From: Candidatus Firestonebacteria bacterium RIFOXYD2_FULL_39_29
GTDB taxonomy: Bacteria; Oederibacteriota; D2-FULL-39-29
Length of the DNA: 33,481 nucleotides
Reading direction: 5' to 3'
NCBI GenBank assembly: GCA_001778375.1
Contig: MFGV01000029.1
Location: 1-33,481 of the forward strand
Under the pieces are notes generated by a model. The model made no database searches, had not been told where the DNA came from, and saw nothing but the letters and a program-made list of their open reading frames with translations. The position numbers and the translations under genes are program-made. Shown here in pieces: positions 1 to 33,481 of the stretch (position 1 is the first letter of the stretch; each line of letters opens with the position of its first letter).

Positions 1-141
1 AGCATAAACGAAGTGACAGGGTTCAAAGGTTTTACCTTTGGATTAGGTTTTAACTGGACAACCTACACCCTGGATTACGGTTTAGTACCTTTCGGGGACA
101 TGGGTTTTGTCCATAAAATATCTGTGGGAATGAAGTTCTAG
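1..141 (+). CDS. C-terminal end of a PorV/UPF0164-like outer-membrane protein (cut by window edge)
   Basis: Frame 1 is open from the first base to a TAG stop and encodes the last 46 residues of a protein. They alternate hydrophobic and polar/aromatic residues and finish in the phenylalanine-terminated strand HKISVGMKF, the usual closing strand of an outer-membrane beta-barrel. The phrase DYGLVPFGDMGFVHKIS resembles the end of PorV/PorQ (UPF0164-like) proteins. The start lies outside the window, so length and neighbours are unknown. A terminator follows about 105 bases downstream, so this is the last gene of its transcript. The barrel assignment is fairly safe; the family is a resemblance judged by eye. 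Confidence 0.6.
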   Translation, partial: SINEVTGFKGFTFGLGFNWTTYTLDYGLVPFGDMGFVHKISVGMKF

Positions 142-236
142 AGAGCAGCAAGAAAAGCAGAGAAAGCAAGGACAGCAAGTGAAGAAAGGGAAGTAAAAGA
201 AGCAAGAGTAAAAAAACAGAAAGAGACTGAGAGAGA
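142..236 (+). repeat. Purine-rich AGCAAG-type degenerate array
   Basis: Starting one base after the stop codon, this stretch is almost pure A and G on the plus strand and repeats loose units such as AGCAAGAAAAGCAG and AAGCAAGGACAGCAAGTG. A similar array follows the stop codon at 15317. It has no start codon with a ribosome-binding site and is not coding. It fits the pattern of short-period intergenic arrays seen throughout the window. Confidence 0.6.
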
Positions 237-247
237 TATATAAAAAA

Positions 248-273
248 GGCCGGTTTTTCACCGGCCTTTTTTT
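248..273 (+). terminator. Rho-independent terminator
   Basis: The stem GGCCGGT (248-254) pairs with ACCGGCC (260-266) around a five-base loop. Seven T follow, and an A-run precedes, so the hairpin could also work on the other strand. It ends the transcript of the outer-membrane protein gene and may stop read-through from the minus-strand gene ending at 563. Confidence 0.9.
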
Positions 274-562
274 GTTGTTAACTAAATTTTAAAAGTGCAC
301 TCTTTAAAATTTAAAAGTGCCTGTATCTAGCCCAACTTCCGCTGAATTATGTTAAAAATGCGATTTTTAAAATATTTAGTTCATATAAAAGCAGCATTTT
401 GTCATAAAAAGTTTCAAAATAGCGTGTGGTACAGACCTGGTATTAGAATATACTCATAATATTTATTTAAAAAAAACAAAATCATAGTTTAAGGAAATGA
501 TCTTTAGAACCGATGAAGAGAAATATGATCTAAAACAAGTAAAAGTATATCTGCTGCTTGTT
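274..562. other. Non-coding gap with a direct repeat and an inverted repeat
   Basis: This AT-rich gap of nearly 290 bases lies between two convergent genes. It holds a direct repeat TTTAAAAGTGC at 288-298 and 310-320. A perfect 9-bp inverted repeat, TAAAACAAG (531-539) and CTTGTTTTA (557-565), spans the stop codon of the minus-strand gene. The hairpin is A/T-rich and has no good T-run, so I treat it as a weak terminator candidate. I see no supported gene here. Confidence 0.45.
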
Positions 563-3500
563 TTAAAGATAAGACACCGCGTTCTTTTTTGCCTTTTCTC
601 CCGGTTCTGCGACAGTGTTAACAGCCGGCAGCGGGTCAAGTTTGTCAGCCATTTTACTGTATTTTTCTGCTTCAGCTCTTTGTTTCTGCCCGAGATAGAA
701 AACACTTACTTTTCTATAACTCTGGGCTGCTTCCTTGGGTAGGCCTTTTACTTCCATCAGGGAGGCCATTTTGGCCTTTACCTCGATATTTTCAGGCAGT
801 TTATCAATTATGATTTGTGTAAGTTGGACTGCTTCGGAAACAAGTTTCTTCTGCACGAGGGCATCCACTTCGTTCATCAAAAACTTCATGCATTCTTTAG
901 CAAAACTCTCATTCGGACAATCTTTGGAATTTTCCCCCGGATTAGCTTCAACAGCCGATATCTTTTCGTAAGCGGTCAAAGCTTGTATAAAATCCTTAGA
1001 TGCCATACGGGAATAGAAAAGGCATTGCAGAGCTTTTAAATGTTTTGGTTTTATCTTTAACAGAGTTATCATTTCTTCGGCAGCTTCCTTCAAAAGACCG
1101 CGTTTATAATATACAGCGCCCAGAATATAATGAGCTTCAAGACTTTTGAATTCTATTGCCTGGTTAGCGAACTCCTCGGCCTTTTCCATGTTGTCTTGTA
1201 CCAGATAGAGTTCGGAAATACTCAACAATTCGAATTTTGCCTCCCTGTCCATATCGCTCTGAATATAGATTCGGGCAATTTTTATCTTTGCAGGCAGGTA
1301 GTTTTGGTCAATCTCAACAATACGCAGGTAAAACTTCAGAGCGTATTTGTAAAGTTTGCTTTCAAAAAAGTTGTCCGCCAGAAAAAGTAGTTTCTCCACG
1401 GCTTTCTGATGCATATTGTTTGCGTAGTATAGATCCGAGAGTTTGACATGGAGTTCAATGTTCTCCGGATCCTGAGCTACCTTTTGTTCAAGACAGGATA
1501 TTTCCTTGTTATTATAATATTTTGTGTCTTCTTCAAGTACGTTCTCGCCTTCAAAATGATTGGTCTTTTCAGTTTCCTCCAGGAGCCTTGCCAGTTCTTC
1601 AGCCTTGAACTTAGCCGTTTGTTCAGCAAGAATGCGTGCTTTTACCTCAGCCTCCCTCATAGCCGTTTGTTCTGCAAGTAAGCGGGCTTTTACCTCAGCC
1701 TCCCGCATAGCCGTTTGTTCTGCAAGTAAGCGGGCTTTTTCCTTAGCCTCCCGTTTTGCCATTTTCTTTGCAAGTTTGAGAGCTTTTTTTTCGGTTTCTC
1801 TCTTCGCCATTTCCTCTTTAGCTTCCAACTTCGCTCTATTTTCTAACTCGCGCATAACGCGTTTCTCGTTTTCTCTTCTCAGGCTTATTTCAGCTTCCCG
1901 TATGGCTTTTTTTTCTGCCTCGAGTTTCATGTGTTTCTCTGCTTCTTTTTCATTGTATTCTTTTATTTCTTTCTGGAGGCGTAATTCCATATCCAGTTTT
2001 CTCGCGTTTTCGGTCTGCATCCTTATTTGTGTCTCTTTTTCTTTCAATTCTTCGGCGGCCTTTTTTTCGTCAAGTGCATATTTATTTTCCTCTTCCGTGT
2101 TTATCTCTTCCATTGAAGGCTCCATATGAATTTCAGGTTGTACTGCTTCTACATCAATCTTTTCCGGAAGTGCTTTTTTCACGGCCCCGGCAGTGGCTGC
2201 CTCCGCGGATATTTTGGCCTTCTCGTCAGATAGATATTTTGAATAACTCAGGTCAAAATTACCGGTATTTCCCTTTGCTTTATTCATAAGAGTTTCACCT
2301 GCATTCATTATTTCTTCAAGGTATTTTACTTTAAGTTGGGAACTCTCTATCCGGGCTATCAGCAAATTAAGAGTAGAATAGTTTTCTGTTCTGTTAGAGC
2401 AGAGAAGGGGGACCATGATTTCCATGTTTTTTATCAGGTACTTGGTGAACAATTCCGGATCCATTGATCCGGATACAATTGTGAATCTGTCTTTCCAGTA
2501 ATAAAAGATCTCTTCGGGTTTTCCGTTGGCTTCAAGCACAGAATTCTTTATGCATTTTGAGAAATTCTTAATGACCTTATCGCCTTTGTGGTATCCGTAG
2601 ATCTTGCAGAATTCTCGAAAATCCCTGAATTGGATAAAAGTGGTTACAAAGTCACCGCTCTCTCTGCTCAGATTTCTAATATTCTTTTCAGCAAAGAAAC
2701 GGGTACGGTAACCGCTGTCCTTATCGATTCCTCTCAGAAGAAGCAGCATATTTACGATCTTCACCAGAAGGAGGAATATGCAGAATGGAAGAAGAAAGGT
2801 GAGAGAATAGTTAAGAACCTCCATCCCCATTTGCCTTCCGGTTACTTTTACTTCAACCGGAAGCAGTCCATTGCTGTAAACATTTATAGTGTTTATGCCT
2901 TTTGTCTTTCCGGTAAAGAAAATGACAGAGCAGTTGCCGCTGTCATCGGTGATACTATAACTGTCTTTGACATATCCGTCTCCTTTTCCCACCGAGAATA
3001 CTACAAAAGCATTTGATACCGGGTGTTCTTTTGGATCGGAGACATGCGCAGTTATTTTGACAGTTTTACCTGTTCCGGCCGATTGGGAGCTTGACCAGGC
3101 GCCTAAATTCATCTGGGGCTCCTTTGCCTGAGAAGAATAAGGCAGTAAGAGAACAAAAAGCAAACTTAAGACGGTAAACCAGCCTATCTTATATTGCCTG
3201 CCAATGTCCGGGTTAGAGTCAATATTATGGGCTACTCCATTACCGTCTTTGATCTTGGCCGCTTTCATGACCTTCTCGGCTTTGTCTATGAACTCGTTGA
3301 AATTCGATACAGGGAAGAATCTGCTATCCATAACTGCCAGGGAAACCGAAGTAAGAGGAAGTTCCTTTCTGCTCTTTTCTTCTATATGCACAAGGCCTGT
3401 TCTCTGCTCTTCTTCAGGATAGAAAGACTTTATCTTTTCTGCTATTTTTTTAGCGAGCTCTTCCGGAACTCCCTCCGCCTTATTTTTCTTTATTAATACC

Positions 3501-5398
3501 ATAAAATCATCGCTGCCAAGATGGTAAACAGTGCCTAAATGCCCGGTATTTATTTTTAATATATCGGCTATGGCGCGTATAAGTTCATTTCCTTTTTCAT
3601 AACCATTAACTATATTGAAATATTTAAAGTTATTGAGGTCCAGTAATATGGCTGTGAATTTCTTCTTATATTTTATTGCCTTTTTTATTTGATATTTTGC
3701 AGACAGTTCATTTCTCAAGCCGGTGAATGTATCAATATGTCGAAGTTTAACCCTCTTATTCAGAAGTAAAACCAAAATCATTAAAAGCACGGTAAATATT
3801 CCGGAAAGTGGGGTAAAACTGAAATGCACCGGAGAAATGTTCTTGTATGAAATATCTTTTGGTACAATTCCGGAGTTTACGCTTACCCTGATGTCCAGGG
3901 TGCCGTAACCCTCCGGCTTCAGAATGACAGATGCAAGTCCATTCGCGTCGCTTTTCGTCGACAGGGCCGCCAGACTGCCTTTACCTTTGATTATATTAAA
4001 AAACATTTGCACACCTTTGACCGGAAGATAATTGGAATCCGTTATAAGAGCGCAAACAGCGGGCTTGCCTGATTTTTGCGACAGGTAAACATTCAGCTTG
4101 GAGGGAGTCCCCGCATTTTTTCTGGCGAGAACTATTTGACTTTCGGTATTAACGGATACTGCCTGTGCGGGAAGTTTTTCACATGAGGCTCTTACCGAGT
4201 TTACACCGGCTTTAGCACCTGTTCGAAGCGTGAGGACAGCCTTGCCGTATTTACCTGTATAGACAATTTTAGAACTGAGCTTGCCGGTGCCTGCTGACAC
4301 TTTAAAATTTACGGCGGCGCCCGTAACGGGATTCCCTTTTTTGTCGAAAACCGCTGCGGTTAAAGTTACCTCATCTCCTGCCGTCACAAACGAGTGATTA
4401 GCTTTAAGTTCCAGCTTTGCCGGAGGTAAAATGAGACTGGTTACATTTATAGTCAAAAGAGCCGGCTCCAAATCTTTTGCTCTTTCTTCATTGATTAACT
4501 TTACCCCGGCCACTATAGTTCCTTCTGCATCACCGCTTCTGAGTTTAACAAAACAGATTCCGTCAGCCGCGGTCACTGCTTCCGCGGGTTCAAACCGTGC
4601 GGCGCCTTCGGTAACCGAAAAACTTACTTTTATGTTTGCAGCAGGATTTTTGCGGATGTCTTCCACCTTTACTTTGAGGGTTGTACTGCTTTTTGTAAAG
4701 ATATCGTAAGATTCGGCCGTTGTCTGAAAAGAAGTTATCGGAGAGGGGATGATGGATATCTCTTTAATCTGAGAGGAAAGAGTGCCTGCGGATACTTCCA
4801 ATTTGACTGTTCCCGTATTTTTTCCGGCCTTTACACCTGTACAGAATTTACCTCCGGCATCAGTCTTTCCAGAAGACTGCTCTAGTACCATCAGTTTTGT
4901 AGAATTGATTGTTACAGGGACATTAGAGCAAGGTCTATTTTTGGTGTTGTTTACAAAAACGGTAATCCTGCCTGAGGTCTCAGGATAGAATATCTCTTGA
5001 TCAATGTTTACGGAAAAATCCAGGGGTGGTGAGTCCATTCCTTTAATACTGATAAAGACCGGGTCGGTTGTATCTGCTTCTATTTTTAAAATATTCATTC
5101 CGGGCGTATTTCCGGTGGTAAAGACCGTTCGTGTTATGCCTGCTAAGTTAGTGAAAACAGGTTCCGGTTTTACAAAACCGCCGCCCGATACGACAGAAAA
5201 TGTTACCTGGGCGTGGTTAATGGCGTAATCTTTAAGGTCTGTTACGTTAACCGTGATATTCGCATCCTCACCGGCATCAACAGCCTCGACATTCGAGGCG
5301 GCTTTTATTATATTATCAGCATATAGGTCTAAAGGCAGAAGAGCCAGCAAAAGAAATGCCATAATCAATGTTTCTATCTCTTTACCACTGTTTCTCAT
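563..5398 (-). CDS. Giant membrane protein: five Ig-like domains, GGDEF-like, Ig-like, second degenerate GGDEF-like, coiled coil, TPR
   Basis: This 1611-residue protein starts at ATG 5398 behind AAGGAAGG. In order it shows: a signal or anchor segment (1-27); five bacterial Ig-like (invasin/Big-type) repeats (about 30-115, 125-218, 220-322, 325-425, 430-520); a membrane helix (531-547); a GGDEF-like domain (552-730) with DTFTGLRNE, DLNNFKYFN and GSDDF (628-632) at the active site; a second helix (738-754); a sixth Ig-like domain (760-855); a third helix (866-890); a second GGDEF-like fold whose signature is WKDRF (968-972); a Glu/Lys/Arg/Ala-rich coiled coil (1105-1280); and TPR-like repeats (1300-1595). 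Inferred topology puts the Ig parts outside the inner membrane and the GGDEF, coiled-coil and TPR parts in the cytoplasm. The first GGDEF may be weakly active or only bind nucleotide; the second looks catalytically dead. It could act as a surface or envelope sensor-scaffold. A PilZ protein is encoded at 14955. Its exact function is unknown. Confidence 0.85.
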   Translation of the reverse strand: MRNSGKEIETLIMAFLLLALLPLDLYADNIIKAASNVEAVDAGEDANITVNVTDLKDYAINHAQVTFSVVSGGGFVKPEPVFTNLAGITRTVFTTGNTPGMNILKIEADTTDPVFISIKGMDSPPLDFSVNIDQEIFYPETSGRITVFVNNTKNRPCSNVPVTINSTKLMVLEQSSGKTDAGGKFCTGVKAGKNTGTVKLEVSAGTLSSQIKEISIIPSPITSFQTTAESYDIFTKSSTTLKVKVEDIRKNPAANIKVSFSVTEGAARFEPAEAVTAADGICFVKLRSGDAEGTIVAGVKLINEERAKDLEPALLTINVTSLILPPAKLELKANHSFVTAGDEVTLTAAVFDKKGNPVTGAAVNFKVSAGTGKLSSKIVYTGKYGKAVLTLRTGAKAGVNSVRASCEKLPAQAVSVNTESQIVLARKNAGTPSKLNVYLSQKSGKPAVCALITDSNYLPVKGVQMFFNIIKGKGSLAALSTKSDANGLASVILKPEGYGTLDIRVSVNSGIVPKDISYKNISPVHFSFTPLSGIFTVLLMILVLLLNKRVKLRHIDTFTGLRNELSAKYQIKKAIKYKKKFTAILLDLNNFKYFNIVNGYEKGNELIRAIADILKINTGHLGTVYHLGSDDFMVLIKKNKAEGVPEELAKKIAEKIKSFYPEEEQRTGLVHIEEKSRKELPLTSVSLAVMDSRFFPVSNFNEFIDKAEKVMKAAKIKDGNGVAHNIDSNPDIGRQYKIGWFTVLSLLFVLLLPYSSQAKEPQMNLGAWSSSQSAGTGKTVKITAHVSDPKEHPVSNAFVVFSVGKGDGYVKDSYSITDDSGNCSVIFFTGKTKGINTINVYSNGLLPVEVKVTGRQMGMEVLNYSLTFLLPFCIFLLLVKIVNMLLLLRGIDKDSGYRTRFFAEKNIRNLSRESGDFVTTFIQFRDFREFCKIYGYHKGDKVIKNFSKCIKNSVLEANGKPEEIFYYWKDRFTIVSGSMDPELFTKYLIKNMEIMVPLLCSNRTENYSTLNLLIARIESSQLKVKYLEEIMNAGETLMNKAKGNTGNFDLSYSKYLSDEKAKISAEAATAGAVKKALPEKIDVEAVQPEIHMEPSMEEINTEEENKYALDEKKAAEELKEKETQIRMQTENARKLDMELRLQKEIKEYNEKEAEKHMKLEAEKKAIREAEISLRRENEKRVMRELENRAKLEAKEEMAKRETEKKALKLAKKMAKREAKEKARLLAEQTAMREAEVKARLLAEQTAMREAEVKARILAEQTAKFKAEELARLLEETEKTNHFEGENVLEEDTKYYNNKEISCLEQKVAQDPENIELHVKLSDLYYANNMHQKAVEKLLFLADNFFESKLYKYALKFYLRIVEIDQNYLPAKIKIARIYIQSDMDREAKFELLSISELYLVQDNMEKAEEFANQAIEFKSLEAHYILGAVYYKRGLLKEAAEEMITLLKIKPKHLKALQCLFYSRMASKDFIQALTAYEKISAVEANPGENSKDCPNESFAKECMKFLMNEVDALVQKKLVSEAVQLTQIIIDKLPENIEVKAKMASLMEVKGLPKEAAQSYRKVSVFYLGQKQRAEAEKYSKMADKLDPLPAVNTVAEPGEKAKKNAVSYL
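1613..1756 (-). repeat. 48-bp tandem repeat inside the coiled-coil region
   Basis: Three 48-bp units start at 1613, 1661 and 1709. On the coding (minus) strand each encodes a 16-residue helical heptad-like unit of the type KARLLAEQTAMREAEV, at about residues 1221-1268. The middle and distal units are nearly identical at DNA level, which points to recent slippage or duplication. Copy number may vary between strains or be collapsed in assembly. Confidence 0.85.
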
Positions 5399-5483
5399 AT
5401 TTACCTTCCTTTTGGATCAATTTTACCTTCTACCTGCTTTAATAAGCAAACATCATGCCAACATAGGGAAAGTGATTAATAAG

Positions 5484-5489
5484 ATTATA
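5484..5489 (-). promoter_or_regulatory. Possible -10 box for the giant Ig/GGDEF/TPR gene
   Basis: On the minus strand this reads TATAAT, about 85 bases upstream of the ATG at 5398. I see no good -35 box at 16-18 bases, so the call rests on the -10 match in AT-rich DNA and on the lack of any other candidate in the divergent region. Confidence 0.3.
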
Positions 5490-5568
5490 ATATACAATAT
5501 CTATTTTCTTTTGACTAGATTCGGGCACGGATGCCTGACCGCGAAGACAAGGATGCCTTATAGAATTC

Positions 5569-5672
5569 GTCCATAAGGTTAATAAGGTTTGTAAAGTCCA
5601 TAAAGTAAAAGCGTTAAGCTAATTACTCTATCTGTAGCTATCTGTGCCATCTCACTACCCATCTGTGTCATC
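5569..5672 (+). repeat. Two short-period arrays in the divergent intergenic region
   Basis: The first part (5569-5611) repeats loose units such as CCATAAGGT, AATAAGGT and CCATAAAGT. The second (about 5628-5671) repeats CTATCTGT, CTATCTGTG and CATCTGTGTC. Neither is coding. The first resembles arrays at 10129-10177 and, in reverse complement, at 10320-10367 and 11787-11831. Together with the lysS promoter this accounts for most of the 356-base gap between 5398 and 5755. Confidence 0.6.
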
Positions 5673-5715
5673 AGCCGTGATATTATTTGAAAAATCACGG
5701 CTAATATAGTACAAT
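5673..5715 (+). promoter_or_regulatory. lysS-lolCD promoter with overlapping inverted repeat
   Basis: TTGAAA (5687-5692) and TACAAT (5710-5715) are 17 bases apart, a good sigma70-type promoter ending 39 bases before the lysS ATG. A perfect 9-bp inverted repeat, AGCCGTGAT (5673-5681) and ATCACGGCT (5694-5702), encloses the -35 box in its loop. A dimeric repressor bound there would block polymerase. A transcriptional terminator is unlikely because no T-run follows and no gene runs into it from upstream. Confidence 0.6.
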
Positions 5716-5754
5716 ACTTGAAAATCGGTAATTTCAAAAACAGGTGGTTAGAAT

Positions 5755-7230
5755 ATGGAAAACGAGATATTTCAGGAAAGGGCAGAAAAGGTTAAAAAGC
5801 TCAGGGAAGCAGGGGTAAATCCTTATCCTTATAAGTTTGATCCTACCGGGAAGAGTAAAGAACTTACTGAAAAGTACAAAGATCTGGAGATCGGGAAGCA
5901 CCTGGAAGAGGATATTTACGCGGTTGCCGGAAGGATTATGAGCCTTCGCGAGCATGGTAAATCGGCTTTTTCTCATATAAAAGACGGCGCAGGTTTGATA
6001 CAGATATATTTCAAAATGGACCTCTTGGGTGAAAAGCAGTGGGAAATATTTAAAAAACTGGATATTGGTGATTTTATCGGAGCTAAGGGCGATATTTTTA
6101 AGACCAGGACAGGAGAAGTTACTATCAGGGTCCGTGAGCTTACGCTTCTTTCAAAATCAATGCTTCCGCTTCCGGAAAAGTGGCATGGACTTAAGGATGT
6201 TGAGATTCGTTACCGTCAGAGATACCTGGATATGATAGCAAATCCCGAAGTTAAAGACACGTTCTATACCAGAAGCTGTATTATTAAACTTATCAGGAAA
6301 TTCCTTGAAGAAAAAAGTTTCCTTGAAGTGGAAACTCCGATGATGCACTCTATTCCAGGGGGAGCTGCGGCAAAACCGTTTAAGACCTTTCATAATGCTC
6401 TGGGTATCGAACTTTTCATGCGGATTGCTCCGGAATTATATTTAAAACGTCTTCTGGTCGGCGGGTTTGAGAGGGTATTTGAGATCAACAGGAACTTCAG
6501 GAATGAAGGTATCTCCATTAAACATAATCCTGAATTTACGATGCTTGAACTTTACCAGGCGTATGCGGATTATAATGATATGATGGACCTTACGGAAGAG
6601 ATTTTTGAATATGTGGCAAAGAATATCTTCGGGACAACTAAGATAGTTTACCAGGAAAAAGAAATAGACTTTGCGCGGCCGTGGAAGAGGATTTCCATGT
6701 CTGATTCCGTTAAGGAAGTGACGGGCATAGATGTTTTAAATCTTAGCTTTGATGAAATTAAAGCGGCTTGTGCCGGAAAAAATATTGAAACGGCACCTGT
6801 TGTGTCTAAAGGACAGTTGATAAATGAACTTTTTGAGAAGATAGTGGAGCCGACTCTCATTCAGCCGACTATTATTAAGGATTATCCGATAGAGATCTCT
6901 CCTCTGGCCAAAAAGAAAAGGGATGATGATATGCTGGTTGAGAGATTTGAAGTTTTTATATTCGGCAGGGAAACTGCAAATGCATTTTCTGAGTTAAACG
7001 ACCCGCTTGACCAGAAAGAAAGATTTTTAAAACAGATAGACCATGAAAAAGAAGCGGAGCTTAAAAAAGTTGACTACGACTATATTACCGCGCTTGAACA
7101 TGGAATGCCTCCGGCGGGAGGACTTGGTATCGGTATTGACCGTATGGTGATGTTTTTTACTAACTCCCCTTCTATTCGCGATGTAATTCTCTTTCCACAA
7201 ATGAGGCCTAAAGATGAAGAGGGCGTATGA
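5755..7230 (+). CDS. lysS: Lysyl-tRNA synthetase, class II
   Basis: The enzyme charges tRNA-Lys with lysine using ATP in the cytoplasm. At 491 residues it is normal for bacterial LysRS. An N-terminal OB-fold tRNA-anticodon-binding domain (about 55-140) includes AGRIMSLREHGKSAF. The catalytic core follows with motif 1 near EVETPMM (191-197), PGGAAAKPF (201-209), motif 2 FEINRNFRNEG (242-252) and motif 3 GLGIGIDRMVM (456-466). The GGAAAKPF and FEINRNFRNEGIS stretches are diagnostic for lysine rather than aspartate or asparagine enzymes. The ATG at 5755 follows an AGGTGG-type ribosome-binding site. The last 17 bases overlap lolC, suggesting translational coupling in a lysS-lolC-lolD operon. Confidence 0.97.
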   Translation: MENEIFQERAEKVKKLREAGVNPYPYKFDPTGKSKELTEKYKDLEIGKHLEEDIYAVAGRIMSLREHGKSAFSHIKDGAGLIQIYFKMDLLGEKQWEIFKKLDIGDFIGAKGDIFKTRTGEVTIRVRELTLLSKSMLPLPEKWHGLKDVEIRYRQRYLDMIANPEVKDTFYTRSCIIKLIRKFLEEKSFLEVETPMMHSIPGGAAAKPFKTFHNALGIELFMRIAPELYLKRLLVGGFERVFEINRNFRNEGISIKHNPEFTMLELYQAYADYNDMMDLTEEIFEYVAKNIFGTTKIVYQEKEIDFARPWKRISMSDSVKEVTGIDVLNLSFDEIKAACAGKNIETAPVVSKGQLINELFEKIVEPTLIQPTIIKDYPIEISPLAKKKRDDDMLVERFEVFIFGRETANAFSELNDPLDQKERFLKQIDHEKEAELKKVDYDYITALEHGMPPAGGLGIGIDRMVMFFTNSPSIRDVILFPQMRPKDEEGV

Positions 7231-8428
7231 TCTTTTTATCAGCCTAAGGTATCTAAGGGCAAAGAATAAGCAGGCCTTTTTTTCTATTATTACTTTTATT
7301 TCTTTGGGCGGTATCACTCTTGGTGTCGCCTCTCTTATTATCGTATTAGCCGTTATGAACGGTTTTCAGAAGGATATTCGAGAAAATATACTCAGTATTA
7401 AATCCCACATTGTAATTTATGATAAAACTTACAGAGCTATTCCTGATTACCAGCGAACTGTTGATATAGCAAAGGCAACGAAAGGTGTGGTTTCGGCGAC
7501 TCCTTTTGTGTTTTCTCAGGGTATGATGAAAATAGGGTCGACCACGGAAGGTGCGGCTCTTTGGGGTGTCGATCCCCTGCAGCAGCCAAAGGTTTGTGAT
7601 ACTGAAACAAAAATACTTCTTCCTGCTCAGGATAAAAAGCCCGGTATTATTCTTGGTAAAGAACTTGCGGCTAGGATATACGCCAGGGTCGGCGATGAAG
7701 TGGTGATAATCACTCCTATATTCAAGACGACTGCGCTTGGAATGATACCAAAATTCGCAAAATATGAAGTGGTCGGTATTTTTAAATCCGGGATGTACGA
7801 ATATGATGCGACATTTGCCTATATTTATCTCCATGATGCTCAGCAGCTATTCGAAATACCCGGCAGGATCAGCGGTATAGATATCCGGGTTAAGGATATT
7901 TACAGTGTAAAAGAGATAGATAAGGACCTCCGGGGAAATATCGACAGCAATCTCGGGGTTTATGACTGGATGGTTATGAACAAAAACCTTTTTTCAGCTC
8001 TTAAACTTGAAAAGATAGTTATGGGGATAATTCTTACCCTGATAATACTTGTTGCAGCATTCAATGTTCTCAGCAGTTTAATAATGATGGTTATGAGAAA
8101 AAGAAAAGACATCGGAATCCTGCGGACGCTCGGAGTGTCTCAGCGAGGAATTATGAAAATATTTATTTACCAGGGAATGGTAGTTGGAATGGTTGGGACT
8201 TTTATGGGCGCGGTCATCGGGATAACCCTTTCCATGTTGCTGCAAAAATATCATCTTATCCCTCTTTCCGGGGAAGTGTATTATATCGATCATGTTCCTG
8301 CGGAGTTGAAGATCTTTGATATCGGTTTGATAGTCGGAGTTTCGCTCCTTCTTAGTTTTATCTCTACTCTATATCCTGCGAGACAGGCGGCAAAGATGGA
8401 TCCTGTGGATGCGGTGCGTTATGAGTGA
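7214..8428 (+). CDS. lolC: Lipoprotein-releasing ABC transporter permease, LolC/LolE family
   Basis: This 404-residue inner-membrane permease belongs to the complex that extracts lipoproteins and hands them to the periplasmic carrier. It has the family layout: a first helix near 22-50 after LFISLRYLRAKNKQ, a large periplasmic domain (about 50-265), then three C-terminal helices (about 268-295, 320-345, 368-390). The phrases VLAVMNGFQKDIRENIL, RKRKDIGILRTLG and the ending YPARQAAKMDPVDAVRYE are typical. Only one permease gene is present beside a single ATPase gene, so it may work as a homodimer. The ATG lies inside the end of lysS, and the gene overlaps lolD by 8 bases. Confidence 0.95.
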   Translation: MKRAYDLFISLRYLRAKNKQAFFSIITFISLGGITLGVASLIIVLAVMNGFQKDIRENILSIKSHIVIYDKTYRAIPDYQRTVDIAKATKGVVSATPFVFSQGMMKIGSTTEGAALWGVDPLQQPKVCDTETKILLPAQDKKPGIILGKELAARIYARVGDEVVIITPIFKTTALGMIPKFAKYEVVGIFKSGMYEYDATFAYIYLHDAQQLFEIPGRISGIDIRVKDIYSVKEIDKDLRGNIDSNLGVYDWMVMNKNLFSALKLEKIVMGIILTLIILVAAFNVLSSLIMMVMRKRKDIGILRTLGVSQRGIMKIFIYQGMVVGMVGTFMGAVIGITLSMLLQKYHLIPLSGEVYYIDHVPAELKIFDIGLIVGVSLLLSFISTLYPARQAAKMDPVDAVRYE

Positions 8429-9086
8429 AAAAGTACTGATTGCCAAAGATGTTCATAAAGCTTTTACACTGGGTGATACGAGTGTAGAAGTTCTTAAAGG
8501 TATTAATCTGGAAGTGGAAAAGGGTGAGCTTGTTACTCTTCTGGGCCCTTCCGGTGCCGGAAAATCCACGTTATTAAATGTACTTGGCGGTATTTCAAAT
8601 CCGACTTTTGGAAATGTCTACCTTAATGGCAGTGATCTTTACAAAATGAACGATACCGTGCTTTCTGCGGTGAGGAATCAGAGGATAGGTTTTGTTTTCC
8701 AGTTCTATAACTTATTACCTGATTTTACTGCGCTTGAAAATGTGCTGATGCCGGCAATGATTTTAGGCCTGGATGCCGAGGAAAGGGCTAAAGAACTCTT
8801 AAACGAACTGGGGCTTGGAAGCCGTATGACCCACCGGCCCGGGGAACTTTCAGGGGGAGAACAACAGAGAGTCGGAATGGCCCGCGCATTGATTAACAAT
8901 CCGGATATCCTGCTTGCGGATGAACCGACGGGAAATCTTGATACTGAAAATGCCAATCTGCTAATAGACCTGTTTATAAGAATAAACGTAACTAAAAACC
9001 AGACTATTGTCTTAGTTACCCATAATATGGAATTTGCCAAACTCTCCAAAAGAATAATTGAAATGAAAGACGGGAAAGTTGTATAA
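8421..9086 (+). CDS. lolD: Lipoprotein-releasing ABC transporter ATP-binding protein
   Basis: This 221-residue ATPase drives the LolC-type permease encoded just upstream. It shows Walker A GPSGAGKST (about 42-50), a Q-loop in VFQFYNLLP, the signature LSGGEQQR, Walker B ILLADEPTGNLD and the switch histidine in VLVTHN. I chose ATG 8421 (MSEKVLIAKDV), which overlaps the lolC stop, over an ATG at 8409 that adds only four residues. Within the MacB/FtsE/LolD family the neighbouring LolC permease favours LolD. The coding run ends at TAA and an intergenic repeat array begins directly after. Confidence 0.95.
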   Translation: MSEKVLIAKDVHKAFTLGDTSVEVLKGINLEVEKGELVTLLGPSGAGKSTLLNVLGGISNPTFGNVYLNGSDLYKMNDTVLSAVRNQRIGFVFQFYNLLPDFTALENVLMPAMILGLDAEERAKELLNELGLGSRMTHRPGELSGGEQQRVGMARALINNPDILLADEPTGNLDTENANLLIDLFIRINVTKNQTIVLVTHNMEFAKLSKRIIEMKDGKVV

Positions 9087-9249
9087 TAAAATATAACTCA
9101 ATAACTAAGATCTAAGCACTAAATTATAAACAATGACTAAGAATTAAGCACTAATAACTAAACTTTACGGAGTTAATTAATATAAATACAATGATTTTGT
9201 TTAGGATTTAGAATTTAGTAGTTAGTAATTGATTTTAAAGGGGGCTTTC
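9087..9249. repeat. CTAAG/TTTAG-type array with inverted arms; copy 1 of a 109-bp dispersed repeat
   Basis: The left half repeats ACTAAG, TCTAAG, ACTAAA and ACTAAG. The right half (about 9201-9229) repeats TTTAGG, TTTAGA and TTTAG, the reverse complement of the same units, so the whole gap can fold into a long imperfect hairpin. Bases 9102-9210 align without gaps to 21184-21292. Both copies sit just upstream of a pyridoxal-phosphate aminotransferase gene, ilvE here. It also separates ilvE from the lol operon and could carry a promoter in its TATAAATACAATG centre. Confidence 0.8.
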
Positions 9250-10125
9250 ATGGGTTCTATCATTAATTTAAATGGAAAATTTGTTCGTAAGGAAAAAGCT
9301 GTTATCTCGGTTTTTGATCACGGTTTACTGTATGGTGACGGGGTTTTTGAAGGTATTCGTTCTTATAACGGAAGAGTTTTTAAACTGGATGAGCATATTG
9401 AACGTCTTTATACTTCGGCTAAAGCTATCACCATGAATATTCCTATCTCCAAAGAAAAGATGAAAGCGGAAATAGTGGCTACCATCAAAAAAAATAAACT
9501 CAAGGATTCTTATATTAGAGTTGTGGTAACACGGGGTGTCGGGGATCTGGGGTTAAATCCTGTAAAATGTCCGAAAGCATTTTATTTTGTAATTGCGGCA
9601 AGTATCACTCTTTATCCTGAAAAATTTTATAGAGAGGGCCTCCCTGTAATTTGTGTCTCAACGAGAAGAAATATTTCTGAAGCTCTTAATCCGATGATTA
9701 AGTCGCTGAATTATTTGAACAATATTCTTGCGAAAATAGAAGCCAACAATGCCGAAGTGCTGGAAGCAATCATGCTTAACCGCGAGGGTTATGTCGCGGA
9801 ATGCACGGGTGATAATATCTTCATTGTTAAAAATGGTGAGCTTATTACTCCTCCTACTTATATCGGAGCTCTTGAAGGTATTACGAGAGATACGGTTATG
9901 CAACTGGCAAAAGATATGGGCTACAAAGCGTCGGAAAAACCTTTCACTATGGTGGATATGTATGTTGCTGATGAATGCTTTTTGACCGGTACAGCAGCAG
10001 AAGTTATTCCTGTCATTAATGTGGACACAAGAAATATCGGAAATGGAAAACCCGGCCCGATTACAAAAAAACTGATTGAAGCGTACAGGGAAATGACAAG
10101 AACACAGGGGACAGAGGTATATTAA
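9250..10125 (+). CDS. ilvE: Branched-chain amino acid aminotransferase (class IV PLP)
   Basis: The enzyme exchanges amino groups between glutamate and the 2-oxo acids of valine, leucine and isoleucine in the cytoplasm. The 291-residue product carries GDGVFEGIRSYNG near the N-terminus, the PLP lysine K151 in IKSLNYLNN, and VAECTGDNIFIVKNG followed by TPP, as expected for IlvE. I start at ATG 9250 because AAAGGGGG lies 5-12 bases upstream; a TTG at 9229 would add seven residues inside the repeat array. D-amino-acid transaminase and aminodeoxychorismate lyase share the fold, but the motif set and length favour IlvE. A terminator follows, so it is probably transcribed alone. Confidence 0.92.
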   Translation: MGSIINLNGKFVRKEKAVISVFDHGLLYGDGVFEGIRSYNGRVFKLDEHIERLYTSAKAITMNIPISKEKMKAEIVATIKKNKLKDSYIRVVVTRGVGDLGLNPVKCPKAFYFVIAASITLYPEKFYREGLPVICVSTRRNISEALNPMIKSLNYLNNILAKIEANNAEVLEAIMLNREGYVAECTGDNIFIVKNGELITPPTYIGALEGITRDTVMQLAKDMGYKASEKPFTMVDMYVADECFLTGTAAEVIPVINVDTRNIGNGKPGPITKKLIEAYREMTRTQGTEVY

Positions 10126-10128
10126 GAA

Positions 10129-10177
10129 CAAGTCTATAACGTCTGTAAAAGTCTATAAGGTCCATAAGGTAAAAGAA
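10129..10177 (+). repeat. TCTATAAGGT-type short-period array
   Basis: Immediately after the ilvE stop, loose units GTCTATAAC, GTCTGTAAAA, GTCTATAAG, GTCCATAAG follow one another. The reverse-complement type of unit (CCTTATAAA, CCTTACAAA, CTTTATTAA) appears at 10320-10367, so the gap has inverted arms around the terminator. Confidence 0.65.
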
Positions 10178-10189
10178 GAAAAATATAAA

Positions 10190-10220
10190 AGAGGGCGCTG
10201 AAAAGGCGCCCTTTTCTTTT
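10190..10220 (+). terminator. Rho-independent terminator after ilvE
   Basis: AGGGCGC (10192-10198) pairs with GCGCCCT (10206-10212) around a seven-base loop, followed by TTTTCTTTT. An A-rich stretch precedes the stem. Confidence 0.9.
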
Positions 10221-10319
10221 GGTTTTTACGTTATGGACTTTGTCTGTTATTTTGTTTATACTATACATAATCAGTTAAAATGAGGGTTGTTTTAAAGATA
10301 CTAATACCCCCTTAGTGTA

Positions 10320-10367
10320 AGACTTTATGAACCTTATAAACCTTACAAACTTTATTAACTATCTTTT
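10320..10367 (+). repeat. Inverted-arm array upstream of tyrA
   Basis: Units GACTTTATGAA, CCTTATAAA, CCTTACAAA and CTTTATTAA run up to the tyrA ribosome-binding region. They are the reverse complement of the unit type found after the ilvE stop at 10129-10177. An in-frame ATG at 10327 lies inside this array and is not a credible start. Confidence 0.6.
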
Positions 10368-10383
10368 TTTACAGGCGGGATTT

Positions 10384-11229
10384 ATGAAAAAATTTAATAC
10401 AGTTGCAATAATAGGAGTCGGACTTATCGGCGGGGCTTTTGGGATGGCGCTTCGCAAACAAAAACTTGCCTGCAGGGTAATAGGAATCGGCAGGAATGAA
10501 GCCAGGCTAAAAAATGCTGTAAAACTTGGCGCGATAACCGAATATTCTCTGGATTATTGGATTCTCGGGGAAGCGGATCTGGTGTTTCTGGCTACTCCGG
10601 TTCTTCATATAAAAGATATGCTTACAAAGATTGGTCCTTACCTGAAGGCCGGGGCTATTGTTACCGATGGAGGCAGCACGAAAGAAAACATAGTAAGTGC
10701 GGCAAACAAATACCTTCCGCTTTATACTTATTTTGTGGGGTCGCATCCGATAGCAGGTTCAGAAAAGAGCGGAGTTCAATTTGCCTGTCCTGATCTCTTT
10801 AAAGGTTCTGTTTGCGCTGTTACTCCGGATAAACTGACTGATAGAATGGCGCTTACGAAAGTGGTAAACATTTGGAGAAAACTCGGGGCAAGAGTAATTA
10901 CTTTAAAACCGGCTGAACATGATAAAATTCTTGCGGCTACGAGTCATCTTTCGCATTTCGTGGCGGCTGCCATGTCAGTCTCTGTGATTAATAAAAATAA
11001 AAATTTATTGGCGCTTATCGGTAAGGGCTTTAAAGATACGACAAGGATTGCGGCTTCAAATCCCGAGGTGTGGGCGGAGATAGCTCTGGCAAATAAAATA
11101 AATGTCTGCAAAAGCATGAAGGCCTTTATTAGGCAAACGGTAAAACTCGAAAAGGCAATCAAAAGAGGAAAGTCAAAAGAGATTATAAAGTTACTTAAAG
11201 AAGCGAAGATAAAGAGGGAGAGCCTTTAA
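10384..11229 (+). CDS. tyrA: Prephenate (or arogenate) dehydrogenase
   Basis: The enzyme oxidatively decarboxylates prephenate to 4-hydroxyphenylpyruvate, or arogenate to tyrosine, with NAD(P). The 281-residue protein starts with a Rossmann motif in AIIGVGLIGGAFGMAL, followed by FLATPV, DGGSTKENIV, SHPIAGSEKSGVQFA and the C-terminal helices carrying SHLSHFVAAAM and KGFKDTTRIAASNPEVW, all typical of TyrA. There is no chorismate mutase or ACT domain. I chose ATG 10384 (MKKFNTVAIIG) because the preceding 19 in-frame residues come from repeat DNA and fit no Rossmann N-terminus. The stop overlaps the next start as TAATG. The aroA gene downstream supports an aromatic amino-acid role. Confidence 0.93.
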   Translation: MKKFNTVAIIGVGLIGGAFGMALRKQKLACRVIGIGRNEARLKNAVKLGAITEYSLDYWILGEADLVFLATPVLHIKDMLTKIGPYLKAGAIVTDGGSTKENIVSAANKYLPLYTYFVGSHPIAGSEKSGVQFACPDLFKGSVCAVTPDKLTDRMALTKVVNIWRKLGARVITLKPAEHDKILAATSHLSHFVAAAMSVSVINKNKNLLALIGKGFKDTTRIAASNPEVWAEIALANKINVCKSMKAFIRQTVKLEKAIKRGKSKEIIKLLKEAKIKRESL

Positions 11230-11666
11230 TGGATTACACAAAAGGCAAGATAAAAAATATCTATGTCCTTCGGTTTAATGACGGTGATGATGTCCTGGAA
11301 GGTCTTATAAAAACAGCCAAAAAAGAAAAGATCAAAGCGGGAATAATTCATCTGACCGGAGGTATTAAGAACTGCAAAGTAGTGACCGGTCCGAAGAAAA
11401 CCTGTATCCCTCCGGTACCAGTCTGGCAAAAAATAAAAGGTGCTCATGAAGTAGTCGCCTTCGGAACGATGTTCCTCATGGGTAAAGAACCAAAAGTCCA
11501 TATTCACTTGGCGTTGGGCCGGGGAAAAAAGACATACGTCGGTTGTCTAAGGACCGGCAGCGAAGCCTACCTTGTTCTGGAAGGCGTAATCATAGAACTG
11601 GAAACAAAAGTAGTCAGAGAGTACGACAAGAAGTCAGGATTTAATTTGTTGAAAATAGTGGGTTAA
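11229..11666 (+). CDS. DUF296 / PPC-domain protein
   Basis: This 145-residue single-domain protein matches the plants-and-prokaryotes conserved (PPC, DUF296) fold. It starts with the beta-strand YVLRFNDGDDVLEGL and contains LTGGIKNCK, then HIHLALGRGKKTYVGCLRTG. Prokaryotic members are small trimeric cytoplasmic proteins, often called DNA-binding, and some bind zinc through histidines. Here HxH is present, but the position usually filled by the third histidine of a GGH-type motif reads VGC. The ATG overlaps the tyrA stop, so the two are co-translated. Its substrate or partner is not known; the position suggests a link to aromatic amino-acid metabolism. Confidence 0.8.
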   Translation: MDYTKGKIKNIYVLRFNDGDDVLEGLIKTAKKEKIKAGIIHLTGGIKNCKVVTGPKKTCIPPVPVWQKIKGAHEVVAFGTMFLMGKEPKVHIHLALGRGKKTYVGCLRTGSEAYLVLEGVIIELETKVVREYDKKSGFNLLKIVG

Positions 11667-11852
11667 GTGGATAAAGTGGAAAAAGGGAGCAAAGTGACAG
11701 AAAAAGAATAATTCTGTCATCCCAGAGTGCTTTAATCTGGGATCCAGTGTCTGTGCTTGTAATATAATAATGCCACAGTTAAAAAAAGACTTTTATGGAC
11801 CTTTATAGACTTTTACAGACGTTATGGACAAAGATTATAACTTGAGGCTAAA
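11667..11852. repeat. Gap with arrays and a GTCATCCC...GGGATCCAG inverted repeat
   Basis: Right after the stop, 11667-11700 repeats loose GTGGATAAA and GTGGAAAAA units. At 11719-11743 ATCCCAGA and TCTGGGAT form an 8-bp inverted repeat with a nine-base loop, inside the wider frame GTCATCCC to GGGATCCAG. From 11787 to 11831 units GACTTTTATG, GACCTTTATA, GACTTTTACA and GACGTTATG run to the aroA start region. No gene is supported. Confidence 0.65.
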
Positions 11853-13136
11853 TTGCAAAAATTAATCGTACATAAAGCTGTCAATCTGTCCGGACTTATC
11901 CGGATTCCCGGCGATAAATCCATTTCCCACCGGAGTATTATGTTTGGCTCTCTAGCTAAGGGTAAGACGGTTATCCTGAACTTTTTACAGTCAGAGGACT
12001 GTCTTTCCACTATGGATAGTTTTAAAAAGATGGGGATTAAGATAGTACGGAAAGGTGACAGGGTTGTTGTTTTTGGAAAAGGACTTTTTGGATTAAAAGC
12101 GCCAAAGACAATTTTAAATGCGAATAATTCCGGAACAACTACACGGCTGATTCTCGGGATTTTGGCGGCGCAGCCGTTTACCTCAAAAATTACCGGTGAT
12201 AAATCGCTTTGCAAGCGGCCGATGAGAAGAGTTACAGACCCGCTTCGCGAGATGGGTGCCTCCATTACAGGAAAAGACGGCGGTAACTATACTCCGCTTA
12301 CGGTTACCGGAGGAAAGCTTAAAGGGATTAACTTTAAATCAAAAGTTGCGAGCGCTCAGGTAAAATCGGCAATTCTTTTGGCCGGACTTTATGCGGACGG
12401 GAAGACGTGTGTGACTGAGCCTGAAAAATCACGCGACCATACGGAAAGAATGCTTAGATATTTCGGAGTTAAACTTGCAGTAAAAGGCAATACGGTCTGT
12501 GTAAAGAGCGGGCAGGAGCTAAAGGGCAGAAAAATTGAAGTTCCGGGTGATATCTCCTCGGCGGCTTTTTTTATTGTAGCCGGACTTATCACTCCTAACT
12601 CGAAACTGGTCCTCAAAAATGTCGGGATTAATCCGACTAGGACAGGTATAATAGATGTACTTAAGAAGATGGGCGCAAAAATAAGGATAGTAAATAAAAG
12701 AAATATAAGGTTTGAACCGGCGGCGGATTTGATTGTAGAAACAAGCCGTTTGAAAGGTTCTGTAATAGGAGGTAAGGTAATTCCCAGGCTTATTGATGAA
12801 ATACCGGTTCTTGCCGTTGCCGCAGCTCTGGCAAAAGGAAAGACGGTTTTTAAAGATGCGGCAGAATTAAGAGTAAAAGAAAGCGACAGAATAAAGACCC
12901 TCTGTACAGAGTTAAATAAATTTGGAGTAAAGACAAAAGAGTTTAGAGACGGTTTTATTGTTTACGGCAGTTCGGAACCCAAGGGAGCAAAGAGCATTTC
13001 CTATGGTGATCACAGGATTGCAATGTCCATGGCGGTACTTGCTCTTGTTTCCGAAGGAAAGTCGGAAATAAGAGATACGGCCTGTGTGAAGACTTCTTTT
13101 CCTGAATTCTTTAGGTTGTTTAAAAAAATTCAATAA
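11853..13136 (+). CDS. aroA: 3-phosphoshikimate 1-carboxyvinyltransferase (EPSP synthase)
   Basis: The enzyme joins phosphoenolpyruvate to shikimate 3-phosphate, the sixth step of the shikimate pathway, in the cytoplasm. The 427-residue protein has IPGDKSISHRSIM at the N-terminus, NANNSGTTTRLILGIL, TGDKSLCKRPMRR, VPGDISSAAFFIVAG, ELRVKESDRI and YGDHRIAMSMAVLAL, covering both lobes of the active site. The start must be at or before the GDKSISHR motif; the only reasonable codon is TTG 11853, with GAGG five bases upstream. An ATG at 11824 is out of frame. The non-ATG start may lower expression. No terminator is evident downstream. Confidence 0.95.
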   Translation: MQKLIVHKAVNLSGLIRIPGDKSISHRSIMFGSLAKGKTVILNFLQSEDCLSTMDSFKKMGIKIVRKGDRVVVFGKGLFGLKAPKTILNANNSGTTTRLILGILAAQPFTSKITGDKSLCKRPMRRVTDPLREMGASITGKDGGNYTPLTVTGGKLKGINFKSKVASAQVKSAILLAGLYADGKTCVTEPEKSRDHTERMLRYFGVKLAVKGNTVCVKSGQELKGRKIEVPGDISSAAFFIVAGLITPNSKLVLKNVGINPTRTGIIDVLKKMGAKIRIVNKRNIRFEPAADLIVETSRLKGSVIGGKVIPRLIDEIPVLAVAAALAKGKTVFKDAAELRVKESDRIKTLCTELNKFGVKTKEFRDGFIVYGSSEPKGAKSISYGDHRIAMSMAVLALVSEGKSEIRDTACVKTSFPEFFRLFKKIQ

Positions 13137-13140
13137 GTAT

Positions 13141-13248
13141 AATGCTAATAATAAGTACAAAGGATAAAGTACAAATGACAATATAAGGAGTCATATACCT
13201 CAATATATTGTAGTTTGTAATTCGTCATTTGTAATTTTACTGAATCAA
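13141..13248. repeat. TACAAAt/ATTTGTA inverted-arm array
   Basis: The left arm repeats AAGTACAAAG and AAGTACAAATG. The right arm repeats TAGTTTGTAATT and GTCATTTGTAATT. Perfect pairs include ACAAATGAC with GTCATTTGT and CAATATA with TATATTG, so the gap can form a nested hairpin. It follows the aroA stop and ends at the AAGGAGA ribosome-binding site of the next gene. Confidence 0.65.
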
Positions 13249-13259
13249 GGAGATATAAT

Positions 13260-14348
13260 ATGATAATGAGAATTTTAGCTGGTCTTATGATCCTCTGTTC
13301 AATTTCGTTCGCCCAAATCATCACTGCTGCACCTGGCTACGAATTTCCAAGCTATGATTCAATTGCGAAGGTTGGCGAGACGGTTGAACTTCTAGTCGAG
13401 GCTAAAGACGGTATAAAATATGAATGGAGCCATGATGGAAACGGGAAACTGGAAATTGTCCAGGATACTATTAAGGCAAAATGGACAGCACCTACTTCTC
13501 CGTCAAAGACCAATCCGGCTTTGATTACAATAATAGCCCGGGATAACTCAGGTACAGTTACCCGTACTTTTATTAAAAAAGTAGCAGTGTTTGGCGGCGA
13601 GATTCTTGATCAGCCTCTTCTTTTCTTCTGTGACGGTCCGGGTTCTGCCAGGTTATTCAAATGCGCTCCAAATCAAGTCAAAGAAACAAGGTATCAATGG
13701 GAAGTTATGAGGGGGACTGAAAGTGTTTTTGCCATACCGGAAGATACCTCTAAATCTGAAGCGAAATTTAAGACAAGAAAAGTGAGTCAAAAGAAAGATG
13801 ATGTTGAGATAAAATTAACCTATATCCTGGAAAGTGAAAAAGAAAAGAAGACCTTTGAAATATCCAGGCGTACTTACGTTAAAATGCCGTTGGTTTTTAA
13901 ACAGATTTCGCGTGACAATAAAATAGAGGAAGGACCCGATATTTACGGATACAACACATTTACCACTTATCAGATTTTGGATCAATTTAACGAACCTCTT
14001 TCGGCTGAAGGAATTATAATAAACCAGGAGATTACGCTTGTAAGCAATCCGTATGCGGTTTTACCAAAATCAATAAAAGTGGATTTAAAGCAATATGTTA
14101 CCGATTGGGAGGGTAAAGTTGTCTCAAGAAGGTTTATTACGACAGTAGCGCCTCTGCCTGATAAGTTTGAAGCTTTATACGAACAGGATCTTTATGTGAA
14201 TGATTCATGTCTTTTGGAAAAATTAGATATAGTTTACAGCAAAAACGGGGTTGAAGAAAAAGTAAACAGAGATAGAAAAACCCGAAGACAGAAGATGGAA
14301 GAGGTGAAAAAGAAACCTCAGGACAAGAAGGAGGGCAGCGCAAGATAA
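13260..14348 (+). CDS. Secreted protein of unknown function with Ig/PKD-like N-terminal part
   Basis: I do not recognise this 362-residue protein. A Sec signal peptide is visible (about 1-24, hydrophobic LAGLMILCSISFAQ). Residues 30-115 look beta-rich and PKD/Ig-like (VGETVELLVEAKDGIKYEWS, ITIIARDNSG). The middle (120-330) is mostly predicted strands. The C-terminus (about 335-362) is strongly basic with many Lys, Arg and Glu. ATG 13260 sits seven bases after AAGGAGA. The stop overlaps the next ATG as TAATG, so it is translationally coupled to a thiamine-type gene, an odd partner for an exported protein. A periplasmic or envelope location is likely; the function is unknown. Confidence 0.75.
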   Translation: MIMRILAGLMILCSISFAQIITAAPGYEFPSYDSIAKVGETVELLVEAKDGIKYEWSHDGNGKLEIVQDTIKAKWTAPTSPSKTNPALITIIARDNSGTVTRTFIKKVAVFGGEILDQPLLFFCDGPGSARLFKCAPNQVKETRYQWEVMRGTESVFAIPEDTSKSEAKFKTRKVSQKKDDVEIKLTYILESEKEKKTFEISRRTYVKMPLVFKQISRDNKIEEGPDIYGYNTFTTYQILDQFNEPLSAEGIIINQEITLVSNPYAVLPKSIKVDLKQYVTDWEGKVVSRRFITTVAPLPDKFEALYEQDLYVNDSCLLEKLDIVYSKNGVEEKVNRDRKTRRQKMEEVKKKPQDKKEGSAR

Positions 14349-14971
14349 TGTTTTCCTTCTGTTTTGTTACCGACAGAAAACAGCTCAGTAAAATCTCTCT
14401 TCTTTCCGGTGTTGTGAAAGCTGCTGCGGCGGGAGGTGCAGATGCGGTAATGCTTCGTGAAAAAGACCTTGAAAATACATCGGAACTCCTTGTTCTAGCG
14501 AAAAAAATAAAAAAGGCGGCGGGTAAAATGGCGTTTATTGTGAACGGCAGATGTGATATTGCTCTGGCTTCCGGTGCTGACGGGGTGCATCTTACATCTT
14601 CTTCAATACCGGTAAGGGATGCCAGGAGAATAATTGGTAAGACCAAACTGCTTGGAAAGTCCTGCCACAGTCTAAAGGATGCAGAAAAAGCCTGTAAAGA
14701 AGGCGCTGATTATGTTTTTATCGGGCCGATATATTTTACAACCTCAAAAGCAAAGTATGGAAAACCTCTTGGCTTGAATATAATAAGTAATATAAAAAAA
14801 AGAATAAATATCCCGGTTATAGGAATAGGCGGGATTAAAAAAGATAATGCGGAAGATGTTATGAAAGCAGGAGCTGACGGTATAGCCGTAATTTCCGGAA
14901 TAATAAAAGCAAAAAAACCGGAGATTGAAGCAGCAATGTTTCGTGGAGTGATTGATGGGTCTGGAAAATAA
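14348..14971 (+). CDS. thiE: Thiamine phosphate synthase / TenI-type protein
   Basis: ThiE couples the thiazole and pyrimidine halves of thiamine; the paralogue TenI is a thiazole tautomerase with the same TIM-barrel fold. The 207-residue product shows FVTDRKQL, VMLREKD, FIVNGRCDIALASGADGVHL, GKSCHS, YVFIGPIYFTTSKAKYGKPLGL and IPVIGIGGI, covering the phosphate- and pyrophosphate-binding loops. After GADGVHL it reads TSSSIPVRDARR rather than a GQxD-type loop, a TenI-like trait, so TenI is possible. No other thi gene is in the window. It overlaps the upstream gene by one base and the downstream PilZ gene by 17 bases. Confidence 0.8.
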   Translation: MFSFCFVTDRKQLSKISLLSGVVKAAAAGGADAVMLREKDLENTSELLVLAKKIKKAAGKMAFIVNGRCDIALASGADGVHLTSSSIPVRDARRIIGKTKLLGKSCHSLKDAEKACKEGADYVFIGPIYFTTSKAKYGKPLGLNIISNIKKRINIPVIGIGGIKKDNAEDVMKAGADGIAVISGIIKAKKPEIEAAMFRGVIDGSGK

Positions 14972-15317
14972 ACGAGCTCATATAAGGGTGCGTGTAAGTA
15001 TTCCTGTGGAAATTACCGAGCCTGAAGATCCTTCTTTAATAGTCGGAAGGTTTGTTGATTTCTCGGCAGGCGGCGCAAGTGTTATGACAAACAAGTGCTT
15101 TCCTCTCGGAGTAAAACTTCTCGTTACTTTTGAAGTTGACGGCGAAAAATATATTCAGATATCATCCAGAGTTGTTCGTTCGAGACAAAACCCTGAATTT
15201 TGTTCTCTGGGAATTGCTTTTGAAAATCTGACTCCGGTGATGAGCGACAGGTTCGACCGTTTGGCAAGAAGACTTCATTCCCTGAAAGAACGTGGGATGA
15301 GTAAAGGAAGCATTTAG
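14955..15317 (+). CDS. PilZ-domain c-di-GMP receptor protein
   Basis: This 120-residue single-domain protein has both parts of the PilZ c-di-GMP site: RxxxR in KRAHIRVRV near the N-terminus and DFSAGG about 25 residues later. The rest is beta-rich, ending in a helix (SDRFDRLARRLHSLKERG). It is cytoplasmic and probably binds c-di-GMP to control a partner. I chose ATG 14955 over the adjacent TTG 14952. The start lies inside the upstream gene, implying coupling. The giant GGDEF-like protein at 563-5398 is the only other c-di-GMP-type gene in the window. Confidence 0.9.
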   Translation: MGLENKRAHIRVRVSIPVEITEPEDPSLIVGRFVDFSAGGASVMTNKCFPLGVKLLVTFEVDGEKYIQISSRVVRSRQNPEFCSLGIAFENLTPVMSDRFDRLARRLHSLKERGMSKGSI

Positions 15318-15391
15318 CAAGTGAAGCAGGGGAAGCAAGAAAAGCAAGTACAGAAAGTGAAGAAAAATAAGCAAGTGCAGCAAAAACAATG
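15318..15391 (+). repeat. AAGCAAGTGAAG-type purine-rich array
   Basis: Directly after the PilZ stop the sequence repeats AGCAAGTGAAGC, GGGGAAGCAAG, AAAAGCAAGT and AAGCAAGTGCAGC. It resembles the array at 142-236 after another stop codon. It is not coding. Confidence 0.6.
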
Positions 15392-15399
15392 AATAAAAT

Positions 15400-15447
15400 G
15401 TTTGTATCAGTGGAATCCTGTAGCTTTGTAATCGGTGGAATCTTTTT
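15400..15447 (+). repeat. Dispersed element, copy A (GTTTGTATCAGTG ... TTTGTAATCGGTGGAAT)
   Basis: The phrases GTTTGTATCAGTG, ATCCTGTAG and TTTGTAATCGGTGGAAT recur at 17736-17817 in the same order, where a segment of about 33 bases is inserted between the first and second phrase. Both copies end 20-50 bases before a start codon. This copy creates a spurious 26-residue upstream extension of the ThuA reading frame. Confidence 0.6.
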
Positions 15448-15466
15448 CAAAAAGGAGCGAGGGAAA

Positions 15467-16111
15467 ATGAAAAAAGCGTTAATGGTCTGGGGCGGGTGGG
15501 ACGGACATGAACCTAAGCAGTGCGTGGATATATTCGCGCCGGTACTTCAGACGAATGGGTATGATGTTACAATCTCTGATAAGCTGGATATTTATACAGA
15601 CAAGGATAAAATGATGTCTTTTGACCTTATCGTACCTGCCTGGACGATGGGAACTATTACTAAAGAACAGGAAAAAGGGCTTGTAGATGCAATAAAAAGC
15701 GGTATTGGTCTTGCGGGTTGGCATGGAGGGATGGGTGACTCCTTTAGAAATAATGTAGACTATCAATATATAGTAGGCGGGCAGTGGGTCCAGCATCCGG
15801 GCGGGATAATAGATTATTCCGTTCAAATTACAAAACCTGAGGATCCAATAGTAAAGGGTTTTACAGATTTTAAAATTAACTCCGAGCAATACTATATGCA
15901 TGTGGATCCGTCCAACGAAGTTCTGGCTGTTACAACCTTTGACGGTCATATAGATCCCTGGATAAACGGTACTGTAATGCCCGTAGTCTGGAAAAGGAAA
16001 TACGGCAAAGCCAGAGTTTTCTACACCTCGCTTGGCCACGCAGCTAAAGATTTCGATATCCCTGAAGTAAAAGAAATAGTAAAAAGAGGAATGCTCTGGG
16101 CGAGTAAATGA
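15467..16111 (+). CDS. ThuA-like protein (glutamine amidotransferase-like fold)
   Basis: This 214-residue protein matches the ThuA family (trehalose-utilisation type, class I amidotransferase-like fold). It opens with [17 protein letters not shown], then [30 protein letters not shown] and a C-terminal [25 protein letters not shown], the family hallmarks. The catalytic Cys of true amidotransferases is not evident at the nucleophile position. Members are linked to sugar or glycoside catabolism, with no firmly established reaction. ATG 15467 follows AAAAAGGAGCGAGGG; the earlier in-frame ATG at 15389 lies in repeat DNA. The MFS transporter downstream is separated by 191 bases. Confidence 0.85.
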
Positions 16112-16302
16112 TGCCTGTCCGGCGCATTGAAAATGTGCTCCATAAAAGTAATTTTTAAATATATTTCTGGTTTGTTCTTTGTGGTTTTTTCGAATTTCGA
16201 GTTTAATGTTTTGAGTTTTCCGTCTCTGAAAAGACCTCATTTACTGGTGGAGAGGTTTGACATAAGGCGGGTCATTGCTATCAACATTGTGGAGACGGTC
16301 GT
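16112..16302 (+). other. Gap with TTTCGAATTTCGAG-type array
   Basis: About 190 bases separate the ThuA-like and MFS genes. Around 16188-16222 the sequence repeats TTCGAATTTCGAGTTT and TTTTGAGTTTT, another short-period unit. No terminator with a T-run or gene is convincing. Confidence 0.4.
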
Positions 16303-17604
16303 ATGATCATAGAACAATTTAATGGCTTAATATCTTCGGTTATAAAAAATTCCCTTTATCTGGTTGATTACCAGAAGACAAAGATACAGGAACTTGTTTA
16401 TTCTGTAAAAGGAAATGCGAAGATAATTATTGTGACTGAAGCAAACTGGACGGTGCCTATAGCCTGGTTTGGTCTGTACTCTCCGATATATATGATCGCT
16501 TTGGGTTTAAGCAAGGTTGAGGTCGGGCTGGTAACTTCCCTCGGGATTGCGGTTGCCGCGATAGGCACTATTTTGGGCGCTACAATTTCCGACAGGTTGG
16601 GGCAAAAGAGAACTCTTATGATATTTGATTCTTTAACGTGGCTTACTGCGATGCTGGTCTTTTCTTTTGCACAGAATATATGGTGGTTTATCGCCGGAAC
16701 GATAATAAATAATCTTTGCATGATAGCAATGGCCTCCTGGCAATGTCTCTTTGTTGAAGGTACGCCAAAAGACAAAAGAGCAAATATCTATGCTTTCCTG
16801 CAGGTAATGCTTAATGGCGCGAGCCTTCTTGTACCGCTGGCAGGTATGATAGTGGACGGTTTTGGTCTTGTTATGGGCTGCAGGATAATGTATTTCATTT
16901 CCTCAATATCAATGGGTGCAGGGCTTTATTATCGAGGGAAGCATCTAAAAGAAACTGAAGTTTCCAGGAAAACTGTCAAAGAAAAAAAGAAATATAATTT
17001 TGGGGAAGAAGTAAAAAAATTTAAAGAGGCTTTTTTAAATATAAAAGAAAGAAAGCAATTATTCTGGTATTGTATTGTCCAGATCCTGGTCGGGTTCGCG
17101 CTGGTTATGTGGAATACTTATTATCCGATATTCTTGACAGATACAAAAGGTATTGGCCTGGCTGATTCCGAAATTTCTATTTATCCGTTTATTTTCTCAA
17201 TTGTGATGATCAGTATAATATTTATTTTTATTCCTCACGTGAAAGAAAAGAAATTTAAAAAATACCTGGTATTTGCGACAATGTTTTCAGTGGTGGGCGC
17301 ATTGTTTTATGTTTTTGCTCCCGCGCATAAAGGTTCCTTCATTGCAATAGCATTTATTTTTAACGGTATATCAATGGCGTTCTTCAGGCCTCTTTCAGAT
17401 GCCTACAGCATGAATTTGCTTACAGATGCGGAAAGGTCAAGGATAGTTTCTGTGTTTAACACTATAATAATCCTTGCCATGGTTCCCGCCGCCCCCATAG
17501 GCGGTTATTTGTACCTGATAAATCCAAGGCTGATCTTTCTGGCAGTAGCCATAATCTTCGTTATAAGCATTGTGATAATGAAGGTAAAGTTTACGGAAGA
17601 GTGA
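16303..17604 (+). CDS. Major facilitator superfamily transporter
   Basis: This 433-residue protein has about 12 hydrophobic helices with a charged central loop (about 205-245, rich in KEKKKYNFGEEVKKF) between the two six-helix halves. The MFS signature between helices 2 and 3 is present as GATISDRLGQKRTL. An N-terminal stretch of about 45 polar or amphipathic residues precedes helix 1, longer than usual. The product is an inner-membrane secondary transporter; the substrate cannot be told from sequence. The upstream ThuA-like gene could hint at a carbohydrate or glycoside. ATG 16303 follows GGAGACGG. Confidence 0.88.
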   Translation: MIIEQFNGLISSVIKNSLYLVDYQKTKIQELVYSVKGNAKIIIVTEANWTVPIAWFGLYSPIYMIALGLSKVEVGLVTSLGIAVAAIGTILGATISDRLGQKRTLMIFDSLTWLTAMLVFSFAQNIWWFIAGTIINNLCMIAMASWQCLFVEGTPKDKRANIYAFLQVMLNGASLLVPLAGMIVDGFGLVMGCRIMYFISSISMGAGLYYRGKHLKETEVSRKTVKEKKKYNFGEEVKKFKEAFLNIKERKQLFWYCIVQILVGFALVMWNTYYPIFLTDTKGIGLADSEISIYPFIFSIVMISIIFIFIPHVKEKKFKKYLVFATMFSVVGALFYVFAPAHKGSFIAIAFIFNGISMAFFRPLSDAYSMNLLTDAERSRIVSVFNTIIILAMVPAAPIGGYLYLINPRLIFLAVAIIFVISIVIMKVKFTEE

Positions 17605-17666
17605 GGCGGAAAGGCTTGCCTGATGGTTTGAAGGTTAGAGGTTTGGATGGTTGGTGGAAAAGAAAT

Positions 17667-17713
17667 GTAGTTGCTCAATTTCATTGAGCCGCCTGATGGA
17701 ATCAGGCAACTAC
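17667..17713 (+). repeat. Three-way-junction inverted-repeat element, copy 1
   Basis: The element is a near-perfect cloverleaf. Outer arms are GTAGTT (17667-17672) and AACTAC (17708-17713). Inside are two 7-bp hairpins, GCTCAAT-TTC-ATTGAGC (17673-17689) and GCCTGAT-GGA-ATCAGGC (17691-17707), separated by one base. A related element lies at 27885-27944 in the opposite orientation. It resembles REP/MITE-type elements in size and symmetry, but no transposase of that kind is in the window. Confidence 0.85.
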
Positions 17714-17735
17714 TGAGAATCCTAACAGTTTTGTA

Positions 17736-17817
17736 GTTTGTATCAGTGTCCACATCTGGTGAGATCTCGCGAAAGGCGGAGAGTCCTGTAGTTTTGTAAT
17801 CCGTGGAATAGTTTTTA
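17736..17817 (+). repeat. Dispersed element, copy B, with insertion
   Basis: GTTTGTATCAGTG (17736-17748) and TCCTGTAGTTTTGTAATCCG (from 17784) match copy A at 15400-15447. Copy B has about 33 extra bases between them (17749-17781). Confidence 0.55.
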
Positions 17818-17830
17818 AATGAACTTTTCC

Positions 17831-17839
17831 TGTTAAAAT
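17831..17839 (+). promoter_or_regulatory. Extended -10 element upstream of the secretin-N-like gene
   Basis: TG-T-TAAAAT (17831-17839) is an extended -10 match 27 bases before the ATG at 17866. GTAGAGGT between them acts as ribosome-binding site. The -35 region (GTTTTT) is poor. Confidence 0.4.
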
Positions 17840-17865
17840 GCTGCTAATACTGTAGAGGTAAAAAT

Positions 17866-19026
17866 ATGAAAAGGTTTCTTTTGGTTCTAATGTTTCTGCT
17901 TGCTTCCGGTATTGTTTATTGCAAAACACTTTATGTTGAAGCCCCTATTGATTTCCCCAATACTCCCGTAAAAGTAGCAATTGAAACGCTATTTTTAAAA
18001 ACAGGGGCACAGTACTCGTTTGAGGTTACTGATCCTCCAATGTCAGTGTACGGCAATGTGACACTGTATATAAGAGAAAGACAGGAATTAGACACAGTGT
18101 TAGCATTGATTTTAAAGCCAAAGAATTTGTCTTTCAATGTAGATGCCTCTGGCATATATCATATTAAAAAAAAGTCGAATACACCTCCTGTTAAAATAAT
18201 TGCTAAACAGTATTCACTGACCTATATAACCGCAGATGAGATTGCGAATGATGAGAATATCAAAAAACTGCTAACAAAGAATGGTGTTTTAACTCAAGGT
18301 GACGGCAACGAAATAATAATAACTAATGAGCCGTCAGTTTTACAGAGTTTCGAGAAAATAATTAAAATAGTTGATGTCCCTGATCATGCCAATAAACTGG
18401 AGGCTTTAAAAGAGTTGTTGAAAGTATTTTATAATCTATATTTTCCGAAGGATGTAGAAAAAGAGGAGACGAAAAAAGAACAACCTATGAAATATGTCGA
18501 ACCGCCTACTTCTACTTTTGACACTCCGATCAAAATAGCTTTAGAATCTCTTTTTAAAGACGCAAAAGTTTCATATGTAATAGATACGCCTTTGGATGAA
18601 AATATGCGAACATCCGATGCTTCCATAAAAAAAGAAGATTTGACGAAAAAAGATGGCCTAGAAAAAGCATTAAAGCGTATCTTAGAGTGGAAAGAGCTAA
18701 CTTTCAGTGTAGACGAAAAAGGTGTATATCACATTCAGAAAAAGGACACAACCTCTCATAAAGAAATATTCATTGAACCGCCTATTGATTTTCAGGATAC
18801 GCCACTTAAAGTATCGCTTGAGTCAATATTTTTAAATGTAGCAAAGTTTGTAATAGATGTCCCGGATATATCAGAGTATGGTAATGTTACTATGAGAATA
18901 ACAGAAAAACAAGAGCAGAAAGATGTATTAACGTTAATTCTTGAACCCAAAGGTTTAACATACTGGGTCGATGCTATAGGTGTTGTTCATATTATAAAAA
19001 AGCCTGTTGCACCAGAAAAGAAATAA
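17866..19026 (+). CDS. Secreted protein with secretin N0/STN-like repeats and an N1-like domain, no secretin barrel
   Basis: This 386-residue protein has a Sec signal peptide (1-19). Three related units follow at about 22-103, 210-293 and 301-380. Each starts as EAPIDFPNTPVKVAIETLF or EPPIDFQDTPLKVSLESIF and closes as FNVDASGIYHIKKK or YWVDAIGVVHIIKK, like the STN/N0 domain of secretins and TonB receptors. Between units 1 and 2, residues 108-172 (KIIAKQYSLTYITADEIA, GDGNEIIITNEPSVLQSFEKIIKIVDVP) look like a secretin N1 ring domain. The C-terminal barrel is missing, and the frame ends normally at TAA. It is probably periplasmic and might bind or cap a secretion or pilus machine; that is inference. 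Units 1 and 3 are closest, so they may be a duplication. Confidence 0.8.
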   Translation: MKRFLLVLMFLLASGIVYCKTLYVEAPIDFPNTPVKVAIETLFLKTGAQYSFEVTDPPMSVYGNVTLYIRERQELDTVLALILKPKNLSFNVDASGIYHIKKKSNTPPVKIIAKQYSLTYITADEIANDENIKKLLTKNGVLTQGDGNEIIITNEPSVLQSFEKIIKIVDVPDHANKLEALKELLKVFYNLYFPKDVEKEETKKEQPMKYVEPPTSTFDTPIKIALESLFKDAKVSYVIDTPLDENMRTSDASIKKEDLTKKDGLEKALKRILEWKELTFSVDEKGVYHIQKKDTTSHKEIFIEPPIDFQDTPLKVSLESIFLNVAKFVIDVPDISEYGNVTMRITEKQEQKDVLTLILEPKGLTYWVDAIGVVHIIKKPVAPEKK

Positions 19027-19045
19027 TATATAATAAACTACATTA

Positions 19046-19080
19046 ATGTCGCACCCGTTACTCGCAACTCGTTACGTTTT
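19046..19080 (+). repeat. GCACCCGTTACTCG-type array
   Basis: The phrase GCACCCGTTACTCGCAACTC, ending in GTTACGTTTTT, recurs in shorter form at 22590-22616 as GCACCCGCTACCCGTAACG followed by a T-run. The internal period is about 7-8 bases (CGTTACT, CGCAACT, CGTTACG). Both lie in gaps of the nucleotide-sugar cluster. Confidence 0.55.
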
Positions 19081-19153
19081 TATTAATTGGCATCAGGAGA
19101 ACTCCAAAACCACCAAAACCGTCTTTTTTCTTTAATATATACGGCTTTTATGC

Positions 19154-19159
19154 TAAAAT
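19154..19159 (+). promoter_or_regulatory. Extended -10 (TGCTAAAAT) close to the dehydrogenase start
   Basis: TAAAAT at 19154-19159 with TG two bases upstream of it fits an extended -10 box. The ATG at 19168 lies only nine bases downstream and no ribosome-binding site is visible, so the transcript could be leaderless. Confidence 0.35.
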
Positions 19160-19167
19160 TAACCCAT

Positions 19168-20478
19168 ATGAAAACCTCAGAAACGCTTATTGCTAAACTA
19201 AAATCTAAAAAGGCGCGCATTGCGGTTATCGGGCTTGGCTATGTCGGTTTGCCTCTTGCGGTGGAAAAAGCCAAGATGGGATTTTCTGTCGCGGGATTGG
19301 ATGTAAATAAGGTCCGGGTTGATATGGTGAACAAAGGGGAGTGTTATATCCCTGATGTCGTGGACGGGGCATTAGGCGAACTTGTAAAAGCCGGGAAGCT
19401 TCGCGCTACGATGGACTTTTCCGTGCTCAATAATGTCGATGCCATTTGTATTTGTGTCCCTACCCCGCTTGATGAGAATAAAGATCCGGATATTTCTTAC
19501 ATAAAATCTACTACAAAACAAGTTGCAAAATATCTTCATAAGGGACAGCTGGTCAGTCTGGAAAGTACCACCTACCCGGGAACTACCGAAGAGATAATGC
19601 TTCCTGAACTTGAAAAGACGGGGCTAAAGGTCGGAAAGGATTTCTTTCTTGTCTTCTCACCGGAGAGAGTTGACCCGGGCAACAGGCAGTTTAATCTGAA
19701 AAACACTCCCAAGGTTATCGGTGGAGTTACAAAAACCTGCAGTGAAGTCGCAAAACACCTTTACGGACAGATAATTGACAATATTATGATAGTCTCTTCT
19801 CCCAAGGTTGCCGAGATGGAAAAACTTCTTGAAAATATCTATCGCTCCGTGAATATTGCTCTGGTAAATGAACTTGCGATGCTTAGCAAAAAGATGGGCA
19901 TTGATATGTGGGAGGTCGTGGATGCGGCGGCGACGAAACCTTACGGTTTTATGGCTTTTTATCCCGGACCCGGAATTGGCGGACACTGTATTCCTCTGGA
20001 TCCAATATATCTCTCCTGGAAAGCGAAAAAATATGATTTCCGTACGGAATTTATTGAACTTGCCGCAAAGATAAACGAAAACATGCCTGAATATGTCATT
20101 CGCCTGACAGTGGATGCCTTGAACAAGCAGGGCAAGAGTATAAAGGCTGCTAAAGTGGTGCTTCTTGGTATGGCTTACAAAAAAGATATCAATGACTGGC
20201 GTGAATCCCCGTCGTTTAAGTTGTTTGAAATACTGAAAAGTTTTAAAGCAAAGGTCGTTTATCATGATCCTTTTATTCCTGCCGTGAAAATCGCAGGGAA
20301 AATGGAGAAATCTGTTAAACTTACAGATGCTCTTATTAAATCTGCGGATTGTTTGCTCATTGCCACCAATCATACATGCTTTGACTATAAAAAAATGATA
20401 AAAACTGCCAAGCTTATCGTAGACACCAGAGGCGCTACCAGGAAGTTCGGCAAATTCAAAAATGTGGAAGTTCTATGA
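19168..20478 (+). CDS. wbpA: UDP-N-acetylglucosamine 6-dehydrogenase-type nucleotide sugar dehydrogenase (WbpA-like)
   Basis: The enzyme oxidises C6 of a UDP-N-acetylhexosamine to the uronic acid with NAD. The 436-residue protein has the Rossmann motif AVIGLGYVGLPLAVEKAK at the N-terminus, VPTPLDENKDPD, FSPERVDPGN, the central helix NIYRSVNIALVNELAML, and the catalytic cysteine in YPGPGIGGHCIPLDPIYLSWK, followed by a C-terminal UDP-binding domain with YKKDINDWRESPS. That catalytic stretch reads like WbpA more than UDP-glucose or ManNAc dehydrogenases. I chose ATG 19168; the upstream in-frame ATG 19087 adds 27 residues with no family match. Its stop overlaps the next start as ATGA, and the neighbours match WbpD, WbpE and WbpI. 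Confidence 0.88.
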   Translation: MKTSETLIAKLKSKKARIAVIGLGYVGLPLAVEKAKMGFSVAGLDVNKVRVDMVNKGECYIPDVVDGALGELVKAGKLRATMDFSVLNNVDAICICVPTPLDENKDPDISYIKSTTKQVAKYLHKGQLVSLESTTYPGTTEEIMLPELEKTGLKVGKDFFLVFSPERVDPGNRQFNLKNTPKVIGGVTKTCSEVAKHLYGQIIDNIMIVSSPKVAEMEKLLENIYRSVNIALVNELAMLSKKMGIDMWEVVDAAATKPYGFMAFYPGPGIGGHCIPLDPIYLSWKAKKYDFRTEFIELAAKINENMPEYVIRLTVDALNKQGKSIKAAKVVLLGMAYKKDINDWRESPSFKLFEILKSFKAKVVYHDPFIPAVKIAGKMEKSVKLTDALIKSADCLLIATNHTCFDYKKMIKTAKLIVDTRGATRKFGKFKNVEVL

Positions 20479-21173
20479 CAGAAATATATACTCTCGTAGA
20501 AGTAGACGGTAAGAAAGCAAAGCTAGGTAAAGATGTTAAGATCGGTTATAACTCCGTGATCTATCCTGATGTAGAACTGAAAGATAATGTGATAATTGGT
20601 GATAATTGCATCATAGGCAAGACCGCCGAAAGAGCAAAGACCTCAACGTTAAAAAAAGAGAAGTTTGCTCCTCTTGTTATCGGGGAAGGGACAACCGTCT
20701 GTGCCGGAGCTATAATTTGCGCCGGTACAACGATCGGTAAGGATACACTTGTCGGAGACGGCGCTTTCATACGCGAGAAATGCATCGTTGGCGATAAATG
20801 CCTGGTCGGCCGAGGAGTCACGGTAGAAAATGATACAAAAATAGGAAATAATGTAAAAATGCAAGCCCACGCTTATGTGACCGCCTGGATGACTATAGAA
20901 GATAATGTTTTTATAGCTCCATGTGTTACCACTACAAATGATAATTTTATGGGCCGCACCGAGAAAAGATTTGCCCTTAAAAAAGGCGCCACTATAAAAA
21001 AAGGCGCGAGAATAGGCGCAAATGCGATACTTCTTCCCGGCATCACCATCGGCAAAGAGGCCTTCGTAGCTGCCGGTTCTATTGTTACAAAGAATGTACC
21101 GGATGGCAAACTAGTTAAAGGTGTCCCTGCAAAGGTCATTAGGGATGTGCCGGCTGAGGAATATTCGGAATAG
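20475..21173 (+). CDS. wbpD: Hexapeptide-repeat N-acetyltransferase (WbpD/WlbB-like)
   Basis: This 232-residue protein is built of left-handed beta-helix hexapeptide repeats (IGYNSV, IYPDVE, VIIGDNCIIG, TIGKDTLVG, CIVGDKCLVG, IGNNVKM, and IKKGARIGANAILLPGITIG), with a C-terminal KGVPAKVIRDV that is usual for sugar O/N-acetyltransferases. In the WbpA-D-E-I pathway WbpD acetylates the 3-amino group of UDP-GlcNAc(3NH2)A using acetyl-CoA. It is somewhat longer than typical WbpD (about 190 residues), with an insert near 50-62 (KTAERAKTSTLKKEK). Its ATG overlaps the dehydrogenase stop by four bases, so the two are coupled. Confidence 0.82.
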   Translation: MTEIYTLVEVDGKKAKLGKDVKIGYNSVIYPDVELKDNVIIGDNCIIGKTAERAKTSTLKKEKFAPLVIGEGTTVCAGAIICAGTTIGKDTLVGDGAFIREKCIVGDKCLVGRGVTVENDTKIGNNVKMQAHAYVTAWMTIEDNVFIAPCVTTTNDNFMGRTEKRFALKKGATIKKGARIGANAILLPGITIGKEAFVAAGSIVTKNVPDGKLVKGVPAKVIRDVPAEEYSE

Positions 21174-21360
21174 CAAAAACTAATTACTAAGATCAAAGTA
21201 CTAAATTTAAAACAATAACTAAAAAATAAGCACTAATAACTAAACGGAAGGAAGTTTATTAATATAAGTACAATGATTTTGTTTAAGATTTAGCGACTTA
21301 TTAAGTAATTGTTTAGAATTTAGAATTTAAGTCTTAGTGATTGTTCTTCAAAGGAGTTAT
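21174..21360. repeat. CTAAG/TTTAG-type array; copy 2 of the 109-bp dispersed repeat
   Basis: Bases 21184-21292 align without gaps to 9102-9210; over the last 63 positions I count eight mismatches. The left part has ACTAAG, ACTAAA and ACTAAAC units. The right part (21283-21342) has TTTAAG, TTTAG, TTTAGAATTTAGAATTTAAG units in the opposite sense, so the gap can fold on itself. It ends at the AAAGGAG site of the aminotransferase gene. Confidence 0.8.
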
Positions 21361-22455
21361 ATGCAAGTACCGTTAATCGACTTAAAAGCGCAATATCAGA
21401 ATATTAAAAGTGAGTTGAACCTTGCAGTTGAAGCTGTCCTTGCCGGCGGGCACTTTATCCTCGGACCTGAGGTTACAAAGCTGGAAGAGGAGATGGCAAA
21501 GTTTTTTGGTTCCAAATACGCTATTGGCGTTAATTCCGGAACTGACGCTCTTTTTCTTGCCGTAAAGGCGCTTGGAATAAATGAAGGCGATGAAGTTATT
21601 GTCCCTGCGTTCTCATTTTTTGCCTCTGCGGAAACGGTGACCTTGGCCGGCGCAAAAGTAGTTTTTACCGATATACGTCCTGATACGTATAATATTGATA
21701 TAAAACATCTTGAAGAAAAGATAACTCCAAAAACAAGGGCAATAATGCCCGTGCATTTATACGGTCAGCCTTCTGATATGGATCAGATAATGTACATTGC
21801 AAACAAACACAAACTTAAAGTGATAGAGGATTGCGCACAGTCTATAGGCGCAGAATATCGCGGGAAAAAGACCGGAAATATCGGAGATATCGGCTGTTTG
21901 AGTTTCTTCCCGACCAAGAATCTTGGTTGTGCCGGAGACGGCGGCATGGTACTGACCAATAATGAAGAATATGCCAATCTGATAAAACTTCTTCGGGCTC
22001 ACGGTTCCTCAAAAAAATATATTCACTCGGAGATAGGGATAAACAGTCGGCTTGACGAGATACAGGCTGCAGTTATCCGGGTAAAGCTTAAATATATCCA
22101 GGCCTGGAATGAAAAAAGAAGAAAAAATGCAAAGTTCTATAATAATAATTTGAAAGGTATTGTGACCCCGTTTGAACAGGATTTTGCAAAGCATATTTAT
22201 CATCAATATACAGTAAGAGTGGAAAACGGAAAAAGAGATGCTTTCCAGGAATATCTTAAAGGGCAGGGAATATCGACAGCTGTTCATTATCCTATCCCCA
22301 TGCACAAACAGGAAGCATACACAAAACTTGGCTATAATGTCCGCATGCCCGAAAGTGAAAAAGCCGCATTGGAAGTATGCTCTCTTCCAAACTATCCCGA
22401 AATGACCGAAGAGATGCTGGATTATGTAGTGGTAACGATTAATAACTATAAATAA
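21361..22455 (+). CDS. wbpE: DegT/DnrJ/EryC1 sugar aminotransferase (WbpE-like)
   Basis: PLP-dependent transfer of an amino group from glutamate to a keto-sugar nucleotide. The 364-residue protein starts [14 protein letters not shown] and has [57 protein letters not shown] and the PLP lysine K186 in [15 protein letters not shown], as in the WbpE/WlbC group. It would aminate C3 of UDP-3-keto-GlcNAcA. ATG 21361 sits five bases after AAAGGAG; the upstream in-frame ATG-less extension from 21337 is repeat DNA. It follows the acetyltransferase by 187 bases and precedes the epimerase by 199. Confidence 0.88.
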
Positions 22456-22456
22456 A

Positions 22457-22484
22457 AGAAGGTTCTGGGTCCTGGGTGCTAGGT
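22457..22484 (+). repeat. TTCTGGGTCCTGGGTGCTAGG-type short array
   Basis: Immediately after the aminotransferase stop, units GGTTCTG, GGTCCTG, GGTGCTA and GGTTT follow at a 7-base period. This is a different unit from those in the other gaps but has the same position and period. Confidence 0.6.
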
Positions 22485-22559
22485 TTACACTCTGGAGTTT
22501 TAAATTTAAATAATGACACATTAATGTAAGCAAAGCTTTTCTCGGTATGAGTGATATAT

Positions 22560-22583
22560 TTTTGTCAACATATGTTGACAAAA
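22560..22583. promoter_or_regulatory. Perfect 24-bp palindrome, probable operator
   Basis: The half-site TTTTGTCAACAT is followed directly by its reverse complement with no loop. The core AACATATGTT resembles the Gram-positive-type LexA (SOS) box, differing in the flanking base on each side (C for G). It lies 72 bases upstream of the epimerase ATG and contains TTGACA (22575-22580). A dimeric repressor site is the likely role. Confidence 0.6.
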
Positions 22584-22627
22584 CGAGATAGCACCCGCTA
22601 CCCGTAACGTTTTTTTAGTTTGCATTG

Positions 22628-22633
22628 TAAAAT
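22628..22633 (+). promoter_or_regulatory. Possible -10 box for the epimerase gene
   Basis: TAAAAT lies 22 bases before ATG 22655, with the strong ribosome-binding site AAAGGAGGGG between. The same hexamer precedes two other genes in the window at similar distance. No good -35 is visible. Confidence 0.35.
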
Positions 22634-22654
22634 TTACTTCGAAAAGGAGGGGTA

Positions 22655-23761
22655 ATGCGACCTTTATTTGTTTTCGGTACCCGTCCTGAGGCTTTAAAGC
22701 TGGTGCTTCTTATAAAACAGTTTAAAAATCCTGTGATCTGCGTTACCGGTCAGCATAATCAGATGCTTTATCAGGCTTTGAAGCTTTTTAATGTAAAACC
22801 GCATTATGACCTTAAGGTGATGAAGAAGAATCAGACGCTCTTTTCGATAACCGCGAATATACTGCTCAAGATTGAAAAAGTATTAGAAAAAGAAAAACCC
22901 GATGTGGTTATCGTTCAGGGGGATACTACCTCGGCATTTGCAGGCGCTTTGGCCGCTTTTTACAAGAAAATTCCCGTTGCCCATGTAGAAGCAGGGCTTC
23001 GTACGTATGATAAATATGCTCCCTTTCCGGAAGAAATAAACAGGAAGCTCGTTACCCCGATTGCCGACGTATTTTTCGCTCCGACAAAAGAAGCCGCTGT
23101 AAATCTTATAAAAGAAGCCATTCCTGAGAATAAAATATTTGTAACAGGGAACACTTCCATTGACTCTCTGATTTTTATGGTGAAAAAATTAAAAAAAGAA
23201 GAGAAAGCACGCCAGCAGTATTTTAAAAAAGAGTTTGGTATAACATTTAACACAAAAATGATACTCGTCACCGGTCACAGAAGGGAAAACTTTGGACAGG
23301 GCTTCAAGAACATCTGCCATGCTTTGAAAGATATCGCTAAAAACAACGACGCACTGATAATCTACCCCGTACATCTTAACCCGAACGTTCAAAAGCCCGT
23401 GACGGAAATACTTTCTAACGTCTCAAACATAAAACTCATCCCACCCATGGATTACGAAAACTTCGTCTACCTGATGTCCAAATCCCATTTCATAATCACC
23501 GACTCCGGCGGAGTCCAAGAAGAAGCCCCTTCCCTGAAAAAACCTGTTCTCGTAATGCGTGAGGTAACCGAACGCCAGGAAGGCGTTGCCGCAAAAAATG
23601 CAATTTTGGTCGGCACCGACAGAAAACGAATAGTAAAGCTTGCAACAGAGCTTTTAAAAACCGGCACCCTGTCCCGCCGCATGACCGCCAAGAAAAACCC
23701 CTACGGCGATGGTCAAGCATCGGTGAGAATCAGGAATATTTTGAATAGGAAGTTTAGCTGA
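22655..23761 (+). CDS. wbpI: UDP-N-acetyl sugar 2-epimerase, non-hydrolysing (WbpI/WecB-like)
   Basis: The enzyme inverts C2 of a UDP-N-acetylated sugar, interconverting the gluco and manno forms. The 368-residue protein begins FVFGTRPEALKL and has TGQHNQML, VVIVQGDTTSAFAGALAAFY, HVEAGLRTYDKYAPFPEEINRKL, VTGHRRENFGQG and TDSGGVQEEAPSLKKPVLVMREVTERQE, the whole signature of the family. With WbpA-, WbpD- and WbpE-like genes upstream, the substrate is more likely UDP-GlcNAc(3NAc)A (WbpI) than UDP-GlcNAc (WecB), though the sequence alone cannot separate them. Codons in the last third (from about 23340) end in C much more often than in the first two thirds, which may mark recombination. Confidence 0.9.
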   Translation: MRPLFVFGTRPEALKLVLLIKQFKNPVICVTGQHNQMLYQALKLFNVKPHYDLKVMKKNQTLFSITANILLKIEKVLEKEKPDVVIVQGDTTSAFAGALAAFYKKIPVAHVEAGLRTYDKYAPFPEEINRKLVTPIADVFFAPTKEAAVNLIKEAIPENKIFVTGNTSIDSLIFMVKKLKKEEKARQQYFKKEFGITFNTKMILVTGHRRENFGQGFKNICHALKDIAKNNDALIIYPVHLNPNVQKPVTEILSNVSNIKLIPPMDYENFVYLMSKSHFIITDSGGVQEEAPSLKKPVLVMREVTERQEGVAAKNAILVGTDRKRIVKLATELLKTGTLSRRMTAKKNPYGDGQASVRIRNILNRKFS

Positions 23762-23808
23762 GCTTTAATAAGAAATGCAAGTTTGACAAAAACTGGCACA
23801 GGTGATAA

Positions 23809-24549
23809 ATGAAATACACATTTTTCTTAGATGAGACAGGGGATCATGGTTTGAGTTTTATTGACAAAAACTTTCCTCTTTTTTTGTTGTGTGGATGTCT
23901 TATAAGCGAAGATGATCTTTTAGATATTGAGACTGCTTTAAATGAATTTAAAATCAAATATTTTGGAAGCAAGTCTGTAGTTTTACATTCCAGAGAAATA
24001 AGAAAATGCGAGGGAGCCTTTCAGGTACTTTTTGATACGAAGTTGAAATCACAGTTTTATAATGATTTGAATGGGTTGTTGGAAAAGGCGAACATAACGA
24101 TTATTGGTGCAGGGATAAATAAAGAAGAATACATTAAAAAGTACGGGAAAGATGCAAAGGATCCTTATAGTATTTGTCTGTCGTTCGTTATAGAAAGAAT
24201 GACTTTTTGTCTTGACAAAAAAGATAACGATGGCAAAGCTGAAATTATTGTTGAGAAAAGAGGAAAGAAAGAAGATGTAATGCTTGAAGCGCATTTTAAT
24301 TCAATAAATGATAGGGGAACCTTTTACGTTACGAGGCAAAGGATGCAAAAAAGAATACTCGGATTTAGTTTTTTGCATAAGCTTGATAATAATATCGGCT
24401 TGCAGTTGTCGGACTTGATTGCTTATCCACTGGCAAGAAAGACTCTCTATCCGGAAGTACACTATATTCCATTCCAGATACTGGAAAAGAAAATATACTG
24501 TAATGATATTGGCGAATACAAGGGATGGGGTTTGAAAATATTCCCATAA
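23809..24549 (+). CDS. DUF3800 domain protein
   Basis: This 246-residue protein matches DUF3800, predicted to have an RNase H-like fold. The N-terminal strand carries the family motif as FFLDETGDHG (D8, E9). A middle section has SICLSFVIERMTF, a strand IIVEKRGKKEDVMLEAHFN follows, and the C-terminal part has the conserved LQLSDLIAYPLARK. These acidic residues would form a metal-dependent nuclease-like site. ATG 23809 follows AGGTGA. It is more AT-rich than the epimerase gene upstream, suggesting separate acquisition. A candidate structured RNA gene on the opposite strand terminates at its stop codon. DUF3800 genes are known from mobile and defence-like settings; the biochemical role is not established. 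Confidence 0.85.
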   Translation: MKYTFFLDETGDHGLSFIDKNFPLFLLCGCLISEDDLLDIETALNEFKIKYFGSKSVVLHSREIRKCEGAFQVLFDTKLKSQFYNDLNGLLEKANITIIGAGINKEEYIKKYGKDAKDPYSICLSFVIERMTFCLDKKDNDGKAEIIVEKRGKKEDVMLEAHFNSINDRGTFYVTRQRMQKRILGFSFLHKLDNNIGLQLSDLIAYPLARKTLYPEVHYIPFQILEKKIYCNDIGEYKGWGLKIFP

Positions 24550-24576
24550 AAGCAGAAAGCCTCCCTTTCGAGAGGC
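24548..24576 (-). terminator. Rho-independent terminator of the minus-strand ncRNA
   Basis: Read on the minus strand, GCCTCTC and GGGAGGC form a 7-bp stem (24559-24576) closed by a GAAA tetraloop, followed by TTTCTGCTTTT. It ends within two bases of the DUF3800 stop codon. On the plus strand no T-run follows, so it works in the minus direction. Confidence 0.75.
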
Positions 24577-24817
24577 CTCTGTCGACCGGGAGACACCCCG
24601 ATCCTTTCAGAAAGTATTTATTTAATTTAGGGCTGTTAAGTTTTGTCCAACAGTCCTCTTAAATGCCGACGGTTTTACTTGGTAAAACCTAATAACAGTA
24701 TATACTATATTTAAGGAATTTGCAATAGCCATGCAGCTCGAAAACAGGGGACTATGGCATTGTTTTGTCCCCTAAATAAAAACACCACCTGCGACCCATT
24801 CGGGTTTTCAGTGGTTC
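24548..24817 (-). ncRNA. Candidate structured non-coding RNA convergent with DUF3800
   Basis: A unit of about 270 nt runs from a predicted start near 24817 to the terminator at 24559-24548. Visible pairings (plus coordinates) are: hairpin 24784-24789 with 24810-24815, enclosing 24794-24797 with 24802-24805; stem 24746-24752 with 24767-24773 (AGGGGAC/GTCCCCT); stem 24723-24732 with 24754-24762, whose second strand lies in the loop of the previous stem, giving an H-type pseudoknot; hairpin 24671-24678 with 24682-24689 (8 bp); hairpin 24633-24637 with 24649-24653; hairpin 24584-24590 with 24597-24603; and long-range ATTTAGGG 24625-24632 with CCCTAAAT 24770-24777, which competes with the pseudoknot stem. 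No long reading frame exists. It does not match tmRNA, 6S, SRP or RNase P RNA consensus that I know. RNA motifs linked to DUF3800 genes have been described by comparative genomics; whether this is one of them is untested. Confidence 0.7.
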
Positions 24818-24823
24818 AGTATT

Positions 24824-24852
24824 ATTATAGTAAAAAGAATAGGTTTTGTCAA
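24824..24852 (-). promoter_or_regulatory. Consensus sigma70-type promoter of the ncRNA
   Basis: On the minus strand TTGACA (24852-24847) and TATAAT (24829-24824) match consensus at all twelve positions with a 17-base spacer. No ribosome-binding site or reading frame follows, so the transcript is expected to be non-coding and highly expressed unless repressed. Confidence 0.9.
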
Positions 24853-25058
24853 GGTAGTCACAGAAATTGCAGGAATTCCTCAAGAAGGAAAAAGTACGTA
24901 TTTTTTCCTTGTAGTTGATCAATTTATTGAGCGTTTTTAAGGCGCCCGATGAATCTGGCAGCTACAAAATTACGAAAATAACCGTCATGAGGAATTTCTT
25001 AGATGTTATTATAAAAACGCTGGATTCCGGCTCTGAGTCCGGAATAACAAAGGAAAAC
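24853..25058. other. Gap with hairpin and a palindromic GGATTCCGG...CCGGAATAAC repeat
   Basis: A 9-bp hairpin, AAGGAAAAA (24885-24893) with TTTTTCCTT (24902-24910), comes first. ATTCCGG (25024-25030) and CCGGAAT (25039-25045) then form an inverted repeat in the frame CTGGATTCC to GGAATAAC, the reverse-complement layout of the repeat at 11716-11748. A reading frame from TTG 24915 or ATG 24987 into the next gene crosses this repeat and is probably not translated. Confidence 0.5.
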
Positions 25059-25622
25059 ATGCGAACAGAGGGGAAGATTCAAAGTACTCCAAGAATATAT
25101 CTGCTGACAGCTTGGACTATAATGCGCAGCCCGTTCTTTATGATTACTTTTTCTTTCGCACTGTTTGGTCTGGGTATTGTGTTATTGAATAAAAAAGAAG
25201 TTTTAGAGGGTTTCGTACATTTCATGACAGTTGTTTTGGGCAGCATTCCGGAAATTGTTACATGGGTAATAGTATCTGATGAATTTATAGCGGCTTTCAC
25301 TGTTATATCTGTTTTGTTATGCTTCTTTACGTTGTTCATTGAAAAGTCCTGGGCTGTTTTAGTAATCGGTATTATAAATATTATAATAAGTGTTTTTATT
25401 TATATTGTGAGATTGAGCCACTTGGCTTTTATTCCGTTATTTCTTAGTGCATATCCTTTATTGAAGTACGCTCTTTTACCGGGAAAATATAAAAAAAATA
25501 TGAAAATAGTCCTTTTTAGACAAATACCTTTTACGCTTTTAATAGTAATCATTTTTTACATGTTCGCATTTTATTGCCTTGTTCCAGGGGGGATTTTCAG
25601 CGGGTGGAGTTGTACGGATTAA
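25059..25622 (+). CDS. Hypothetical polytopic membrane protein
   Basis: I do not recognise this protein. From ATG 25059, preceded by AAAGGA, it has 187 residues and about five hydrophobic helices (about 22-45, 52-70, 75-95, 97-120, 155-180) with a short basic loop (LLPGKYKKNMK). It resembles small Yip1-like membrane proteins in layout only. An in-frame ATG at 24987 would add 24 residues, but these derive from the palindromic repeat. It ends 34 bases before the DUF2157 gene and could be co-transcribed with it. Confidence 0.6.
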   Translation: MRTEGKIQSTPRIYLLTAWTIMRSPFFMITFSFALFGLGIVLLNKKEVLEGFVHFMTVVLGSIPEIVTWVIVSDEFIAAFTVISVLLCFFTLFIEKSWAVLVIGIINIIISVFIYIVRLSHLAFIPLFLSAYPLLKYALLPGKYKKNMKIVLFRQIPFTLLIVIIFYMFAFYCLVPGGIFSGWSCTD

Positions 25623-25656
25623 GTTGATTATCATTAATAAATGTTCAGGAGGTTTT

Positions 25657-27354
25657 ATGCATGATATGGGGTGGATTATACTTGGGATCGTTGTAATATT
25701 AGGGATACCCTCGGCGATTACTTATGTTATTGTCAGGATGGTGATGTTGCGGTCGAGGGGGAGATGGCTTCAGGGGCAGATACGGCTCTGGGAGGAAGGG
25801 AAGATAATAACGCCGGATCAGACGGATGCGATACTTTCTTTCAATAAGATTAACAGGGCGGTGCCTAAAAGGAAAATTGATATGATACGGATTATCACTT
25901 TGTTCGGGGCTGTCTTTATCGGGATCGGACTCATATTTCTTGTCGCGAGCAACTGGCAGGATATTCCTGCGCATGTCAGGACGGCTACACTCCTGATACT
26001 TACTATCGGCACGCTCTGGACAGGGTACTTCCTCTCTTACGAGAACGGGAAATATCCCATCCTCGGGAAAAGTTTGATAGTTCTTTCTTCTATTCTTTGG
26101 GGAGCGACTTTGGCGCTTATTGCGCAGATATACAATCTGAGCTCTGACGGGAGCTGGGTAATCCTTATTCTTTGGGCTGCACCTTTACTTCCGCTCACGT
26201 ATTTTCTCGACAACGAGTACATATATATACTTGCCTCGGTATTATTCGGTATCTGGAACATCTCTTTCAGCGTTGGGAAGAGCTTGCCCAATTACTACTA
26301 TCCCGGGATAGTTTTCTTATGTCTTTTCCCACTGGCGAAGAAGTTTGAAAAGGGTCTGGCGCTTAACCTTGTCGGTCTCTTGATTGGTGCTTTTTACGCA
26401 GCTGCTATGAAATATGTCTACGTCCCTTATGAGATTTTCCTCGGGCTTATCGTTTACTACCTTGCAAAGCTCATAAAACCGCCGCTCACCGAAGAGTTGT
26501 TCCTGGTCTTTTCAAGCGTAGCTTTGCTTGCTTCCGGTATCGGCTTTAGCGCATCAGTTGATTTCAAGTCCCCGGATTATATCTTTATAATCCCGCTTGT
26601 TCTGATGTTCTTCTTGTCATATAAGAATAAAGCAAAGGCAAGCTTGGGTATAAACATCCTTAATGTGATGGTCTGGCTGAACTTCCTTATTGCAGCTGTC
26701 GTGAATACGTACAAACTGAAAGCCGGTGCGATTGCGAGCGGGAGTTTTGAGATATTCCTCGGAGTCATTATCTATCTTATCGGCATGGTTCATGAAAACA
26801 AAGAAGAAGATAAGGATTACGGTAACATCTATAAAATATTCGGCTTTATGATTGTCTTCGGAGTGCTCTATTTCCTTTCGTTCAACGAGATACACGATAA
26901 AGAGGTACTCAAAAACAATTTTATGACCAACATTTCCTTTGCTCTGGCAGGTCTGAGTGTCCTCGGCTTTGTGTATATATATGTAAGCGGGTTTTTGAAG
27001 ACAAAGCAGGCAAAACTCGAAGCGCTTGCGGTCGGACTTGCAGTCATCGGCACGGCCATTATGCTTTTGAACAGCGGAACGCCGAAAGCCAATGTGGTTG
27101 TAGCCAATGCGGTACTTGTAGTTATCGCCGCCGTTATGCTATTTTTCGGAATGGAAGTACAATCCCCGAAGATTTTTAATTCCGGCGTTGCCACTTTGAT
27201 CTTGTTTATCGCCACGAGGTACATGGATGTCTTCTGGAAGCTGAAAGAAAAGTCGCTCTTCTTTATAGTCAGCGGTATTTTGTTTATCGCGGGAGGCATT
27301 TTCCTTGAGAAGAAGAGAAAGGGAATTGTAGGGAGGATGAAAGATGAAAAATAG
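25657..27354 (+). CDS. DUF2157 polytopic membrane protein
   Basis: This 565-residue inner-membrane protein has a short N-terminal helix, a cytoplasmic stretch with QGQIRLWEEGKIITPDQTDAILSF, as in the N-terminal part of DUF2157 proteins, and then about 14 hydrophobic helices from IRIITLFGAVFIGIGLIFLVASNWQDIP onward. The motif ASNW.xIP at the end of the first long helix is typical of the family. ATG 25657 follows AGGAGG, so an upstream extension to 25579 is rejected. The downstream gene encodes a GDYXXLXY protein and overlaps by 11 bases; this two-gene pair is widespread and of unknown function. Confidence 0.88.
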   Translation: MHDMGWIILGIVVILGIPSAITYVIVRMVMLRSRGRWLQGQIRLWEEGKIITPDQTDAILSFNKINRAVPKRKIDMIRIITLFGAVFIGIGLIFLVASNWQDIPAHVRTATLLILTIGTLWTGYFLSYENGKYPILGKSLIVLSSILWGATLALIAQIYNLSSDGSWVILILWAAPLLPLTYFLDNEYIYILASVLFGIWNISFSVGKSLPNYYYPGIVFLCLFPLAKKFEKGLALNLVGLLIGAFYAAAMKYVYVPYEIFLGLIVYYLAKLIKPPLTEELFLVFSSVALLASGIGFSASVDFKSPDYIFIIPLVLMFFLSYKNKAKASLGINILNVMVWLNFLIAAVVNTYKLKAGAIASGSFEIFLGVIIYLIGMVHENKEEDKDYGNIYKIFGFMIVFGVLYFLSFNEIHDKEVLKNNFMTNISFALAGLSVLGFVYIYVSGFLKTKQAKLEALAVGLAVIGTAIMLLNSGTPKANVVVANAVLVVIAAVMLFFGMEVQSPKIFNSGVATLILFIATRYMDVFWKLKEKSLFFIVSGILFIAGGIFLEKKRKGIVGRMKDEK

Positions 27355-27868
27355 AATAGTCCTGATAGTTGTCTCGGCGTTATTCGTTGTCATAGCACTT
27401 GCCATGATATATTCAAAAGAAAAAGTCCTGACCGAAGGCGCTGTGATAGAGCTTGAAACCCAGCCCGTTGATCCCAGAGACCTCCTCCGCGGCGACTATG
27501 TGATACTCAGCTATAAAATAAATAATGTCAGCTTTGATAAAGATTTCGGCACGGTAACTCCCGGGAAAGAAGTGTTCGTACAGCTTGAAAAAAGGGGGAA
27601 GTATTGGGAAGTCAAGAAGGCATATTCCGATGTTCCTCAGGATGGAGTGTTTATTCAGGGCATAGTAAAAGAAAACAGATGGCAGCGAAATAGAGTTGAT
27701 TACGGTATCGAAAGCTACTTCGTCCCCGAGGGGAAGGGCAAAAAAATAGAAAATCTGATGGGCTGGAACACCAAAGACAAGATTACGGTCGAAGTCGCCG
27801 TAGACAAAGAAGGCAAAGCCGTTATAAAACAGCTTTTATTGAACGGCCAGCCGTACAGCTTCAAATAA
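27344..27868 (+). CDS. GDYXXLXY family membrane-anchored protein
   Basis: This 174-residue protein has one N-terminal helix (5-23) and an extracytoplasmic domain carrying VDPRDLLRGDYVILSY; residues 50-57 are the namesake GDYxxLxY motif. VFIQGIV and a C-terminal GKAVIKQLLLNGQPY are also typical. The ATG is inside the end of the DUF2157 gene, downstream of GGGAGGA, so the pair is translationally coupled and probably forms one membrane complex. The molecular role is not known. Confidence 0.9.
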   Translation: MKNRIVLIVVSALFVVIALAMIYSKEKVLTEGAVIELETQPVDPRDLLRGDYVILSYKINNVSFDKDFGTVTPGKEVFVQLEKRGKYWEVKKAYSDVPQDGVFIQGIVKENRWQRNRVDYGIESYFVPEGKGKKIENLMGWNTKDKITVEVAVDKEGKAVIKQLLLNGQPYSFK

Positions 27869-27884
27869 TTCAATGATGAATATT

Positions 27885-27944
27885 GTAGTTGCCCGATTAA
27901 GACCGTTCCGGCTAAGGCGGGCGCTCAATGAAATTGAGCAACAC
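27885..27944 (+). repeat. Three-way-junction inverted-repeat element, copy 2
   Basis: GTAGTT (27885-27890) is followed by a hairpin with arms GCCCG and CGGGC (27891-27895, 27918-27922) and an enlarged loop, then hairpin GCTCAAT-GAA-ATTGAGC (27923-27939) and AAC closing the outer arm. It is the reverse-complement form of the element at 17667-17713: the 17-base GCTCAAT hairpin is identical in reverse complement, while the other hairpin has diverged and gained about 15 bases. Confidence 0.8.
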
Positions 27945-27972
27945 ATTTTTAACTCGAAGGTTGGAAAGAAGG

Positions 27973-28024
27973 GTAATGTATCATTACTACATTACTTGAC
28001 AACAGCATTACTGTATTGTATAAT
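27973..28024 (+). promoter_or_regulatory. Promoter and operator of the antitoxin-toxin module
   Basis: TTGACA (27996-28001) and TATAAT (28019-28024), spaced by 17 bases, are both perfect consensus. Directly upstream GTAATGTA (27973-27980) and TACATTAC (27988-27995) form an 8-bp inverted repeat. CATTAC recurs at 27982, 27990 and 28006, the last inside the spacer. This is the layout expected for autorepression by the AbrB-type antitoxin or antitoxin-toxin complex. Confidence 0.85.
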
Positions 28025-28043
28025 ATGATTAGAGGTGACTAAT

Positions 28044-28283
28044 ATGCTTGTGAAAAAGACATATAAAAACCAGATTACGCTTCCGAAAGCGCTTTCTGAC
28101 AGGTTTCCGGGAGTTGACTACTTTGAAGCTAATGAGAATGAGACGGGTTATATTGTTTTAAAACCTGTCAAAATGATGCCTTCAAAGGAATCAAACGCTG
28201 AAATAGTGAAGAACAAAATAGCTAAACTCGGTATTAACGAAAAAGATATCGAAAAGGCGATAGAATGGGCAAGAAAGAAATAA
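28044..28283 (+). CDS. AbrB/SpoVT-type antitoxin
   Basis: This 79-residue protein starts MLVKKTYKNQITLPKALSDRFPG, a swapped-hairpin AbrB DNA-binding motif, and ends in an acidic/basic helix (ESNAEIVKNKIAKLGINEKDIEKAIEWARKK) that could wrap the toxin. I chose ATG 28044, eight bases after AGAGG; GTG 28035 would add three residues. It overlaps the PIN-domain gene by 19 bases. It should neutralise the toxin and repress the promoter at 27973-28024. Confidence 0.88.
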   Translation: MLVKKTYKNQITLPKALSDRFPGVDYFEANENETGYIVLKPVKMMPSKESNAEIVKNKIAKLGINEKDIEKAIEWARKK

Positions 28284-28723
28284 TTCCCGCCGGAGGTATC
28301 ACTTTAAAAAAGCTAAAAGTTGTTATTGATACTAATGTATTTATCTCTTCTGTCCTTTTCCGCGGTAAATTAGAGGTGCTTGTGAAAAATTGGAAAAACG
28401 GCACTTTTGAATATTTGCTTTCCAAAGAAGTTTTAAATGAATACATACGCGTTCTGCATTATTCGAAGTTTGAAATAAATTCTGTGGAAATTAAGGAAAT
28501 TGTCGACGAAGAACTTCTTCCTTACATAACTCCTGTTGTAATCCACACTAATATTAAAGTTGTTAAGAAAGATCCCGCTGATGATAAGTTCTTTGCTCTT
28601 GCCATTGCTGGTAAAGCTGATGTTATTGTCAGCGGGGATATCCATGTTCTCTCTATTAAAAAGTATAAAGCAATAGCGGTCTTAAGTCCTTTAGATTTCA
28701 TAAAAATGCTGAGGGCCGGATAA
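28265..28723 (+). CDS. PIN-domain toxin (ribonuclease)
   Basis: This 152-residue protein belongs to the putative toxin PIN family. VVIDTNVFISSVLFRG holds the first catalytic aspartate (D22), E59 lies in SKEVLNEYIRVL, D106/D107 in DPADDKFFALAIAGKADVIVSGD, and D125 closes the Mg-binding quartet, so the active site looks intact. It would cut RNA when not bound by the antitoxin. ATG 28265 lies within the antitoxin gene; a second GGAGG at about 28292 precedes the conserved start of the domain but has no usual start codon after it. Confidence 0.88.
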   Translation: MGKKEIIPAGGITLKKLKVVIDTNVFISSVLFRGKLEVLVKNWKNGTFEYLLSKEVLNEYIRVLHYSKFEINSVEIKEIVDEELLPYITPVVIHTNIKVVKKDPADDKFFALAIAGKADVIVSGDIHVLSIKKYKAIAVLSPLDFIKMLRAG

Positions 28724-28798
28724 AAAGGCACTATATATAAATATCGGTTCTCTTCGTTATACCGAATCTTTTTGCTTTCTTCTAAGTGTTTGTGTATA

Positions 28799-28804
28799 TA
28801 TAAT
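28799..28804 (+). promoter_or_regulatory. Possible -10 box before the histidine kinase
   Basis: TATAAT (28799-28804) lies 47 bases upstream of the TTG start. A TTGCTT at 28772 is 21 bases away, too far for a good -35. The call rests on the -10 only. Confidence 0.3.
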
Positions 28805-28850
28805 ATGGTTAACTTATAAAACAATATGATATTTACAGAGGAGGGGGATA

Positions 28851-29291
28851 TTGCATAATTTATCGGTTCCGCTTATAGTAATGGCATCGGTCAATTTTTA
28901 TGTTGGGATGTACTACTTTTTTCTGTATATAAAAAGACCTCAGGTCAAGGAACATCTTCCTTTTAGCTTTTTATGTATCTGCGCAGGACTTTATGATGTA
29001 TTTAGTGTCGGCCTGTATAATTCTCTTTCTGTTGATCAGGGTGTTATTTGGCAAAGGCTTCAGATTAATACAATTGGGTTTATTTCTGTATTTTTTGTAT
29101 GGTTCATCAATCTGCTTACTGAACAAAAAAGTAACCGTTTTGTTAAGATAGTTGCGGCTTGCTATGCGTTAATATTTATTGTTTCTGCTCTGGTAAGTCC
29201 TGAACTTTCAGTTACTTCTTCGAGACCGGCAATTAAACATGCTGGCTTCTTTGATATATATATAAAATTACTTATTATGAATGTGAAATAG
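28851..29291 (+). CDS. N-terminal membrane part of a frameshifted histidine kinase
   Basis: This 146-residue frame encodes about five hydrophobic helices that look like the N-terminal 7TM sensor region of histidine kinases (AGLYDVFSVGLYNSLSVDQGVIWQRLQINTIG). The start is TTG 28851, justified by the strong GAGGAGGGGG just upstream; no ATG fits. After GFFDIY the reading frame breaks within an (AT)5 tract at 29254-29263. Removing one AT unit continues the protein as YKITYYECEIGLIYMIETLF into the kinase frame at 29303. So this is the first 135 or so residues of a kinase of about 484 residues. The break may be real, phase-variable or a sequencing error. Confidence 0.8.
   Translation: MHNLSVPLIVMASVNFYVGMYYFFLYIKRPQVKEHLPFSFLCICAGLYDVFSVGLYNSLSVDQGVIWQRLQINTIGFISVFFVWFINLLTEQKSNRFVKIVAACYALIFIVSALVSPELSVTSSRPAIKHAGFFDIYIKLLIMNVK
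29254..29263 (+). repeat. (AT)5 dinucleotide tract at the kinase frameshift
   Basis: Five AT units are followed by AAAA. Loss of one unit restores a single reading frame across 28851-30307, so the tract length decides whether full-length kinase is made. Confidence 0.7.
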
Positions 29292-29302
29292 GTCTTATTT
29301 AT

Positions 29303-30307
29303 ATGATTGAAACACTGTTTACGGCTGCCTTGTACCTATACCTTATTATTCTTACTATCCAGTTTCACTTGAAATCAAAGTCTCGTGTCTTTCTTATAGT
29401 TATCATTAGTTTATTCGTATTCTTTTTTGGTGTTGTAAACGACATCCTGGTCGGTCTGCAAGTCTATTCTTTTATTTACGTGAGCGAATACGCATATTTT
29501 TCTATTATTATGGCTATGGCTTATACCCTGCTTGATAAATTTATCGGAGTTCAAACGGCTTTTGAAGAATTAAATACCAAACTTGAACTTAAGGTGCAGG
29601 AAAGAACAAAAGAAAATGAGAATTTGCATGATAAGCTTCATCAATCGGAGAAGATGGCTGCGGTCGGTCAGCTGGCGGGTGGAGTTGCGCATGAAATAAA
29701 TAATCCGATGACCATAATCCTTGGCTATGCGCAGATTGTTTTAAAACGAGTAAAAGCCGAGGATCCGGTGTCAAAGCCGCTCCTAGCGATTGAAAAAGAA
29801 GCAATAAGATGTAAGAAACTTATTGATAATCTGTTAACATTTTCAAGAGCATCTAAAATGGTAAAACAATCGGTGAGTGTTAATAAAGCAATAAAAGAAG
29901 CTATAGCGCTTATTGAAGTCCAGACAAAAATAAGGAACGTTGAGATTGTTGTGACTTATGGGGAGAACCTGCCGGATACGCTGATAGATGTGAATCAGAT
30001 CCAGCAGATAATGATAAATCTTTGTAATAATGCAATGGATGCAATGCCGGAGGGAGGGACGATAAAGGTAAATACTGCCCAGGAGGATAAATTCATTAAA
30101 ATCACCGTTGCTGATACCGGGATGGGGATTTCTGAAGAGAATAAGAAGAAATTATTCGAGCCGTTTTTTACCACAAAAGAAGTCGGAAAAGGTACCGGTT
30201 TGGGTTTAAGTATCTGTTATGAAATAACGAAGAAGCACAATGGTGAAATATCCGTAGATAGTGAGTTGGGCAAGGGTACAACTTTTACAATACGATTACC
30301 GAAATAA
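29303..30307 (+). CDS. Sensor histidine kinase, C-terminal part (HisKA-HATPase)
   Basis: The 334-residue frame has two or three more membrane helices (1-75), a coiled coil (82-115), the H-box with phospho-acceptor H130 in GQLAGGVAHEINNPM, the N-box QIMINLCNNAMDAMPEGG (235-252), G1 box DTGMGIS, F-box FEPFFTTK and G2 box GKGTGLGLSI. All catalytic boxes are intact. The true N-terminus is the frame beginning at 28851. If translation reinitiates at ATG 29303 it makes a kinase with only part of the membrane sensor. No response regulator gene lies in the window, so the target is unknown. Confidence 0.88.
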   Translation: MIETLFTAALYLYLIILTIQFHLKSKSRVFLIVIISLFVFFFGVVNDILVGLQVYSFIYVSEYAYFSIIMAMAYTLLDKFIGVQTAFEELNTKLELKVQERTKENENLHDKLHQSEKMAAVGQLAGGVAHEINNPMTIILGYAQIVLKRVKAEDPVSKPLLAIEKEAIRCKKLIDNLLTFSRASKMVKQSVSVNKAIKEAIALIEVQTKIRNVEIVVTYGENLPDTLIDVNQIQQIMINLCNNAMDAMPEGGTIKVNTAQEDKFIKITVADTGMGISEENKKKLFEPFFTTKEVGKGTGLGLSICYEITKKHNGEISVDSELGKGTTFTIRLPK

Positions 30308-30430
30308 AGCGGAGTACAGAAGACGGCGGAAGAAGAAGTACGGAAGACAGCAAGAGAAAAATGGTAATTGTATCAGAAAAAGAGGCTAATAATTTGCTAA
30401 TCTCTTCATAATATCCAAAATACTACCTGA
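30308..30430 (+). repeat. AGTACGGAAGACAG-type array and AT-rich gap
   Basis: After the kinase stop, units GGAGTACAGAAGAC, GGCGGAAGAAG and AAGTACGGAAGACAG repeat loosely (30308-30355). The remaining 75 bases up to the metallophosphoesterase remnant are AT-rich and may hold the unrecognisable remains of its lost N-terminal membrane segment. Confidence 0.5.
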
Positions 30431-30625
30431 ATTGCCAATATAATACATGCGCTTGACAGGAAAGTAAAAGAAACGGTGATACCTTTCAGGGAAAACCTGA
30501 CACTTGCCCAGGTGAGTGATGTACATTTTGGGGTTGTGAACGGACCTGAGTACCTTGCCGAACTCGTAAAAGAATTAAATGGACTGAACCCTGATGCGGT
30601 TTTGTTCACGGGAGACCCTCGTTGA
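30431..30625 (+). pseudogene. 5' fragment of a broken metallophosphoesterase
   Basis: From just after an in-frame TGA (30428-30430), the frame reads DRKVKETVIPF, LAQVSDVHFGVVNGPEYL and NGLNPDAVLFTGD, which includes the first metal-binding motif DxH and the second motif GD of membrane-linked calcineurin-like phosphoesterases (YaeI type). The usual start and N-terminal helices are missing. After TGD it runs into TGA. Skipping one C in the GACCCTCG run gives DLVDGTTHIDKD, the expected continuation, and a second one-base shift near 30650 leads into the next frame. Confidence 0.8.
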
Positions 30626-31110
30626 TGGTACGACGCATATCGATAAGGACACTACTTCCGCTGAAACAACTAAAGGCGCCTGCCTATTTTGTTTCAGGCA
30701 ATCATGATTTTATTGATGGTTTGGAAATTGTCTACAGAGCAGTTGAAGAATCCGGTGTAACAGTACTTGATAATAAAAGTATAGAACTAAAAGGTGTTCA
30801 GCTGGGAGGGCTTAGCTTTGCCTTTAATAAGGTGAATTTGAAAAAAGAGCTGCTCTCTCATGAGCCGAAGGGAATTAAAGAAATTGAAGCTGCAGGGATA
30901 GACCTCATGCTATCCGGACACACACATGGGGGGCAGATAATACCTTTTAACTTCCTGGTGAGACTGCCTTATGGATATATGTACGGTTTGTACAAAATAG
31001 GAACTCTTACGCTATTTGTTTCCTCCGGCTGCGGTACCTGGGGCCCCAAGATGCGGCTGGGTACGGATAGTGAAATTAGCCTGATTTTGCTGAGGCAGAA
31101 ATCAGGTTAG
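30622..31110 (+). pseudogene. 3' fragment of the broken metallophosphoesterase
   Basis: The frame, nominally 162 residues, carries the remaining metal-site motifs: FVSGNHDF (GNHD), LMLSGHTHGGQIIPF (GHTH) and the family ending GTWGPKMRLGTDSEI. The stretch from about 30622 to 30650 is out of frame with the real protein. An intact parent would hydrolyse phosphate esters, in this subfamily often lipid-A-type substrates (UDP-diacylglucosamine). Split by two frameshifts and lacking its 5' end, it is very unlikely to make an active enzyme, unless the breaks are assembly errors. Confidence 0.82.
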
Positions 31111-31218
31111 ACGCTATTATGCGCAGAAAATCAGCGAAAGCTCAATATTCTCAGATCTTTACTCCTGCTCTTGCGCTTCTGACCATCCGAGCATCTGTTC
31201 CTCTATCCCGTTTCGGAC

Positions 31219-31247
31219 TTGTTATTAACTCTCCAAATAGATATAAT
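31219..31247 (+). promoter_or_regulatory. Promoter of the DUF2142-type gene
   Basis: TTGTTA (31219-31224) and TATAAT (31242-31247) are 17 bases apart. A start near 31254 would leave a short leader before ATG 31277, where no strong ribosome-binding site is visible. The rest of the gap 31111-31218 shows nothing recognisable. Confidence 0.6.
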
Positions 31248-31276
31248 ATTTAATATGACAGATTACGGTAAAAATA

Positions 31277-32641
31277 ATGAAGAATAAAAATATCCTTATA
31301 TTTATAGTGCTTCTGGTAAGTTTCATCAAGGGGCTAATGTGGATTGCCTTGATTCCTCTATTTGACACGCCGGATGAGCCGGTGCATTTTGATTATGTTC
31401 AGAAAATAGCAGAAACTAATAAGATATTTTTTAATAAATATGATAAGAAAGATATTTATCAATCTGAAGAAGTTGATTTAGCTGCTAAATACAGCGGTTT
31501 AATGAGAATTTATCATTCCCGGTTAAATAAAATTAATTTTACCGGAAACGAAACAGGCGAGAACGAGAATAGGATTAATACTCTTCCTGTTTGCTTAAGA
31601 AGAACAAATACAAATATATCAGCCATTTCCATACAATATCCTCCGTTATATTATATGTATTCCTCCATCCCTTATAATATATTTTATAACAGCAGTATTA
31701 TCACAAGAGTGTTTGCTGTCAGAATATTCTCCTTGTTATTGGGCTTGTTGACGATATTTATGGTATATAAAATTGCCGGGTTGATATTTAATAAACAAAA
31801 ATATATACCTGCTTTTATATCGCTGTTGGTCAGTTTTAATCCTATGTATACTTTTATCTCAGTATCGGTTAATAGCGATAACTTGTTAACCCTGCTTTTT
31901 ACGCTTTTTCTCTATTATTATCTAAAAATATTTTTAACTAAATATAAAATAAGAGATGTAATATTTTTATTATTTGTGCTGTTACTGGGAATTTTTACGA
32001 AGCAGCAATTTGCATTAAGCTTAATAATTCTGTTTATCCCGTTTTGTTTTGCAAAAGAATATCCGTTAAAAACTAAAATAATCGGCGGAGTTGTGTGTTT
32101 TTCCTTTTTGTTCTTAGCAGTGTTGAATCTGAAGAATAACTTTCCTGTCCCTGTATTTATCGAAAAAATAGGAAAGGTGTACGAGTATTTTCATGAAGAT
32201 TTTATTCCGTTTTTCTTTGTCGATATGCCCTATTCATTTTTTGGCGATTTTGGTTGGTTAAATTTGCCGATTCCTCCCCTGGCTTCAAGGGTTTTATTGG
32301 TTCTTTCGGTGACTTGTATATTATTCTATATTTTTGATATATATAAGGCTGTTTTCAAAAAAAGACCGTTTTTACCGTTAAAAATACATATTCTTTTATT
32401 AATTCCGCTTGTTATATATACAATGAGTCTGGTTTACATTGATTGTAATATAAAATTTGGATTACAGGGAAGATACTTTTTCCCGATAATAGCGTTTATT
32501 TATATTTGCATGACTAGCGGTTTATTAAGCGTAGTATCAAAAAAAGATCATGTAAAATATTTGGCAGTAATATCCGTAACGGCTGTGTTATTTAATATTT
32601 ATTGTTTGATGATTATTATTTTACCAAGATACTATTTGTAA
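31277..32641 (+). CDS. DUF2142-type polytopic membrane protein (GT-C-like)
   Basis: This 454-residue protein has about 11 hydrophobic helices. The first periplasmic loop contains FDTPDEPVHFDYVQ, the acidic DE motif expected of GT-C-type lipid-sugar glycosyltransferases and seen in DUF2142. Near the C-terminus, FGLQGRYFFPIIAF is the other family mark. The presumed role is transfer of a sugar from a lipid carrier outside the inner membrane, an inference from fold. The gene is clearly more AT-rich than the lysS to wbpI block and is followed after 10 bases by a partner gene. Confidence 0.78.
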   Translation: MKNKNILIFIVLLVSFIKGLMWIALIPLFDTPDEPVHFDYVQKIAETNKIFFNKYDKKDIYQSEEVDLAAKYSGLMRIYHSRLNKINFTGNETGENENRINTLPVCLRRTNTNISAISIQYPPLYYMYSSIPYNIFYNSSIITRVFAVRIFSLLLGLLTIFMVYKIAGLIFNKQKYIPAFISLLVSFNPMYTFISVSVNSDNLLTLLFTLFLYYYLKIFLTKYKIRDVIFLLFVLLLGIFTKQQFALSLIILFIPFCFAKEYPLKTKIIGGVVCFSFLFLAVLNLKNNFPVPVFIEKIGKVYEYFHEDFIPFFFVDMPYSFFGDFGWLNLPIPPLASRVLLVLSVTCILFYIFDIYKAVFKKRPFLPLKIHILLLIPLVIYTMSLVYIDCNIKFGLQGRYFFPIIAFIYICMTSGLLSVVSKKDHVKYLAVISVTAVLFNIYCLMIIILPRYYL

Positions 32642-32651
32642 AGGGAATGCT

Positions 32652-33431
32652 ATGCTGAAAATACTGTTTAAAAGTATTATTATCTCCTTATTGCTTTATG
32701 CCGCTATAATATTATTTGTGAAATCAGAGGTGCATAATACGGATATTCCGGTACAGGATGCGAATATTCAAGAAGTTGCAATAAGCAGTAAGGATCCGAT
32801 AATAAAAATCAAGCAAGTATTTATTCCAAAGGAGAATAATTTAAGCAGGATCAATATTATGTTTTGCAATAATTGGAGAAGGAATAATGAAGGGATTACT
32901 TTTAAAATAATAATAAACGCATTAATAGCGAAATTTAAAGATCCTGCAGTCTTCAGTCTCTATGATAGCAGGGAGGAAAAGTTATTATACCGGAAAAACT
33001 TTAATATATTTTCAAATAATATATTTCTTAAAAATAAATTAAGAAATCAATGTTTTTCTTTTGACCCGGTAAAAGATTCAAAAAATAAAGAATTTTATTA
33101 TGAAATATCTTTTATTAAACCGGTTGGTTTTGAAAATATAACAATGCTGGAATCAGATACTGTGTATGTTAAAAGCAGGTTATTTGTAAATGATCGTTTA
33201 ATAAAAGAGAAAAGCACGGTATTTTCAACCTTTGTTACCATAAAAATAATTGGTTTTCATGAATTATTGAACAGAATGAGTCAGTATAAACCCTGGTTTT
33301 TTAAGACAATATTTCTGTTTTTTTTGGCCTATTTGTTTATTCTAAGCAGTGTATTTATTATGATGATACTAATTGATTTATATTGCAAAAATTCAGATGA
33401 GTTAATGTCAAATGTTGTGTTTGAGAAGTAG
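32652..33431 (+). CDS. Membrane-anchored extracytoplasmic beta-rich protein next to DUF2142
   Basis: I do not recognise a named family. The 259-residue product has an N-terminal helix (about 6-24), a beta-rich domain of about 190 residues and a C-terminal helix (about 220-245). The domain phrases QVFIPKENNLSRINIMFCN, ITFKI, LYDSREEKLLYRKNF and CFSFDPVKDSKNKEFYYEISF resemble a carbohydrate-binding-like jelly-roll seen beside or fused to DUF2142-type proteins. It is very AT-rich. The ten-base gap to the upstream gene implies one operon. A role in surface polysaccharide assembly is an inference. Confidence 0.65.
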   Translation: MLKILFKSIIISLLLYAAIILFVKSEVHNTDIPVQDANIQEVAISSKDPIIKIKQVFIPKENNLSRINIMFCNNWRRNNEGITFKIIINALIAKFKDPAVFSLYDSREEKLLYRKNFNIFSNNIFLKNKLRNQCFSFDPVKDSKNKEFYYEISFIKPVGFENITMLESDTVYVKSRLFVNDRLIKEKSTVFSTFVTIKIIGFHELLNRMSQYKPWFFKTIFLFFLAYLFILSSVFIMMILIDLYCKNSDELMSNVVFEK

Positions 33432-33481
33432 CGAGCATCCTTGGTTACAAAACCTCCTTTCTTGAAAAATCTGAACTTTTA

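Follow-up and report, generated by a model that had tools for sequence, protein, structure and literature searches.

A DUF3800 gene and a convergent small RNA in Candidatus Firestonebacteria: a possible RNA-restrained nuclease module with relatives in many phyla

Structured small RNAs that adjoin genes of the DUF3800 family are collected in Rfam as DUF3800-I to -XI, and to our knowledge these motifs stand there without an assigned function. In a different nuclease family, AbiF/Abi_2, it has been shown experimentally that a single RNA (the antitoxin RCd22/AbiFr) binds and neutralises the protein (PMC12373285; PMC12737573). DUF3800 proteins are also found as accessory proteins at Cas12a2 and VI-F CRISPR loci, where they contain an RNase H-fold domain (PMC10910872, PMC12669027), and for one CRISPR-associated DUF3800 the catalytic site is reported to be rearranged (PMC10910872).

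The DNA analysed here, referred to as the window, is a stretch of 33,481 nucleotides (contig MFGV01000029.1) from Candidatus Firestonebacteria bacterium RIFOXYD2_FULL_39_29. It carries an intact DUF3800 gene and, judging from the sequence, this gene has its own partner in a convergent RNA of about 60 nt with two hairpins, which we call RNA C. The arrangement is of a known kind, that of the Rfam DUF3800 motifs, in which a structured small RNA adjoins a DUF3800 gene, and RNA C is likewise conserved, covarying and adjacent to its gene. Like DUF3800-V (RF02964), it is convergent and abuts the DUF3800 C-terminus. However, it is shorter than DUF3800-V, which has 96 nt; its two hairpins follow one after the other, and its conserved core is not the same. 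RNA C is a new family, missing from Rfam and with an unusually wide distribution. The suggestion of the first-pass annotation that an RNase H-like DUF3800 protein and a convergent structured RNA form a two-part system akin to the Rfam motifs is well supported, while its picture of the RNA had to be redrawn.

The DUF3800 gene lies at 23809-24549 on the plus strand, as first annotated, and its product of 246 aa matches PF12686 with 62.8 bits (gathering cut-off 21, E=7.7e-17), residues 5-211 covering positions 2-149 of the 149 in the profile. The AlphaFold2 model of the protein is confident (pLDDT 95.9, pTM 0.92), and its best PDB matches in Foldseek were RNase HII and RNase H2, at a probability of about 1.00, E values of 3e-4 to 5e-3, TM-scores of 0.35-0.5 and 12-13 % identity. 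Residues D8, E9, E149, R151, Q199 and D202 are all present in the window protein and invariant across 31 sequences, and would fit a candidate RNase H-type metal site. The motif DE[ST]G in the first strand resembles the DEAGRG motif of RNase HII. On the strength of the model, DUF3800 is predicted to be a nuclease with an RNase HII/H2-like fold, of which the acidic residues D8, E9, E149 and D202 are invariant. These enzymes are its closest solved folds; the DUF3800 gene differs from them in being accessory, mobile and accompanied by an RNA. Searches with DUF3800 in PADLOC and against PDB sequences gave no useful match. With the Cas12a2-linked proteins the window protein has in common the predicted RNase H fold and a defence setting, but those proteins have TPR domains and adjoin CRISPR, whereas the one in the window consists of a single domain that stands alone and is accompanied by a small RNA of its own. 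No CRISPR was noted near the window cassette. Among the neighbouring genes, a reading frame for 235 aa without a Pfam match (24915-25622) has the RNA cluster on one side and a DUF2157 gene on the other, and 3.5 kb from the cassette a small gene is followed by an overlapping PIN-domain gene (28035-28723; PF13470, E=4e-20), a pair that looks like a VapBC-type toxin-antitoxin system.

Opposite the DUF3800 gene, a single RNA of about 270 nt with no coding potential, containing a pseudoknot and a competing long-range pairing and possibly acting as a conformational switch, had been proposed to be transcribed from a perfect minus-strand promoter. The promoter (TTGACA-17-TATAAT, 24852-24824) is present, as is the GAAA-loop hairpin or terminator ending at the DUF3800 stop codon, and the strong folding was confirmed, 24545-24820 beating 200 of 200 dinucleotide shuffles (z=-3.8); the single molecule was not. 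As read from comparison with related genomes, the stretch holds three small-RNA genes (A, B and C) in tandem on the minus strand and the remnant of another DUF3800 gene on the plus strand. A DNA search of five genomes of the window's family gave two separate matches in the sister genome G003, the first part of the stretch matching on contig C73 and the middle on contig C197, so that A and B are conserved apart from each other.

RNA A (24774-24818, minus strand) is a short hairpin RNA that follows the perfect promoter, and its hairpin and U-run end at about 24774. At the C73 site (locus L002) the promoter and the 45-nt RNA A face another DUF3800 gene, which is intact, in convergent orientation. 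The RNA is identical at 44 of 45 positions and both promoter hexamers are unchanged, whereas the promoter spacer agrees at only 10 of 17. In the window, the U-run of RNA A covers the stop codon of a fragment of 13 codons on the plus strand (24738-24779, SKTGDYGIVLSPK and stop), which aligns with the C-terminus of the intact gene in L002/L008 (ASRTGDYGIVVTPK and stop; 25/36 nt in the compared part). The L008 gene scores over the PF12686 cut-off. Since 24738-24779 is homologous to the 3' end of an intact gene, the stretch cannot be called non-coding there; it is what remains of a second DUF3800 gene, with which RNA A was once paired.

RNA B (24632-24692, minus strand) consists of the hairpin GGUUUUA-CCAAG-UAAAACC, the sequence GUCGGCA and a terminator-like stem, the U-run of which is eroded in the window. 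Its promoter (24697-24725, minus strand) reads TTGCAA-17-TATACT, and the sister locus L003 has TTGCAA and TATAAT in the corresponding places. In G003 RNA B is solitary and has its own promoter and terminator (C197; L003 1501-1576, 87 % identical). There it ends against a short reading frame (L003 1585-1740, ending in GHTARYGAQRKKCKQIKEEDLKIIIK and stop) that is not DUF3800-like. RNA A is thus a leftover from the loss of its partner protein, and RNA B probably has the same origin. Elsewhere in the phylum, outside G003, RNAs A and B gave only short low-scoring matches, and neither their exact cores nor relatives of the partner protein of RNA A were found in viral contigs. Four distant relatives of that protein are located on Rhodococcus plasmids, and the scan of the one read (L124) showed no strong antisense promoter.

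RNA C (24547-24604, minus strand) starts near 24604 and is composed of hairpin 1 (24603-24597/24590-24584), a linker and the terminator hairpin 2 (24581-24571/24563-24553), with a U-run that ends on the stop codon of the window DUF3800 gene. Its candidate promoter (24611-24639, minus strand) is weak: TTAACA (24639-24634), 17 nt and TACTTT (24616-24611). It is placed in the same way as the strong promoters of L012/L026 and L017-L022; the automatic scan preferred TGGACA-18-TTAAAT, which is also weak. Promoter quality in the window runs from perfect (A) through good (B) to weak (C). A motif resembling GUCG(R)CA is found on the 3' side of hairpin 1 in all three window RNAs (GGGUCGCAGG, CCGUCGGCAU and GGUCGACAGA), a hint that A, B and C may be diverged versions of one RNA.

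With three independent RNA genes and a gene remnant in this stretch, the pseudoknot and the conformational switch are unsupported. One helix (24746-24752/24767-24773) and one arm (24754-24762) of the pseudoknot sit in the remnant codons, the second arm (24723-24732) shares nucleotides with the -35 box in front of RNA B, and the competing long-range pairing would join parts of different genes. A single RNA of 270 nt that switches between competing stems would still agree with the low folding energy of the whole stretch, and as RNA B lacks a U-run in its window terminator, read-through from B to C is possible. However, the separate conservation of A and B at two sites of the sister genome, the occurrence of C without A and B in other genomes and the position of most of the pseudoknot in remnant codons leave this reading a negligible share of the probability. 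The window would then hold one live cassette, DUF3800 with RNA C, and the remains of others.

Compensatory base changes were looked for in a plain MAFFT alignment of 22 RNA C loci and are present. The predicted pairs are formed in 93.2 % of the cells, compared to 84.9 % in shuffled alignments and at most 64 % when the pairing was slid, and 12 of 18 pairs show double-sided changes, a number that none of 500 shuffles reached. Cells with a G-U pair are frequent (78) and those with a C-A mismatch few (6), so that the opposite strand would pair in only 75 %; the structured molecule is thus the convergent RNA and not the DUF3800 mRNA. Across the loci RNA C has the core GGAUCGGGGUGUCUCCCGGUCGGCA followed by a variable terminator hairpin, and hairpin 1 and the GUCGGYA linker keep their sequence from one phylum to another. 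The 3' end is situated -6 to +5 nt from the end of the stop codon (28 loci).

Relatives of the window protein with 24-65 % identity occur, going by record titles, in Omnitrophota, Nitrospirae, Nitrospinae, Proteobacteria, Deltaproteobacteria, Patescibacteria groups, Actinomycetes, Brocadia, Bacteroidota, Verrucomicrobiota (Opitutales), Margulisbacteria groups and others, and also in viral contigs. A conserved RNA was sought near these genes, and RNA C was found at the stop codon of most of the closer relatives, in about a dozen phyla and in phages and plasmids. The RNA C model (R1) matches the window at 24607-24546 with 66 bits, the window sequence being part of its training set. For an independent set, DUF3800 relatives from phage and plasmid records were kept out of model building; in seven of the eight loci read the model matched at the stop codon (36-45 bits), two of the seven (L111 and L113) being near-identical. 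The eighth, L112 from a Lacticaseibacillus paracasei plasmid, is without RNA C. In this locus (3944-5259) the DUF3800 gene directly precedes a mazF toxin gene, occupying the place of the antitoxin.

In 67 genomes or records every match of at least 41 bits was at a DUF3800 gene, one per genome. Many matches were obtained below about 35 bits, and the five inspected looked like ordinary terminators, so RNA C as a dispersed free-standing RNA was rejected. The comparison with Rfam DUF3800-I to -XI proposed earlier gave no match at E<=1 in positions 22000-27000 of the window, nor did any Rfam model match RNAs A, B or C. In the C-type loci there was no gathering-level match to an Rfam DUF3800 model; DUF3800-V reached this level in L006 and L056 only, neither of them C-type.

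Other DUF3800 genes have other RNAs in the same place. In the class to which the window belongs (nine genomes) there are six DUF3800 genes, and reading by eye finds at all six an antisense promoter-like sequence and a compact hairpin-rich stretch running into the stop codon; the RNA of one, L006, is DUF3800-V (70 bits). The window's own genome has a second, distant DUF3800 gene (G000:C5:33033-33611; L010 1390-2277), with an antisense promoter-like TTGCAT-17-TAGAAT of its own and, where the gene stops, a stretch that can fold but is of another type. All six DUF3800-V RNAs in the window's phylum are convergent and abut a DUF3800 C-terminus. DUF3800-I was not found in 200 genomes of one phylum. 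Two further RNAs, with structures predicted from small alignments, occupy the position of RNA C at the DUF3800 stop codon: type D (AAGGG..ACUGCG..GCGG; 7 sequences, double changes in 7 of 11 pairs) and type E (AAUCC..GGAGGUGGA; 5 sequences, double changes in 17 of 23 pairs). A viral contig (L056 2745-3055) has a type D RNA at the DUF3800 stop codon and DUF3800-V further downstream with no recognisable gene, tandem RNAs that parallel the arrangement in the window.

When RNA type was mapped on a protein tree of 43 rows, with types D and E called by eye and some uncertainty in several deep branches, 8 changes were needed (minimum 5), compared to a mean of 18.8 for shuffled types, and none of 200 shuffles was as low. 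On this tree, RNA type tracks protein clade. Within the type C part the phyla are mixed, and the window forms a group with a MAG of Omnitrophota and a viral contig. This indicates horizontal transfer.

Promoter-like sequences were scored by a consensus scan of the 100 nt beyond the stop codon in 50 loci, which, some being related, are not all independent; scores were higher in the antisense than in the sense direction (9.54 and 7.87, Wilcoxon p=1.8e-8), and at 56 % of loci the antisense score was within the top 5 % of shuffles. It could be argued that, in the manner of convergent type I toxin-antitoxin pairs, RNA C or its transcription merely limits the DUF3800 mRNA through the overlapping 3' ends, its structure being a terminator. 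The convergent genes, an RNA that finishes at the stop codon and the frequency with which the antisense promoter exceeds chance would suit such antisense control. An antisense RNA would, however, need neither hairpin 1 nor the GUCGGYA linker, which are conserved across phyla, and the covariation on the RNA strand and the RNA types differing by protein clade further speak against it; we consider it improbable.

The surroundings of the cassettes suggest mobility and a role in defence. In loci read individually, restriction-modification genes recur beside C-type cassettes: the cassette lies between mod and res in L019 and L022, has methylase genes on either side in L020, and is located between hsdM and hsdS in L021 and between hsdS and hsdR in L026, where hsdS was called from the look of the protein and Methylase_S counts. 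GmrSD is found beside the cassette in L024. In Pseudomonas phage JBD68 the DUF3800 gene gp43 begins at the final base of the gene for a repressor that carries an S24 peptidase domain, and in Paracoccus phage Pkon1 one small gene separates DUF3800 from a CI-like repressor upstream. In Sinorhizobium meliloti a clean empty site could not be defined, the cassette-free plasmids being too divergent around the cassette to mark its ends.

Such a setting would also be expected of a ribonucleoprotein effector, in which the nuclease depends on RNA C as a positive cofactor (be it scaffold, activator or recognition element) and the pair is a defence enzyme, not a restrained toxin. An RNA cofactor of this kind would give most of the signs that an RNA antitoxin gives, including the one-to-one pairing and the co-segregation of RNA and protein, and DUF3800 proteins with an RNase H fold do occur near CRISPR effectors (PMC10910872, PMC12669027). 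A guide role, suggested in the first-pass annotation, is unlikely for RNA C because the 5' leader, which can be nearly absent or reach about 20 nt, has no set length and a variable segment of fixed length is absent; its 3' end is a terminator, and RNA C thus does not resemble the RNAs of IscB/TnpB or Cas nucleases. The absence of a guide-like segment weighs against the cofactor, as does the RNA remaining intact where the protein is destroyed, although part of these losses may be recent. On balance we regard a positive cofactor as somewhat less likely than restraint, and as its most serious competitor.

Loss of the protein is frequent. C-type loci with a broken protein and an intact RNA are L020 (in-frame stop), L028 (internal deletion), L030, a complete Brocadia genome, and L048 (frameshift in both), and L038, which has lost residues 81-246 and has the RNA at the junction. 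Several strains of S. meliloti have independent lesions in the DUF3800 gene of pSymA (8 bp duplicated behind the start codon, insertions of 1 nt and a 285-bp deletion of the promoter and N-terminus), with the RNA unchanged in the strains compared; in strain SM11 the gene is intact. The gene is likewise broken beside an intact RNA in three of six DUF3800-V loci. Part of the lesions could be sequencing errors. The converse, an intact C-clade protein lacking its RNA, was not seen in C-type loci. The targets differ in size, about 740 bp for the protein and 100 bp for the RNA, and protein-first loss is expected at about 7:1 from gene length alone; nine protein-first events would have a probability of about 0.3 under neutrality. 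The asymmetry is therefore suggestive only, and protein-first loss was rejected as a proof of toxicity.

The same loci bear on the opposite polarity, in which the RNA or a neighbouring gene is harmful and DUF3800 is an antidote that cuts or sequesters it. A transposon screen classed an accessory DUF3800 gene of Legionella pneumophila HL-0604 as essential (PMC7811196), and in L. paracasei DUF3800 stands ahead of mazF; both would fit an antidote. A toxic RNA would, however, be lethal in the many natural genomes in which the DUF3800 gene is broken and the adjoining RNA, C or DUF3800-V, is intact, and we hold this explanation to be very improbable.

At a probability of roughly 0.4, our preferred reading is that RNA C restrains the DUF3800 nuclease and that the pair is an RNA-antitoxin or abortive-infection module. 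This is the best fit to the combination of a predicted nuclease, a dedicated RNA with its own promoter, mobility, a defence context and a protein that seems costly or dispensable. RNA C, separately transcribed, would bind the DUF3800 protein and hold the nuclease inactive; when RNA synthesis halts, or a phage disturbs the cell, the stabler protein would outlast the RNA and cut nucleic acid. The module would spread horizontally, and restriction-modification operons as well as immunity regions of prophages would often take it up. Against restraint count the DUF3800-mazF pair of L. paracasei without RNA C, the weakness of the promoter that RNA C has in the window and the essentiality in HL-0604, which is the opposite of what is expected of a toxin gene and argues against a universal toxin role. 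The polarity may differ between subfamilies, or the restraint model may be wrong.

Like type III toxin-antitoxin systems, the cassette pairs a structured RNA one-to-one with a nuclease gene, here a nuclease by its predicted fold. It is not ToxIN-like: in ToxIN the RNA is a tandem repeat, upstream and co-directional, whereas RNA C is single-copy, downstream and convergent. The closer likeness is to AbiF, where a single-copy structured RNA also lies beside a nuclease gene and is carried by phages and mobile DNA, but AbiF is a HEPN RNase and the DUF3800 protein has a predicted RNase H fold, and RNA C is convergent with its gene.

More tentatively, DUF3800-RNA cassettes may form an undescribed class of RNA-controlled RNase H2-like nucleases, in which co-evolution with unrelated compact RNAs (types C, D, E and A and Rfam DUF3800-V at the least) has taken place repeatedly within one protein superfamily. 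Such cassettes would be mobile across phyla, phages and plasmids and serve as a second-line abortive defence in restriction-modification operons, and solitary RNAs such as A and B may be kept as anti-addiction immunity to cassettes that arrive in the cell. We propose a common rule for DUF3800 RNAs: a convergent position, a terminator on the stop codon, an RNA type that matches the protein clade, an RNase H2-like partner and a defence context. As the carriers include the well-studied Pseudomonas phage JBD68 (gp43) and S. meliloti pSymA, ordinary laboratory strains would suffice for testing the function. Should the RNA restrain the nuclease, DUF3800 would join HEPN AbiF as the second fold known to have a single-copy RNA as its antitoxin, and this would also bear on the presence of DUF3800 in some CRISPR loci.
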